Part shown: piece by piece, positions 1 through 64,000 of the stretch
How positions within the stretch are numbered: the first letter of the stretch is position 1
Layout of the letters: every line of letters begins with the position of its first letter
Notes under the pieces: model-generated
Seen by the model: the letters and a program-made list of their open reading frames with translations, nothing else
Told to the model about the DNA's origin: nothing
Database searches by the model: none
Position numbers and translations under genes: made by a program
Assembly: GCA_002238945.1 (NCBI GenBank)
Contig: MPNI01000004.1
Location: 1-64,000, forward strand
DNA: 64,000 nucleotides
Origin: Proteobacteria bacterium bin106
Lineage (GTDB): Bacteria > Bdellovibrionota_B > Oligoflexia > Oligoflexales > Bin106
Direction: 5' to 3'

Positions 1-1
1 G

Positions 2-166
2 GCAGATACAGCGTTAAAAGATGCTATTCAACACATCAAAGATCGTCACTATGCTGATGAGTATAAGCAGTTCAAACAACCTATTCACCTCTTAGCGATG
101 GTTTTTAACAAGAAAGATCGTAATATTGTTGGGATTCTCCATGAGGAGTTAGATGATGGTTCGTAA
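2..166 (+). CDS. C-terminal fragment of an AAA-ATPase-like / PD-(D/E)XK nuclease superfamily protein, truncated by window start
   Basis: Open frame from base 2 to TAA at 164-166: ADTALKDAIQHIKDRHYADEYKQFKQPIHLLAMVFNKKDRNIVGILHEELDDGS; resembles the C-terminal nuclease domain of AAA-ATPase_like/DUF1703 proteins. Confidence 0.55.
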   Translation, partial: ADTALKDAIQHIKDRHYADEYKQFKQPIHLLAMVFNKKDRNIVGILHEELDDGS

Positions 167-506
167 GCGTTGTTAATCTTTGAGCTTGTATGGTGCCTAT
201 GGAGGCTTGTGTAGAGCTGCTCAGATATTTCTGTCCATGTAATGATGCATAAACACGTCTTCATGTTTTATTTTTTGGCTTTGATGATGTTACGTACATG
301 TCTCATGGTAAACATGTACTAGAACTTCCCTATGTCGTTATAAGCTAAGAATATAAAATATGCATATTGATGTAGTGTGAAATCTGGATAGGATAAAAAA
401 CAGTGTTTATTATCGGTTGTATGGGGGGGTTGTATAGAAAAGCCGTGAAGGAACTATGTAACGGTTAACAACCACCTAAGGAGATCGTGTTGCAAGCAGG
501 TGGTTG

Positions 507-545
507 CGTAATCTGTAAACGTAATCTGTAAACGTAATCTGTAAA
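507..545. repeat. 13-bp tandem repeat (cgtaatctgtaaa) x3
   Basis: Three exact adjacent copies at 507-519, 520-532, 533-545. Confidence 0.9.
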
Positions 546-748
546 TAGGTGCTGATGTAAAGTGCAAGCTGACAAGTAAATCCTTTCTCATCTGGTTACA
601 GATAGCATATGCTTTGGAGGTTAGCTGACAGTGTGTAGGTTTTTTCTTTGAAGGCAAGTTTATGGTGTAGCGGGCTATGGGTTGTGATAGGATTTGATGC
701 TGTATTGGGTAAATTTACTTAAGCCTCTTTTGGTTGTTGTTGTATAAA

Positions 749-1204
749 ATGAATGGATTGTTTTCTAAACAGCAGCAGCTGCATGTCGCTGGGTTGTTGC
801 GTCATATCTTGTTTTTAGCAGTCATGATTGTTGGGACTGTTGTTTATTGTGTGGTGGGACAAAAACATGACACATTGGTGGCAGCTGTGGCAGCAGGGTG
901 GTCGTTTACAGTGCTGGTATGTTTTGTATTGGGACATGTGGCATCGTTTGCTGCTGTGGGGCAAAGGGAGGACGAGCTATTAAGTCAGTTTAAATGGCCA
1001 TGGAAGCGTCTTTCTTATGGCTTTATGATAGCTAAGTGGCTGATTATAGGCCTGGGATTTTATGTGTTATGGAAAACAGACTATAAAAATACTCATATAT
1101 ATAGCTTATTGATAGGTGTGTTTTTGGGTTATGGTGTTTTTGTTTTAGCTTGTGTGATATCCCAGAAGCCTGCAAAACAAGAAGACCCCGCCGCTAAGCC
1201 ATAA
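749..1204 (+). CDS. AtpI-like small membrane protein upstream of atpB
   Basis: Four hydrophobic segments, about 150 aa, directly upstream of atpB; ORF track start 734, alternative start 749. Confidence 0.5.
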   Translation: MNGLFSKQQQLHVAGLLRHILFLAVMIVGTVVYCVVGQKHDTLVAAVAAGWSFTVLVCFVLGHVASFAAVGQREDELLSQFKWPWKRLSYGFMIAKWLIIGLGFYVLWKTDYKNTHIYSLLIGVFLGYGVFVLACVISQKPAKQEDPAAKP

Positions 1205-1270
1205 AACAATGTTCTTTGAGCTTTGGTAATATCATGACCATGATTTTGTAAACATTTTCTGTTAACTGAG

Positions 1271-2119
1271 GTGTGTGATTATATGAGATGTTTTGTGTTG
1301 GTGCGGTTAGCTGTATGGTGGTTGGTTGGCAGTGTTGTCTTCACAGGTGTGGCATGGGCAGCTGGTTCTGGTGGAGAAGACAGTGCGGTACCTACGTTTT
1401 TTAATATCTATCAACAGATTGCTTATGTGTTAGGGCTTTCTGAGAAGGTTTATCCTTTTATGAGTGCTCTATTGGCGCTTGCTGTGATTGCTGTGATGGG
1501 GCTGAGGTATCGTTCTTATGTTAGAAGGTGTCTTGCTAGTGATCAGCTAGAGCCTAAAGAAAAGTTTTCTTTAGAATCTCTTACAGAAACCATTGCCAAG
1601 TTTATTTATGATCTTTCTAAAGATCTTTTTTCAAAAGCGTCTCCCCATGGCACAGCTTTAATAGCATCTTTGTTTTTGTTTGTGTTGGTTATGAATCTTT
1701 CCGGGCTGATTCCTTTTTTGCCTCCTGGGTCTGGGGATTTTTCAGCCAATCTCGGCATAGGGCTTTCGGTGTTTGTGGTTTATCATGTTGCAGGCATACG
1801 GGCTCAAGGATTTTGGCCGTATATAAAGCACTTTAGTGGTCCTAAAGTGAACATTCCAGTGCTGGGTTTATTGCTGCCTATTTTGATCTTTGTGGTAGAG
1901 ATTATCTCTCACAGCTTTCGTCCAGTTTCCTTGAGTCTGAGATTGATGGGTAATATCTTTGGAGACCATATGCTGGTGGGAGTGTTTACTGGCATGGTGA
2001 CATGGTTTATACCATCTCTTTTGTTGTTCTTTGGTGTGCTGGTTTCCATCGTACAGGCTTTTGTGTTCTCATTACTTAGTGGAATTTATCTTTCCATGGC
2101 AGTATCAGAGGATCATTGA
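1271..2119 (+). CDS. atpB: F0F1 ATP synthase subunit a
   Basis: Motif RPVSLSLRLMGNIFGDHMLVG; position before atpE; start may be the ATG at 1283. Confidence 0.95.
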   Translation: MCDYMRCFVLVRLAVWWLVGSVVFTGVAWAAGSGGEDSAVPTFFNIYQQIAYVLGLSEKVYPFMSALLALAVIAVMGLRYRSYVRRCLASDQLEPKEKFSLESLTETIAKFIYDLSKDLFSKASPHGTALIASLFLFVLVMNLSGLIPFLPPGSGDFSANLGIGLSVFVVYHVAGIRAQGFWPYIKHFSGPKVNIPVLGLLLPILIFVVEIISHSFRPVSLSLRLMGNIFGDHMLVGVFTGMVTWFIPSLLLFFGVLVSIVQAFVFSLLSGIYLSMAVSEDH

Positions 2120-2233
2120 TAATATGTTGCAAACATAGAAACGTCTTGTTAGAGTTCACAACAAGTTGTTATCTAAATCTATGTGTTCTTGGTTTTTTAA
2201 TCGTTTTATTTCATTTAATTGAGGGAGTGAATC

Positions 2234-2458
2234 ATGGAGCAGGGACTTGTTGCTTTGGCTGCAGGCTTAGCTATTGGATTGGGAGCTTTTGGAGCGGCTA
2301 CAGCACAGGCAAAAGCAGCAGCTGCCACATTTGAAGGTGTTACACGTAATCCATCTTCAAAAGATGCTGTGTTTGTACCATTTATCTTGGCTCTGGCTTT
2401 TATGGAATTCCAAGCGATCTTGGCATTTATTGTGGCGTTTTTACTTCTCCAAGGTTAA
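2234..2458 (+). CDS. atpE: F0F1 ATP synthase subunit c
   Basis: 74 aa, two hydrophobic hairpin helices, GVTRNP loop, carboxylate in TM2 (FMEFQ); GAGGGAG RBS. Confidence 0.93.
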   Translation: MEQGLVALAAGLAIGLGAFGAATAQAKAAAATFEGVTRNPSSKDAVFVPFILALAFMEFQAILAFIVAFLLLQG

Positions 2459-2708
2459 TTTAAAAGCAGGCGCTCAAAAGCAATCTTTCCGTATGGCTCA
2501 TATTCTGAAATATGATGTGAGCAAAAGAATATGAGTCATTATGAGTAATAGTAACTATGAGCCATAAAAACACAGATGAAACGGCAGTTAAGGTTGTATA
2601 AGACAGTAAAGAAAGTGGGTTTTGTGCGCTTGCCTTGTGGTTCTTATTTCTAGGGCCTATACCTATAATAAGCGGTATCAAAAACGTACAAAAAGAGCTT
2701 ATATTTCG

Positions 2709-2722
2709 GTTTCATATGAAAC
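2709..2722. promoter_or_regulatory. Candidate parS-like palindrome GTTTCATATGAAAC
   Basis: Perfect 14-bp palindrome 72 bp upstream of parA; matches parS core GTTTCACGTGAAAC at 12 of 14 positions. Confidence 0.5.
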
Positions 2723-2793
2723 GAAAAACAGCAAAAAAAGACAGTTATATCAGGCACTTACACACATTTTTGGGAAGAGGCTAAAAAAGAGCT

Positions 2794-3657
2794 ATGGCAC
2801 ATATTTTGGCTATTTCCAATCAAAAAGGCGGTGTGGGAAAAACCACTACAGCTGTGAATTTAGCAGCTAGCATAGCAGCATCAGAGCGGCGTGTGTTGTT
2901 GGTGGATTTGGATCCTCAATCCAATGCTAGTTCTGGTTTAGGTGTTTTTGAAACAGACATTAATAAAGATATGTATCACGTGTTGGTAGATGAATGTCCC
3001 CTTTCTGAGGTTATTGTCCACAGTGAGTTGGAATATCTTGATGTGGCTCCAGCCTCTCAAGATCTTATTGGTTCTGAGGTGGAGTTGGTGTCCGTGATTG
3101 GTAGGGAGGTGCGCTTACAAGAGGCTTTAGAGTCATATAAAATGCATTACGCTTATATCATCATCGATTGTCCTCCTGCCCTTGGTCTTTTAACGGTTAA
3201 TGCTTTAACAGCAGCGGATAGTGTCTTGATTCCCTTGCAAACAGAATATTATGCTTTGGAGGGATTATCTCAGTTGATGAAAACCATCGCCTTGATTCAA
3301 AAGCGTTTGAATCCTCGCCTGGATGTTGAAGGTATTCTCTTGACTATGTTTGATAAGCGTAATCGGTTATGCCAAGATGTTGAGCGTGACGTACGCAAAG
3401 CTTTTCAAGATAAAGTGTTTCCTGTGGTGGTGCCTCGTAATGTCAAGCTTTCGGAAGCTCCTTCTTATGGCAAACCTTGTCTTCTTTATGATGTATCTAG
3501 CAAGGGAGCTTTGAGCTATTTGGAATTAGCTCGTTTGTTGATAGTGCGTCATGATTCTGCAGAGAGTCCTTCTAACGGCTCCACAGGAGAGTCTTCTGCT
3601 GCTTCTTCTGTGGTGTCATCTCAGGTCCCTTCTACTCATAGCGAAAGGAGAGTGTGA
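2794..3657 (+). CDS. parA: Chromosome partitioning ATPase ParA/Soj
   Basis: Deviant Walker A KGGVGKTTTAVNLAA, DLDPQSNASSGLG, DCPPALGLLTVNAL. Confidence 0.95.
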   Translation: MAHILAISNQKGGVGKTTTAVNLAASIAASERRVLLVDLDPQSNASSGLGVFETDINKDMYHVLVDECPLSEVIVHSELEYLDVAPASQDLIGSEVELVSVIGREVRLQEALESYKMHYAYIIIDCPPALGLLTVNALTAADSVLIPLQTEYYALEGLSQLMKTIALIQKRLNPRLDVEGILLTMFDKRNRLCQDVERDVRKAFQDKVFPVVVPRNVKLSEAPSYGKPCLLYDVSSKGALSYLELARLLIVRHDSAESPSNGSTGESSAASSVVSSQVPSTHSERRV

Positions 3658-4595
3658 TGCAAGGATCACAAAAGCATCGGAAGTCAGGGCTGGGCCGAGG
3701 AATAGAAGCTTTGCTTGGAGAAGAAGATGTGAGTCGTACGATACGTGGTGCTAGTAAACGTGATGTTTCTGCAGCGGGTGGTCTGCCGTCATCGCCTCTT
3801 AAGGAGGTGGATATTCGTCTTGTGGCACCTAATCCCCAACAGCCACGTAAACATTTTAGTGCCCAAGAGCTCTCGGAGTTGGCTTCTAGTATTCGTCGTG
3901 ATGGTGTGTTGCAGCCTATTGTGGTAACGAAACAGCGCAATGTTTATTATGTGGTGGCAGGTGAGCGCCGTTTGCGTGCTGCAAAGGAAGCGGGGCTGAG
4001 CACGGTACCGGTGCTGATTAAAAAAGGTGTTAGTGATCGTGATCGCTTGCGGTTAGCTCTTGTGGAAAATATTCAGCGTTCCAATTTGAATATTTTTGAA
4101 GAAGCTTTGGCGTATAAGAGTCTGATGGAAAACTTTGCTCTTTCTCAGTCAGAGTGTGGAGAGTTGGTGGGTAAAAACCGTTCTACGGTGGCTAATGCCA
4201 TTCGCATGTTGGACTTACCGGCTCCTTTGCATAACGACATTGTTTCGGGTGTGATTTCAACGGGGCATGCGCGAGCGTTGTTGTCACTGCCTACAGCTGA
4301 TCAGCAGCTGGAGGTGGCTGATTTGGTTAAAGAGCGCAAAATGACCGTGCGTGACACAGAGGATATGTGTCGGGGCAAGAAAAACCAAAAACGTGCTCCT
4401 TATAAGCGCCGTGGTGTTTCTGGTGCTGCTGTGGATCCCAATATTCAACGGATGGCAGATCATCTTCGCGAGAGTTTGGCCACTAAGGTAAAGATTGCTG
4501 GCAGTAGTGAAAAGGGCATTATTGAATTGCATTACTATTCGGCTGAGGAGCTTCAGCGTCTTGTTGGGTGTATGGGTGTGAATTTTGAGTTGTAG
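3657..4595 (+). CDS. parB: Chromosome partitioning protein ParB/Spo0J
   Basis: NPQQPRKHF, GERRLRAAKEAG, LVENIQRSNLNIFEEA; TGATG overlap with parA. Confidence 0.95.
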   Translation: MQGSQKHRKSGLGRGIEALLGEEDVSRTIRGASKRDVSAAGGLPSSPLKEVDIRLVAPNPQQPRKHFSAQELSELASSIRRDGVLQPIVVTKQRNVYYVVAGERRLRAAKEAGLSTVPVLIKKGVSDRDRLRLALVENIQRSNLNIFEEALAYKSLMENFALSQSECGELVGKNRSTVANAIRMLDLPAPLHNDIVSGVISTGHARALLSLPTADQQLEVADLVKERKMTVRDTEDMCRGKKNQKRAPYKRRGVSGAAVDPNIQRMADHLRESLATKVKIAGSSEKGIIELHYYSAEELQRLVGCMGVNFEL

Positions 4596-4631
4596 TTGTT
4601 GTGTGGGGTTGTTTACGAGAAGGATGGCATT

Positions 4632-5072
4632 ATGGCGGGTATTAATTTAACGCCTCAGGTCCCGGTGATTTTAGGGCAAGCTTTTGTTTTCGCTCTAGCT
4701 TATATGCTTGTGAAGCGCTTGATTATGGAGCCTTATGCGGCTTTGCGCAAGCGTCGGGAATCTGTGACACAGGATGTGGTTTATGATGTCACAGGTATTT
4801 ATAGCACTATTGAAGAGCGCAGGCTGCAGATGAAAGAGGATAGAGAAGCAACACTTGCTGTGATGCAACAGCAGCGTGAAGAGGCTCGCCAAGCAGCCTA
4901 TGAAGAGGCAAAGCAGATTGTAACTAAGTCGCAACAAGAGGCAGATGATCAAGTGGCATCTCATGCGAGCAAGGTTGCAGAGTTATTAAGTCAAGAAAAG
5001 CCAGCCGGTGTTCGGTTAGCCCAAAGTCTTGCGGGCGATATTTGGCAGCAGGTGTTATCGGATTCGAGATAA
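4632..5072 (+). CDS. F0F1 ATP synthase subunit b' (first b-type subunit)
   Basis: N-terminal TM helix plus long charged coiled coil; two adjacent b-type genes. Confidence 0.8.
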   Translation: MAGINLTPQVPVILGQAFVFALAYMLVKRLIMEPYAALRKRRESVTQDVVYDVTGIYSTIEERRLQMKEDREATLAVMQQQREEARQAAYEEAKQIVTKSQQEADDQVASHASKVAELLSQEKPAGVRLAQSLAGDIWQQVLSDSR

Positions 5073-5107
5073 ATGGTTTTTGGGTGTGGAGTTAGAGGTA
5101 AAAAGCA

Positions 5108-5620
5108 TTGAGTGGAATAGATTTTCATAGTTTTTATGTGCCCATGATCAACTTTATGGTTTTTGGGATACTGTTTTTTTTGGCCTTTCGTTCGTTGTTT
5201 AGGGGTATGGCTAAGGCGCAAAAAGAGGAGTTTCTGCAAGCTAAGCTTGAGGCTCAGGCAGAAAAAAAGGCTGCAGAAAATATGTTAAATGAAGTGTTGT
5301 TTGAAGAAAGAGAGCTAGCTAAAAAACTTCATGCCATCAAAGAGCAGGCGGTAGTAGATAATCAAAGCAGAGCAGAGCAGTTGATCAAGGATGCAGAGTT
5401 TCATGCAGCTCATATTCTTGAGGAATCTAAGCGTTTGATTGATGCAGAGTATGAGCGAGCTCGTCAAAAGCTTCAAAAAGAGCTTCTTAGCCAGTTGGAA
5501 GCGTGTATTGCTGATCAGGCCCCTAAGTTTCTTACCGCTAAGAAAAAACAATCTTATACAGCAGCACAGCTGAGTGTTTTACAGCAGTGTGCATCCCCAT
5601 CACAGCCAAAAGAGAGCTAA
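5108..5620 (+). CDS. atpF: F0F1 ATP synthase subunit b
   Basis: TM helix (MINFMVFGILFFLAFRSLF) plus coiled coil, upstream of atpH; TTG start per ORF track. Confidence 0.82.
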   Translation: MSGIDFHSFYVPMINFMVFGILFFLAFRSLFRGMAKAQKEEFLQAKLEAQAEKKAAENMLNEVLFEERELAKKLHAIKEQAVVDNQSRAEQLIKDAEFHAAHILEESKRLIDAEYERARQKLQKELLSQLEACIADQAPKFLTAKKKQSYTAAQLSVLQQCASPSQPKES

Positions 5621-5627
5621 GTTTGTT

Positions 5628-6197
5628 ATGTCTGATGTTTTAAGTCGCGATACGGTGGCGCGTTGTTATGGCAATGCTTTGTTTGATGTTATGAGTGCGA
5701 GTGAGAGCTTTGCTGATGACGTGAGAGATTTTGTGTATTTGGCAGATTTGGTGTCAATAGCTGAGATGAAGGCTTTTTGGAGCTCTCCTTGGGAGTCGCT
5801 TGAGCGTAAGCAGCGTTTTTTAAGAGAAGTGGTGTTATCAGAAGTTGTAGGATATTTTTCTGAGGCGATATGTAACGCTTTAGAGGTGATGTTAGCTGAG
5901 CAAAGAATGGACATTGTTTTGGGTGCAGCAAAGGTACTTCAAGATTTAGCAAGAAGTCATCTTCAAGAACTCAAAGGAGTGGTGGTGTTTGCAGAACCTC
6001 AGCCTCAAGAGTTTGTTATGGCTGTAAAGAAAGGTGCTCAGCTTATCTTTGGTGATTTCTTGGAGCTTGTGGAGCGTGTTGATCCAGAACTTATTGCTGG
6101 GTTTGAAGTGAGGGTTGGGAATTTGCGTTATGATGCATCTCTTGCAAATCATGTAGCTCATTTAAAGAGTTATTTAGCGGCACAGCAAGAGTATTGA
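5628..6197 (+). CDS. atpH: F0F1 ATP synthase subunit delta
   Basis: RDTVARCYGNALFDV, C-terminal region typical of delta/OSCP, syntenic before atpA. Confidence 0.87.
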   Translation: MSDVLSRDTVARCYGNALFDVMSASESFADDVRDFVYLADLVSIAEMKAFWSSPWESLERKQRFLREVVLSEVVGYFSEAICNALEVMLAEQRMDIVLGAAKVLQDLARSHLQELKGVVVFAEPQPQEFVMAVKKGAQLIFGDFLELVERVDPELIAGFEVRVGNLRYDASLANHVAHLKSYLAAQQEY

Positions 6198-6310
6198 GGG
6201 TATTGTATGAATCCATGGGCTTTTTGGTTTGCGGCTGCATGGATGATGAATATATGGGTATGAGCATAAGAGCATAAACCGTGGTTGTTGATGAGAGGGA
6301 AGGATAGTCA

Positions 6311-7870
6311 ATGAAAGAAATCCAGGTGGATGAAGTCAGGCAAGTGATTGCAGAGAAGATTCGTTCATTTCAGCATGATGTGGATATACAAGAAACCGGA
6401 GCGGTATTGGTAGTGGGTGATGGAGTGGCTCATATCTATGGCTTGGAAAGAGTCATGGTGGGTGAGCTTGTGGAATTCTTTGGTAGTACCTCTGGTAACA
6501 CAGCGAGTCACACAGCGAGTCACACAGCGAGTCACACAAGAGGTGTGGTATTGAGTCTTGAAGAGAATTATGTGGGTGTGGCGGTGTTAGGTGATAAAGC
6601 TGCCGTGAAAGAAGGAGATCAAGTTAGGCGTTTAAAAACCATCAACTCGGTACCGGTAGGAGAGGGTTTGCTTGGTCGTGTGATTGATGCTGCTGGTGAG
6701 CCACTGGATGGTAAGGGGGCTATTGAGGCTGTAACTCATGCAACTGTGGAGGTGAAAGCTCCTGGTATTATTCAAAGACAATCGGTTCATGAGCCACTTC
6801 AGACTGGTTTAAAGTGTGTGGATTCCATGGTTCCTATTGGTCGTGGCCAAAGGGAGTTGATTATGGGCGATCGCCAAACCGGTAAAACAGCTATTGCTAT
6901 TGACACCATATTGAATCAAAAAGGCAAAGATGTAGTGTGTGTTTATGTGGCTATTGGTCAAAAGCGCTCTACGGTTGCTCAAATCGTTGACCGTCTTGCT
7001 GCTGCTGACTCAATGGATTACACCATTGTTGTTTCCGCTCCTTCTACGGATCCAGCGGCTATGCAGTTTTTGGCTCCTTATGCTGGGGTAGCTGTTGCTG
7101 AATGGTTTATGCAGCAAGGTAGGCATTGTTTGGTGGTTTATGATGATCTTTCTAAGCAGGCTGTTGCGTATCGTGAATTGTCTTTATTGTTGAGGCGTTC
7201 TCCGGGTCGAGAGGCTTATCCTGGTGATGTTTTTTACATTCATTCCCGTCTTCTGGAAAGGGCTTGCAAGCTTTCTGATGATCTTGGTGCGGGTTCTATT
7301 ACGGCATTGCCTATTGTGGAAACACAGGCAGGTGATATTTCAGCTTACGTTCCTACCAATGTGATATCCATCACCGATGGTCAGATCTTTTTGGAGTCGG
7401 ATTTGTTTTTTTCAGGTATCCGTCCTGCTATTAATGCTGGGCAGTCGGTATCACGGGTGGGTGGTTCGGCACAGATTCCGGCTATGAAAAAAGTTTCTGG
7501 GACGGTGCGTTTAGAGTTGGCTCAGTATCGAGAATTAGCTGCTTTTGCTCAGTTTGGTTCGGATCTTGATGTAGCTACTCAAAAAACCCTTAAGCGTGGT
7601 GAAGTGTTAGTGGAAATATTGAAGCAGTCTCAATACAGTCCTTTAGAGGTAGGTTTGCAGGTTGCTACCCTTTATGCGGCAACTCAGGGGTATTTAGATG
7701 AGTATGAGGTATCTTCTTTGAAAGGTTATGAGGTAGGCCTTCATGCCTTGCTTGCTGAAGAGCATGCTGCTTGGTTGGCTCAGGTGGCTGGTGGTGCGAA
7801 ATTGTCAGGTGATTTAGAAACCGAATTGCGCAATGTATTGGATGCTTATAAAGAGAGGTTTACGGCTTAG
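6311..7870 (+). CDS. atpA: F0F1 ATP synthase subunit alpha
   Basis: [53 protein letters not shown]. Confidence 0.98.
6499..6538. repeat. 12-bp tandem repeat (cacagcgagtca) x3 plus partial, in frame inside atpA
   Basis: Encodes [14 protein letters not shown]. Confidence 0.95.
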
Positions 7871-8820
7871 TGGCTAGTTTGAAGGAAACAAAACGTCGTA
7901 TTGGCAGTGTTAAAAACACAGAAAAAATCACCAATGCTATGCAGCTGGTGTCAGCTTCAAAGTATGCGCGTACCTTGCATAAAAAACAGGTAGCAGCTAA
8001 GTATTTATCTCATCTCAGCTCTATGCTAGATCGGTGTGTCAAGGAAGCTCATCTCAGTAAACATCATAAAGCCCAAGCAGGTCAAACACATATAAAAAAC
8101 AGTGTTTTGGCAGCTTACCAAACCCCAGGTGATGTGATGGCAAGCCAAAACACATCACCCAAAGAGTTGCTGGTGGTATTGAGTGCGGATCGTGGTTTAT
8201 GTGGGGCTTTGAATGCACAGCTGATTAAAAAGGCTGCAAGTGAAATAACAGCCTTACAGGGTAGGCAGGTGGAGGTGTTGTTGTGGGGTAAAAAAGCTTG
8301 GACTTTGGCTTCACAGAGTCAAGCGGGTTCAGCTACATTCTTAGAGCGTTGTACTTACAGCCAGATGGCTCAAGAGGGTGTGGTGTTTGCTAAGAGTGGG
8401 GAGTTTCTTGCCGGTTTTCAAGCAGGACGTTGGCAGCGGGTACGTTATGTACTACCGGTGTTTGAAAATGTTCTTGTACAAAACCCTTTATGCCAAACGC
8501 TTTTGCCTTTGGATGTAGAGGCTTTGCAAAAAGAATTTTCTGATCAGGATAGCAGCAGCTATGGTGTGAAACTGTTAAGTGAGCCAGCCAGTGATGAGTT
8601 AGCAGTGATGTTGGCCTCTCAGGTGTTGTATGCGCAGATGCATTACGCACTTTTGGAAATGGAGGTATGTGAGCATGCAGCGCGGATGACGGCTATGGAT
8701 AATGCTACAAAAAACGCCAGTGAAGTCATCAAACAGCTTACTTTAGAATACAATCGCGTGCGTCAGGCAGCTATTACAACGGAGTTGGTCGAAATCACCA
8801 GTGGTGCCGAGGCTTTATAA
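7870..8820 (+). CDS. atpG: F0F1 ATP synthase subunit gamma
   Basis: KETKRRIGSVKNTEKITNAMQLVSASKY and C-terminal MTAMDNATKNASEVI; GTG start overlaps the atpA TAG by 1 nt. Confidence 0.96.
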   Translation: MASLKETKRRIGSVKNTEKITNAMQLVSASKYARTLHKKQVAAKYLSHLSSMLDRCVKEAHLSKHHKAQAGQTHIKNSVLAAYQTPGDVMASQNTSPKELLVVLSADRGLCGALNAQLIKKAASEITALQGRQVEVLLWGKKAWTLASQSQAGSATFLERCTYSQMAQEGVVFAKSGEFLAGFQAGRWQRVRYVLPVFENVLVQNPLCQTLLPLDVEALQKEFSDQDSSSYGVKLLSEPASDELAVMLASQVLYAQMHYALLEMEVCEHAARMTAMDNATKNASEVIKQLTLEYNRVRQAAITTELVEITSGAEAL

Positions 8821-8903
8821 TCATGAGGCCGTCTAAAAACGTATGAACTAGTAAACATGAGCTTAGGAAACACAACCCATAATATCAAAAAACCTATTGT
8901 TAA

Positions 8904-10412
<1,509 letters not shown>

Positions 10413-10739
10413 TAGTTGTATCTTCTTCTACGAAGCTCAAAAACCTTATCATAGCCTTGTTGCGGTGTTGAGATGGTTGGTGGCCGAGATGGGTGGTATA
10501 AGTTTTGTATTGTATTGATATGATTATGATATATGATACGGACAAAGCTTGAAGTGCCGCGAGCCGTTTAAAAAAGGACAGCAGTAAACGAGCTATCAAT
10601 TTTTAAGAACCGCGTGTGACGCTTGCCAAGAACCCGCTTGCTACTTGCTAAGAACCATTGTGGGTTTATGCGAGCTGATATATGTATTGAAATATGTGAA
10701 TATGGAATTTTAAGAGTTTATTTTCAGGGAATAGTAGTG

Positions 10740-11261
10740 ATGTTTACTGAGTCAAAGTTACGTGTAAAAGTGCTTTCTGCAAGTGAAGAGCTGGGTGATT
10801 ATCCGGCTTGGGAAGTTCGTATTCCATCACATAAAGGTGAGATGGGTGTGCGTCCATCTCACAGTCCTTTGCTAGGAGCCCTTTCTGTGGGAGTGGTACG
10901 TATTCAATCGGAACAGGTATCTCGTGGTGATCTCCACTGGTTTTTTGTTTCAGGTGGCTTTTTTGAAATAACCGATAGTTCTTTGGTCTTGCTTGTAGAT
11001 ACATGGGAAGAAGCTTCATCTATTGATTTTGCTAGAGCTGATGAGGCTCGCGAGCGTGCTTTAGGGCATTTGAAGGCAAGTGATAGCAAGGTAGATATTC
11101 CGCGTGCTCTTGCAGCTCTTAAAAGAGCTGAAGCACGATTGTCTTTAAAAGAGGTGCTAAAGCACGGTGGTATAGCAGCTCCTCGTAATCCTTCTACTCG
11201 AAGTAGCTCTTCGGGCTCATCATCTGTGAGTGAAAAAGAACGCGCTGTGGTGAATGCATAG
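10740..11261 (+). CDS. atpC: F0F1 ATP synthase subunit epsilon
   Basis: N-terminal beta domain (LRVKVLSASEELG...GEMGVRPSHSPLLGAL), C-terminal helices; ORF track starts at 10623 but ATG 10740 fits the family. Confidence 0.88.
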   Translation: MFTESKLRVKVLSASEELGDYPAWEVRIPSHKGEMGVRPSHSPLLGALSVGVVRIQSEQVSRGDLHWFFVSGGFFEITDSSLVLLVDTWEEASSIDFARADEARERALGHLKASDSKVDIPRALAALKRAEARLSLKEVLKHGGIAAPRNPSTRSSSSGSSSVSEKERAVVNA

Positions 11262-11498
11262 CTTGGTGTATTTGAGCGTAATGGGTATTCTTGATCCTTT
11301 CTTCACGTGTCACGAGATCTCGCTATCGGTGATCAAAGATAATGTATTTATGGATGTCTACGGAGCACAGCTCGAAGGAGATTTCTGTAATGATGCTAGC
11401 GTTTATGACAAGCAAAAATAAGTGCTGGTGTGAGTAAAAAATAAAATGCAAGAGCTTTGCTATGTGTTGTCATTGAGTTTCTGGTCTAGGCTAGCTAT

Positions 11499-12041
11499 TC
11501 ATTTAGTACGCCTTGTTGTAGATTTTTGATAGCGAGTACAAATTTCTTCTATCACCTTTTTAACTTTCAAGGGCGTTTTCACAACCTTCATCTTCACTTT
11601 TACCGTTCCTCTACCAGTAACAATAATCGTACCAAACCCGAAAATCCGCCCAAAAATACCCTGATTTATACTCACTGATTCTACCGCCTCTAATCGCAGC
11701 TCGCATGTTTTCCTTGTTATGATGCCATGTTTTTCTATAATCCGACGATTGGTTATGCCATACTCAAAGCTTCTATAGAAAAAATACAATATAGCAAGAA
11801 ATCCGAAAAGCTCCGTAAAGCGCCAAAAGATTTTTGTAGCTTCTTGGGAAAAGAAAGGCATCACAGTAAACTTATCATTTATTATCGTCATACTTAAAAT
11901 GACTGTTATTAGTAACATATATAGTAACATATATGCAATCCAAAACGCGGGGTAGAGAACAATGGTCGGCATAATAAATAGGTGTACTTTAAAAGTAGAT
12001 AGAATCCTTTCATTACGAGCCAAAGATTTTTTTATGTACAA
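11499..12041 (-). CDS. Membrane protein with bacterial PH-like domain (bPH2/DUF304-type)
   Basis: Two TM segments followed by YGITNRRIIEKHGIITRKTCELRLEAVESVSINQGIFGRIFGFGTIIVTGRGT. Confidence 0.75.
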   Translation of the reverse strand: MYIKKSLARNERILSTFKVHLFIMPTIVLYPAFWIAYMLLYMLLITVILSMTIINDKFTVMPFFSQEATKIFWRFTELFGFLAILYFFYRSFEYGITNRRIIEKHGIITRKTCELRLEAVESVSINQGIFGRIFGFGTIIVTGRGTVKVKMKVVKTPLKVKKVIEEICTRYQKSTTRRTK

Positions 12042-12239
12042 TTCAAGAAGCTCCTATGCATTGTCTGTTTTCAAGTTACGTCCCCACCAAAACTAGGACC
12101 GCAAAATCCACCACTTCACCTTTATGCCATCACCTCAACCCTTTCAAAGTTTCTCATCAAAAACGAAATTCTTGTGCTTCAAATACAGCGCCAAGGTTAA
12201 TAGTTAAGCCTCTCAAAAGGCCTGTTTAAGCCTTCTAAC

Positions 12240-12878
12240 ACTTAGCTGTTAACTTCTCTCGGTAGGATTTTCTTCTTTTAAAATGATATGATGGGATGGG
12301 TTAATGATTCGATCCATCACGGTTAGTATGGGCAATCACTTTGTTGGTTTTCTGTCCTGTAGGTCAACTACAACGGACTTGCCAAAAGAACTTCTTGGAT
12401 GGCTTTTCTTGTTCTCATGCTTGTTTTTTCTTTACCTCCCATAAAGATGTCGTCTACTTTCAACAAGTCTTTGTGCCATAAAATACGCTGACTTTTGAGT
12501 CATACCAAGCTTTCTATGTAGCTTCATGCTTGACACGCCCTTTAGAGACGCTATCCACATATGAATGGCAATGGCCCATTTCTGATAATCCATTTTAGAA
12601 TGCTCCATAGCACTGCCAATTTTTACGCTGAAGTGCCTACGGCAATCCCTACATTAATAAGGCATAGGCTTTTTGGTCTTGGTAGAATTAACCTTAACAC
12701 TTCCACAGCGAGGGCAACAAAGGCTTTCTCTTTTTATTCCCCATCTTGTACATTCAAACCATTTCTCGGTAGTCTCATCATTTGGAAACCTATCAAATAG
12801 TTCTATTATAGTTATTCCTTTTCTGTGTGATGTATCCAATTTTTTATGTTTTCTCTTAGCCATTCTTGACCTCTCCAT
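12240..12878 (-). pseudogene. IS1595-family-like transposase remnant, frameshifted
   Basis: Minus strand: zinc-ribbon ECTRWGIKRESLCCPRCGSVKVNSTKTKKPMPY, then in shifted frames CRDCRRHFSVKIGSAMEHSKMDYQKWAIAIHMWIASLKG and MKLHRKLGMTQKSAYFMAQ. Confidence 0.75.
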
Positions 12879-13063
12879 TTAGTTTTGGTAATTTACTAGC
12901 CGGCTCTGTGAGGTTAACTAGAGAAGGTCCTGGGTATTCAAATGTTTGCTTTTCAAGTAGACACTAAAGGCTGGAAAGTTTTATTTGAATTCTTGGTTAT
13001 TGCTCATATGCATAGATGGCATCACTAACCTATCTATCAGATTATTTTAAAAGAAGATTTTTT

Positions 13064-13822
13064 ATGAAAAACATACTGCACTGGCTTTTTTTATGCATCT
13101 TGAGTGCAAGCTCTTTTTCGTCGGGTTTTTCTCAAGGAGAGTCAACGAAAGTTAACCCAAAACCCTTGTTAGATGATCCGGTCATTCAAGAGGTGTATGA
13201 AACCTTAGTGGATACAAAAAAAGACATAGCCATAGAAGAAAATTTATTAAAAAAAAGAGTCGCTACTCTTGTGGAGTTAGGAAATGTTGTGGAAGCAGAT
13301 GATTTGATGAAAGAAGTAACAGCTATTCTTGATCAAAAAGAAGAGTTAGCTCTAGAAAAAGCCCGAATAAATATAGCTAAAGCTTTAATGAGACAAGGTA
13401 AATTAGCTGAGGTTGAAGCTATACTTAATGAACAAACCGACGCTCTTTTCAAAAAGGATGAAGTCTTGACCATTGTTGTTGACGAAGAGTCTGGTGAAAC
13501 AGTAGAGCTTACACTTTCAGAAAATGAAGAAAGTGTGTTATTAAAATCTTTGTGCTCTATTCATACAGGAGCGTATTCTGATCAATGGCCCTACTTTGAT
13601 CTGGTTTTACTTGGAAGCTCCATAGTTTTTGCCATCACAGGAACGGTGTTATTACTAGCAAAAAAGCCGATGATTGCTCTAGGTTTTTATAGCGCTAATA
13701 TACTTGGAAATACTTTTGTATGGGCAAGTGCTGCGGTCCGTAAAGGGCATGCACAAAAACACGCTCACATCAAAAGTCTAAAAGAAGAATGTGCTCAATA
13801 TAGCGAAAATTCTTTGTACTGA
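13064..13822 (+). CDS. Secreted/membrane protein with helical central region and two C-terminal TM segments
   Basis: Signal-like MKNILHWLFLCILSASSFSSGFSQG; charged helical body; hydrophobic pair near C-terminus. Confidence 0.6.
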   Translation: MKNILHWLFLCILSASSFSSGFSQGESTKVNPKPLLDDPVIQEVYETLVDTKKDIAIEENLLKKRVATLVELGNVVEADDLMKEVTAILDQKEELALEKARINIAKALMRQGKLAEVEAILNEQTDALFKKDEVLTIVVDEESGETVELTLSENEESVLLKSLCSIHTGAYSDQWPYFDLVLLGSSIVFAITGTVLLLAKKPMIALGFYSANILGNTFVWASAAVRKGHAQKHAHIKSLKEECAQYSENSLY

Positions 13823-14036
13823 TTTTACCCACAGAATATGGATTACTACGGTATCGGTGGCCTTTTTTCATTTTTATCAGCAAGTGGTTGCTCGCAAAAA
13901 TCTTTGATATCAAGATGGGCAATTTTTGTTATAACATTGATTTTGGTAGCATCATTAAGTCATGATATATTGGGTTATCTTTCTATTTATGTTTTTATGT
14001 TATGTCACTTTTTGCTTTTGCTAAGGACAAACACTT

Positions 14037-14327
14037 ATGACAGAGTTATATCATTACCGTGGTAGTCGGTGTGTCACATTAGCCTTAGGAACACTGCTCA
14101 TTTTAGGGCTGAGTAGTTGTGCCCATACTGACTGTCCGTCTGGTTTTGTCAAGGACTCGGTTGGTTGCGTTGATGCCAGTGTTAATCCACCTCGAATCTG
14201 TAATCCAGGACCTATGGCCCACTTTAGCATCGACGGAGAAGAGGCCAAAAAACATCCTTCCTGTAGTGTGTACTCTAGCTCTCAATCAGGCACAAAGTCG
14301 AAATCCAAAGGTCGTAAGAAAAAATAA
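14037..14327 (+). CDS. Small predicted lipoprotein
   Basis: Lipobox LGLSSC after signal peptide; Lys-rich C-terminus. Confidence 0.55.
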   Translation: MTELYHYRGSRCVTLALGTLLILGLSSCAHTDCPSGFVKDSVGCVDASVNPPRICNPGPMAHFSIDGEEAKKHPSCSVYSSSQSGTKSKSKGRKKK

Positions 14328-14667
14328 GCTCTTGTTTAGCTGGCTTCTAAGTTTACAGATGATGGCAAAGGTCGTTGTGGGAATTTTTCGATATCACCGC
14401 TGCGTCCTTGTAGTAAGTAAATAAGCTTTGGTTAAGGTTAAATCTTGCGGCGGTGCTAACTTGTTAAAAGAAGTCATTAACTGTTGTTCCTTATGGATGG
14501 TATTTGTGAGAATTTTCAAAGACACCCATAAGAGGCTGCATTAAGCAGTCTTCATCCTATGTGATCACTTTAGACTGCGAAATTATACGCAATCGGAAGC
14601 TACTGTTTTGCAAGCCTGGCGCAGAACATATGGCTAGCACCATTTTTATTATTTAAAAACAAGAGAG

Positions 14668-14732
14668 TTGTAGTGTGTGCTTTTAAGGACAAGTGCACAC
14701 AAAAAGTCTGTTATTTAAAGGTGTTACGGTTT
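14668..14732. repeat. Dispersed diverged repeat, copy 1 (possible IS/MITE end)
   Basis: ttgtagtgtgtgcttttaag...caaaaagtctgttatttaaaggtgttacg resembles 41317-41380. Confidence 0.45.
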
Positions 14733-14763
14733 TAGTTGAGCTTGAAATGTTAACTTTAGGGGA

Positions 14764-15132
14764 TTATTTACCGCAAGCTCTGCGAATATCTATGGGTGAT
14801 TGATAGTCGTATGCTCTTGGATCTGTTTTGAAACGACTTTTATTGCGAAATTTTGCAAGCATTTCTGACTTAATGGTTAGTTTTTTGTTGATGAGTCGGT
14901 TTCTATCACATAGTACTCCGGCTGTGATGTTTGTTGTGCTGCGTTGCATCATTATATAAGTCATACCTTGTTCAAGATCATAAGATTTATCGTGAGCACT
15001 CAGCTTTGCACCTTTAGCTGGAATGCCTACAACATCAATGCGTTGTGTAAAGCTGATACCGTCTGTTGATACACAACTAGTGGTGAGTATCATAGTTAAA
15101 ATAGCAAAGCTTTTGATGAGACCGCCTATCAT
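14764..15132 (-). CDS. Small predicted lipoprotein
   Basis: MIGGLIKSFAILTMILTTSC lipobox. Confidence 0.55.
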   Translation of the reverse strand: MIGGLIKSFAILTMILTTSCVSTDGISFTQRIDVVGIPAKGAKLSAHDKSYDLEQGMTYIMMQRSTTNITAGVLCDRNRLINKKLTIKSEMLAKFRNKSRFKTDPRAYDYQSPIDIRRACGK

Positions 15133-15370
15133 ACATGTCCTTTCTGTCTAAGGATGTATACAGCTACAGTGTTGTGTACCACTATATGAAGTGGTCTTGT
15201 TGTAGCCGTAAGTGATTACGCGGCAAGGTGTCGTAATTTTTTGGCAGCACTTTAGACTTCTTTAGTACTGTTATAAAGAAAGTTATAACAGTGTAAAGTT
15301 AGTATTATGTGCTCTGCAGTACTGTAGAGGGATGGACTGATGGGAATAGATGAGTGTACTACATGAAGTG

Positions 15371-15889
15371 CTAAAACAATCCACTGCAATGTTTTTTGAC
15401 GTTTTGTTCTGCTGCAGAAAGCTTTGTTTTGGCGTTGTTTTCTGCGGTATTTAAGTACCCAAGTGCGTTTTGTGCTGCTTGTGGCTTTTTTCCCGGATAT
15501 AACCCATATCCACTGGCACTATGGACTGCGCTTAGATCGTCGCATAATGGATCAATGATGTTGTATGCTTCACCAGTCCATTTACCTAGACTCCAATCAA
15601 TGTCTTTCATATAGCCGAGTTGTTTTCTGCTACAAAAAGAGCTTGCAGCTCCTACATCTTGACCATTGGCGTAATTTTTCATGCGTGTAAGGTCATCTAG
15701 AAGTGAGAGAAGATCTTTATTTGTCTCTTTAGCTTTTTTACAATCAGTGGTATCGCTGTCTGCAACCTCTAAAGATCCTGATGTGTCTACCGCTTGCCCT
15801 GCCCCACAGTTAGTAGGCAAAAAGAGGAAAGGAATAAACAACAGCGGTTGTAGTTTTGTAAGAGGGTTCTCGCAAGATCTAAGGGTCAT
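15371..15889 (-). CDS. Predicted lipoprotein, family A paralog
   Basis: FLFLPTNCGAG lipobox; shares C-K...NxDLLSLLxxxxxMKxY...C...YNIIxxLCxDL with 16654, 17435 and 18495 genes; ATGA overlap with the upstream frame. Confidence 0.6.
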   Translation of the reverse strand: MTLRSCENPLTKLQPLLFIPFLFLPTNCGAGQAVDTSGSLEVADSDTTDCKKAKETNKDLLSLLDDLTRMKNYANGQDVGAASSFCSRKQLGYMKDIDWSLGKWTGEAYNIIDPLCDDLSAVHSASGYGLYPGKKPQAAQNALGYLNTAENNAKTKLSAAEQNVKKHCSGLF

Positions 15890-16366
15890 GATTGACATTT
15901 CCCCCCTAGACTTACTGGCTCGCTATAATCCCAACCAGAGTTTGTGACGCCATCGACGACCCACCCTGGAATACCGCCCCAGACAAGATTACCTAGAAGG
16001 AACCAAAGGCTAGGGACTGTTCTTAGGACTACAGGATCTTTTGTCTTTTTCTTACTTCGTTTGGATTGTTTAGAAGAACAAATAACAGAGGCAGCCACAT
16101 TAGCGCGACTTCTTTTGAGGATGATCTGGTTCATGCCCGGATCAAGATCAAAAGTACCATAAGGTGTTTTAAGGGATTCAGCAGTTTCAGGGACATCGAA
16201 AATTTCGACGGTTTGATGTCTATCTAGAACGATAGTTGCGCAGCTGGAGAGTAGTAATGCTGCTGGAAAGATAGCTAAAGCTGAAAGATGGTTCTTGGTT
16301 CTTGGTTCTTGGTTCTTGGTTCTTGGTTCTTGGTTCTTGGTTCTTGGTTCTTGGTTCTTGGTTCAT
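15886..16366 (-). pseudogene. Predicted lipoprotein, frame-disrupted (phase OFF) by 10 copies of a 7-bp repeat; family B paralog of 21866-22864
   Basis: Frame encoding ...SALAIFPAALLLSSCATIVLDRHQTVEIFD...SLWFLLGNLVWGGIPGWVVDGVTNSGWDYSEPVSLGGKCQS is open downstream of the repeat; ATG at 16366 reads MNQEPRTKNQEPRTK... and stops at 16222-16220. Confidence 0.75.
16292..16361. repeat. 7-bp tandem repeat (ttcttgg) x10
   Basis: Ten exact copies, directly after the minus-strand ATG at 16366-16364. Confidence 0.97.
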
Positions 16367-16653
16367 AGAAGTGTCCTTGTCTGGTGCCATAAATAATACA
16401 ATATAGTAGATGTCAAGCGTTTTTCGTCAGGGCTGTTTGATTCTTTAGTTGTATGGTTATTATTTTGTTATGACTGTGGTTGTCATAGTCTTTTTGTGCG
16501 TTTTTCACAACGTAGATACAAGAAGGGTATAAGAGGTGGTTTTTAGCTAAGTATAGTAGCTAAGTCACTAAGAAAAATAAGCACTTGATTGGGTTTTAGA
16601 AAATGGAATAGATGCTAAAGTATGTTATCGTCCGAATCTATGAGCTACTAGGG

Positions 16654-17271
16654 TCATTCATATGAAATGCAGTGTCCTTTGATTTCTTGTTCTGCTGTAG
16701 AAAGTGTTTGTTCGGCTCTGTTTGTTGCTTTTTCTAAGTCTTCAAGCGCAGATAGTACTGCTACTGCCTCTTTATCGGGTATTCTCGTATTTTCGCTGGT
16801 ATAATAATTATGGGTTCGGATTAAATTAAAGCATAATTTATTCATGATATTGTATGTTTTACTGAACTGCTCATAGCTTTCCAGTTTAAAATCACAATAA
16901 GATTCTGCAGCACCGAGTTCTCGATCGTCGATGTAATTCTTTATATTCTCGATGTTTTTGATAAGAGAGAGAAGATCTGAGCGTGTCTCTCGAGCTGTTA
17001 TACATTTGTCATTGTTGCTTTCTTCTGATGGTTCCATCTGTATCTGTTCTTGGAGAGAATAGCCGCCTGTGTCTTTAATGTTAGAAGCAATATCTTTGAT
17101 GACTTCTGTTACTGCTTTTACTTCTGCTTCTGCTTCTGCTTTTGCTACTTTTTCTTCTTCTTTGCTGCTGCAGCTAAGTATGAGAGTTTGAGACAATAGG
17201 AAGGCCACCCACAAGAGTGTGGTTGGTTTTTTGAGAAGAAAGACTATGGATAGTTTTTTTGTGTTCATCAT
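16654..17271 (-). CDS. Predicted lipoprotein, family A paralog
   Basis: LLSQTLILSCSS lipobox; CITARETRSDLLSLIKNIENIKNYIDDRELGAAESYC. Confidence 0.65.
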   Translation of the reverse strand: MMNTKKLSIVFLLKKPTTLLWVAFLLSQTLILSCSSKEEEKVAKAEAEAEVKAVTEVIKDIASNIKDTGGYSLQEQIQMEPSEESNNDKCITARETRSDLLSLIKNIENIKNYIDDRELGAAESYCDFKLESYEQFSKTYNIMNKLCFNLIRTHNYYTSENTRIPDKEAVAVLSALEDLEKATNRAEQTLSTAEQEIKGHCISYE

Positions 17272-17434
17272 AATAAAAGTAGCCTCAAGATGTCTTTTGA
17301 ATGTGTTTTAACGGGACATATTTTGCCAAAGCATAAAACGTTGCCTGAGCAGTTGCAAGTGCTTTTTTTAAAAAAATGAGCACTAGGTTGTGATGCGTTA
17401 TGCCGCATCAAAAAATGTAAGTGTTATGAAGCTA

Positions 17435-17911
17435 CTACAGTAATCCACTGCAATCATTTTGGACCGCTGTTTCAGCCTCAGGAAGTCTATCGTAGGGTCT
17501 TTTGTGTGCTTGCCTCAAAGCTGTTTCAGCATTTTCTTGTTTTGTGTGAGCGGCATTACCTGATGAGTTGATGTCATCTAAGTCCTTACATAATTTTACG
17601 ATGATATTATAAACTTCGTTGGAACGTCTTTCGCTCTCTCCAACGCTCTCATCGGTGTATTTTTTCTGTACTGTTTTGCACTCTTCATGCGCACCTTTAA
17701 TATCATTTTTTTCATGCACTTTGTCTTGCATGCTTTCAATTTCTTGAATGAGTGAGAGAAGATTTTTATTGACTGTTTTAGATGCTTTGCATTGTTCGCT
17801 GTCACCTTCTTGAGCCTCCAAGTATCCTGATGAGTCATGTGTTTGGATGTCGCAGGATTCAGGGCTTAGGGCAACTAGGGAACATGCAAGCAACGTGTTT
17901 ATGCAATGCAT
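17435..17911 (-). CDS. Predicted lipoprotein/secreted protein, family A paralog
   Basis: CKASKTVNKNLLSLIQEIESMQDKVHEKNDIKGAHEECK, almost identical to the core of 18495-18986. Confidence 0.62.
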   Translation of the reverse strand: MHCINTLLACSLVALSPESCDIQTHDSSGYLEAQEGDSEQCKASKTVNKNLLSLIQEIESMQDKVHEKNDIKGAHEECKTVQKKYTDESVGESERRSNEVYNIIVKLCKDLDDINSSGNAAHTKQENAETALRQAHKRPYDRLPEAETAVQNDCSGLL

Positions 17912-18230
17912 AGTTAGGTGTCTTTTCTGTAGTTGCAGTTATGGATTAACATAATTCATTAAATCATGTGTTTTTTGATATGGGTATGGTTATTCTTTAG
18001 TTAGTACTGTTACCTACTTGTGAGCATGTATGTGTTTTAGGGTGGGTGGCTGTGAGAATAGTTTTATTCTCAGTTACAGTGGTGTACCACTGTAACATGA
18101 AATTATCAAGCTAGTTGTGTGTATATGAGCGGTAGTGGTAGCTAAGGAGCGTAGTGGTTTGTCTTAAAACAAGGGATAAGTCACGTATTTTGGTGAAAAG
18201 AGGAGGGCAGAGATCAATGATGTTGTATGT

Positions 18231-18480
18231 TTTATAATCTCATTGCTTGAGACTCTAAATCATATTTCTCATATAGCGTAGCTTTTTAGAAACATAATAA
18301 GATTTTGCTGCATTCGCATCTTGAGCGTTGATGAAAGTTTTTATGCTTTCGATGTCTTTGATAAGTGAGAGGATTGTCTCTTGAGTTTTTCTGTTTTGTC
18401 TTAAAAGCTTTGCCCCAGTGATTGAACACATGTGACTAGCACTAAATGTACTAGATGTACTAGCGTTAAATGTAAGCGTG
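18231..18480 (-). pseudogene. Degraded family A lipoprotein remnant
   Basis: Nucleotide similarity to 16840-17000, e.g. tgttgtatgttttataatc, cacaataagattctgc-like and gataagtgagag segments; no intact ORF. Confidence 0.5.
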
Positions 18481-18494
18481 TAGTTATGAATCTA

Positions 18495-18986
18495 TTATAG
18501 TAATCCACCACTGCAACTATCTTGGACGTATATTTCAGCACCAGGAAGTCTGTCGTGGGGTTTTTTGTGTGCTTGCTGCAAAGCTGTTTTAGCTTGTTTT
18601 ATTTTCGTGTCATCACTTGATGATGATGAGTTGATGTCATCTAAGTCCTTACATAATTTTACGATGATATTATAAACTCCGTTGGAACGTCTTTCGCTCT
18701 CTCCAACGCTCTCATCGGTGTATTTTTTCTGTACTGTTTTGCACTCTTCATGCGCACCTTTAATATCATTTTTTTCATGTACTTTGTCTTGCATGCTTTC
18801 AATTTCTTGAATGAGTGAGAGAAGATTTTTATTGACTGTTTTAGATGCTTTGCATTGTTCGCTGTCACCTTCTTGAATTTCTAAAGATCCTGATGAGTCA
18901 TTTGTTTGGGTGTCACTACAACTAGATATTATGAGGTAAGCGAAAGAGAATAGGCAACACACAAGCAATGTGTTCTTTGTGTTCAC
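18495..18986 (-). CDS. Predicted lipoprotein, family A paralog
   Basis: FAYLIISSCSD lipobox; shared core with 17435-17911. Confidence 0.65.
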   Translation of the reverse strand: MNTKNTLLVCCLFSFAYLIISSCSDTQTNDSSGSLEIQEGDSEQCKASKTVNKNLLSLIQEIESMQDKVHEKNDIKGAHEECKTVQKKYTDESVGESERRSNGVYNIIVKLCKDLDDINSSSSSDDTKIKQAKTALQQAHKKPHDRLPGAEIYVQDSCSGGLL

Positions 18987-19302
18987 AGTCAGAGGACCTT
19001 CTTGTAATTGCAGTAATGTGGTTTATATAACTCATCAACACGTTATGTGTCGTAATAATATGCTCATTCTTTAGGGTGTGCTGTTATCTACGTGTAAGCA
19101 TGTATGATTGATGTATGTGTTTTATGGATGGTTTGCTATGAGAGTGGTTTTATTCCGGGTGGCTGTGGTGTACCATCGTAACATGACAAAATTGCCTAGC
19201 TGTTTTGGTGTATGTGAGCGGCAGTGATGGCTTAGGGCGTAGTGGTTTGTCTTAAAACGAGGAACAGTCACGTATTTTGGTGAAAGAGGGGGACAGAGAC
19301 CA

Positions 19303-21231
19303 ATGGATAAAACATCATCAATGAAAAAAGAAACAAGAATTCATGAAGAAAGTCAAGAAGGGCAGAGTTTAGGTGCTTTGATTAAGGTGATTGGTGTAGG
19401 TGGTGGTGGTACTAATGCTATCAACACGATGATAGAGTCTGGCATTGAAAGTGTTGAGTTTATTGCTGCCAATACAGATCTTCAATCTTTAAAGAAATCT
19501 CTTTCTTCTACTAAGATTCAGGTGGGAAAAGAGCTTACCAAGGGCCTCGGTGCTGGAGCTGATCCAGATGTGGGGCGTGATGCGACCTTAGAAGATCGTC
19601 ATGAAATCATGGAGGCTATAGGTGATGCGGATATGGTGTTTGTAACTGCTGGTATGGGAGGTGGTACCGGTACTGGGGGAGCATCTGTGGTGGCTCAAAT
19701 TGCTCGTGAATTAGGTGCTTTGACGGTAGGGGTTGTGACACAGCCGTTTGCTTTTGAAGGTAGGCGTCGTAGTAAGCATGCTGAAATAGGCATTGAACGT
19801 TTACGTGAGCATGTAGACACTTTGATTGTGATTCCTAATCAAAAGCTTTTATCTTTAGCAACTCCTGATATGTCCTTATTAGATGCTTTTAAGGTAGTAG
19901 ATAAGGTGTTGTTGGATGCTGTGCGTGGTATTTCTGACATTATCAATATCCCTGGAACCATCAATGTGGATTTTGCCGATGTCAAAACAGTGATGCTTCA
20001 GATGGGGCGCGCTTTGATGGGGATTGGTTTAGCAGAAGGAGAGGGGCGTGCTATGAAAGCAGCTTCTCAAGCGATTTCTTCGCCTTTACTTGACGATGTG
20101 GATATTGAAGGAGCCACTGGTGTTTTGATCAATATTACAGCGGGTCCTGATGTGGGGATTTTGGAGCTTAATGAAGCTTGTAGTGTGATTCATGAGTCAG
20201 CTCATGAAGATGCTAATATCATTATGGGTGCGGTGATTGATGAAACCTTGCAAAATCATATACGTGTAACAGTTATTGCTACTGGATTTGGCGATGGTGA
20301 TCATGAGTCAGCAGGTTTGAGTAGAGATTTGTTTGTACCTAGATACAAACAAAAAAAGGTCCTGGCGAATATGACAGCTCGAACGCATGTATCAGCAAGC
20401 CCAAAGCCCACATCAGAAGAACAGAATAAGCCAGTAGCTCCTGTTGCAGCAACCCGCAGCAGCACAGAGGCACAAACAGCTGCAGTGCCTATTCATTCAC
20501 AGTATGCTGCTCAAGCAGCGGATATTCCCGTTAAGACGCCGGTGCACAAAGATGTCGCAGCAGATGTATCTATTAAGGTCCCTCCAGCAGCTTTTAAAGC
20601 AGAAGACCCAACTCAGGTGGTTGGGATGTATGCCGAGCAGTCTGTTAAAAAAGAGGTTGTATCTTCTCCTGTAATCCGTACAGAGCCTTCTCCTGCGCAA
20701 CGTGCAGGGGCTAGTGCTTTTTCTGTTTCAGAAGAGGAGGTGGTACCAGTATCTGAAGAAGCTGTAGAAAAAGAAGTAGAAGTAGAAAATACAGAGGAGT
20801 CGTCAGCTTCTTTTCATACCGCTGCTACGGCTTTTAATGAGCTTTCTTTGTCAAAAGCAAAGGATCATCAAGAACCCAATCACGAGATGTATCATAGCGG
20901 TGACATGAGCGGTGACATGAGCGGTGATATGAAAGCAAAGGAGCCTCCTCATTCAGCAACTTCTCCAGCAGCAAATATGCATACAGCAGCAGCACTGAGT
21001 TCTGATGAGAGTGCTACTATTTCTTCTCGTATACCACCTACTCAGCCTAACAGCACTATGAAAGCTGTGTCTGTGGAGGATCTTGCTGCTGATATTGAAC
21101 AATCCATAGATAGTGCGATGTTTGCAACAGGCAGTAATGTGGATTTTGATGCGGACAAGGATCAGGATTTAGATATCCCTACATTCTTACGTGGTCAGAT
21201 GGGTAAAACATCTGATGGCTCTAAGACATAA
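19303..21231 (+). CDS. ftsZ: Cell division GTPase FtsZ with long C-terminal linker
   Basis: [40 protein letters not shown]-terminal [11 protein letters not shown]. Confidence 0.97.
20896..20931. repeat. 12-bp tandem repeat (agcggtgacatg) x3 in ftsZ linker
   Basis: Encodes [12 protein letters not shown]. Confidence 0.93.
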
Positions 21232-21280
21232 CGGGAGTTATGTCTTAGGTGTTGGGGGCTGTTAGCTCGGCAGGCACGAG

Positions 21281-21670
21281 TTAGGAGATCACATAGGCAG
21301 TAGCCTCAATTTCTACACGCGCTCCTTTAGGTAGTGCTGCAACTTGAATAGTTGAGCGTGCTGGGTAGGGTTGTTGAAAATACCCAGCATACACTTTACC
21401 TACTTCTTCAAAATCATCAAGATTGGTTAGAAAAATGGTTGTTTTGACCACATGATCCATAGTGGCTCCAGCTTCGTGGAGTACTGCTTTGATGTTTTCC
21501 ATGACCATGGTGGTTTCAGCAGTGATGTCACTATTGTGCAAAGTTCCTTTGTTATCAAGGGCAATCTGTCCTGAACAATATATCAAAGAGCCTGTGTGGA
21601 TAGCTTGGCTATAAGGGCCGATAGCTTCAGGTGCTATTTTCGAATGAATGGCTTTGTGATCTGGATTCAT
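21281..21670 (-). CDS. ridA: RidA family reactive intermediate/imine deaminase
   Basis: APEAIGPYSQAIHTGSLIYCSGQIALD...PARSTIQVAALPKGARVEIEATAYV. Confidence 0.93.
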   Translation of the reverse strand: MNPDHKAIHSKIAPEAIGPYSQAIHTGSLIYCSGQIALDNKGTLHNSDITAETTMVMENIKAVLHEAGATMDHVVKTTIFLTNLDDFEEVGKVYAGYFQQPYPARSTIQVAALPKGARVEIEATAYVIS

Positions 21671-21865
21671 GGCAATACCTTACTGGTCGTTATGGTTTTC
21701 AGGGTTGTGTTTATGCTGTAAGTGTGAGGAACACTGATGGTTTCACAATAGCTGGAGGAGAAGGATATTGTACAGCGCTTTTTAGCTTATTTTCTAGAGA
21801 GGCTATCCGAAGAAGGTAGCTAAAGTGATATATGAGATGAGAGCAAGTCAGAGATCTAGTATGCA

Positions 21866-22864
21866 ATGATGGGGAACGGGGCTGTGAAAAAATGTGTTCG
21901 TTTTAGAGGTAGGATGTATGTTTTTTATTGCTGTAGTGGCTTTATTGCTGTAGTGGCTTTATTGTGTGTCAGTGGTTGTGCCACAATTATATTAAGTGAT
22001 AGAGATGAGGTTGCGGTGGTTGCTGATCCTCAGCGTAAGGTTCTATTGAACACGCCATCGGGCTCGTTTCCTATTAAGGGATCTACTACGGTGTCTTTGT
22101 GGCGTAGCCGTAGTAATGTTTATGCTTCGGTGATCTGTGAGAGTGGTAAAAGAGAGCAATTGATTCTTTTCACTCATCTTAATGTTCAGTTTTGGCTTGG
22201 TAATCTGTTTTCTTGGGGAGGACTAGGCTGGCTGGTTGATGGTTTTGGTAATGCTGGCTGGAGTTATAGTGACCCCATCAATTTAGCCCATTATTGTAGT
22301 GGACGAGATAGTAAAAGGCCTCGTACTGGCTTTAAGTCAGAAGGTGCTGCTACTTTTAATTACAAAGATGCAAACGAACAAGTGAAGAAGTTGAAATACA
22401 ACAGCCGTTGTAAGCAAGGCGGTAAAAAACGTGTCGCTTGGGAGGTAATGGAGTATAAGGATAAGTTTGGTGATAACAGTGGTAATAGAGCTCTACGTAC
22501 CAAAAAATCATTAAATGGCTCGTTTAGTAATTCAGCTACGAGTAATTCAAAGCTTACTGTGTTGCTAGCTGTAAATTCTAGTAGTGAGATAGATATTATG
22601 CTGTTTGAGTATGGTAAGTATTCGGTTAAGGACAGTAATAACTTTGATGTGGATATCAAAGTTGCCGGAGTTGAAACAGAGCTCTTTGGTCGGAATGATT
22701 CCGATCGAATTACTTTAAATGAATCTTCCTCGGAGGTACTTCATACTTATTTGAGAAGTGATCACCGTATTAAATTTTTTATAACGGATGGTTCTTCAAC
22801 CTATACATTTGAGTTAAAATCCTGTCATGGTTATGGCTATATGTATAAAAAGCAAGCGCTATAA
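21866..22864 (+). CDS. Predicted lipoprotein, family B, with additional C-terminal domain
   Basis: LLCVSGCATIILSD lipobox; FWLGNLFSWGGLGWLVDGFGNAGWSYSDPINL; C-terminal domain shared with 23002-23613. Confidence 0.7.
   Translation: MMGNGAVKKCVRFRGRMYVFYCCSGFIAVVALLCVSGCATIILSDRDEVAVVADPQRKVLLNTPSGSFPIKGSTTVSLWRSRSNVYASVICESGKREQLILFTHLNVQFWLGNLFSWGGLGWLVDGFGNAGWSYSDPINLAHYCSGRDSKRPRTGFKSEGAATFNYKDANEQVKKLKYNSRCKQGGKKRVAWEVMEYKDKFGDNSGNRALRTKKSLNGSFSNSATSNSKLTVLLAVNSSSEIDIMLFEYGKYSVKDSNNFDVDIKVAGVETELFGRNDSDRITLNESSSEVLHTYLRSDHRIKFFITDGSSTYTFELKSCHGYGYMYKKQAL
21925..21964. repeat. 17-bp tandem duplication (ttattgctgtagtggct x2 plus ttattg) in the signal peptide of a lipoprotein
   Basis: Exact copies at 21925-21941 and 21942-21958. 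Confidence 0.95.
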
Positions 22865-23001
22865 TTCATCACCCATGCACTTGTGAAAAAGTTTCTATGT
22901 ACAGCCCTTAATGCTTAATTTGTCTTATTTTGCAGAACAGTTATCCGAAGGAATGGCGTAGCGGTTATGTCAGTAAGGGTAGGGTAGATATCTAATATGC
23001 A

Positions 23002-23613
23002 ATGATGGAGAACGAGGCTGTGCAGAACTATGTTGTAGATGTAAATAGGGTAAGATGGCTTTTTATCGTTGTATTATCTTTGTTATGTGTTAGTGGTTGT
23101 GTTACTACATATGAGCAGGATAATGAGCAACTCAAAACATTGAAATACAACAGTCATTGTAAGAAACGAAAAAAACGCCTTGCATGGGAGTTGATGGAGT
23201 ATAATGACAAATTTGGTGATAAGAATGGCGATAAAGCTTTAAGTCTTAGAAACCCGATAAATGGCTCGTTTAGTAATTCAGCCACGAGTAATTCCGAGCT
23301 TTATGTGATGTTCATTGTAAACTCTAGTAGTGAGATAGATATTATGCTGGTGGAGTATGGTAAGTATTTTGTTAAGGACAGTGGTGACTTTGATGTGGAT
23401 ATCAAAGTTGCCGGAGTTGAAACAGAGTTATCAGGTCGAAATTATTCGGATCGTATCACTTTAGATAAATCCTCTTCAAAGATTCTTTATCAATATCTCA
23501 GGAGTGATCATAGTATTAAGTTCTTTGTCTCCGATGAGTATTTTTCAAGTTATAGATTTGAATTAAGATCCTGTCATGGTTTTGGCTATGCTTATAAAAA
23601 GTACAGGTTCTAA
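23002..23613 (+). CDS. Predicted lipoprotein, paralog of the C-terminal domain of 21866-22864
   Basis: LSLLCVSGCVTTY lipobox; SSSEIDIMLVEYGKYFVKDSGDFDVDIKVAGVETELSGRNYSDRITL shared. Confidence 0.68.
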   Translation: MMENEAVQNYVVDVNRVRWLFIVVLSLLCVSGCVTTYEQDNEQLKTLKYNSHCKKRKKRLAWELMEYNDKFGDKNGDKALSLRNPINGSFSNSATSNSELYVMFIVNSSSEIDIMLVEYGKYFVKDSGDFDVDIKVAGVETELSGRNYSDRITLDKSSSKILYQYLRSDHSIKFFVSDEYFSSYRFELRSCHGFGYAYKKYRF

Positions 23614-23766
23614 CTCATCATCCAGGAATATATGCCTATATTCTTATGTATAGCCCATAATGTCTTAACTTATGTTTTAGCTAGGGTTCTAACTGTGATA
23701 ATAGCTAGCTATTATCAGTGAGTTAGGGCAAGGTGTATGTTTTAGTTTTGATGTGTTTGTGGGGGG

Positions 23767-26700
23767 ATGTTGGAAAGTTATGAATTAGCCAGAGTGTTAG
23801 CATCATCACAACAGGGCCAGAGCTGTGATGTGCCCTTATCAAAGGTAGAGGATCTCTATCCATTGTTGCGCTCTCTTGTGGCATGGCTACCTAAAGAACA
23901 ACGCGATAAAAGTGTTTTTGTGTGTGTTTTTGAAAAGCCTAAAGATGTGAAGGCTTTTGTGGCTAAATGGCGGCTTGCTACATCATCTTCTTTGGCTGTA
24001 TTGCAGTGGCCTCAAACAGATTACTGGGGAGAGCAGCGTCTTTATCATCCAGAGCCCTTGATACATCAAAAAATCAATACCTTAAGTTATTTACAACGAG
24101 ATCATTCAGCCCCTTGTATGATCCTTACCACTCAAGTAGCAATGCATGAGCGTACAGTGGGAGTAAAAGCATTTGCTGAGGACTATGTGCGCCTAGCTTG
24201 TGGTGAGTCTATCTATGAACAGGGGGATATGGCACAGCTGGTTGCTCGGTTGCGTTCTTTGGGTTATGTTTCTTTATCTCGCACGCAATCACCAGGAGAG
24301 TTTGTTATCACCAGTGCAAACAGCTTGGAAGTCTTTGCTCCTGGTTATACATCACCAGTGCGATTAATCGTTCGTAGTGGCAAGATAGTCTATTTGAAAA
24401 CCTTTTCTTTGGTAAGTGGCAAGTCGTTAGAAGATATTGCTGAAGTGATAGCTTATGGGGTTGATGAATATGTTTCTTTAAGAAAGCATCAGGAAGCTGT
24501 TATTCAGGCGTTTCACGATCATTGTTTGGATAGCCGTATAGACGCACCTGTGCGTATGGCTTTAGTAGAAGCTATTCATCGTGGTGAGCGTTTTCCTGGG
24601 TTTTATCGTTTTGTGCCGTATTTTCGTGATGCTCTCCAACAAAGCAGCGCTTTGTTGGATGATCACATCAGTGCCAGTGACAAAAGATGCTACAAGTTGC
24701 ATTTAAGCAGCCATGATGTGGTACCTGGTTTTTTGGATAGAGCCGTATCAGCTTGGCAAAAAGAAAAGGATCAAGAGCGTTCTCATCCCACCGTAGATCC
24801 AAGGTCTTATTATGTAGCAAGTCTTGGCTCAGACAATCCTGTGGTTGATGTGAAGATGTATGCTTCAGCAGATACAGCGGGTGTGTCATTAAGCATCAGT
24901 GTGTTGTCTTCTTTATCGGTGAGTCCTCAGCAGATAAAAGATTATCTAGCCACATCGGTTTTAGGGAGTGGTTTTGATCTATCTCTGTGTGTGAAAGATA
25001 TGGAGATGATAGCTTTGCGTGCTCACATATCTCGTGATGTGGCCATAGATGTGAAAAAAGTGGTGTTGGTTGCTGAGAATGCTTGGCAAGAAGAAATGGT
25101 CAGAGAATGGGCAGAGGGTTTTTCTTCAGCTGAGGGCTCTTCTTCAGCTGAAGGCTCTTCTATCGAGATAGCTTCTTTGTCTGAGTTATGGAATATGCCA
25201 GCTATTTTAGATACCAGAGAGTCTGTGTTGTTGGCTTCTGGTTATGTGCCTAAAGATGTGTTCTTTTTAGCTGAGGGCATTCATTACATTCCTGCTGCTT
25301 GGTTAAGCAAAGATCTTCCGGCTTTAGATAAAAAAAGTGGTGGTAAAGATTGGCAAGATTTCTTGAGTTCTTTGAGTGAAATTGCTCCTGGTGATTTGGT
25401 GGTGCATCGAGAGCATGGGGTGGGAAGGTTTTTGCGTCTGAGTCATCTTGCTGTGGGTGATGAAACCTTAGAGTGTTTGCAGATTGTTTATGCAGGTGGC
25501 GATAAAGTTTATTTACCGGTAGACAATATAGCTTTATTGCAAAAGTATGGCTCTTCAGGATCAGGTGGTGGTTCTGCTTTAGATAGTCTTTCACGGGGCC
25601 ATGTTTGGAAAAAGCGTAAAGCTCAAGTCAAAGCATCAGTAAAAGATTTAGCAGAAGATATCTTGAAGGTTCATTCGCGGCGAGAGTTATCTAAGCTTAA
25701 GCCTTATGGGGTAGCAGTAAAGACATATCGTGATTTTTTAGAGAGTTTTCCTCATATAGAAACCGAAGATCAATTGCGTTTCCAGGCTGATATGGAAGAA
25801 GACTTTACATCATTTAAAACCATGGATCGTCTGCTTATTGGAGATGTGGGTTTTGGTAAAACTGAGATGGCCATGCGTGCAGCTATGCGGACAGTGCTTG
25901 AAGGTTATCAAGTGATGGTGCTATGTCCTACAACGGTGTTGAGTTTTCAGCATGCAGGTACCTTTGAAAGACGTATGCAGCCTTATGGTATTCGTGTGGC
26001 TGCAGTGAGTCGTTTTGTGAAAGCGAGTGATATTACCATGATCAGGGAGGATTTTGCGCAGGGTAAAATAGATATTTTGATTGGTACCCATAAATTGCTT
26101 GCAAAGACATTTCAGCCGCAAAAACTGGGCTTGGTGATTATTGATGAAGAGCAACGTTTCGGGGTGGGACAAAAAGAAAAGTTGAAAGGCTTGCGTTCAG
26201 AGGCTGCTATTTTGGCATTATCTGCAACACCTATTCCCCGAACTTTGCATATGTCTATGTTGGGTTTGCGTGATATATCCTTACTTACCACTCCTCCACA
26301 AGGCCGTTTGGCTATTAAAAATCAAGTGATGACTTGGGATGATGAGTTAATAGCAGAAGCTATTGGTAGTGAGCTTAAGCGTGGTGGACAGGTCTTTTTT
26401 GTTCATAACCGTGTCCATGATATTGCATCTTATGTGGAAAGAATTCGCGAGCTTGTACCACATGCTCAGGTGCGTATGGCTCATGGTGGTATGGATAAGC
26501 GTTCTTTGGAAAGAGTCTTGGTGGACTTTGTTCAGGGAGCTTTTTCGGTATTGGTGTGTACCACTATTATGGAATCAGGGGTGGATATGCCTAATGTTAA
26601 CACCATTTTTATTCATCAAGCACATATGTATGGTCTGGCTCAGTTGTATCAAATACGTGGTCGGGTGGGACGTTCTGGTGTGCAAGCTTATGCTTATTTT

Positions 26701-27474
26701 ATCACTCCAGCAAAGGAGCATCTCAGTGAGGAAGCTCAACAGAGAATGCAGGTGATATCCACTCATCAGGCTTTAGGTTCGGGATTTGCTATTGCTAGTT
26801 ATGATTTGGACTTTCGCGGAGCAGGTGATTTACTGGGAGGAGAGCAATCTGGACATTTAGCCACAGTGGGGGTGGAAATGTATACGCAAATGCTTTCTGA
26901 GGCTATTGCTCGTGCTCGTGGTGAGGTGTTAAGTGAGAGGGTGGAGTGTGATATAAAAGTGCAGACATCGTATGGTTTGCCGCAAGATTATGTGAGTGCT
27001 GAACCAGAACGATTAAGGTTGTATAAGCAGCTCTTTTTGTTAAAAACCCATGATGATGTAGCAGATTTTGCCGAAAGTATTGAGGACCGATTTGGTAAAA
27101 TGCCACTGGTGGCTCAAGCTTTGTTTGATGTGGCTATGTTAAAGATCACGTTACAAAAACTTGCAGTAAAGCGTTTGGTGCAGTTATCCTCTGAGGCAGA
27201 TAAAGCAGACAAAGTAGGTGCGGGTGTAGGTGCGGGTGTAGGTGCGGATGTAAATAGTAAAGAACGTTATGAATTGTATATTCCCAAGTTACCGGATCAT
27301 CAGGTGGATCATATTTTAGCTCAAGTATCACAGCATCAAGATGTGTATGCGCTGGTTGGTCCTCATCAATTGCACGTGACTGTAGTGAAGGCTGCGTCGG
27401 AATCGCCATCGTCGTTACAGAAGCTTCATAAGTATGTGCAGAGGCTGGTTAAAGAGCGCAGTGGTGGTGAATGA
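23767..27474 (+). CDS. mfd: Transcription-repair coupling factor Mfd
   Basis: GDLVVHREHGVGRFL, RLLIGDVGFGKTEMAMRAA, IIDEEQRFGVGQKEKLK, ALSATPIPRTLHMSMLGLRDIS, RGRVGRSG; 1235 aa. Confidence 0.97.
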   Translation: MLESYELARVLASSQQGQSCDVPLSKVEDLYPLLRSLVAWLPKEQRDKSVFVCVFEKPKDVKAFVAKWRLATSSSLAVLQWPQTDYWGEQRLYHPEPLIHQKINTLSYLQRDHSAPCMILTTQVAMHERTVGVKAFAEDYVRLACGESIYEQGDMAQLVARLRSLGYVSLSRTQSPGEFVITSANSLEVFAPGYTSPVRLIVRSGKIVYLKTFSLVSGKSLEDIAEVIAYGVDEYVSLRKHQEAVIQAFHDHCLDSRIDAPVRMALVEAIHRGERFPGFYRFVPYFRDALQQSSALLDDHISASDKRCYKLHLSSHDVVPGFLDRAVSAWQKEKDQERSHPTVDPRSYYVASLGSDNPVVDVKMYASADTAGVSLSISVLSSLSVSPQQIKDYLATSVLGSGFDLSLCVKDMEMIALRAHISRDVAIDVKKVVLVAENAWQEEMVREWAEGFSSAEGSSSAEGSSIEIASLSELWNMPAILDTRESVLLASGYVPKDVFFLAEGIHYIPAAWLSKDLPALDKKSGGKDWQDFLSSLSEIAPGDLVVHREHGVGRFLRLSHLAVGDETLECLQIVYAGGDKVYLPVDNIALLQKYGSSGSGGGSALDSLSRGHVWKKRKAQVKASVKDLAEDILKVHSRRELSKLKPYGVAVKTYRDFLESFPHIETEDQLRFQADMEEDFTSFKTMDRLLIGDVGFGKTEMAMRAAMRTVLEGYQVMVLCPTTVLSFQHAGTFERRMQPYGIRVAAVSRFVKASDITMIREDFAQGKIDILIGTHKLLAKTFQPQKLGLVIIDEEQRFGVGQKEKLKGLRSEAAILALSATPIPRTLHMSMLGLRDISLLTTPPQGRLAIKNQVMTWDDELIAEAIGSELKRGGQVFFVHNRVHDIASYVERIRELVPHAQVRMAHGGMDKRSLERVLVDFVQGAFSVLVCTTIMESGVDMPNVNTIFIHQAHMYGLAQLYQIRGRVGRSGVQAYAYFITPAKEHLSEEAQQRMQVISTHQALGSGFAIASYDLDFRGAGDLLGGEQSGHLATVGVEMYTQMLSEAIARARGEVLSERVECDIKVQTSYGLPQDYVSAEPERLRLYKQLFLLKTHDDVADFAESIEDRFGKMPLVAQALFDVAMLKITLQKLAVKRLVQLSSEADKADKVGAGVGAGVGADVNSKERYELYIPKLPDHQVDHILAQVSQHQDVYALVGPHQLHVTVVKAASESPSSLQKLHKYVQRLVKERSGGE
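25123..25158. repeat. 18-bp tandem repeat x2 in mfd
   Basis: tcttcagctgagggctct / tcttcagctgaaggctct, encoding SSAEGS SSAEGS. Confidence 0.9.
27214..27249. repeat. 12-bp tandem repeat (gtaggtgcgggt) x3 in mfd
   Basis: Encodes VGAGVGAGVGAD. Confidence 0.93.
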
Positions 27475-28736
27475 TGAAAGCATTATGGGCTCTGGTTGTT
27501 TCTGGGTTGTTGGGCTATGTGGCTTACTATCTTTTTGCAGATGCTCCTTCATATACTTATAACCATTCCACTGACAAAGATGATGGCTCTTTTCTGTCAG
27601 GGTTAGGAGATCCTGCTTTGATTCCTTTGGTTTCGGTGGGAGAGTTCTTGATTCGCAGAGAAGATGTGGATTTTGAACATCAGCTTTATGATGCGGTACG
27701 TCATAAAAAGCTAGAAAGTCACGTAGAGCTTGCAGATCAGGATGATAACGAAAATGATCAGGATGATGACAGTGAGCAAGATTATGAAGCGAGTTTAAGG
27801 GTGTTTTTTTTGCAGTCATTGATCAAGCGTAAGCTGCTCTATGAGATGCTAAGTGATGATTCTCAATTTGATCCACGTGGAGAGGCTATCATGAGTGCCT
27901 GTGAGCAGGAATTTGAGGGCTATGTTGCAACTTTGCAAGAGATAAACGCATTAACTGCGTCGTTGCAAAAAGAAAAGTTGCGCTTGAGATTATGTGAATC
28001 CCGTGCTATTGCGGCGTATATAGACGAGCATATCAATGGCGATGTGCACGTCAGTGAAGCAGAGATCAAGGCGTATTATCAAGAGCATCGTATGGAGTTT
28101 TTTGCAGCAAAGAGAATCTTGATCCGTCATATTCATTTTGTGGATGAAAGATCGGCAAGAAAAGTAGCTGCAAAGGTTAATTCTCAAAACTTTGCTCGAT
28201 ATGCCCAAAAATATTCTATTGCTGCGGAGGCTTCTCAAGGAGGGCTTTTGGGCCCTTTTGCTGCCCATGAAATGCCACCTTTTTTTACTCAGGTTTTTCG
28301 TCTAAAGTTGCGTCGTGTGAGTTCTATTGTGAAATCTCCTTATGGCTATCATATCTTTTTGCCTTTAAAGAAATATCCTGAAAAGATATTTTCGTTAAGT
28401 GAAGTTCGCAACACCATTGTTCAACGTCTTGAGCAACAGTACAAAAAAGAGCGTTATCAGGAGTGGTTTCAGTTAGCCTTAAACACTGTACCGGTGAGGT
28501 TTGCTAGTCATCCAGAACAGCTACCACATCTGTTGTTAACTCATAACAACAAGCACAACTATAAGAATAACAACAAGATAAGCTATTCTATGATGTCTTC
28601 AGACACACCTTCAAAGTCCGTTTCCAGTGAGTCTACAGATCAGACAGATCAGGGATATAATCCGGCTTTTTCAACAACAGACCACTTAGAGCTCTTAGAT
28701 ATGCCAGCAAAAAACCCTAAACAGGAGTCTCCATGA
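27471..28736 (+). CDS. Membrane-anchored parvulin-type (PpiC) peptidyl-prolyl isomerase
   Basis: N-terminal TM; AKRILIRHIHFVDERSARKVAAK...GGLLGPFAAHEMPPFFTQVFRLKLRRVSSIVKSPYGYHIFLPLKK; ATGA overlap with mfd. Confidence 0.82.
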   Translation: MMKALWALVVSGLLGYVAYYLFADAPSYTYNHSTDKDDGSFLSGLGDPALIPLVSVGEFLIRREDVDFEHQLYDAVRHKKLESHVELADQDDNENDQDDDSEQDYEASLRVFFLQSLIKRKLLYEMLSDDSQFDPRGEAIMSACEQEFEGYVATLQEINALTASLQKEKLRLRLCESRAIAAYIDEHINGDVHVSEAEIKAYYQEHRMEFFAAKRILIRHIHFVDERSARKVAAKVNSQNFARYAQKYSIAAEASQGGLLGPFAAHEMPPFFTQVFRLKLRRVSSIVKSPYGYHIFLPLKKYPEKIFSLSEVRNTIVQRLEQQYKKERYQEWFQLALNTVPVRFASHPEQLPHLLLTHNNKHNYKNNNKISYSMMSSDTPSKSVSSESTDQTDQGYNPAFSTTDHLELLDMPAKNPKQESP

Positions 28737-29785
28737 ATTGGTTTTTAGCTAAGCTTTTAGTTAAGCAATGGCGGAACAATCCACATAAGCTGGCACATAA
28801 GCTGGCACACAAGCTAACAAGAACAAGCGTGCTGTTTATGTATGTTAGCAAGCTGGTAGTACTTGTTGTGATGTTGTTTGTTATGGTATTTGGTGAAAAA
28901 GAAGCATATGGGCGGATGATCTATGATCGTATTGTGGGGGTGGCATCAGGACAGCCGGTGTTGCTGAGTGAGGTACGCAAGAAGGTGGATAAAGGCCCTT
29001 TGGTTTTTATCAGTGAGTATCCTTCAGATACCACTGATACGTTATTTGATCGTGCGTTACATGATGCTTTGAATTTTGCATTGATCAAGAATGCAGCAGC
29101 AGCTCGAGGCATTGAAGTAGAAGAGGGAGATGTGGATGAGCACATCATCCGTATCACTCAACAACAAAAGGCCACAGTTGAGGATTTAAAACAGTTTCTT
29201 CAGTCCCAGGGCATGAGTTACATGCAGTATCGTAAAGATCTTGCAGATCAGATCTTATGGCAAAAGTTTCAGGGTGTTGTTTTAATGCCAACGGTGAGGA
29301 TTTCAGATCGAAGATTAAAAGAGCATTATCACATGTCTTATCAACGCTCTCCTGATGATATTCGTTATAATCTTGAGGGTTTGTATGTTAGCTCAAAAAC
29401 ACTTGCTCAAAGATTGTATGAAAAACTGGCAAATAGGGAAATATCTGTGCAAGCTATGCGTGAGCCAAGTAAGCTTGATCTTGGCAGCCCAGATGTGGTG
29501 GTGAGGTATGATGATCTCGGAGCTATCGGTGATTCAGAGCTTAGTGAAGCGATACGTCTAGGGTTGAAGGGGCTTGAGGCAGGACGTTTTTCTCCTCCTA
29601 TACAAACAGGGACACAAAGTTATTATATACTCTACATCAAGGCACAAGAGGTTTCAGAGAAGCCGCATTATGTAGAAAAAAAAGAGGAATTAAGAGCTCT
29701 TGTGCGCAGTCAAGAGTTACGCTCAGCTCTTAGGACTTTTTTGCACACAGAACGCTCAAAAGAGGCCATATATATCACTCCTTGA
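28733..29785 (+). CDS. surA: SurA-like periplasmic chaperone
   Basis: IYDRIVGVASGQPVLLSEVRKKV...ALNFALIKNAAAARGIEVEEGDVDEHI; parvulin-like C-terminal half; ATGA overlap. Confidence 0.8.
   Translation: MNWFLAKLLVKQWRNNPHKLAHKLAHKLTRTSVLFMYVSKLVVLVVMLFVMVFGEKEAYGRMIYDRIVGVASGQPVLLSEVRKKVDKGPLVFISEYPSDTTDTLFDRALHDALNFALIKNAAAARGIEVEEGDVDEHIIRITQQQKATVEDLKQFLQSQGMSYMQYRKDLADQILWQKFQGVVLMPTVRISDRRLKEHYHMSYQRSPDDIRYNLEGLYVSSKTLAQRLYEKLANREISVQAMREPSKLDLGSPDVVVRYDDLGAIGDSELSEAIRLGLKGLEAGRFSPPIQTGTQSYYILYIKAQEVSEKPHYVEKKEELRALVRSQELRSALRTFLHTERSKEAIYITP
28784..28819. repeat. 12-bp tandem repeat x3 near 5' end of surA
   Basis: cataagctggca x2 then cacaagctaaca; encodes HKLAHKLAHKLT. Confidence 0.88.
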
Positions 29786-29820
29786 GTGTGTTATCGTGGT
29801 GGAATATGGAAGGATCTTGT

Positions 29821-29897
29821 GGTGGCTATGGTGAAGTGGTTAACACTCCGGACTGTGAATCCGGCATTCGAGGGTTCAAATCCCTCTAGTCACCCCA
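29821..29897 (+). tRNA. tRNA-His (anticodon GTG), with G-1 and encoded CCA
   Basis: Acceptor GTGGCTA/TAGTCAC, anticodon loop CTGTGAA, T-arm GAGGGTTCAAATCCCTC, 3' CCA. Confidence 0.93.
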
Positions 29898-29947
29898 TTT
29901 TTAAGTAGCTTGAGTAGCTTAATGGAACAGCTTTTCTGTAAGTCTCA

Positions 29948-32026
29948 TTATTGGTAGCGTTCTTGTAGATTTTCTGGGCTATAAGAATCCATATACTCGC
30001 TTGGGATTTCTTTGAGAAAGCGAGAGGGTTTGAAGCATTTGTGTTCATTGTAAACCCGTTTGAGAGCAGCTGTGGTAAGGGTGAGTTTGGCTTTGGTGCG
30101 AGTGATGCCCACATACAACAATCTGCGTTCTTCTTCGATATCTTCATCTTTTAAGCTTGCAGCATGGGGCAGTAGGCCATCGTCACAGCCGATAATATAA
30201 ACCCGTGGATATTCTAAGCCTTTTGAGGCATGCAAACTCATCAAACTGACCCCTTCAAGGTCTTCATTTTCGCTTCCTAGTAAGGATACATCTTGTAGCC
30301 AATGGGCAAGATTATTCTGTGGTGCTGCGGAGGCATAGGCTGCTATAGCTGCACCGAGTTCTTTGGTGTTTTCGAGTTTATCTTGATAAATATCTGGGTA
30401 GTGGGATTGCAGGTAATTCAGGTAGGGAACATGTGCCAAAAAGACACTGATCACATCTTCGAGAGGAGAAGAAAGCAGTTCTTTTCTGAGGTTGTTAAGT
30501 TCTGTGTAAAGGGATGTGGCTATGGATATAAGGCGAGGTTTTAAGCCTTTGAGAATAGAGTTTTTGGGATCTTCATAGATGGTTTCAATAACATCATACA
30601 AAGATAGATAGTGTTGATGTGCTACAAGAGAGAGGGCTTCGATGCTTTTGCTGCCCAATCCTCTTGAGGGTGTTTTGATAAGGCGGAGAAAGGCTGCATC
30701 GTCTTTGTGATTTACGCAAAGACGAAAGTAAGCCAGGATATCTTTGATTTCACTGCGATCGTAGAAGCGTAAAGAACCATAGATTTTATAAGGGATATTA
30801 TAAAATGTCAGTCGGTCTTCGATTTCTCGTGATTGGGCATTGGTGCGATAAAAGATGGCCACATCGGTGAGAGGGAATGAGGACTGTTCTTGTTGGATCA
30901 AACGACAGACAGTGTCAGCTTCTGTGGTACCATCACGGGTTTTGATGAGTTCGATGCGATGGCCGGGAGGGGCTTCTGTCCATAGCTTTTTGTCGGCTCG
31001 TTTAGTATTGCGGCTAATGAGAGCATTGGCTGCTGCGATGATATGGCCTGTGGATCGGTAGTTTTGTTCAAGGTGGATGATAGTGCTGTGTTGGAAGTTA
31101 GCTTGAAAGTTCAGGATATTATAAGGATCAGCTCCTCTCCAAGAGTAGATAGCTTGATCATCATCTCCCACCACCATGAGATTATGTGGTTTGGGGGTGA
31201 GGTGATTAAGGAGTTCAAATTGGCTCACATTCACATCTTGATATTCATCTACTAAAAAGAACTCGTATTGGCTCATTAAGGCTTCTTTGACATCTTTGTG
31301 TGTACGCAACAAGGTGAGCATATTAAGGAGAAGATCAGAGAAATCCATGCTGTGGTTGTGTTTGAGTGTTCGTTGGTAATCAGCATAAATTTTATGAAGA
31401 AAAGCCAGCTTAGAATCATTGCATATGGCTACAGTTGCTGGAGCATGAGGAATCAGCCCCTGTCCTTTCAGGCGTTGAATGGCTTCACGGTATTCGGCTG
31501 TGGGCTTGCGTTGAGGCTCTTCTTCCACAGACGAAGCTTGCCATAAGTTGGTCTTATTGACGTAAGTTTCTGCTGAAGAGGTATCCTCATAGCGTTGAAT
31601 GATTTTTTTGAGGACATGATCGGATTCTTTGGTATCAAGGATGGAAAAGTGGGATTCAAAACCTAAGTGGTGAGCAAATTGTCTGAGCCATTTGGCGGAA
31701 GCGCTATGAAAAGTGGATATCAGACAATGGCGACATTTGGCATTGAGTGCGATGGCTCGCTCTTTCATTTCTTTGGCAGCTTTGTTGGTAAAGGTGAGAG
31801 CGCAAATGGATTCTGGGTTGATATGATGGGTTTCAATGAGTTGAACAATACGGTGGACAATCACTCGTGTTTTTCCGCTGCCTGCTCCTGCAAACACCAA
31901 TGCAGGGCCATGCAAATGCGCCACAGCTTGACGTTGTGGCGCATTGAGCTCTTCAGCGAAGGTGTGTTGGATAGTATCTGAGGTGTGTGGTTCCATAAGA
32001 GTTTTCCGTGATAGAGCACTTACCAT
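29948..32026 (-). CDS. UvrD/PcrA/Rep superfamily 1 DNA helicase
   Basis: LNAPQRQAV, GPALVFAGAGSGKTRVIVHRIV, VDEYQDVNVSQFELL, VVGDDDQAIYSWRGADPYNILNF, SLMSLHASKGLEYPRVYIIG. Confidence 0.95.
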   Translation of the reverse strand: MVSALSRKTLMEPHTSDTIQHTFAEELNAPQRQAVAHLHGPALVFAGAGSGKTRVIVHRIVQLIETHHINPESICALTFTNKAAKEMKERAIALNAKCRHCLISTFHSASAKWLRQFAHHLGFESHFSILDTKESDHVLKKIIQRYEDTSSAETYVNKTNLWQASSVEEEPQRKPTAEYREAIQRLKGQGLIPHAPATVAICNDSKLAFLHKIYADYQRTLKHNHSMDFSDLLLNMLTLLRTHKDVKEALMSQYEFFLVDEYQDVNVSQFELLNHLTPKPHNLMVVGDDDQAIYSWRGADPYNILNFQANFQHSTIIHLEQNYRSTGHIIAAANALISRNTKRADKKLWTEAPPGHRIELIKTRDGTTEADTVCRLIQQEQSSFPLTDVAIFYRTNAQSREIEDRLTFYNIPYKIYGSLRFYDRSEIKDILAYFRLCVNHKDDAAFLRLIKTPSRGLGSKSIEALSLVAHQHYLSLYDVIETIYEDPKNSILKGLKPRLISIATSLYTELNNLRKELLSSPLEDVISVFLAHVPYLNYLQSHYPDIYQDKLENTKELGAAIAAYASAAPQNNLAHWLQDVSLLGSENEDLEGVSLMSLHASKGLEYPRVYIIGCDDGLLPHAASLKDEDIEEERRLLYVGITRTKAKLTLTTAALKRVYNEHKCFKPSRFLKEIPSEYMDSYSPENLQERYQ

Positions 32027-32041
32027 GAATGGGCCATCATA

Positions 32042-33007
32042 CTAGGTGGTAGCTGTTAAGGCCATAAGTCCTATGTAAATGACATAGCCGGCAAGCATGA
32101 GACCTGCGCTGATTAAGCGAGCTTGGCGCTGCTTCCACCATTCAAAGCGCAGACCTACCCATAATAGGATAGCAAGAAGTAAAGCGAGTAATATATCTCG
32201 ATAAATCACTTCGGAAGTAAGGGTGTCTTTAAGTGGTGAGATGAGACCAGCAGATCCTATAACCAAAAGAGTGTTTAACATATTGGAACCCACAATGTTT
32301 CCTACCACTAAGCCCATTTGATGTTTCTTAACAGCAAGATATGAAGACATCAATTCCGGCAAAGAACTGCCTAAGGCGAGGATAGTGAGTCCCACAAAGG
32401 TTTCTTCAACATGTGCTGCTTGAGCTGCCTTCACAGCACTCCATGCCACCAATCGTGCACTACCGATAACCACAAGCATAGCTACTATGAGTTTGATGTA
32501 ATCTCTACGGGTGATAATATCTACAGACTTTGTGCTATCAAGAGAAGGTGTGGGTTGGGTGTTTGTGAGTTGTTTGAAGAGAAAAACTCCAAAAAAACCC
32601 ATAAGAAGTAAACTATCAAGACGCAGTAAAGATTGATTCCAAGCAGTTAGTCCAAGCAATAAAGCACTGGCAAGGACCAGTTGAAAGCTAGCAGGTGCGT
32701 GATGACGAGAGTCACAAAAAGCCCCTTTTGTCCAAAAGAGAGCAAAAGCAAAAACACAGATGATATTAGCTGTGTTAGATCCCACAACACTGCCCAAAGC
32801 TAACAGGGTGCTATCGCTGCTAGCAGCAGCGATAGCAATACCCAGCTCTGGAAGAGACGTACCAAACCCCACCACAAAGACGCCAATCACAAAAGGAGAG
32901 AACTTGTGGTAAGTAAAGATTTCTATAGCACTATCAAGAAATATCTCTGTGCTTTTAAGCAATATCCATAGCCCTAGCAAAAGAAATACTAAATAAAGGA
33001 TAATCAC
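32042..33007 (-). CDS. Ca2+/Na+ antiporter (YrbG/CaCA family)
   Basis: GTSLPELGIAIAAA...GSVVGSNTANI and LGSSLPELMSSYLAV...GNIVGSNMLNTLLVIG alpha repeats. Confidence 0.92.
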   Translation of the reverse strand: MIILYLVFLLLGLWILLKSTEIFLDSAIEIFTYHKFSPFVIGVFVVGFGTSLPELGIAIAAASSDSTLLALGSVVGSNTANIICVFAFALFWTKGAFCDSRHHAPASFQLVLASALLLGLTAWNQSLLRLDSLLLMGFFGVFLFKQLTNTQPTPSLDSTKSVDIITRRDYIKLIVAMLVVIGSARLVAWSAVKAAQAAHVEETFVGLTILALGSSLPELMSSYLAVKKHQMGLVVGNIVGSNMLNTLLVIGSAGLISPLKDTLTSEVIYRDILLALLLAILLWVGLRFEWWKQRQARLISAGLMLAGYVIYIGLMALTATT

Positions 33008-33120
33008 GAGTGTCTCTGTGTTAGTGTGAATGGGTGGGGTTTGTGATATATAAGCTGAGAGTTATCGTTTATTTGTGTCTGTTAAACGTGTCTGTTAAAC
33101 ATAAGGAGAAATGTGGTTAG

Positions 33121-33792
33121 ATGCTATCATTCAAACATACATTAAAAGGTAAGGGCTGTTGGTGGTTATATGGGATTTTTGTCTGGATATGGATGGCTTT
33201 GCCTGCATTTTCGATGGAGGCTCGTTTTGACACCAAAAATTTTGTGCAATATATAAACAGCCAAGATGGTGGGTTATCTTTAGGGGTTGATGTGGTCGTG
33301 TTACATACTCTAAAGGATGCAGATAAGCAGGATACAGCATGGTCTGTGTTGTTAGGTGGGCATGTGAGTTACCCCAAAAGTAATAACAAGGCCATCTATC
33401 CATGGGGGGGTTCTGTGGGAGCTCGTTATTTTGGCATACCTTTTGGCGAGAGGATAAAACCTTATTTTATAGGTTTTATGGGTTATAGCCAAGGCAATTT
33501 TCAGTGTATAGGTAAACCAGAGCGCTCAGAGGCCATCGAAGATAATAATAATGATCAAAAAGGGATCAAGATGACCTGTCATTACGGCTATGTAAATGTG
33601 GACGTGCGTGCCGGTGTGCACTTTGAATTAACTAAGACATTTTATGTGTTTCTTGAAGACAATTTGTTTGTTATCTATCCGTGGCGGGTAAATGAGCATC
33701 CTCAAGATGGTGTGACAACCCAAGTGGCTATTTTTAGTCGCGAAGGACCAGTTTTGTCTTCGCTGCGTCTTGGTTTAGGGGTGGTGTTTTGA
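33121..33792 (+). CDS. Predicted outer-membrane beta-barrel-like protein
   Basis: Signal sequence (ALPAFSMEA), alternating aromatic/Gly strands, terminal aromatic residue (LGVVF). Confidence 0.55.
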   Translation: MLSFKHTLKGKGCWWLYGIFVWIWMALPAFSMEARFDTKNFVQYINSQDGGLSLGVDVVVLHTLKDADKQDTAWSVLLGGHVSYPKSNNKAIYPWGGSVGARYFGIPFGERIKPYFIGFMGYSQGNFQCIGKPERSEAIEDNNNDQKGIKMTCHYGYVNVDVRAGVHFELTKTFYVFLEDNLFVIYPWRVNEHPQDGVTTQVAIFSREGPVLSSLRLGLGVVF

Positions 33793-34538
33793 TGAAGAGC
33801 TCTGTGGTATGTCTTGGTTGTATGGTGTGTGTTTGGCTGCTGTGTGTTGCCGAAGTAGCCTACAGCACAGAGATCAGTGCTGCTGGTCATAATAATCTAG
33901 TGGTTAACGAAAATTCGAGTTCTATTGCTGTAGGCTTTAGTCTCGATATCCGTGTTGTGGAGCCCCTGCAAGATGAAGAACAGCAGGATGAAGAAGGGAA
34001 AAAACCAACAGAGAACACAACAGGGCTAAGCAAGGATAGTGCTAGCTCAGAAACTAGCTCAGAAACCAGCTCAGAGCCGTCGTTTGTTAAAGGTATGCTG
34101 CAGCGTGCCTTTAAGGGAAGTGAGGATGTGTGGTCAGGGGTTTTGGGTTTTTCTTTCAATAATGAATCGCTTGGGCCGAGAAATTTTTATGTGTATGCAG
34201 GATTGCGTTACATGTTTGCTCCCTTCACTAAGAGCATCCGTGCTTATGGGTTATCCACACTGGGTTATGCGCAAAGGAAAGAGCTATGCCAGCGGCAGGA
34301 TGGCAAGCAGGGCGGAGAGTCATGTGTAAATAGCTTTGTACCATGGAATATTTATGCAGGTGTTCATGTGTCTGTAACACCTCGATTTTTTCTATACCTA
34401 GAAAACAAAGTTGTGCAGATTATTCCTTATTTTCGCTTACGCTACGATGATGGTAGTAGTCGTGTGGTGAGTAATGCATCTGTGACGGGTTTTCATTTTG
34501 CTAGTAGTCTCGCTTTAGGCTTTGGTGTCAAGATCTAA
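33789..34538 (+). CDS. Predicted OMP-like protein, paralog 1
   Basis: Signal peptide ending AEVAYSTE; C-terminal LALGFGVKI. Confidence 0.55.
   Translation: MMKSSVVCLGCMVCVWLLCVAEVAYSTEISAAGHNNLVVNENSSSIAVGFSLDIRVVEPLQDEEQQDEEGKKPTENTTGLSKDSASSETSSETSSEPSFVKGMLQRAFKGSEDVWSGVLGFSFNNESLGPRNFYVYAGLRYMFAPFTKSIRAYGLSTLGYAQRKELCQRQDGKQGGESCVNSFVPWNIYAGVHVSVTPRFFLYLENKVVQIIPYFRLRYDDGSSRVVSNASVTGFHFASSLALGFGVKI
34044..34079. repeat. 12-bp tandem repeat (agctcagaaact) x3 in OMP-like gene
   Basis: Encodes SSETSSETSSEP. Confidence 0.85.
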
Positions 34539-34788
34539 GCTATGTGTAGCATGTAAGCAAGCCATCGCTGGTTGTTTTTTTCCTAAATTCTAAAGCATGC
34601 GTGTTTCTTTTCGAGCTTTTTCAAAACTGTCATGTCTTGTTGGATCAAATGGGTGGCTTTGCCTGCATTTGTGATGAAGGTTCTTCTTGGCTCCCAAAGT
34701 TTTGTGCAATATATAAACAGTCACAATACTCGGCTATGAGAGGTTGATATGCCTTTGATCTGTCATTATCGCAGTTAGGGGTCGTGTT
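34539..34788. repeat. Decayed duplication scar between OMP-like paralogs
   Basis: Left part matches 35485-35620 (downstream gene 3' end); right part (gtggctttgcctgcatttgtgatgaaggttcttcttggctccc...ttttgtgcaatatataaacag) matches 33195-33265. Confidence 0.7.
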
Positions 34789-35484
34789 TTGATGAAGAGC
34801 TCTGTGGTATGTCTTGGTTGTATGGTGTGTGTTTGGCTGCTATGTGGTGTTGAAGTAGCTTACAGCACAGAGATCAGTGCTGCTGGTCTTCAGAAGCTAG
34901 CGGTTAACGAAGAGTCGCGTTTCATTGCTGCAGGTTTTGGTGTTGATATCCGTGTTGTGGAGCCCTTGCAAGATGAAGAAAGGCAGGATAAAGAACAGCA
35001 GGATGAAAAAGGAAAAAACCCAACAGAGAACACAACAGGGCTAAGCAAGGATAGTGCTAGCTCAGAAACTCGTTTAGAAACTAGCTCAGAGCGGTCATTT
35101 GCTAAGAGCATGCTGCAGGATGTTTTTAAGGGAAGTGGGGATGTGTGGTCAGGGGTTTTGGGTTTTTCTTTGGAAAATGTATCACTTGGCCTGCGAGATT
35201 TTTCGGTGTATGCAGGATTGCGTTACATGCTTGATCCTTTCATAAGGATCATCCGTGCTTATGGATTATCCACACTGGGTTACGCAAAAAGTAGTGGGTT
35301 ATGCCAGCGTCAGGATAGCAAGCAGAGGGAAGAGTCATGTGTAAGAAGCATTATGGTATGGGATATTTATGTGGGTGTTCATGTGTCTGTAACACCTCGA
35401 TTTTTTCTATATCTAGAAAGCAAAGTTATGCGCATTGTTCCTTTTGTTAATCGTTTCGCTTTGGGCTTTGGTGTCAAGATCTAA
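34789..35484 (+). CDS. Predicted OMP-like protein, paralog 2
   Basis: MMKSSVVCLGCMVCVWLLC...VEVAYSTEISAAG near-identical to 33789 gene. Confidence 0.55.
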   Translation: MMKSSVVCLGCMVCVWLLCGVEVAYSTEISAAGLQKLAVNEESRFIAAGFGVDIRVVEPLQDEERQDKEQQDEKGKNPTENTTGLSKDSASSETRLETSSERSFAKSMLQDVFKGSGDVWSGVLGFSLENVSLGLRDFSVYAGLRYMLDPFIRIIRAYGLSTLGYAKSSGLCQRQDSKQREESCVRSIMVWDIYVGVHVSVTPRFFLYLESKVMRIVPFVNRFALGFGVKI

Positions 35485-35538
35485 GCTATGTGTAGCATGT
35501 AAGCAAGCCATCGCTGGTTGTTTTTTTCCCAAAGCAGT

Positions 35539-36030
35539 TTATGCGCGTTTCTTCTTGTTTGTTGCTGGTTGTTTTTGTGATGTTTCGGACTTTTTCAAAG
35601 CGGTTACGCCTTGTTGGATCAGTGTGTGAATGTCTGATATTTCAAGAGGTTTTTGTTGCCAAGCAGCGGTGTCGTTGAGAATGGATTTGCGTGAGGTTTC
35701 AGGTAGTGGTGCTTCACTCATCATCAACACAGCGATATGGGGATATAACTCCTGGATTTGTCTGAGTAGCCACATACCATTGTGTCCGGGCATTTCATAG
35801 TCTGTTAAGACCATATCGATGTTATGAAGGCTGAGGTGCTTTAAGGCTCCTGTGGCATCGGATGCCACATAGATAGCTGCAAAGTATTGGCTGAGGTGGA
35901 TTTTGAAGAATTTGACCAAAGAGGTATCATCGTCAACCACAAGCAAAGATAGATTTTTGCATCCTTTGTACTTTGATGGATATCGGAATTCTTTCTTAGG
36001 TTTGTTTTTATCTTGGGAGTGGTAATACAT
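35539..36030 (-). CDS. Response regulator receiver-domain protein
   Basis: LLVVDDDTSLVKFFKIHL...DMVLTDYEMPGHNGMWLLRQIQ...VLMMSEA...QKPLE. Confidence 0.85.
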   Translation of the reverse strand: MYYHSQDKNKPKKEFRYPSKYKGCKNLSLLVVDDDTSLVKFFKIHLSQYFAAIYVASDATGALKHLSLHNIDMVLTDYEMPGHNGMWLLRQIQELYPHIAVLMMSEAPLPETSRKSILNDTAAWQQKPLEISDIHTLIQQGVTALKKSETSQKQPATNKKKRA

Positions 36031-36349
36031 GGTTTGTGGTTCTCTTTATGGTTATGTAGGGAGAGGTCCGTTGAGTACATGAACAGAAACATTCCATCCA
36101 GTTTAAGGAACACTCTTCATATAAAACGGTACTTTTCGCCTGTAACTTTAGGGGTTTATCTGTGGCGTTATCGAAGCAGCTCTCATGAGCTGCTTTTTTG
36201 CTGTATATTAAAGAGATCTCTTTAATACTTGAAGAGAGGCTAGCTAGGGCTAGAAACCAGCTTAAAAAGCGTTTATAATAGTCTGAGTTCTCGTGATGAA
36301 CATGGATCATTACATTAAGACGAGTTTGGAAGACTCATCGATCGATAGT

Positions 36350-36404
36350 TTATGGATAGCTTATAGATAGCTTATAGATAGCTTATAGATAGCTTATAGA
36401 TAGA
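36350..36404. repeat. 11-bp tandem repeat (ttatagatagc), about 5 copies upstream of fur
   Basis: ttatggatagc then ttatagatagc x3 plus diverged last copy. Confidence 0.92.
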
Positions 36405-36449
36405 TAGCTTTAGAGGTTACTTCACATATCATAATGAGAACCATATACC

Positions 36450-36923
36450 ATGGATCCTAATCAGAACGCTCATGAGTGGGTTTGGCAAAAACTGGGTACA
36501 TATCTGAGCGATCATGATTGTAAAGATACGCAACCACGTCGGACCATCATCGAATACTTCCTCAATCATCCTGATCAACAGCATGTGAGTGCTGAGCAAG
36601 TTCATCAGTCACTCAAAGATCAAGGACATAAGCTAGGGCTTGCCACAGTGTATCGTTCTTTGAACCTGCTTGTGGATGCAGATATTCTTGAACAACATCA
36701 TTTTCAAAATGACAAAGCGGTTTATGAGCTCAAGTATCCTGAGGGCCATCATGATCATCTTGTATGTCTTGATTGTGGAGACATCAAAGAATTTGAAGAT
36801 GAATACATTGAAGAGCGTCAACAGGAGATAGCGATGAAACTCGGCTTTGATCTTGCTTCTCATCGTCTTGAACTTTTTGGTCATTGCAAACAAAAAAGCT
36901 GCCCATCAAAAACCTCTTCTTAA
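36450..36923 (+). CDS. fur: Ferric uptake regulator family protein
   Basis: TQPRRTIIEYFLNHPDQQHVSAEQVHQSL, LGLATVYRSLNLLVDADIL, HHDHLVCLDCGDIKEFED. Confidence 0.92.
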   Translation: MDPNQNAHEWVWQKLGTYLSDHDCKDTQPRRTIIEYFLNHPDQQHVSAEQVHQSLKDQGHKLGLATVYRSLNLLVDADILEQHHFQNDKAVYELKYPEGHHDHLVCLDCGDIKEFEDEYIEERQQEIAMKLGFDLASHRLELFGHCKQKSCPSKTSS

Positions 36924-37011
36924 AACCGATTCTTACGACCTATGGCTGTTGTATCATCTGTGTGTTATATCCCCTCTCTTTAATCTGTGTCATTGATTAT
37001 GAAAGTTTGTC

Positions 37012-39114
37012 ATGATGTCCATTGTTTTATCTCGTTCCGTCTCTTGTATGGTTGTGGGGTTGTGTCTTTTTTACTCTCATAGCGCTTATGCTTTAAAGTG
37101 TGGTGATCTTACTAAGATTACCAAAGCATTTAACAAAAACCATATTTATGAAAAGCGTTATGATGACAAAATTTCTCAAAGAACGTTTGAGATGTTTTTG
37201 CAGAGACTGGACCCTCTTAAGATGTACTTTCTTGCCTCAGATATAGAGAACTTTAAAAATAATCAGTACGACACTCTTCTTGATGATCAGAGCAGAGAAA
37301 AAAAATGTGACATTATCGATGCCATCATTGAAGTCTATAAGGCGCGTAAGACATCTCATCTAAGAGAGATGAGACGTTTTATCGATCAGAAGCATGATTT
37401 TTCTGTGGATGAAGAACTCCTTTCTAATGCCAGGCACTATGATTATGCATCTAGTCTAAACACGCTACGACAGAGGCGTCGTAAACGTATCAAATTTGCT
37501 CATATGGGTTATTTAGATAACTATGATGACAAAGACATTCGCTTAAAGCTTAAAACGCGATATGACATCAAAGAAAAACGATTTCTCAAAGAAACCCGTA
37601 CAAAGCTTTATGGGCTATATCTGAATGCTTTTGCCAATAGTTTGGATAATAACTCTCGTTACAGCAGTCCTTTGAAGAAAAAAGAATTTGACAGTATGAT
37701 GCGACGTTCTTTGCATGGTATTGGTGTTCAGATTACGGAAGAAGAAGGTATTACTAAAATAGTTGCTGTGATTGCTGGAGGTCCTGCTAGCAAACAAGGT
37801 GAATTGAGAAGTGAGGATAAAGTTTTGGGTGTGGCTCAAAACACAAAAGATTTTGTGGATGTTGTGGGTATGGAATTAAATGAAGTGGTGAATTTGATTC
37901 GAGGTGAGCGAGGAACAACGGTGAGGCTTCTTATCTTAAGAAAAGAAGCCAGTGGTACAAGAAAACTACAGGTAAAAATCGTACGCGATAAGATTGAGCA
38001 AAAAGATCAACTAGCTAAAGGCCATATCTATCACCTCAATGATCTTAAAAGAGGGCAAGATCTGAGTATTGGGGTTATAGATATTCCTGGGTTTTATCGA
38101 GATTTTAGTGGTCATCAGGACGGGGTAGAAGGTGCTCGTTCTGTGAGTCGAGATGTGGGTGTGGAATTGGTGAAGTTGATGCAACAAGGTATTGATGCAT
38201 TGATCTTGGATCTACGTGATAACTCTGGAGGATCGTTGGATGAGTCGGTGTTACTACCGGAATATTTTATGCCCAGTGCAACGATCCTGCAAAGAAAATC
38301 GGAAAAAGATAAAAAAGCGGTCATGATGGATACAGATAACGATCAGATTCTCTATGATGGAACCCTAGTTGTCTTGACAAATATTCATTCTGCCAGTGCC
38401 AGTGAAATTGTTGCTGGAGCTATAAAAGATCATGATCGAGGTATTATTGTGGGTGATAAGCGTACCTTTGGTAAAGGTACAGTGCAAAATATTATCAATC
38501 TTGAAAGGCATATGGGCAGTGCTACGGTCACCACCCAAAAATATTACACGCCTAATGGCCATTCCACTCAATTGAAAGGAGTGGCCTCAGACGTTGTTCT
38601 TCATTCTCATTGGGATGTTTCTGATCCCGAAGATTATCACGGAGAATACCCTGTGCCATGGGAGCAAGTACCTTCAGCAAAACTGCTTAATTTAGGCCAA
38701 AGAGATGCTGGTGTTATCGCTTCTGTGAATGCTCTTAGCAAAGAGCGGAGGTTATTAGATGGTTATTTTATTAATCTCGAACGGACGATGCTTAGGCTTG
38801 CTGAGCTTCGCAAGAGGCGTGGTAATCCTGTGTCTTTACGTCATGAGCAACCTCTTGTGGCTGGAGAACAAGAAAAAGATACTTCGTCAGCTAGCAAAAA
38901 AGAGGAACATATCCGATTAGAAAACAAGGCAGCTTCATTGGATATAGATTATATTTTAAAAGAAGCACTGAGTGTCACAGCAGATTATCATTATCTTCTT
39001 CACAACCAATCACCTGGTACTTACCAACCTATTAATCATGCTGTTGATGAAGACTCAGAAAGATTTATCAGTGGCTGTCTATTTCCTCTGGCAAGCTCGT
39101 TTCTTGGCTGTTAG
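37012..39114 (+). CDS. prc: Tail-specific (carboxy-terminal processing) protease
   Basis: PDZ region (GIGVQITEEEGITKIVAVIAGGPASKQGEL), DLRDNSGGSLDESVLL, HSASASEIVAGAI, GKRTFGKGTVQ-like (GDKRTFGKGTVQNII). Confidence 0.93.
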   Translation: MMSIVLSRSVSCMVVGLCLFYSHSAYALKCGDLTKITKAFNKNHIYEKRYDDKISQRTFEMFLQRLDPLKMYFLASDIENFKNNQYDTLLDDQSREKKCDIIDAIIEVYKARKTSHLREMRRFIDQKHDFSVDEELLSNARHYDYASSLNTLRQRRRKRIKFAHMGYLDNYDDKDIRLKLKTRYDIKEKRFLKETRTKLYGLYLNAFANSLDNNSRYSSPLKKKEFDSMMRRSLHGIGVQITEEEGITKIVAVIAGGPASKQGELRSEDKVLGVAQNTKDFVDVVGMELNEVVNLIRGERGTTVRLLILRKEASGTRKLQVKIVRDKIEQKDQLAKGHIYHLNDLKRGQDLSIGVIDIPGFYRDFSGHQDGVEGARSVSRDVGVELVKLMQQGIDALILDLRDNSGGSLDESVLLPEYFMPSATILQRKSEKDKKAVMMDTDNDQILYDGTLVVLTNIHSASASEIVAGAIKDHDRGIIVGDKRTFGKGTVQNIINLERHMGSATVTTQKYYTPNGHSTQLKGVASDVVLHSHWDVSDPEDYHGEYPVPWEQVPSAKLLNLGQRDAGVIASVNALSKERRLLDGYFINLERTMLRLAELRKRRGNPVSLRHEQPLVAGEQEKDTSSASKKEEHIRLENKAASLDIDYILKEALSVTADYHYLLHNQSPGTYQPINHAVDEDSERFISGCLFPLASSFLGC

Positions 39115-39335
39115 TTTTTAGCATAAAAGACTCACACCGGAGTTCCCCACAAAATGTGCACAGCTTCGCGTAAGTAGCACAGTAGCACTTAAGAGCTGTA
39201 TGCTTTAGTGCCAGTGTATCATGATGAGGATAAAGGAGATGTATAGAGATATATAGATAAGATATACAAAAAACACTCTATAGCGTATGCCAAGATAGAG
39301 ATGTTTTTAATATCTGCTATTTTAAGGGAGCTTGT

Positions 39336-40001
39336 TTGAAAGAGTTCTTTTATGTTTTAGGTTTTGCTGCAAAGAGTGTCTATTCTCGGGGGGATGTTTG
39401 GTTATCTCCACTATGTTTGGCAACCGTTGTGTTGTTGTTGTTTTCTTTTGGTTTAGGTTATCAAGAAGAAGGTCAGAAAATCTCATTGCTGATGGCTCAA
39501 AGCTTTGTGGTGAGTTTACTGAGCATTTCGTGGTTTCTAAGCAAAGTATTTGCAAGTTTAGTGCGTGATCATGCTTTTGAGCATCTAAGAGTCATGCCTG
39601 TAAGTGCTGAAAAACTCTATGGGAGTTATTTAGTGCTGACGTTGTGTTTTAGTTTTGTGGCAGCTATCTTTACGGTGTTTGTGGCAAGTGCTTTTTTAGA
39701 AATAAGGCTTTCTCGTCATATTCTTACCACCATGGCTATAGCTTTATCTCTTTATTCTCTAAGCACAGCTTCTTTGGGGGTTTTATGTGCAGGGCTGACA
39801 GCTAAGGCCAAAGAACATCATATCTTGTTTCCTTTGATCTATTTTCCTTTGAATATTCCACCAGCTATCACAGCTCATTTGTACTCTCATCATGCCATGA
39901 CTCACAATAATGTTTCAGGGGGATGGTTGTGGTTATTGTTGGTTGAAGGTGTTGTATTTACAGGATTATGTGGTTTTTTATTTAGAGAAATCAGTGATTG
40001 A
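39336..40001 (+). CDS. ccmB: Heme exporter protein CcmB
   Basis: FYVLGFAAKSVYSRGDVWLSPLCLA...FASLVRDHAFEHLRVMPVS...ILFPLIYFPLNIPPAI, six TM; TTG start. Confidence 0.8.
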   Translation: MKEFFYVLGFAAKSVYSRGDVWLSPLCLATVVLLLFSFGLGYQEEGQKISLLMAQSFVVSLLSISWFLSKVFASLVRDHAFEHLRVMPVSAEKLYGSYLVLTLCFSFVAAIFTVFVASAFLEIRLSRHILTTMAIALSLYSLSTASLGVLCAGLTAKAKEHHILFPLIYFPLNIPPAITAHLYSHHAMTHNNVSGGWLWLLLVEGVVFTGLCGFLFREISD

Positions 40002-40319
40002 CTGTGGGAATGTGTTGGGGTGATGCTTTAAAAAACATGTAAGTCTCAGGCTATATATATCCGCTAGTCGTACAACTCATGATCTGAAACACGATCTATC
40101 ATGAATACAATTCTTTTCAAAGAGACCTCTTTATTAAAATATGTTTCAAGTCGCAATGAGTTTCTTCTTTTGCTGCATGTCTCATAAGCATGCATTAGCA
40201 CAGCATACTTAAGTATTTCGTTTAGGTTTATTGTATTCCTTCTTTTTGTCAGGAGCTTTGAGAAATGTAACGTTTTATAAATTATAAAAAGGAACCTGGT
40301 AAGAAAGAGCGTAGTGAAT

Positions 40320-40975
40320 GTCGAAGTACAAAAACGGTTGGAAGTAGGGCTGATGCCTTATCTGGATCTTTATGCGGCTGCATTGCTACGAGATCAGATA
40401 GCAATAGGTGAGTTTTATGTGCCCTTTGTGTGTATACGGTTTTAATATGTCAGAAGCTGGTTAGGTATAGGTATAAGGATAAGCCAAAACAGTATCTTCG
40501 CTTTATCTACGGTGATGAATGAGTAGAAAGGACACACAAAATCAGGGGTACGATTCAACATGTATGTCTTGAGGCTAATAAGTTTAACAATGACACCGAC
40601 GGTGTGAATAGAGATGGTTGCCTTTTTGAAGCTTTTAAGTATATTGCTAAGCGGTGGTCGGCATTAACCGAAGACATGCTCGTAGAGATGATATTAACAG
40701 GAGGAAGTATGGCAGAAAGAAATGCTCTGTCAGAAGCGGCTTTTCAGTTGCGTCCACTCATTATCACAGATGATGATAAATGGCTGGATATGGAGAGAGA
40801 AAAGGAGCGAGAGGAATTATATTTAGATAAAGTTGAGCGGGAGGATAGGCGAGAAGAAAGAGCAGCCGTGGCTAGAGACATGCTTTCCAAGGGGTTTCAT
40901 GTAAACGTCATTTCGATTTCGACAGGACTCACATCACACGCGGTTACGGTACTTGCTTATGGCACTGCTCAGTGA
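40320..40975 (+). pseudogene. Rpn-like PD-(D/E)XK family putative transposase/nuclease remnant
   Basis: VNVEVQKRLEVGLMPYLDLYAAALLRDQIAIGEFY in one frame, then stops/frameshift, then 123-aa ORF ending VARDMLSKGFHVNVISISTGLTSHAVTVL. Confidence 0.6.
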
Positions 40976-41316
40976 CATGAGCAATAGTCTCTGTGACTTT
41001 AAGGACACACTTTTCCATCAGTTCTCTAGCAAGAGGTGTTGATGTCAGAGCTTTGTATATTCTGATATTTTTAGGCTGTTGATGGAAATACGGGTATGAA
41101 AGTTTTTATCATCGCCGATGAGAGTTATTCAGAGCCAATGGCCGTCACCGCGCCTTTGATACGATTCCAGGAAAACAGCTAGCTCTCCTTATTTAAACAG
41201 CATCTTAGGCATGCTTTTTCTTAGCTAGATCCAGTGCTCAATTGACGAAACCTCGGGCATAAAATATTCAAAGAGATCTTACAAAATATAACTATTTTGA
41301 CTCAAAAATAATCGAC

Positions 41317-41380
41317 TTGTAGTGTGTATTTTTAAGTATAATTCGCAAAAAAAGCCTATTATTTTAATATGTTACGCTTT
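41317..41380. repeat. Dispersed diverged repeat, copy 2 (possible IS/MITE end)
   Basis: ttgtagtgtgtatttttaag...caaaaaaagcctattattttaatatgttacg. Confidence 0.45.
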
Positions 41381-41531
41381 GTGTCATCTCTTCACTGGAG
41401 CGAAGACAGGAAAGGCTTATTCTTTGCTTTAAAGAGGCATATTGTCGGTATGTGCCATTGAATCTTGGTTATAAAAAAGGCATGATCACAGCTAAGATGG
41501 GCTTTGGTGAGGTTATGCTAGGAAACGTTCC

Positions 41532-42251
41532 ATGAGCTTAAAAACAGCTTTGCAGGTATCGTTGCGGCAGCGCTATGTTGACTATATACTTCGTTATGGT
41601 TGGTTGACGGTGGTGGTGCTTGCTGGGGTGTGGTATTATGCCATCTCAGAAGCACCCTCTGAGAAGCATCAAGGAGATGTTTACCGGATCATTTATGTGC
41701 ATGTTCCCAGTGCCTTTTGTGCGTTTTTTGCTGCTTTTTTACTACTTGTGCAAAGTATCAAGGGACTGGTTAACACCCATCATTCTACTCATGTGTTATG
41801 GGGAAAGGCTTTAGCTGAAATAGGACTATTATGTACTTTTCTGACTTTGATAACGGGATCTTTATGGGGACGTCCTACTTGGGGGGTGTGGTGGACATGG
41901 GATGCAAGACTCACCACAACCCTGATTCTTGGTTTGCTCTATGTGGCTTATTTGCTGTTATGGAATGCCATGTCATCTCCAGCTGAGAAAAGTAAGGCAT
42001 GTGGTGTATTGGGTATCTTGATTGCCTTAGATGTGCCTATCATCTATAAAAGTGTGACCTGGTGGCGTACCTTACATCAGCCTCCCAGTTTATTTACCGA
42101 CCAAAATGTGATGGCTCCACAAATCAAAACTCTTCTCTTTGTTTGTATATTCTCGTTACTTGCTGTGATGATATTTTTTTCTTTTAGACGCTTTTATAAT
42201 CTTAAATTAGAAATGCAACTCAAAGCCCAAGCCATCAGTGAGTTTTCTTAG
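41532..42251 (+). CDS. ccmC: Heme exporter protein CcmC
   Basis: RIIYVHVPSAFCAFFAAF, GSLWGRPTWGVWWTWDARLTTTLIL, VTWWRTLHQP. Confidence 0.95.
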   Translation: MSLKTALQVSLRQRYVDYILRYGWLTVVVLAGVWYYAISEAPSEKHQGDVYRIIYVHVPSAFCAFFAAFLLLVQSIKGLVNTHHSTHVLWGKALAEIGLLCTFLTLITGSLWGRPTWGVWWTWDARLTTTLILGLLYVAYLLLWNAMSSPAEKSKACGVLGILIALDVPIIYKSVTWWRTLHQPPSLFTDQNVMAPQIKTLLFVCIFSLLAVMIFFSFRRFYNLKLEMQLKAQAISEFS

Positions 42252-42282
42252 CTAGTCACCTTACTTTATATAAATCTCTGCC

Positions 42283-42483
42283 ATGTATGAATCTTTAAAT
42301 CCTAATATATTTATTTGGCTGGCTTATGGGATAGCTGCGGTGTGTTTATTGGGCTATGGGGTATTTCATCATAGAAGAGGCCGTTTGCTGAAACAGCTGG
42401 CGCACACTAACATAGCTGGCGATACACACAACGATATATACAACGATATATACAACGATATATACAACGATATATACAAATAA
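42283..42483 (+). CDS. ccmD: CcmD-like small heme exporter protein with tandem-repeat tail
   Basis: FIWLAYGIAAVCLLGYGVFHHRRGRLLKQLA between ccmC and ccmE. Confidence 0.75.
   Translation: MYESLNPNIFIWLAYGIAAVCLLGYGVFHHRRGRLLKQLAHTNIAGDTHNDIYNDIYNDIYNDIYK
42431..42478. repeat. 12-bp tandem repeat (acgatatataca) x4 at 3' end of ccmD
   Basis: Encodes (NDIY)x4 immediately before K-stop. Confidence 0.96.
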
Positions 42484-42516
42484 CCATGATCTTTAGCCAC
42501 ACATTATAACAAAGTC

Positions 42517-43029
42517 ATGAATACATCTTTACATACTCAAAGACGTAAACGATCTCCCAGAAGTCGCTTTTCTGTGATACTGGTTATTGCATCTATGGTG
42601 GTGCTTGTTTTGATGGTTTATAATATTGAAGGAAATAGTGTCTATTTTTATACCCCCAAAGAAGCGTATAGCCAAGCTCAAAGCTTGGCTGGAGAGAGAA
42701 TCCGAGTGGGTGGTATGATTGAAGTGGGCTCGGTTAAACATCAAGCTGGCACCTTGCAAGTGAACTTTGTACTCTCTGATCTTGCTACTGCTCAACTTAA
42801 TGTCACCTATTTTGGCGCTCTACCTGATATGTTTAAAGAAGGACAAGGAGTGGTGGTGGAAGGTGTGATTCATCCTCAAACTCAAAGTGTAAATATGCCT
42901 TCTATGGAAGCTGAAAAGCTTATGGTTAAGCATTCTGAGGAATATTCCTTGCCCGATCACCCTCATAGCATTAACAGTGAATTGCTGCAGCAATCTCTCC
43001 TTCAAGACTCTAAGGAAGCATCCTATTAA
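42517..43029 (+). CDS. ccmE: Cytochrome c maturation protein CcmE
   Basis: IRVGGMIEVGSVKH...FVLSDLATAQLNVTYFGALPDMFKEGQGVVVEGVI. Confidence 0.93.
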   Translation: MNTSLHTQRRKRSPRSRFSVILVIASMVVLVLMVYNIEGNSVYFYTPKEAYSQAQSLAGERIRVGGMIEVGSVKHQAGTLQVNFVLSDLATAQLNVTYFGALPDMFKEGQGVVVEGVIHPQTQSVNMPSMEAEKLMVKHSEEYSLPDHPHSINSELLQQSLLQDSKEASY

Positions 43030-43047
43030 AGAAAAGAGAATAGATTT

Positions 43048-43692
43048 ATGTTTGTTGAGCAAAAAACCATCATGAAGCTTCTGGCTTCCTTGGCTGTTAT
43101 TGGCTCATTACTCGCCCTGACCTTTATTTTTCGCGAAGCTTTGAGTCTTGATGCTGGAAGGGGTACGGGGGTTCATTGGAATCAACTTTATGACAAAAAC
43201 AGTGATAAAAAAAGAAAACAAGCTTTTGATTTTGCCCTCACAGTTCTGTCATGGCCTCAGTCTTTGCATGAAGGTAAAGTGCTTTCTTTAGGAAGCTTGA
43301 AAGGTTCAGCGGTGATGATGAATTTTTGGGCTAGCTGGTGCGAAAGCTGTGCTGAAGAGGCTCCATTGCTTGAGCAGGCTTGGCGTAGTTATAAAGATAA
43401 AGGGCTTGTTGTGTTGGGGGTGGTGTCACTTGATGATCCACAGGCAGCGTTAGCCGAAGGTGTGAAAAATGGCAAAACCTATCCATTGGTTTATGATTCT
43501 CGTGGTAGGATAGCAGTGGATTATGGGTTGTTAGGTGTTCCTCAAACGGTTTTTATTGATAGTACAGGCTCCATTGCTCAAGCCCTTGCTCGTCCTTTAG
43601 GTGCTGCAGATATTGTGCGTGGTATTGAAGCTATTTTGCCTTCTTCGAGTGAGGATAAGCCGCAGATTCAACCAACCAAGACATCACTGTAG
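43048..43692 (+). CDS. ccmG: Thiol:disulfide interchange protein CcmG/DsbE
   Basis: MNFWASWCESCAEEAPLLEQAW...YPLVYDSRGRIAVDYGLLGVPQTVFID. Confidence 0.88.
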   Translation: MFVEQKTIMKLLASLAVIGSLLALTFIFREALSLDAGRGTGVHWNQLYDKNSDKKRKQAFDFALTVLSWPQSLHEGKVLSLGSLKGSAVMMNFWASWCESCAEEAPLLEQAWRSYKDKGLVVLGVVSLDDPQAALAEGVKNGKTYPLVYDSRGRIAVDYGLLGVPQTVFIDSTGSIAQALARPLGAADIVRGIEAILPSSSEDKPQIQPTKTSL

Positions 43693-43857
43693 GCTCTTTT
43701 GTCTGCAAGCTTTGGGCTTTCATGAAAGGTTTTTCATACATAGAGGTTTTTATAAAAAGGGCTTTCAGCCAGATATTCCGAAAGGTATGAGTTATCAGGA
43801 CTGATCTTTACCACAGGACAACACGAAAAGATATAAGGTGTAAAGGAGAGTAGAGCC

Positions 43858-44013
43858 ATGTTTAGCAAAGAAGATTTTTCTCTAAAAAATACAGATGATA
43901 TTGGTGCCTTTATTTTTATTCTACCTTTTGTGCTTTTGATTGCTCCTTTTTTAGTTCTTGCGTATCACATTGGCTTGATTCTCGATATTACAGATACTCT
44001 TGATAAGCCCTAG
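43858..44013 (+). CDS. Small (51 aa) predicted membrane protein
   Basis: aaggagag RBS; MFSKEDFSLKNTDDIGAFIFILPFVLLIAPFLVLAYHIGLILDITDTLDKP; below the ORF-track length cut-off. Confidence 0.45.
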   Translation: MFSKEDFSLKNTDDIGAFIFILPFVLLIAPFLVLAYHIGLILDITDTLDKP

Positions 44014-44058
44014 TTGGTTATTGCGCTCTTGTCTCTATGGTTGTTGTTATGTTGCCTT

Positions 44059-44106
44059 GTTAGGGTTCTCGTTAGGACTCTCGTTAGGACTCTCGTTAGT
44101 ACTATA
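44059..44106. repeat. 12-bp tandem repeat (gttaggactctc), about 3-4 copies upstream of trmB
   Basis: gttagggttctc, gttaggactctc x2, gttagtactata. Confidence 0.85.
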
Positions 44107-44152
44107 GCTGTGTTGATGTTTTGCTACGATACTTACCATGATCCATACATGA

Positions 44153-44875
44153 TTGCTCATGCCGCCACTGCGTTCTTACATTGATCCTTTCCAAGATGTG
44201 CCTTCTGGCTTTGACAGCACGTTTAATCCTTATTTGGAAAAAGTCAAAGAAGATGCTAAAGCATCCGTTCCACGGGTGTTGTATGGACCTTATTTACGTG
44301 GAAAAAAGTCTCATTGGCTTGACTGGTTTCATCACAGTCGATCTATGTTGCCAACAGCTCAAGGCAAACTGATTGTAGAGATAGGGAGTCATGATGGTGC
44401 AGTGATGTGCTCTCTTGCTGCCAAATCGCCTCATCATTGTTTTGTGGGCCTTGACATCACTTTAAAACGTGTTCATAAAGCAGCGATGCTGGCTAAAGAG
44501 CAAGGGCTGGCTAATGTGGCCTTTGCTTACGCCAATGCGCGAGCAATGAGTCATTTGTTTGCCGCGGAGGAGATTCATAGTATTTTGATATTTTTCCCAG
44601 ATCCTTGGCAAAAAAAGATGCGTCAACGTAAACATCGTCTCTTGGACGCCTCTTTTTGTAAGGTTTTGTATGGGTTGCTTCAGCCAAAAGGATCCTTATG
44701 GTTTAAGACAGATGCGCAGGAATATTTTTTGAGCAGTGATGATCTTTTTAAAAAAGTTGGATTTATAACCGAGACCCATAATAAGAACCTGAGTGGTGAT
44801 TGTATATCAACGTTTGAAAAACGTTTTCGTGCCCAAAACAAGAAGATATTCCAGCAACACTACCAAAAACTTTAA
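44153..44875 (+). CDS. trmB: tRNA (guanine-N7-)-methyltransferase
   Basis: LIVEIGSHDGAVMCSLAAKSPHHCFVGLDI, FFPDPWQKKMRQRKHRL; start may be ATG 44159. Confidence 0.88.
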   Translation: MLMPPLRSYIDPFQDVPSGFDSTFNPYLEKVKEDAKASVPRVLYGPYLRGKKSHWLDWFHHSRSMLPTAQGKLIVEIGSHDGAVMCSLAAKSPHHCFVGLDITLKRVHKAAMLAKEQGLANVAFAYANARAMSHLFAAEEIHSILIFFPDPWQKKMRQRKHRLLDASFCKVLYGLLQPKGSLWFKTDAQEYFLSSDDLFKKVGFITETHNKNLSGDCISTFEKRFRAQNKKIFQQHYQKL

Positions 44876-45071
44876 GTAATGATTTGCATAGGCGTGATTT
44901 TATCTTTATAGTAGTTTCCACCAGTGCCTTATAGATTCTGTCTCAATAACAAGGATACAGCATACACATTGAGGTTAATTAGAGAAAGTACAGAATAGAT
45001 GAGAATAGAGAATAGAGAAGATAACAGCTTTGATCTAGCCACTTACAGGGAAAAAACGTAAAACGTAGCTA

Positions 45072-45965
45072 ATGGACGAACCCACACCAGAACCTTTGCC
45101 GTCTTTTACGGCAGGGACAATACCTCACACACCCTCCCTGGGTGTTGATATTCAAACCCAGCCAATCAGGGTGGGTGTATCGTATGCATTTCAAACAGAT
45201 GAGATAGATGCGCCCAGTAGCGAGCATCTAAGCACAGCAGCCCAGTGTTTAGCAGTAGAAGCATCTGTATCTCATGAAGGGGGCCAAAAGAAACCTCTTA
45301 CGGTGCTGGATGTGTCTTCTGAAAATGATGATTCTGCTTCAGTATCTGGTACAGCTTGTACAGATAATAAGCTACTACAGGGTGTTATAAAGCCAGAGTG
45401 TATCAGCACTTGCGGTGATCTTCGTTACGTCAAAAACTCTATTTGCTATCATTTGAATAGCTCTGTACTTCATCGTTTTTTAGACATACTTTTAGAGCGT
45501 TTTCATCTTAAAGGCTATGGAGTGAGTCTGAGCTTTGTGGACGTTTCAACTATGAGGGAATTGTGTCAAGAGTATTTATCGAAAAATGCTCCCACAGATA
45601 TTCTGTCATTTCCGCAACTTAGCTTTGTTGAGCCGATTTCTTCTTCAGCCTTTCCAAATCATTCCACAGACCATCATATAGATGCTCAAGCCACTCCTCA
45701 TCATCATCTTGGTGATATTGTGGTATGTCTTGCTGAGATAGAAGATATGGGCATTGTTTCTGATAAAATGACTGAGTATTCACTGGCTTATAATGTTCTC
45801 TTTATCATCACTCATGGTTTTCTCCATCTTGGTGGCCATGATCATATTCCGGGTGAAACCAGTGAAGTTATGATGAAGCGCTATGAACGTGAGACGATGG
45901 ATTATCTGAGTGAGGAGGAAAGCCGCATTATTGAACATCTATTTGATAGACAGCAGAGGATTTGA
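45072..45965 (+). CDS. ybeY: rRNA maturation endoribonuclease YbeY with long N-terminal extension
   Basis: NAPTDILSFPQ...HLGDIVVCLAEI...FIITHGFLHLGGHDH. Confidence 0.88.
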   Translation: MDEPTPEPLPSFTAGTIPHTPSLGVDIQTQPIRVGVSYAFQTDEIDAPSSEHLSTAAQCLAVEASVSHEGGQKKPLTVLDVSSENDDSASVSGTACTDNKLLQGVIKPECISTCGDLRYVKNSICYHLNSSVLHRFLDILLERFHLKGYGVSLSFVDVSTMRELCQEYLSKNAPTDILSFPQLSFVEPISSSAFPNHSTDHHIDAQATPHHHLGDIVVCLAEIEDMGIVSDKMTEYSLAYNVLFIITHGFLHLGGHDHIPGETSEVMMKRYERETMDYLSEEESRIIEHLFDRQQRI

Positions 45966-47365
45966 TGGACGTTCTTTCATATACAGATGTCCTTGGCTTT
46001 ACTATCATTTTTCTTTGCCTTCTTCTTGCCAGCTTTTTTTCTTGTGCCGAGACAGCAGTAACCTCATTAGATCCTCTTAAAGTGAAGCATATTCTGGCTT
46101 CACGAGGAGAGCGTGCTCGTCATCTTCAGCTATGGGCTGATTATCCTGAGCGTGTTCTTGCCACGGTGTTGATCTATAACAATGTGGTGAATATTTTAGC
46201 TTCATCTATGGCCACTACCATGGCTTTGCGTCACTTTCAAAGTCAGGCGGTGGGTATTGCCACAGGAGTGATGACGCTGTTGATATTGGTGTTTGGAGAG
46301 ATTATTCCTAAGAGTTTTGCTAAAACCCATGCAGAGCCAGTGGCTATGGTAACCATGAGGGTTATTTCGGTGGTGTATTGGGTTTCTTCTCCTGTGGTGC
46401 GGGTGTTTTCAGGGTTAGCTCATTGGGTGATTACATTCTTTTCAAAAGTGGATAGATCCAGTAGTCATGATATTACCGAAGAACAGCTTGAATTTATGGT
46501 CAATGAGGGGCATCGTACAGGAGTGATCAAAGATATGAAACGCGATATCATTGAAGGCGCTTTTGACTTTGATGAAACCCGTGTTAAAGAAATTTTAACT
46601 CCTCGCACGTTACTGAAGTGTCTTCCTGATGATGCTACCTATGATGATGCACTGGCTTTATCGGTAGAAAGTGGTCATTCACGTATTCCCATTTTTCATG
46701 ACAAACTCGATCAAATTGTGGGTATTGTGTTGATAAAAGACCTTATCACTATGGGTATGGGTGAGCCATCACAGCAGCGTGCCCATCTCAAAGTCAAAGA
46801 TGTTATGCGTCCTCCTTTTTTTGCCCCAGAATCTAAAACGATCATGCGATTATTCGTGGATCTTAAACGCACTAAAAATCATATGGCTATTATCATTGAT
46901 GAATACGGTGGAACAGCAGGTATTGTGACTATGGAAGACATTCTTGAAGAAATCGTAGGAGAGATTCAAGATGAGCACGATGAAGAGGATCCTCAATTTC
47001 TTAAGGTAGAAGAAGGAATTTACGAAGTGGACGGCGCTGCTGACCTCAAGGATTTCCAGGAATTTTTCCAATTGGAGCCATTTGATCATGATGCAGATAC
47101 TGTGGGAGGATGGATCATTGATCGTTATGGTGAGATGCCTAAAATTGATCAAAAGATCGCATTCAACAACTTAAAAATGCGTATCATTGATGTTCAGCAA
47201 CATCGCATCAAACGTGTTCGTGTGAGAAAACAATCGGATGTACCGACAGCACCTGGCAGCAAAAAAGACATCCAGTCACAAACCTTGTCTCATGTTAGCA
47301 CTCAATCTGAGCACCAGCCTGTGAATGTGTCAGCTGAAGCACAGAAAAATCACTCAACTCTTTGA
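45965..47365 (+). CDS. CNNM/CorC-type transporter with CBS domains (hemolysin-related)
   Basis: DUF21-like TM region, paired CBS (VKEILTPRTLLKCLP...GHSRIPIFHDKLDQIVGIVLIKDL), IIDEYGGTAGIVTMEDILEEIVGEIQDEHDEE. Confidence 0.92.
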   Translation: MDVLSYTDVLGFTIIFLCLLLASFFSCAETAVTSLDPLKVKHILASRGERARHLQLWADYPERVLATVLIYNNVVNILASSMATTMALRHFQSQAVGIATGVMTLLILVFGEIIPKSFAKTHAEPVAMVTMRVISVVYWVSSPVVRVFSGLAHWVITFFSKVDRSSSHDITEEQLEFMVNEGHRTGVIKDMKRDIIEGAFDFDETRVKEILTPRTLLKCLPDDATYDDALALSVESGHSRIPIFHDKLDQIVGIVLIKDLITMGMGEPSQQRAHLKVKDVMRPPFFAPESKTIMRLFVDLKRTKNHMAIIIDEYGGTAGIVTMEDILEEIVGEIQDEHDEEDPQFLKVEEGIYEVDGAADLKDFQEFFQLEPFDHDADTVGGWIIDRYGEMPKIDQKIAFNNLKMRIIDVQQHRIKRVRVRKQSDVPTAPGSKKDIQSQTLSHVSTQSEHQPVNVSAEAQKNHSTL

Positions 47366-47510
47366 TTACAGTTGAGCCATGCAAGGTCCTCTGTTAGGCT
47401 GTGATGATATGATCTTGATCAGCGGTGTGTTATAGATAACGTATACAGCTCTATGTATATCTCTTAGGTGTGTCTATAGCTATAGAGAGAGTTCCCACAG
47501 GAGACGGCAG

Positions 47511-48677
47511 ATGAATGTGCTCATAAATAAACTTATGAATAACAAACTTATGAATAAGGGAGGAGGTCCTGATCAATTTATCAAAGATCTCAATGATTTG
47601 ATTAACAAAATAAGTACAGGAAAATCAGGTAAAAAAGGCGGTTCCTCTTCTGGTGGTCCTTCCTTTACTCCTAACTCCGGTTTACGTCCTTTGCTTATTT
47701 TTATGGGAGTTTTGCTTGCTGTTGTGAGCCTTTTTAATTCTTTTTATACCATAGATGTATCAGAAGAAGGGGTGGTTACACGTTTTGGACGTTACAGTCG
47801 TACAGTGTTGCCAGGGCTTCATTTTAAGATCCCATTTACTGTGGAAAATGTGACGCGAGTGAAATCCAAGATCGTTCATCAAGAAGAGTTTGGTTTTCGG
47901 ACGCAATCTCGTCCTTCGCGAGGTCGGGTGTATTCTAAGGATATTCTTGATGCTGAATCGTTGATGCTTACCGGTGATCTCAATGTGGCAGATGTTGAGT
48001 GGATCCTTCAATACCGTATTGTGGATTCATGGAAATATCTTTATAAAGCGCGTGATGTGGAAACCAATATTAGAGATGTCTCTATTTCTATTATGCGACG
48101 TGTGGTAGGGGATAAGTTAGTGAATGATGTCCTGACCACAGGACGGGTAGAGATTGCTGATGAGGCTAAAGTCCTCACTCAAGAAGTGTTGGATCATTAT
48201 GACATGGGTATTAAGGTGGTGAGGATCAATTTACAAGATGTCAATCCACCGGATCCTGTGAAAGGTGCGTTTAATGAAGTGAATGCAGCCAAACAGGAAC
48301 AAGAACAAACCATTAATCAAGCTGAGCAAGAATACAATCGTCGTATTCCTGAAGCCCAAGGAAAAGCCGAACAAACCATTCGAGATGCTGAAGCTTTTGC
48401 TGTGCATTTGATCAATCATGCTAAAGGGGATTCCGCAAAATTTAATCAGATTTATGCAGAATATGTTAAAGCGCCTGATATTACAAAAAAACGGGTTTAC
48501 TTACAAACCATGCGAGAGATTTTTCGTAACCATCAAGGCTTAACGATTATTGATGAAGATGCCAAAGGTATTTTACCTGTTTATGGGCCATTAAACTCAG
48601 AGTTATTGGCTCCTGCAGCTAATAAAGCCAGTGACTCCTTATCTTCTTTGAATAACACAGGAGAGCCTTCACCATGA
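47511..48677 (+). CDS. hflK: FtsH protease modulator HflK
   Basis: YTIDVSEEGVVTRFGRYSRTVLPGLHFKIPFTVENVTRV, YNRRIPEAQGKAEQTIRDAEAFA. Confidence 0.93.
   Translation: MNVLINKLMNNKLMNKGGGPDQFIKDLNDLINKISTGKSGKKGGSSSGGPSFTPNSGLRPLLIFMGVLLAVVSLFNSFYTIDVSEEGVVTRFGRYSRTVLPGLHFKIPFTVENVTRVKSKIVHQEEFGFRTQSRPSRGRVYSKDILDAESLMLTGDLNVADVEWILQYRIVDSWKYLYKARDVETNIRDVSISIMRRVVGDKLVNDVLTTGRVEIADEAKVLTQEVLDHYDMGIKVVRINLQDVNPPDPVKGAFNEVNAAKQEQEQTINQAEQEYNRRIPEAQGKAEQTIRDAEAFAVHLINHAKGDSAKFNQIYAEYVKAPDITKKRVYLQTMREIFRNHQGLTIIDEDAKGILPVYGPLNSELLAPAANKASDSLSSLNNTGEPSP
47528..47557. repeat. 15-bp tandem repeat (aaacttatgaataac/g) x2 at 5' end of hflK
   Basis: Encodes NKLMNNKLMNK. Confidence 0.85.
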
Positions 48678-49681
48678 AAAGTCAATTGATCACTACTTTG
48701 GTTGGTCTTGCCCTTGTGGCTGGTTATAGTTCTGTTTATACCGTCCAAGAGGGGCGTCAAGCTTTTATCACGGAATTTGGTAAAATTCGTGGTAAACCGG
48801 TTACAGAAGCGGGATTGCATTTCAAGGTACCGTTTATTCAAGATGTGCGCACTTTTGATAAACGTATTTTGCAATGGGATGGAGATGCTGAGCAAATCCC
48901 CACGAAAGATAAAAAGTATATTTGGGTGGATACAACAGCGAGATGGCGTATTAAGGATGTGATTCGTTTTGCTCAAACGGTTCAAAATGAGCGTACAGCG
49001 GCTAATCGTCTCGATGGTATTCTTGATGGTGTCACCCGTGATACGATTTCAAGCTATAACTTGGTGGAAACAGTTAGAAATTCTAATCTGATTCTTGAAA
49101 AAATAGATGGACTCAAATCCTCTACGACAGATTCTGAGGGTAATGAAAACACCAATCAACGCCTCGATAACACGCATCGTGCTGAAGCTTCAGAGGTTAG
49201 TGATGATATCACCGGAGAAATAGAAGAAATCACCACAGGTCGAGAAGAACTGACCAAGCAGATCATCTCCAGTGCTCGTAGTGCTTTGGAAGATATTGGC
49301 ATTGAGCTGCTAGATGTTCAATTAAGGCGTGTATCTTATGAGGAGTCTGTGGAACAAAAAGTTTACGAACGTATGATTACGGAACGACAAAAAATTGCTT
49401 CACGTATCCGCTCTTTTGGTAAGGGAGAGGCAGCTAAAATATCAGGTCGACTCAATCTTCGTCTCAAAGAAATTGAATCAGAAGCTTATCGCAAGGCTCA
49501 GGAGCTTAAAGGGGAAGCAGACGCTGTTGCTATCAAAACCTACGCTGAAGCTTTTTCTAAAGATCCAGATTTTTATGAATTTATTGAAACTCTTGATTCA
49601 TATAAAGATACTCTCAAGCAAGGATCTCGCTTTATACTTTCTAGTGATGCGCGTTATCTTAAAGCCCTAGAAGGACCATAA
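48674..49681 (+). CDS. hflC: FtsH protease modulator HflC
   Basis: YTVQEGRQAFITEFGKI...GLHFKVPFIQDVRTFDKRIL...FSKDPDFYEFIETLDSYKDTL; ATGA overlap with hflK. Confidence 0.93.
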   Translation: MKSQLITTLVGLALVAGYSSVYTVQEGRQAFITEFGKIRGKPVTEAGLHFKVPFIQDVRTFDKRILQWDGDAEQIPTKDKKYIWVDTTARWRIKDVIRFAQTVQNERTAANRLDGILDGVTRDTISSYNLVETVRNSNLILEKIDGLKSSTTDSEGNENTNQRLDNTHRAEASEVSDDITGEIEEITTGREELTKQIISSARSALEDIGIELLDVQLRRVSYEESVEQKVYERMITERQKIASRIRSFGKGEAAKISGRLNLRLKEIESEAYRKAQELKGEADAVAIKTYAEAFSKDPDFYEFIETLDSYKDTLKQGSRFILSSDARYLKALEGP

Positions 49682-49823
49682 AGAGAAGGACTATAAAGTT
49701 TATTTCAGCACATTCTTTATTTTTCTAGTCACATTTATGTGAATCGGGTCAGTTTGTTCATCTCATAGTTTTGCCTATTTTTTAATAGATATTAAAAAAG
49801 AATATAAATGAGGTGCGTTACCA

Positions 49824-50945
49824 TTATTCTTCAGCGTGTAGAGCTTCAACAAATACTTTAAAAAATCTTTTCATGATGTAGTAGTCATCTTGTCTGATTT
49901 CTTCTAAATCAGCGTGAGGTTTTCTATAGTTCATAGAGGAGGATACGTGGTGTCTCCCATCAGAAAATGAATTATAGAGGGTTCTTTGCACATGATTATC
50001 ATAATAGCTAGTGCGAGTTCCATGGTGGTAGGGTGTTCGGTTGTTGCTCCGCTCTTTGAGTACTTGACTCGGAAGAGTGTTTTCAAATACCTCGTAGTTA
50101 GCAAATTTAGCAAAAGCTCGAACTCCGTGGTTGTTTAGTTTAAAAACAGTAGTTTTAAGTGGAGGTTCTTTATTTACGTAAAATGTTACTTGAATAGTAG
50201 AGGGATCTGCTTTTGTTGCAGCCTCTTGTAATATTTTTTCTAATTTTCCACCTTTTGATAAATCAGGGTGAGAAATATGTAGATAATCCAGATGTTCACT
50301 GCTCATATTTAGGGTTAATCCTTCTTTTAGTTTCCAAGACCAGCCCCAAACCTGTGGTTTACCACCACCTGATGGAGAGTCTACACTATACGTAACATAA
50401 AGAGACACAGATGTATATTTAGCAGAACAATATTTTAAATCTCCAAAACGATATCCATTAATTTGAAAATATCTACGGTCATTATTGTCACTATAAGAAG
50501 AGTCTTGGTATCCACTAAAATTGCGGCTATTAGTATCAGTGTAATCTTTAATACACTCTTGGCTCTTATAATACGGTGTTACTGCTGATATAACGCTTTC
50601 TTTGTTTTCGGCTTTTTTTTCTAAATCCTCCTCATCTTCGGGCCCTGTTGCTATACCGATTACTACAGTGCTAAGGAGATCAAGGATACCTCCGCTAAAC
50701 ATCTGAAATTTTGGTGAGGTATTGCTTACTTGAGGACTACTAAGAGAGGCAAGACGTTCTATGTCTTGCTTTATTAAGTCGTCCACTTCATCAGATGAAG
50801 AAACATCTGATTGTTGGCGTTGCATCGCTGTATCTTTGTTGCAACTCATAAAAAACAAGCTAGCAAAAATGAGATAAGTAATGGTGTTTAATATAGGTTC
50901 TGATAAAAATGTGTTTTTTCTATCTTTGGTTCTTGCAGAAATCAT
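49824..50945 (-). CDS. Predicted lipoprotein, family C paralog 1
   Basis: NTITYLIFASLFFMSCNKD lipobox; C-terminal YYIMKRFFKVFVEALHAEE. Confidence 0.68.
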   Translation of the reverse strand: MISARTKDRKNTFLSEPILNTITYLIFASLFFMSCNKDTAMQRQQSDVSSSDEVDDLIKQDIERLASLSSPQVSNTSPKFQMFSGGILDLLSTVVIGIATGPEDEEDLEKKAENKESVISAVTPYYKSQECIKDYTDTNSRNFSGYQDSSYSDNNDRRYFQINGYRFGDLKYCSAKYTSVSLYVTYSVDSPSGGGKPQVWGWSWKLKEGLTLNMSSEHLDYLHISHPDLSKGGKLEKILQEAATKADPSTIQVTFYVNKEPPLKTTVFKLNNHGVRAFAKFANYEVFENTLPSQVLKERSNNRTPYHHGTRTSYYDNHVQRTLYNSFSDGRHHVSSSMNYRKPHADLEEIRQDDYYIMKRFFKVFVEALHAEE

Positions 50946-51105
50946 TATTACTCCTCGTGCAATGCCATTGCGGTTAGCTTATTTACTCCGCTCTCTTTAT
51001 GAAAAGATCTTTTCATAAAGAGAGCGGAGCTTCTTTTTGCGAGAATAAAAAAATTCTTTGTAAAATAGCATAGGAAGTAAAATCTACACATAAAATTCAC
51101 CAAAA

Positions 51106-51235
51106 AATTACAGTATTCCAGCAAGTTATAACCCTTATCGGCAGGAGCTTGTTCTTGCTTTAGTAATCATCGATTTTTCTTAAAAGAAAGCCGTTTTTTA
51201 AGGATGCTGATGTGCTATTGGAGTTTGGCTTGCAC
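51106..51235. repeat. Family C inter-paralog repeat block, copy 1
   Basis: agcaagttataacccttatcggcaggagcttgttcttgctttag...gccgttttttaaggatgctgatgtgctatt; also at about 52970-53075 and 55235-55350. Confidence 0.8.
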
Positions 51236-51344
51236 ACACGTTAAACTTAGTGGAGTTTATAGCTGGTGCATATTTAGCTTAATATTTGCTATATGTTAGA
51301 AAGTAAGATTGAACTAGGGCATAAGTATATAAAGTAATGTGCAA

Positions 51345-51420
51345 TGTATTTGCTACTTTCGACATTGTTTTCTCGGATATCTTTATGGTAGCATTGAAAT
51401 TGTGATCTAATAGAAGGATG
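51345..51420 (-). pseudogene. Remnant of the 3' end of the 55482-56666 lipoprotein gene
   Basis: tgctactttcgacattgttttctcggatatcttt matches tgctgctttcgacattgttttctcggatctcttt at 55489-55522. Confidence 0.65.
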
Positions 51421-51607
51421 TTGTTTTTTCATTTCTTCTCTTAAGCCCTATATGCTCCTTTCTCAATAGTTATTAAAGAAATGCATATAAGGCTCAAAGA
51501 AGTGCTGCAATTACTCAACTAAGTTTTTTACTAAAAGTTATATCACAGATGGGCGTTCTGGACGGTTAGATAAACAATATGTCATATGAAATAACTTAAT
51601 CTTGCTA

Positions 51608-52738
51608 TTATGAACTAGCGTGTAGAGTTTCAACAAACACTCGGAAAAATCTTTTCATTATATGATAGTCGTGTTGTCTGACTATTTTTAAATCAGGATG
51701 AGGCTTTTTATACGTCATCTTGGAATCTAATCTTATAGCTGACGCCCCACCAGAGTGTACAACATTCCATATTACTGTTTGGCGGTAATTATCATAATAT
51801 CTAGAGAGCATTTTACCTTCATCTGGTGTGCTAATTCCAAAAACATCGTAGTTAGCAAATTTAGCGAAAGCTCGAACACCGTGGTTCTCTAGGGTAAAAA
51901 ATTTGGAAGTTGTGGAATTTGTGGAAGTTGTAAACATTTTGCTTTTTTCTTTATATATGCGAAAACTTATTTTTATAGCAGATGGGTCTACTTTTTTTGC
52001 AGCGTACTGTAATAGTCTTTCTAATGCACCACCTTTGGCTAGGTCACGGTGATAAAAATCTAGACCCCCACTTCCTAAGTATACACGGAAGGGTTGCTTA
52101 AACTCTATAGGCCAACCGTAATGACTGACACCATCATGTAATTTAGGATCTACAGGGTACTTTACATAAATGGTTATAGATGTATAGTTAGCACTACAAT
52201 TTTTTACATCACCTAAAAATGATCCCCTGAATCCTCCCGAAAGACCAACGCCGTGGAATAGACTATAAAAAGAAGTATAGCTTACTAAAAACTTGTTTTT
52301 ATCTGCGGAGGGATAATCTTTAATACAGTTATGACTAACAAAATTTTTATATACTGCTGATCTAACGATTTCATTTTCATTGACAGAGCCGGTTTCCTGA
52401 GAGACCATTTTATTTTTGAATAGCTCCGTAGTGTCTCCGACTGCTTGAAGTTTTGGTAAAGTAGTGCTTGATAGTCGTGATCCATCGCTATTAACGAACT
52501 CAAGATTATCTATATCTTTGTTGATTAAGTCGTCTATTGTTATGGTGTCTTCTTCGCTTCCTTTCATTTCCTGACTGGCTGATTGAGAAAGATTTGATTG
52601 TTGGCTTTGTGTCAATTGTTTATTGCCGCAACTCATAAAAAACAAGCTAGCAAGAATTAAGTAAGTGATTGTTATTGATGCGTGTATTGATAAAAATTTA
52701 TTTTTGCTGTTCTCGCTGTTTGTAGAAACCATGAGCAC
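51608..52738 (-). CDS. Predicted lipoprotein, family C paralog 2
   Basis: ITITYLILASLFFMSCGNKQ lipobox; HDYHIMKRFFRVFVETLHASS. Confidence 0.68.
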   Translation of the reverse strand: MLMVSTNSENSKNKFLSIHASITITYLILASLFFMSCGNKQLTQSQQSNLSQSASQEMKGSEEDTITIDDLINKDIDNLEFVNSDGSRLSSTTLPKLQAVGDTTELFKNKMVSQETGSVNENEIVRSAVYKNFVSHNCIKDYPSADKNKFLVSYTSFYSLFHGVGLSGGFRGSFLGDVKNCSANYTSITIYVKYPVDPKLHDGVSHYGWPIEFKQPFRVYLGSGGLDFYHRDLAKGGALERLLQYAAKKVDPSAIKISFRIYKEKSKMFTTSTNSTTSKFFTLENHGVRAFAKFANYDVFGISTPDEGKMLSRYYDNYRQTVIWNVVHSGGASAIRLDSKMTYKKPHPDLKIVRQHDYHIMKRFFRVFVETLHASS

Positions 52739-53091
52739 TCCTTATGTAATACCATTATTAATTGTTCATTTAGTTTTTTATAAGAATATTTTTTATAAAA
52801 TATTCTTATAAAAGGACACACTATTGTATTGTTAAATATAAATTTCTAGTCTTTTATGCTGTTTATACTGTCAGTGAGGTTACGTAGATGATGTAAAATT
52901 GTTTGTAGAATAGATTAGAAGCTAGAATTTAAGAGTGAAATTCTGAGATCAGAGATGACCTAAAAAATAGACTATAGTAGCAAGTTACATCTCTTATCGG
53001 TAATGGGTTGTTCTTACTTTAGAAATAATCGTTTTTTCTCAAATGGAAGCCGTTTTTTAAGGGTGTTAATATGTTTAAATATTGCTTGTCC

Positions 53092-53572
53092 GATAACACT
53101 CATCGTGCCGAATCTTCAGAGGTTAGTGATGATATTACTGGAGAAATAGAAGACATTACCACAAGTTGAAAAGAACTAATCAAGCAGACTATCTCCAGTG
53201 CTCGTAGTGCTCTCGGAGATATTGGCATTGAGCTGCTAGATGTTCAGTAAAGGCGTGTATCTTATGAGGAGTCTGTGAAGCAAAAAATCTACGAGCGTAT
53301 GATTACGGAATGACAAAAAAGTGCTTCACGTATCCGCTCTTTTGGTAAAAGTGAGGCAGTTAAAATATCAAGTAGAACTCAATCTTCGTCTTAAAGATAT
53401 CGAGCCCGAGGCTTACCACAAGGCCGAGAAGCTTAAAAGGTAAGCAGGTATTGTGGCTATCAAAACATAGGCTGAAGCTTTTTCTAAATATCCAGAGCTT
53501 ATGAATGAATTGAAATTCTTGATGTATGATAATACCCAGTGTGCCATCTTAAGGCCCTAGAAGGGTTGTAAC
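53092..53572 (+). pseudogene. Degraded partial copy of the hflC 3' half
   Basis: gataacactcatcgtgccgaatcttcagaggttagtgatgatattactggagaaatagaag... matches hflC from about 49164 to the end (ttaaggccctagaagg), with multiple stops. Confidence 0.9.
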
Positions 53573-53870
53573 AAAAAATATTTTTAAGAAATCATTTTTT
53601 GTATGGTGCTACTTGCTATCCTTATTTAGGCTGTGTTTACATCGAGTTCCATGCTTGTTTATAGTGCGTTATACAATAACGCGGTTATCTCACTTTTTCT
53701 CTAAAACTCTACTATGCCCTTTTTTAATAGCTATTAAATGGAGTGCATATAAGGTCGTAAGAGATGCTACAATTACTCAACTAAGTTTTTTACTAAAAAA
53801 TTATATCATAGATGGGCGTTCTGGACGGTTAGATAAACAGTATGTCATATGAAATAACTTAATCTTGTTA

Positions 53871-55094
53871 TTAGGAGTGAGCGTTTGCGTTTAGGGCTTC
53901 AACCAATACTCGAAAAAATCTTTTCATTATGAGATAGTCGTACTTTCCTCGTCTTTGAAATGCAGCACGATGGGCATGCTGTACATGATGCATCAATGTG
54001 GAGTGTATTGTCCAAAAAGTAGATGGCGACTTTTGAGATAGAGTTGTCGTAGAGACCTGGTGAGTAGAGTTATCATAATATCTGAAGATATGTTTGCTGC
54101 CTGTTTTTTGGGGCACTGAGCCACTATAAGTTCTGTCAAAAACATTATAATGAGCAAATCTAGCAAAAGTTCGAACTGCTTGGTTATTTAAATTGATTAC
54201 ACTCATAGTTTTGAATGTTTTGTCCTTAGGTATGACAAATTGCATTGTTATAGTAGATGGATCAGCTCTTTTTACAGCCTGCTGTAACATCTTTTCTAAT
54301 GTACCAGTTATCCTTAAAGAAGAGTGTCTTAATTTTAGCCGATTTCTATCATTGTATATAGTAATTAGCTCTCTTTCTTTTTCCATCTCTCGTTTTTCTT
54401 TTCCTAAATATAACCTTGAATACCCTGCTTGATTCACATCTTTATTCTTTTTGTCACCATAGCTGACATAAATAGCTACATATGCATATTTAGAACGACA
54501 TTTTTTCAAATCACCTACATTTTGTGCGACAAAATAACCAGAATAAGTAGCCCGACTATGTCTAAAGTAAGTAAAGTAAGATGCCAGAAAGTCTCTGTTA
54601 CTGAAATACGGGAAGTCTTTAATACAAGTTAAGTTTTGAAAATTTCGACGTACAGCTGATTCTATATTTATATTCTCCTCAGATTCTATATCTTTTTCTA
54701 AATCATTTGTTTGAGAATCAACGAAGCCATCTATAAGGTCTCCACTACCGAATGCTTGAAATTTCGGCAAGGTGTCACTGGATGATGGGTCGCTATTTGC
54801 AGGATCATCCATTTCTTCTTTGAGGAATTCGTTTATCATGTTTGTTACTTCTGTATTCTCTTTCATGTCACTTTCTGATTGAGAGAGATCTGATTGTTGA
54901 CGCTGCATAGAACTATCGTCATTGCAACTTATAAAAAACAAACTAGAAAGAATTAGGTAAGTAGTAGTTTTTAATACATGTGTGGATAAAACTCTCTTCT
55001 CTCTTCTCTCTTCTCTCTTCTCTCTTCTCTCTTTGTTTTTCATAGGCGCCATCGAATACTCCGTGTGTAATGCCATTGTGGTTGGTTTATTCAC
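53871..55094 (-). CDS. Predicted lipoprotein, family C paralog 3, repeat-bearing N-terminus (phase ON)
   Basis: MKNKERREKREERREKRVLSTHVLKTTTYLILSSLFFISCNDD; YDYLIMKRFFRVLVEALNA. Confidence 0.7.
   Translation of the reverse strand: MNKPTTMALHTEYSMAPMKNKERREKREERREKRVLSTHVLKTTTYLILSSLFFISCNDDSSMQRQQSDLSQSESDMKENTEVTNMINEFLKEEMDDPANSDPSSSDTLPKFQAFGSGDLIDGFVDSQTNDLEKDIESEENINIESAVRRNFQNLTCIKDFPYFSNRDFLASYFTYFRHSRATYSGYFVAQNVGDLKKCRSKYAYVAIYVSYGDKKNKDVNQAGYSRLYLGKEKREMEKERELITIYNDRNRLKLRHSSLRITGTLEKMLQQAVKRADPSTITMQFVIPKDKTFKTMSVINLNNQAVRTFARFAHYNVFDRTYSGSVPQKTGSKHIFRYYDNSTHQVSTTTLSQKSPSTFWTIHSTLMHHVQHAHRAAFQRRGKYDYLIMKRFFRVLVEALNANAHS
54992..55033. repeat. 7-bp tandem repeat (ctcttct), 5 exact copies plus partials
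   Basis: Exact copies 54994-55028 with flanking partial units, 8-9 nt inside the ATG at 55043. Confidence 0.95.
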
Positions 55095-55481
55095 TCAATA
55101 ATTTATGAAAATATTTTTTTCATAAAGAATACGATGCTTTTTTGGGGAAGACCAATCTACAAATGAAATTCATCTAGATTTTTTAGATGAATATATGTGG
55201 ATTGTCTCACTACTAAATTTACCAAAAAAATTATAGTGCCACAGCAAGTTATAGCTCCTATCGGCAGGAGCTTGTCCTTGCTTTAGCAATGATTATTTTT
55301 TCTCAAACGGAAGCTATTTTTTAAAGATACTGATGTGCTATTCGATCTTAGCTTATATATATATAATCGAACTTAGTAGAGTCTATTAGCTGCTATATAT
55401 TTAGTATAATATTTGTTATGTGTCAGGAAGTAAGATCAATCTAGTTGGACTAGAGCATAAATATATAGAATGATGTGTAAT

Positions 55482-56666
55482 TTATTTGCTGCTTTCGACA
55501 TTGTTTTCTCGGATCTCTTTATAATGGGTATTGAATGTGTTATCTAACAAAAAGAGACTTTTTTTTAACTTTGGCACTTCTTCCTTGTAAGTTTTTTCGA
55601 ATTCTGCAAACTTATCTTTGATAGCAAGATAATGTTTTTTTATCTCGGTGCAATATTTCTTAACATTTTCAGCATATCTTTCCATCCTATTTATATCTTC
55701 ACGCATGGCTTCTACTCCTAGTTTGATGCCTCGTTTCAATCCTTCAAAGCCTCCAAAAGAAAAGCCGATAACCCCGCCAATTATTCCTCCAATCAAACCG
55801 CGCCAAGCATTATCAATAGCTTTATTGTGAGCTTCTACAGCTGCTTTAGTTTCACATGCCCTAGAATCGTTAGAAAATGCTACTGCATAGCTACTCATGT
55901 CATCGAGTTGCCTTAGCATTTTTGCTTCAAGGTTAGATAATTCTGCAGATTGTGTACGAAAGTCGTTAGTTACTTCAGAGGTGTAATCTATGGTTTCTGA
56001 AATAACGATTCTATTTGAACAGCCTACTAATTCAGTCATGGTAAAAGCCCGGCTTATACAAGGATTAATAATATAATACCATTTACCTGTCTCTGCTGAT
56101 AAATCAAATATAATCTCTCTTACCACACGCGTTCCCACCAACTTACAAGAACTTGTAGATTTATCTGCAGCAAGTGACCAAAAATATTCATACTTCTCTG
56201 GACCAAAAATATCATCAAATGAATGTGCTTTTGCAAAAGCAGTAAAGTCTATGGGACTTGGTCCGCCCGATCCATCTGGAGGGTGGTAAAAAAAACGCTT
56301 ATCATCTGGACATCTGAGTAATTCTACAAAATTAGCACCGTCTAACTCTATTTGTAATCTTGGAAATAGATATGGATCCTGGGCCGTTGTCTCTACTTGG
56401 CCTCTCAGAGTGGCTAGATCAAGTGATTTTACTATGGCTTTTGCTTTTTGAGGGTCAGCTTTACTAAGGGCACGTTCTGATAGGGCAGATTGCTCTTCTT
56501 CTTTTGCATCTGAAGCCGAAGCATCGGTATCCATTAACAGAGCAGGAGGTGTTGATTTAACAGGAGGTTGACATGCCCAAATACTCATAGATAGCAAGAT
56601 TATATGAAATAAATAAGCTATTATAAGTGAGTGGCTATGGCAATTTTTTGGTTGATTATCATTCAT
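55482..56666 (-). CDS. Predicted lipoprotein, family D, with Gly-zipper hydrophobic segment
   Basis: LLSMSIWACQPP lipobox; GLIGGIIGGVIGFSFGGFEGLKRGIKLG. Confidence 0.65.
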   Translation of the reverse strand: MNDNQPKNCHSHSLIIAYLFHIILLSMSIWACQPPVKSTPPALLMDTDASASDAKEEEQSALSERALSKADPQKAKAIVKSLDLATLRGQVETTAQDPYLFPRLQIELDGANFVELLRCPDDKRFFYHPPDGSGGPSPIDFTAFAKAHSFDDIFGPEKYEYFWSLAADKSTSSCKLVGTRVVREIIFDLSAETGKWYYIINPCISRAFTMTELVGCSNRIVISETIDYTSEVTNDFRTQSAELSNLEAKMLRQLDDMSSYAVAFSNDSRACETKAAVEAHNKAIDNAWRGLIGGIIGGVIGFSFGGFEGLKRGIKLGVEAMREDINRMERYAENVKKYCTEIKKHYLAIKDKFAEFEKTYKEEVPKLKKSLFLLDNTFNTHYKEIRENNVESSK

Positions 56667-56701
56667 GTGTATATATTCTTTTTTGATGTTTTTTAGAAGC
56701 T

Positions 56702-57763
56702 CTATAATATATATTTGTTGGCATACTCCTCGTAACGCCTTATTTCATCGCCAAATTTCTCTAAATATTCGTTACCTTTGTAACAGCTCTTTCGAAAGTC
56801 ATCAGGGCTTGAGGAAAAATCACTGAGAACGTCATAAATAGGGCTTGATAAGTAATCTGCATTGCTGATGTTTTGCAGTCCTCCTTGTGGATTAGCCGTC
56901 CATGAGATAGCAGCGCCTAGTCCCAAAGAAACTAACTGAATAATAGCTGCTTTTTTTCGTACTGTTTTTTGTCTTATTCCTTCTTTTTTGTCACATTCTT
57001 CATATGCATCGATTACTTTTTGGCCCAGCATTTGCATTTTGTGAAAACTTTGAGACATGTTTACGCGAATCTTACTGAGCTTTTCAAATTTCTTAATTTC
57101 ATCAAGGTGACGATTGTTTTGATGACTTACATCAACTGAACGTGTTACAAATCGAGAGCAGTTACGCATGTTGGCAATTTGCCTATCTTGGATACGCTGA
57201 ATATTCACACAAGCGCGTAGCACATAGTAATAATCGCCTGTGCGTGCTGACTCATCTAAAAAGATATTTTGACGGTGAGTATCAAAGCCATAATGTACCA
57301 TGACACATCTTTTATCCAAGGCTTCTGCCCAATAATCTGTATCCTCCATAGCTCGTTGTAATGTTTCTTTGTTAGTTGGTATAATTTCCATAAGAGGGTT
57401 AGTATGGCTTAATACGGTTGTTTTATGGCAACGAAGGATTTCTAGGTAATTTGCTTGTTTGGGAAAACGATAAGATAGGGCAATATCTCTTCCTTTTCCT
57501 ATTGGATAGTCCTGCCAAGTAAGACTTACCAACTTTACTTGGTATAGTAAACTATTTAGATCAATTGTATAGACTGGCCCTTTCGGGCCTCTCTGATGTA
57601 TCCCTAAATCTGTGTTTTCTTCTTCTTCTGCTGTAACGTCCTCATTAGTTTTTAATGTGGATAAATCTGCAACTATTCCTTGCCCAGAGTATATTGGCTG
57701 GTCTGGGGGATGGCAAGAAATAGCAAAAATTACGATTAAGTATATGTATGCTTTTATTATCAT
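56702..57763 (-). CDS. Predicted lipoprotein, family D paralog
   Basis: LIVIFAISCHPP lipobox; NYLEILRCHKT and YYYVLRACVN...NCSRFVTRSVDVSHQNN align with NFVELLRCPDD and WYYIINPCIS...GCSNRIVISETIDYTSEV of the 55482 gene. Confidence 0.65.
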   Translation of the reverse strand: MIIKAYIYLIVIFAISCHPPDQPIYSGQGIVADLSTLKTNEDVTAEEEENTDLGIHQRGPKGPVYTIDLNSLLYQVKLVSLTWQDYPIGKGRDIALSYRFPKQANYLEILRCHKTTVLSHTNPLMEIIPTNKETLQRAMEDTDYWAEALDKRCVMVHYGFDTHRQNIFLDESARTGDYYYVLRACVNIQRIQDRQIANMRNCSRFVTRSVDVSHQNNRHLDEIKKFEKLSKIRVNMSQSFHKMQMLGQKVIDAYEECDKKEGIRQKTVRKKAAIIQLVSLGLGAAISWTANPQGGLQNISNADYLSSPIYDVLSDFSSSPDDFRKSCYKGNEYLEKFGDEIRRYEEYANKYIL

Positions 57764-57823
57764 TTACTTTTTCTTTATTGCTTTTTTGTTAAGTCCTAAC
57801 AGGGATATCGTATTTAAAATGTA

Positions 57824-59104
57824 TTATTTTTGATCTTCAGTCTTTGATTCTTGGTCTTTAGTGCTTGATTCTTCACAATTGGGTGTCCCAAATTTATCTT
57901 CTATTCCTAGGGATTCCTTATGTGTTTTAATGTTGGTTTCTAAGGTGCATAATGTTGCTCGAGTATCTGCTAATATAGAGCTGAGAGTGTTGTCTATGAG
58001 ATCTATTGTAAATTGTCTCTGAGCGCATGGTAAGGTGACATGAGTAGAAAAAAGATCGTATACTGCAGATGCTGCTTTTGTAATAAATCCTCCTGCTGAT
58101 CCAGAATCCGGTCCGTCTATGAAATTTAAAAGGTTGTTAAAGTTACTCTTGGAAAATAAACCTCCACCTTGCATGATTTGACTGTAAATGTTTTTAAATT
58201 TGCCAGGGATTGATTTAAGGGTTTTGTATTTTTGCCAAGCTTTTTTAGCTGCTCTGACTTTATAAAATAATTCTGCTGAGCCATAGCCTAATTTGCCCAT
58301 CTCAGTCCCTTTTTTCCAAGTCTCTGTGGTTGCGCTTGTATTTAAAGCGCCCTTTATATCTTCTAAATCTACACCCCATCCTGGTGGATTAGTGATGTCT
58401 TCGCTTGGAGGAAAGAATGATCCGGCTAATCCTCCAAGTATTGGGGTGGCTAGGGATTTCCAAAATTGAGCCTCTGCTGCCTGTTGATTATTTTTCATAC
58501 ATTTATCTACTGTTTCTTGATAGGTGGTTACCATTTTATGAATTTCGGGATCATATTTAGCTAATTGTGCTTGTAGTTTGGCGCGTTCTCTTTCATATCC
58601 TTGTAGTGTTATATCGGTGGACTTTGGCGGTAAAATATAGGGCACTTCTTTAACAGGACCACATGGGCTTGAAGATCCAGGTTTTGGATAGATCGTACAG
58701 CCAGCTACTTGTATCACTCCTGTTTCAGTAAGCCCTGCTGCTTCAATGCGCAGCGAAGAATAATGAGGATGTTGTTTTTTGCAAGTTTCTTTTTTGTCAT
58801 CACACACTTTTACGGAGAAATAGAGAACGTTTGGTCCAGGTTCAATGGTTGCAAGGAGGTCTACTTTTATCAAATTAGGATTTAAGGTTTTTTTTGATAT
58901 GTAATTAGCAGAAACATTTTTAATGATTAATGTGCTGGGATCTATGGTGGGTGTATTATCTTCTTCTAATGAAATATCAGCATCTGCTTGATTTAGATCA
59001 GATAATTGCGGTGGCCCAGTCCCAGAAGTCGTTGGCTTTGCACAGCTGTAAAGGCAGCTAAAAAAAAGCGTCCACATAGTTATTAGCATTAGTGTCGTAT
59101 TCAT
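57824..59104 (-). CDS. Predicted lipoprotein, possibly distant family D
   Basis: LFFSCLYSCAKP lipobox; similar layout (beta-rich N-terminus, Cys-rich middle, LGGLAGSFFP hydrophobic segment, helical C-terminus). Confidence 0.6.
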   Translation of the reverse strand: MNTTLMLITMWTLFFSCLYSCAKPTTSGTGPPQLSDLNQADADISLEEDNTPTIDPSTLIIKNVSANYISKKTLNPNLIKVDLLATIEPGPNVLYFSVKVCDDKKETCKKQHPHYSSLRIEAAGLTETGVIQVAGCTIYPKPGSSSPCGPVKEVPYILPPKSTDITLQGYERERAKLQAQLAKYDPEIHKMVTTYQETVDKCMKNNQQAAEAQFWKSLATPILGGLAGSFFPPSEDITNPPGWGVDLEDIKGALNTSATTETWKKGTEMGKLGYGSAELFYKVRAAKKAWQKYKTLKSIPGKFKNIYSQIMQGGGLFSKSNFNNLLNFIDGPDSGSAGGFITKAASAVYDLFSTHVTLPCAQRQFTIDLIDNTLSSILADTRATLCTLETNIKTHKESLGIEDKFGTPNCEESSTKDQESKTEDQK

Positions 59105-59189
59105 GATCTTAAATTTCTATCTATGTATTGCTTGTGTGATTCTTTTGTTCAAATAAACTATATGACTAGCTGGCGTTTATGTGGGGCTA

Positions 59190-60074
59190 CTATGGGGTAG
59201 TGTTAGTACTGTCTTTTTCTTGATTTGCTATTTCCTCATTCACGGCTTCTTCGATGCCAGACATTATTGATTTGATGCTCGGATTGCAATGTGAAGATTT
59301 TTTTTTCTCATTGAAGCTATCTAATGTTACTTGTATTTTTCCATCATCTAAGGACAATTGAGGGCTTGAAATCACGCTTGCTCCATTAAAAGTTAATTGA
59401 AAAGTCATATTTGCAACATCACTTGCTTGGAGAGTGCCTCCTGTGGCAGGAACAAGGTGTAAAGAGGTGATATCTTGAAGGCGTAACTGAACCTTATCTG
59501 GAAAGTCTAGTGGCGCACCGCTGCTTTTAAATTGTGTGGAGCGATACTTATTATTAACCAATAATGTCCACTCTCGTTGACTTCTTGCAACACTACCGTG
59601 TAGGTTATGGCGTATGATTTCGCTTTTACGTTTGCAGCTTGCATCTTTAAGAAATGCCGAACTCAGTGGAGCAACAATGGTACAATTTTGGCGTAATGAA
59701 AGTACCGCATCACAAAGCTTTTCATGAGTTAAATCTAAGCGCCTAAATTTCTTCTTCTCATTAGTGTATAAATCCTGGAGTTTTTTAAGATTGAGAGCCA
59801 AGACTTCTTCTGACATATCTTGGGTATCTACTAACTCGATATCTTTGGCTGTTTTTTTCTCATCATCGTCTTCGTCAGTGGTTGTAGCAGAGGCATTCTC
59901 TGTTGAAGTCGTGGGAACAGATAGTGGGAGTGTTGGTGTGTTATTGCTTGGAGATTTGCCGCAAGAAATAGCCACCATGAGCATCGCAGAACAAGCCAGA
60001 GAGCACTTATAGCGCAGATTCTTTTTTGCTATGATGTATAAATGGAATGTCCACATAGTTACTTTATGACTCAT
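59190..60074 (-). CDS. Predicted lipoprotein
   Basis: CSAMLMVAISCGKSPS lipobox. Confidence 0.58.
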   Translation of the reverse strand: MSHKVTMWTFHLYIIAKKNLRYKCSLACSAMLMVAISCGKSPSNNTPTLPLSVPTTSTENASATTTDEDDDEKKTAKDIELVDTQDMSEEVLALNLKKLQDLYTNEKKKFRRLDLTHEKLCDAVLSLRQNCTIVAPLSSAFLKDASCKRKSEIIRHNLHGSVARSQREWTLLVNNKYRSTQFKSSGAPLDFPDKVQLRLQDITSLHLVPATGGTLQASDVANMTFQLTFNGASVISSPQLSLDDGKIQVTLDSFNEKKKSSHCNPSIKSIMSGIEEAVNEEIANQEKDSTNTTP

Positions 60075-60320
60075 TTATTTATATATGGGTACAGACAAAT
60101 AGCAGATAGTATGTGTACGACTTATGTATATAGCTAGTGCTAGTGTATATAGTTAGTGCTAGTGTATATAGCTAGTTTTATAGCCAGTATTCATAGTTAG
60201 AGTTCTATATAACTTAAGATACCGTGATGCTTATCGGTAAAAGCTTTATAGAATATAAGCAAAGCATCTAACTAATTGATATGGTGTAGTTTTTTTTGCA
60301 AAAACACTTAAAAAGATCAA

Positions 60321-60416
60321 GCCATGTTAGGAGCCATGTTAGGAGCCATGTTAGGAGCCATGTCAGGAGCCATGTCAGGAGCCATGTCAGGAGCCATGTC
60401 AGGAGCTATGTTAGAG
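60321..60416. repeat. 12-bp tandem repeat (gccatgttagga / gccatgtcagga) x8
   Basis: Eight adjacent units in two sequence variants (T-type then C-type blocks). Confidence 0.96.
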
Positions 60417-60440
60417 TGATATAGAAAGCCAAAGTAAATA

Positions 60441-61196
60441 TTAAAGAGAACATTCCTTGATAGTAAGCATCTTTTTGTATTCGCTATTTTTTTTGAGCTT
60501 TTCATGAGAAACCAGATAAGAATCTCCAGAGGTAGAAAAGCGTTGGTTGATTTGTGAATCTTTATATATCACTATATCTCTGGCTTTGATCATAAGAGAT
60601 TTGAGTGTCCAATAATCTTCCTTGAAGTATCCTTCGCTTCTTTGTTTGATCTCAATAGAATGTATGTGATGTATTTTGCGATTTGGCTCTGTAAAAGTCA
60701 TTGTTTTTGCAAACAACTCATAGTTGGGCACAGATTTGCCAAAACCTTTACGATAGCGATGATCAAAAGAAATATGCATAAACTTTTTAGTATCGCCAAG
60801 ATGATGATTGTCTGCATCCTCAATAGCCTTTCCTGAAGCTGTTAGTCCACGCAGTTCTACTTGAATATAATCAATAGGCAGTGACCTGGCACAACTTAAA
60901 TCTACTTTAGCGCCGAGTAAAGATTTCAAACGGCGATTAACTAAACTGCGTTGTTCATTGTCGGCTGTGGTTTTATAATACAGCGCCTCTTCTGCTGTTT
61001 TTGTGTTAGAAGCAGACTGAGCGGTAGCATCTGCGTTATTTAGTTCGGTTTTTCTTTCTTGAGATGTTGTAGCTGTGTTTTTTGGAGCCGTGTTACGTTC
61101 TGTAAGCTTATTGCACCCACTTGCCATCACAGTCCATAGCAGGAATGCAGCTACTATCACATGCGTACAGCAAAGCTTTTTAAAACCCATAATCAT
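60441..61196 (-). CDS. Predicted lipoprotein
   Basis: LLWTVMASGCNKLTERN lipobox. Confidence 0.6.
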   Translation of the reverse strand: MIMGFKKLCCTHVIVAAFLLWTVMASGCNKLTERNTAPKNTATTSQERKTELNNADATAQSASNTKTAEEALYYKTTADNEQRSLVNRRLKSLLGAKVDLSCARSLPIDYIQVELRGLTASGKAIEDADNHHLGDTKKFMHISFDHRYRKGFGKSVPNYELFAKTMTFTEPNRKIHHIHSIEIKQRSEGYFKEDYWTLKSLMIKARDIVIYKDSQINQRFSTSGDSYLVSHEKLKKNSEYKKMLTIKECSL

Positions 61197-61715
61197 GAAA
61201 TCTCGTATCTTTATTCAGTCATCTAGTTCTTGCAAAGTGTTCAATAGCGGAACATCTTATCGGAAAACTCACTCTAAAAAATGACATGTATGAAAATTTT
61301 CAAAAATTTTAGGTGTTTCCAACTCACCTAAAAAATATTCAAGTTAGTCAAAAATCTTATGAGATGATCACTAAGTTAACCTCATACTTCCATATTCTTT
61401 TTATGGTAATATCCAGAGATCTTTGTTGTGAGTTTTGTTAAGGTTCAGGTTCATCAATGCATTGACTTATTTTTCTAAAACGACTACATTGTTTATCCCT
61501 AGCTGCTGTCTCTGTGGGGTGGTGGTGAGATGCTGCTTTCTGATATCTAGGTCCCTGGAATGTAGCCGATTTAGCCTATAAATCTATAAATATAAATAAA
61601 TATAAAATAGCTCAGTTAGACGGATCAGTCTTACGGGACCACAAAGCACCTAGCCACAAAGCACCTAAATAATTCAGTTCATATCAGTAACTTTTATCCG
61701 TAAACAGTACATCCA

Positions 61716-63306
61716 GAATGAGATCACAAGTGTGGTTTGTAAGCCTTGTTTGGCTTCTTCGGGCCAGCTGTGAGGAAGGTATTATTCATGTTAGCGAAGT
61801 TAGGTTTTTTGGGGATCGTTATATATTTCACTCTTCTATGGCGTCCCTCTGTTAAGGCACGATCCGCTTCAGCATTAAGCTTGGGGCCTCTTTACAGCTC
61901 TCTAGAAGCTACAGGTAGTGTGCTTTCATCTGTTCCATTGAAGAAGTCGCTACTTTGTCCACAGTGGCTATCAACAGTGGCTATTAACAGTGGCTATTAA
62001 CAGTGGCTATCAACAGTGGCTACCAAAGGTCTTTGTAAGGGGTAGTAGTGCTTTGTGGTCGTAAGTTTGGAAGGCCTTTAGCTGCTCTTGCAGCTGGAGG
62101 GATGGGTGCTATGTATCTTATGGAAAAAATGCAGGGATCTTCGCAGCATATATTTGGTGTGTCTCATATGGTTTTATCTTAGGGGCAAAAAGAGGCTCTG
62201 TGAGATTAGTGGATCATTCGGATGGTTACGCTCCTTTTGGTGATGAGTTGGGCGAACCTCAGAATCTTCTTCTTCCTCCTACTCCTTTCTACTCCTTTGT
62301 GGAGCGACTTCTTCAGCCATGATGAGGGAAATGAGGCGGGGATGTTGAGCCCATGTGAGAACGCTCAGAGGATAAAGCGGTATGGATGGCATTTCAGAGA
62401 GTTCATTTTCATAATCGTTACTATGATGTTGATTATCTTGCCTCGCCTCATGTGGAATTGATGGATGTGATTCGTAGGCTGAGTCGAGATGTATCCTCTT
62501 CTCGCAGAACGGTTATTTATGGTTTGCTAAGAACATGAAAACCCCTAGTGGTGATATGGTTTTAGATGCTGACATGTTATCCAGTTGGTTGCATAAGGAT
62601 TATGTGAAGGGTTTTTTGAAAACTCAGATGAATTCCATAAGAGAACTGCATATATTTTTGCGGTTACTGTATAGTCCGGCAATAAAAAATCTGGCAGATA
62701 TCACACATCTTTATGGAGAGAGTCACGCAAGTGACAGCTCAACGTCTTTCTACGTTACAACTAGCTCGTTATCCCTTCCTTAATCAGGACGTGCTTGATG
62801 TGTTAGCTCAGCTACATTCGCGTCATTAACGGACTTTTTATAATCAATGAGATGCCAAGCTAGCTAAGGAAGTTTTCTTAACAGACATTTTAAAGCTCAG
62901 CGACGCTCCTGGACGTCTTCGTAGTCATCCTGAGGTGGTGTCTGCTGTGGCTACATTTGTCATGTCTTCTATGCCTATTGAGGATGCAGATACGTTAGAT
63001 CTAGATGATCTGTCTTTACGTTTTGAGACCATGAGTGATCAAGAGATTTATGACAGGGTTACGGGTTCTCAGATCATGATTCCTTATGAACTTGAAGTAT
63101 TGCCGCATTTTTCTGCGCTCTTAGTGCGGCAATTCGCTAAGCGATATGCCATAGCCCCTTTTACGTCAGCATATCTTTTTACAGATTTTAGAGGCTTGAG
63201 TTCGTTATCGGCCATGGAGCTGACTCTGGGTTACGGTTTGAAGAATGTGTATTATATTCGCAGGTATAGATCAGAGGCGCGCAGTCATTTACAGAATCTG
63301 ATTTAA
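61716..63306 (+). pseudogene. Degraded large coding region with multiple frameshifts and stops
   Basis: Consecutive protein-like segments in different frames (61746-62000, 62040-62330, 62535-62700, 62935-63306) without a continuous ORF. Confidence 0.5.
61962..62026. repeat. 13-bp tandem repeat (cagtggctatcaa / ttaa) x5
   Basis: Five adjacent units. Confidence 0.95.
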
Positions 63307-63339
63307 AGAGAAAACCCTTAGGGCAAACAGGAGAGTGTT

Positions 63340-64000
63340 TTAGGGGACTTGGATATGTTTGAGATCTTTGGGAGTTGTAAAAAAGCTGGTTTTTATGGCT
63401 GATCTGCGATGTTGAGAAAAAGTAAGGGTGGTGTGATTACCACCAGAAAAGTCCATGCGTATTCTTTCGATGACAGCATCTTTTTTTAGGTAATTGACAC
63501 GCACCTCTGTTAATTCGCCTGCAAGTTTGGGCCTAAGAGTTAGTTTGAGATGTGTTGGATCTTCACTTACTTGGGCGATGTGGTATTCGCGGGTGAGGTC
63601 ATCAAATTGTGTGATCAGTGCAATAAAACGTAAAAACTCCCGTCCTTGTCCTGCTGTAGCTCGATATTTCATAGCTTTTTGGGTGTTGCGATCCATATGA
63701 ATCAGCTGGTTACCGGTAAAAAGCCAAGCTTGATTTTTCGATGTCATATCCCAAAGAAAATAGTGAGGCTTAGAAAAATAACCTTTGCCTTGTGTGGTTG
63801 TGCTGCGCTTACGTAAAGCTTTGTATTGCACCTGTGTCCAGTGCACAGAAAGATCGCCTTGTGATGACATTTTCTCTTGCCACTTTTTTAAGCGCTGGCG
63901 CTTGTCCTGATCTTCGCTTTTTGGGCTCGAGGGGGTTTTTTGTAAAGCTTGCTTTTGAGTTTGAGCAAAGCTGCTGGGAGCACATATTATCGAGCTGCAG
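63340..64000 (-). CDS. lolA: Outer membrane lipoprotein carrier protein LolA, truncated by window end
   Basis: KGYFSKPHYFLWDMTSKNQAWLFTGNQLIHMDRNTQKA...LTLRPKLAGELTEVRVNY...IRMDFSGGNHTTLTFSQ; frame stays open upstream of 63870 to the window edge. Confidence 0.75.
   Translation of the reverse strand, partial: CSSIICAPSSFAQTQKQALQKTPSSPKSEDQDKRQRLKKWQEKMSSQGDLSVHWTQVQYKALRKRSTTTQGKGYFSKPHYFLWDMTSKNQAWLFTGNQLIHMDRNTQKAMKYRATAGQGREFLRFIALITQFDDLTREYHIAQVSEDPTHLKLTLRPKLAGELTEVRVNYLKKDAVIERIRMDFSGGNHTTLTFSQHRRSAIKTSFFTTPKDLKHIQVP

What the first reader, a model, noticed from the sequence alone, without database searches (positions are those of the whole stretch)
15886..16366. Phase-variable lipoprotein caught OFF: ten copies of a 7-bp repeat between ATG and signal peptide
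On the minus strand the ATG at 16366 is followed by 10 perfect TTCTTGG units (16292-16361). The ATG frame reads MNQEPRTKNQEPRTK... and hits TAG at 16222-16220. The open frame downstream of the repeat encodes a good lipoprotein signal (HLSALAIFPAALLLSSCATIVLD) and the rest of the protein, but in that frame a TGA (16365-16363) precedes the repeat. Removing one unit (9 copies), or adding two, puts ATG and lipobox in one frame and gives a 157-aa lipoprotein. A second upstream ATG (MAPDKDTSM) is in the same OFF frame. Short out-of-frame repeats causing slipped-strand ON/OFF switching are established for contingency loci such as those of Haemophilus and Neisseria; applying that here is inference. 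The ORF track missed this gene because it is frame-disrupted.
Basis: partly seen in the sequence, partly recalled or inferred. Interest (0 to 1): 0.9.

Follow-up and report, generated by a model that had tools for sequence, protein, structure and literature searches.

The report
Slippery repeats switching bacterial lipoprotein genes
In an unnamed bacterium, ten copies of a 7-letter DNA repeat sit between the start signal and the body of a surface-lipoprotein gene and put it out of frame, and several other lipoprotein genes of the same genome carry different slippery repeats at the same spot, so the bacterium probably turns these surface proteins on and off at random.

Summary
Homologues show that this frame is a real protein; none of them has the array. 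Contig ends overlap by exactly 127 bp, so the assembler's k exceeds the 76-bp array and a miscount is unlikely.

A second window lipoprotein (53871-55094) has AAGAGAGx6, in frame, in the same n-region; two paralogues lack it. Elsewhere in the genome the same family carries C9 (two genes), C10, an interrupted C6AC4, and a 10-bp x4.3 array that is again out of frame downstream of a good SD and ATG. Different tract types at one site in paralogues point to selected translational phase variation, as in opa or autB.

Copy-number variation was not observed: there are no reads and no second isolate. The genome is repeat-rich in general, so a recent accidental frameshift remains possible. A known mechanism in an unnamed lineage: new member of a known kind.

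The parts
16364..16366 (-). start codon ATG of the OFF frame
   Evidence: sequence
16374..16378 (-). Shine-Dalgarno-like AAGGA, 7 nt before the ATG
   Evidence: sequence, by inspection
16289..16364 (-). 7-bp tandem array, 10.9 perfect copies (unit CCAAGAA / AGAACCA), encoding KNQEPRT-type n-region residues when in frame
16220..16222 (-). TAG that ends the ATG frame in the 10-copy (OFF) state
15886..16290 (-). otherwise intact lipoprotein reading frame: signal peptide h-region, lipobox LSSC, mature part
15371..15889 (-). downstream lipoprotein gene; its ATG (15889-15887) overlaps the focal stop TGA (15888-15886), so it may be translationally coupled to the switch (inference)
14764..15132 (-). 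paralogue of the focal lipoprotein, no array
21866..22864 (+). paralogue of the focal lipoprotein (46% identical over residues 9-133), no array
54992..55033 (-). second 7-bp array, AAGAGAG x6, in the signal-peptide n-region, in frame (ON)
53871..55052 (-). lipoprotein gene carrying the second array
51608..52738 (-). paralogue of 53871-55052 without an array at the same site
49824..50945 (-). paralogue of 53871-55052 without an array at the same site

Best explanation
15886-16366 is a lipoprotein gene under translational phase variation. Slipped-strand mispairing during replication adds or removes 7-bp units in the n-region of the signal peptide. When the number of units is a multiple of three, the ribosome that starts at ATG 16366 reads into the hydrophobic core and lipobox and a lipoprotein is made. 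With the ten units seen here it stops at 16222 and no lipoprotein is made; the downstream lipoprotein, whose ATG overlaps the focal stop codon, may be reduced too. The locus is one of a set: other lipoprotein genes of this genome carry AAGAGAGx6, C9, C9, C10 and a 10-bp x4.3 array at the same place, so the population probably shows a shifting mosaic of surface lipoproteins. Shown: anatomy, frames, intactness, recurrence in paralogues. Inferred: slippage rate, reversibility, surface exposure, the advantage.
For: Exact array and frames. SD+ATG directly ahead of the array. Frame intact over 134 codons with homologues in the window, in a same-genus, a same-order and a same-class genome, with no other lesion. 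Of 73 lipoprotein-like signal segments in the sampled genome only two lack a start codon: this one and a protease gene with its own homopolymer tracts. Second 7-bp array in frame in another lipoprotein, with two array-free paralogues aligned at DNA level. Same family elsewhere: C9 in two genes, C10, an interrupted C6AC4, and a 10-bp x4.3 array out of frame downstream of GAGGAG and ATG. Non-3n arrays otherwise avoid genes (45 of 51 outside, whereas 41 of 62 3n arrays are inside). Slippage-prone tracts in the head of the reading frame: 3 of 69 lipoproteins against 1 of 751 other genes (Fisher p 0.002; 0.02 without the focal gene), although one of the three (L132) probably lies just upstream of the true start and the two C9 genes were missed by the lipobox rule. 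Contig ends overlap by exactly 127 bp, so assembly k exceeds the 76-bp array.
Against: No reads, no second isolate and no population data, so copy-number variation is not seen. The genome is rich in non-3n arrays in general, including ahead of housekeeping-like genes. The exact unit is absent from 95 relatives and homologues in other genomes have no array, so no conserved switch is documented. The enrichment tests rest on few genes, with thresholds chosen after seeing the data.
Confidence: 0.8

Rival explanations
1. Accident, not contingency: the genome accumulates short tandem repeats wherever they are tolerated; an array in the permissive n-region of a dispensable lipoprotein recently slipped out of frame, and the gene is an incipient pseudogene.
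For: Many non-3n arrays lie in intergenic and 5' regions, including ahead of genes read as rpsO, secE, a sigma factor and aroQ. Degraded or interrupted lipoprotein genes exist (window 18201-18398, C136).
Against: The frame has no other lesion. Different tract types (7-bp, poly-C, 10-bp) occur at the same site in paralogues, and most are in frame. Non-3n arrays are otherwise nearly absent from genes.
Confidence: 0.13
2. Assembly or consensus error: the true count is 9 or 12 and the gene is simply ON.
For: Draft MAG of 148 contigs, 82% complete; reads are not available.
Against: Repeated exact 127-bp contig-end overlaps imply k=127, longer than the 76-bp array plus flanks. A second OFF gene with another repeat unit exists.
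Confidence: 0.04
3. The ten-unit allele is expressed anyway, by an unusual start codon, ribosomal frameshifting or re-initiation, or the array acts as a regulatory 5' element rather than as a reading-frame switch.
For: Other arrays of this genome lie just upstream of start codons (L127, L132, L031), where they could only act on transcription or initiation.
Against: In the focal gene the SD and ATG precede the array and no usual start codon follows it. In 53871-55052 the array is inside the reading frame and in frame. No classical slippery heptamer was recognised by eye.
Confidence: 0.03

Closest known systems
Neisseria/Haemophilus autB (AAGC repeats just after the start codon, in the signal-sequence DNA; PMC5118866)
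   Same: Out-of-frame tandem repeat right after the ATG in the region encoding the signal sequence; gene otherwise intact; OFF in most meningococcal strains
   Different: 4-bp unit, autotransporter instead of lipoprotein, variation shown in isolates and by expression; unrelated protein and organism
Neisseria opa (CTCTT repeats in the leader-peptide region; PMC3960869)
   Same: Repeats encode part of the signal peptide; several paralogous genes of one genome carry them
   Different: 5-bp unit shared by the paralogues; here the units differ between paralogues; a measured switching rate there, none here
[quoted passage not shown] Theiss and Wise 1997, as cited in PMC3711429)
   Same: Surface lipoprotein switched by a frameshift at a slippage-prone tract
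   Different: Homopolymer tract, different protein and bacterium
Haemophilus influenzae HMW adhesins with heptameric repeats (mentioned in PMC5953494)
   Same: 7-bp unit and slippage
   Different: Repeats lie in the promoter and tune transcription (own knowledge); here the array is inside the reading frame

Membership tests
Repeat-mediated translational phase-variable (contingency) locus | Tandem tract with a unit not divisible by three, above the usual copy threshold (3 or more for 6-9 bp units, PMC5953494) | tested here: met
   10.9 perfect 7-bp copies
Repeat-mediated translational phase-variable (contingency) locus | Tract lies between the initiation codon and the body of the gene, so that unit number sets the reading frame | tested here: met
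   SD+ATG before, signal peptide after; in frame only at multiples of three units
Repeat-mediated translational phase-variable (contingency) locus | Gene otherwise intact | tested here: met
   134 codons open, homology over residues 9-133 to a paralogue
Repeat-mediated translational phase-variable (contingency) locus | Unit number differs between isolates or within a population | not testable with these tools
   One genome per species and no reads; the exact unit is absent from 95 relatives
Repeat-mediated translational phase-variable (contingency) locus | Expression follows unit number | not testable with these tools
   Needs a reporter or proteomics
Repeat-mediated translational phase-variable (contingency) locus | Repertoire of several such loci in envelope genes of the same genome | tested here: met
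   53871-55052, C126 x2, C16, C26
Bacterial lipoprotein (signal peptidase II substrate) | Charged n-region, hydrophobic core, lipobox ending in Cys | tested here: met
   NHLSALAIFPAALLLSSC by inspection and rule; no dedicated predictor was run
Any named Pfam or NCBIfam family | Curated profile match | tested here: not met
   No match for the focal protein; none meaningful for its homologues

The most novel reading that the evidence does not exclude
This lineage runs a dedicated lipoprotein phasome in which new slippage tracts of arbitrary unit (7-bp, 10-bp, poly-C) are repeatedly born at one permissive site, the signal-peptide n-region, of expanding lipoprotein families, so that the position rather than the repeat sequence is what is selected.
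Probability: 0.4. Interest if true: 0.72.

Novelty: new member of a known kind. Interest (0 to 1): 0.6.

Why it matters
Phase variation by slippage is known mainly from host-adapted pathogens. Here it appears as a repertoire of lipoprotein switches in an unnamed lineage known from a draft genome, caught in both ON and OFF states and with several tract types at one site in paralogous genes. It gives a testable case of how contingency loci arise, and a warning that gene callers lose such genes when they are assembled in the OFF state.

Tried and rejected
Function from fold: the AlphaFold2 model with three sequences had mean pLDDT 48, too poor for a fold search. Pfam and NCBIfam gave no family. 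Other sources of alleles: the focal flank is absent from viral contigs; the exact repeat units are absent from relatives. Promoter: a TTGACA at 16416-16411 was seen by eye, but the scan did not list a promoter there and found fewer promoter-like sites in the region than in shuffles. The lipobox hit in L057 that first counted towards the enrichment is a false positive.

Full report
Observation. The minus strand at 16380-15886 reads AAGGA (SD-like), 7 nt, ATG (16366), then a perfect 7-bp array of 10.9 copies (16289-16364), then the signal-peptide core (one search gives 100% matches). The ATG frame gives 48 codons and stops at 16222. The downstream frame is open for 158 codons, and the TGA that precedes it overlaps the ATG. 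Simulated windows give lag-7 runs of at most 10 bases against 69 here. The flanks also join in frame with no unit at all, which fits an array that grew inside an ordinary lipoprotein gene (inference).

Is the gene real? The frame has homologues in the same contig (21866-22864, 46% identity; 14764-15132, 26%), and in same-order, same-genus and same-class genomes (31, 29 and 18%), and no other stop or frameshift. None of the homologues carries an array. Differences from the 21866 paralogue fall mostly on third codon positions (63, 47, 89). No Pfam or NCBIfam family matches the focal protein. Its molecular function is unknown; it is a small lipoprotein, and the motif LGN...G-GWxVD is conserved with the closest paralogue.

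Is it a miscount? The contig ends of this draft genome overlap each other by exactly 127 bp many times, as expected from an assembler with k=127. The array is 76 bp, so array plus flanks fit into one k-mer; the ten-unit allele is then probably the dominant one in the sample (inference). Reads were not available.

Is it isolated? No. In the same window 53871-55094 encodes another lipoprotein with AAGAGAGx6 in the n-region, in frame; paralogues 51608 and 49824, aligned at DNA level with conserved SD, start and signal core, lack the array. A profile of this family found relatives elsewhere in the genome. C126 has two tandem genes with C9 between ATG and hydrophobic core; C16 has C10; C137 has an interrupted C6AC4; C26 has a 10-bp unit x4.3 after GAGGAG and ATG, and there the ATG frame ends after 29 codons while the lipoprotein frame has no start codon: a second OFF gene. 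C75 (two genes) and C113 relatives have no tract. The same AAGAGAG unit also lies 8 nt upstream of the start of another lipoprotein on C113.

Background. The genome is rich in short tandem repeats. In 1.137 Mb of readable sequence, 51 arrays have a unit not divisible by three; 45 lie outside open reading frames, and most of the other six sit in spurious or mis-started frames by inspection, while 41 of 62 arrays with units divisible by three lie inside. Arrays also lie ahead of genes that read as ribosomal protein S15, SecE, a sigma factor and AroQ (identified by eye). Among genes with an array of four or more copies at the 5' end, four of about eight are lipoproteins, against 70 of 820 genes overall; the printed Fisher value (0.0004) includes one false lipobox. 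A stricter count inside the head of the reading frame gives 3 of 69 against 1 of 751 (p 0.002; 0.02 without the focal gene); one of the three (L132) probably lies just upstream of the true start, and the two C9 genes on C126 were missed by the lipobox rule. These tests are small and partly post hoc. The stronger argument is the recurrence of different tracts at one site in paralogues.

Mechanism. Translational phase variation by slipped-strand mispairing is the best reading (0.8). The n-region tolerates added hydrophilic residues, so any multiple of three units should give a working signal peptide (inference). The focal stop codon and the next gene's ATG overlap (ATGA, 15889-15886), so the OFF state may also lower the downstream lipoprotein; this is inference.

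Comparison. The closest architecture is autB of Neisseria and Haemophilus, with AAGC repeats just after the start codon in the signal-sequence DNA, OFF in most meningococci (PMC5118866); opa has CTCTT repeats in its leader region (PMC3960869); a mycoplasma lipoprotein switches by a poly-A frameshift (cited in PMC3711429). Heptameric repeats are reported as over-represented in many bacteria and not always linked to phase variation (PMC4692102). So the kind is known; the organism, the lipoprotein families and the mix of tract types at one site are what is new here. Copy-number variation, expression and surface exposure remain untested.

Noticed in passing
L018 (G000:C3) 2972-3172, minus strand: Trypsin-family secreted protease frame (Pfam Trypsin, E 2.3e-7) with no start codon ahead of its signal core, C7 and T9 at the head, and A25 and A17 homopolymers inside; possibly another switch.
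   Followed up: partly
L142 (G000:C125) 11087-11120: G15 and T12 tracts side by side where a coding frame on the minus strand appears to change frame.
   Followed up: partly
window 18201-18398, minus strand: Degraded relic (TGA and TAG inside) of the 15371/16654/17435/18495 lipoprotein family.
   Followed up: partly
L153 (G000:C136) 8002-10416, minus strand: Member of the 53871 lipoprotein family whose N- and C-terminal parts are separated by about 1.4 kb, as if interrupted by an insertion.
   Followed up: partly
window 36344-36403: 11-bp array about 46 bp upstream of a Fur-like gene (36450-36923, named by eye); one of many intergenic arrays of this genome.
   Followed up: no
window 6498-6538: In-frame 12-bp repeat inside the ATP synthase alpha gene ([11 protein letters not shown]).
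   Followed up: no
window 2794-4595: parA- and parB-like genes lie inside the ATP synthase gene cluster.
   Followed up: no
window 60320-60411: 12-bp array of 7.7 copies upstream of a lipoprotein gene (59190-60074).
   Followed up: no
L096 (G000:C82) 2876-2936: GCTTGTG x8.7 with no gene assigned to it; role unknown.
   Followed up: partly
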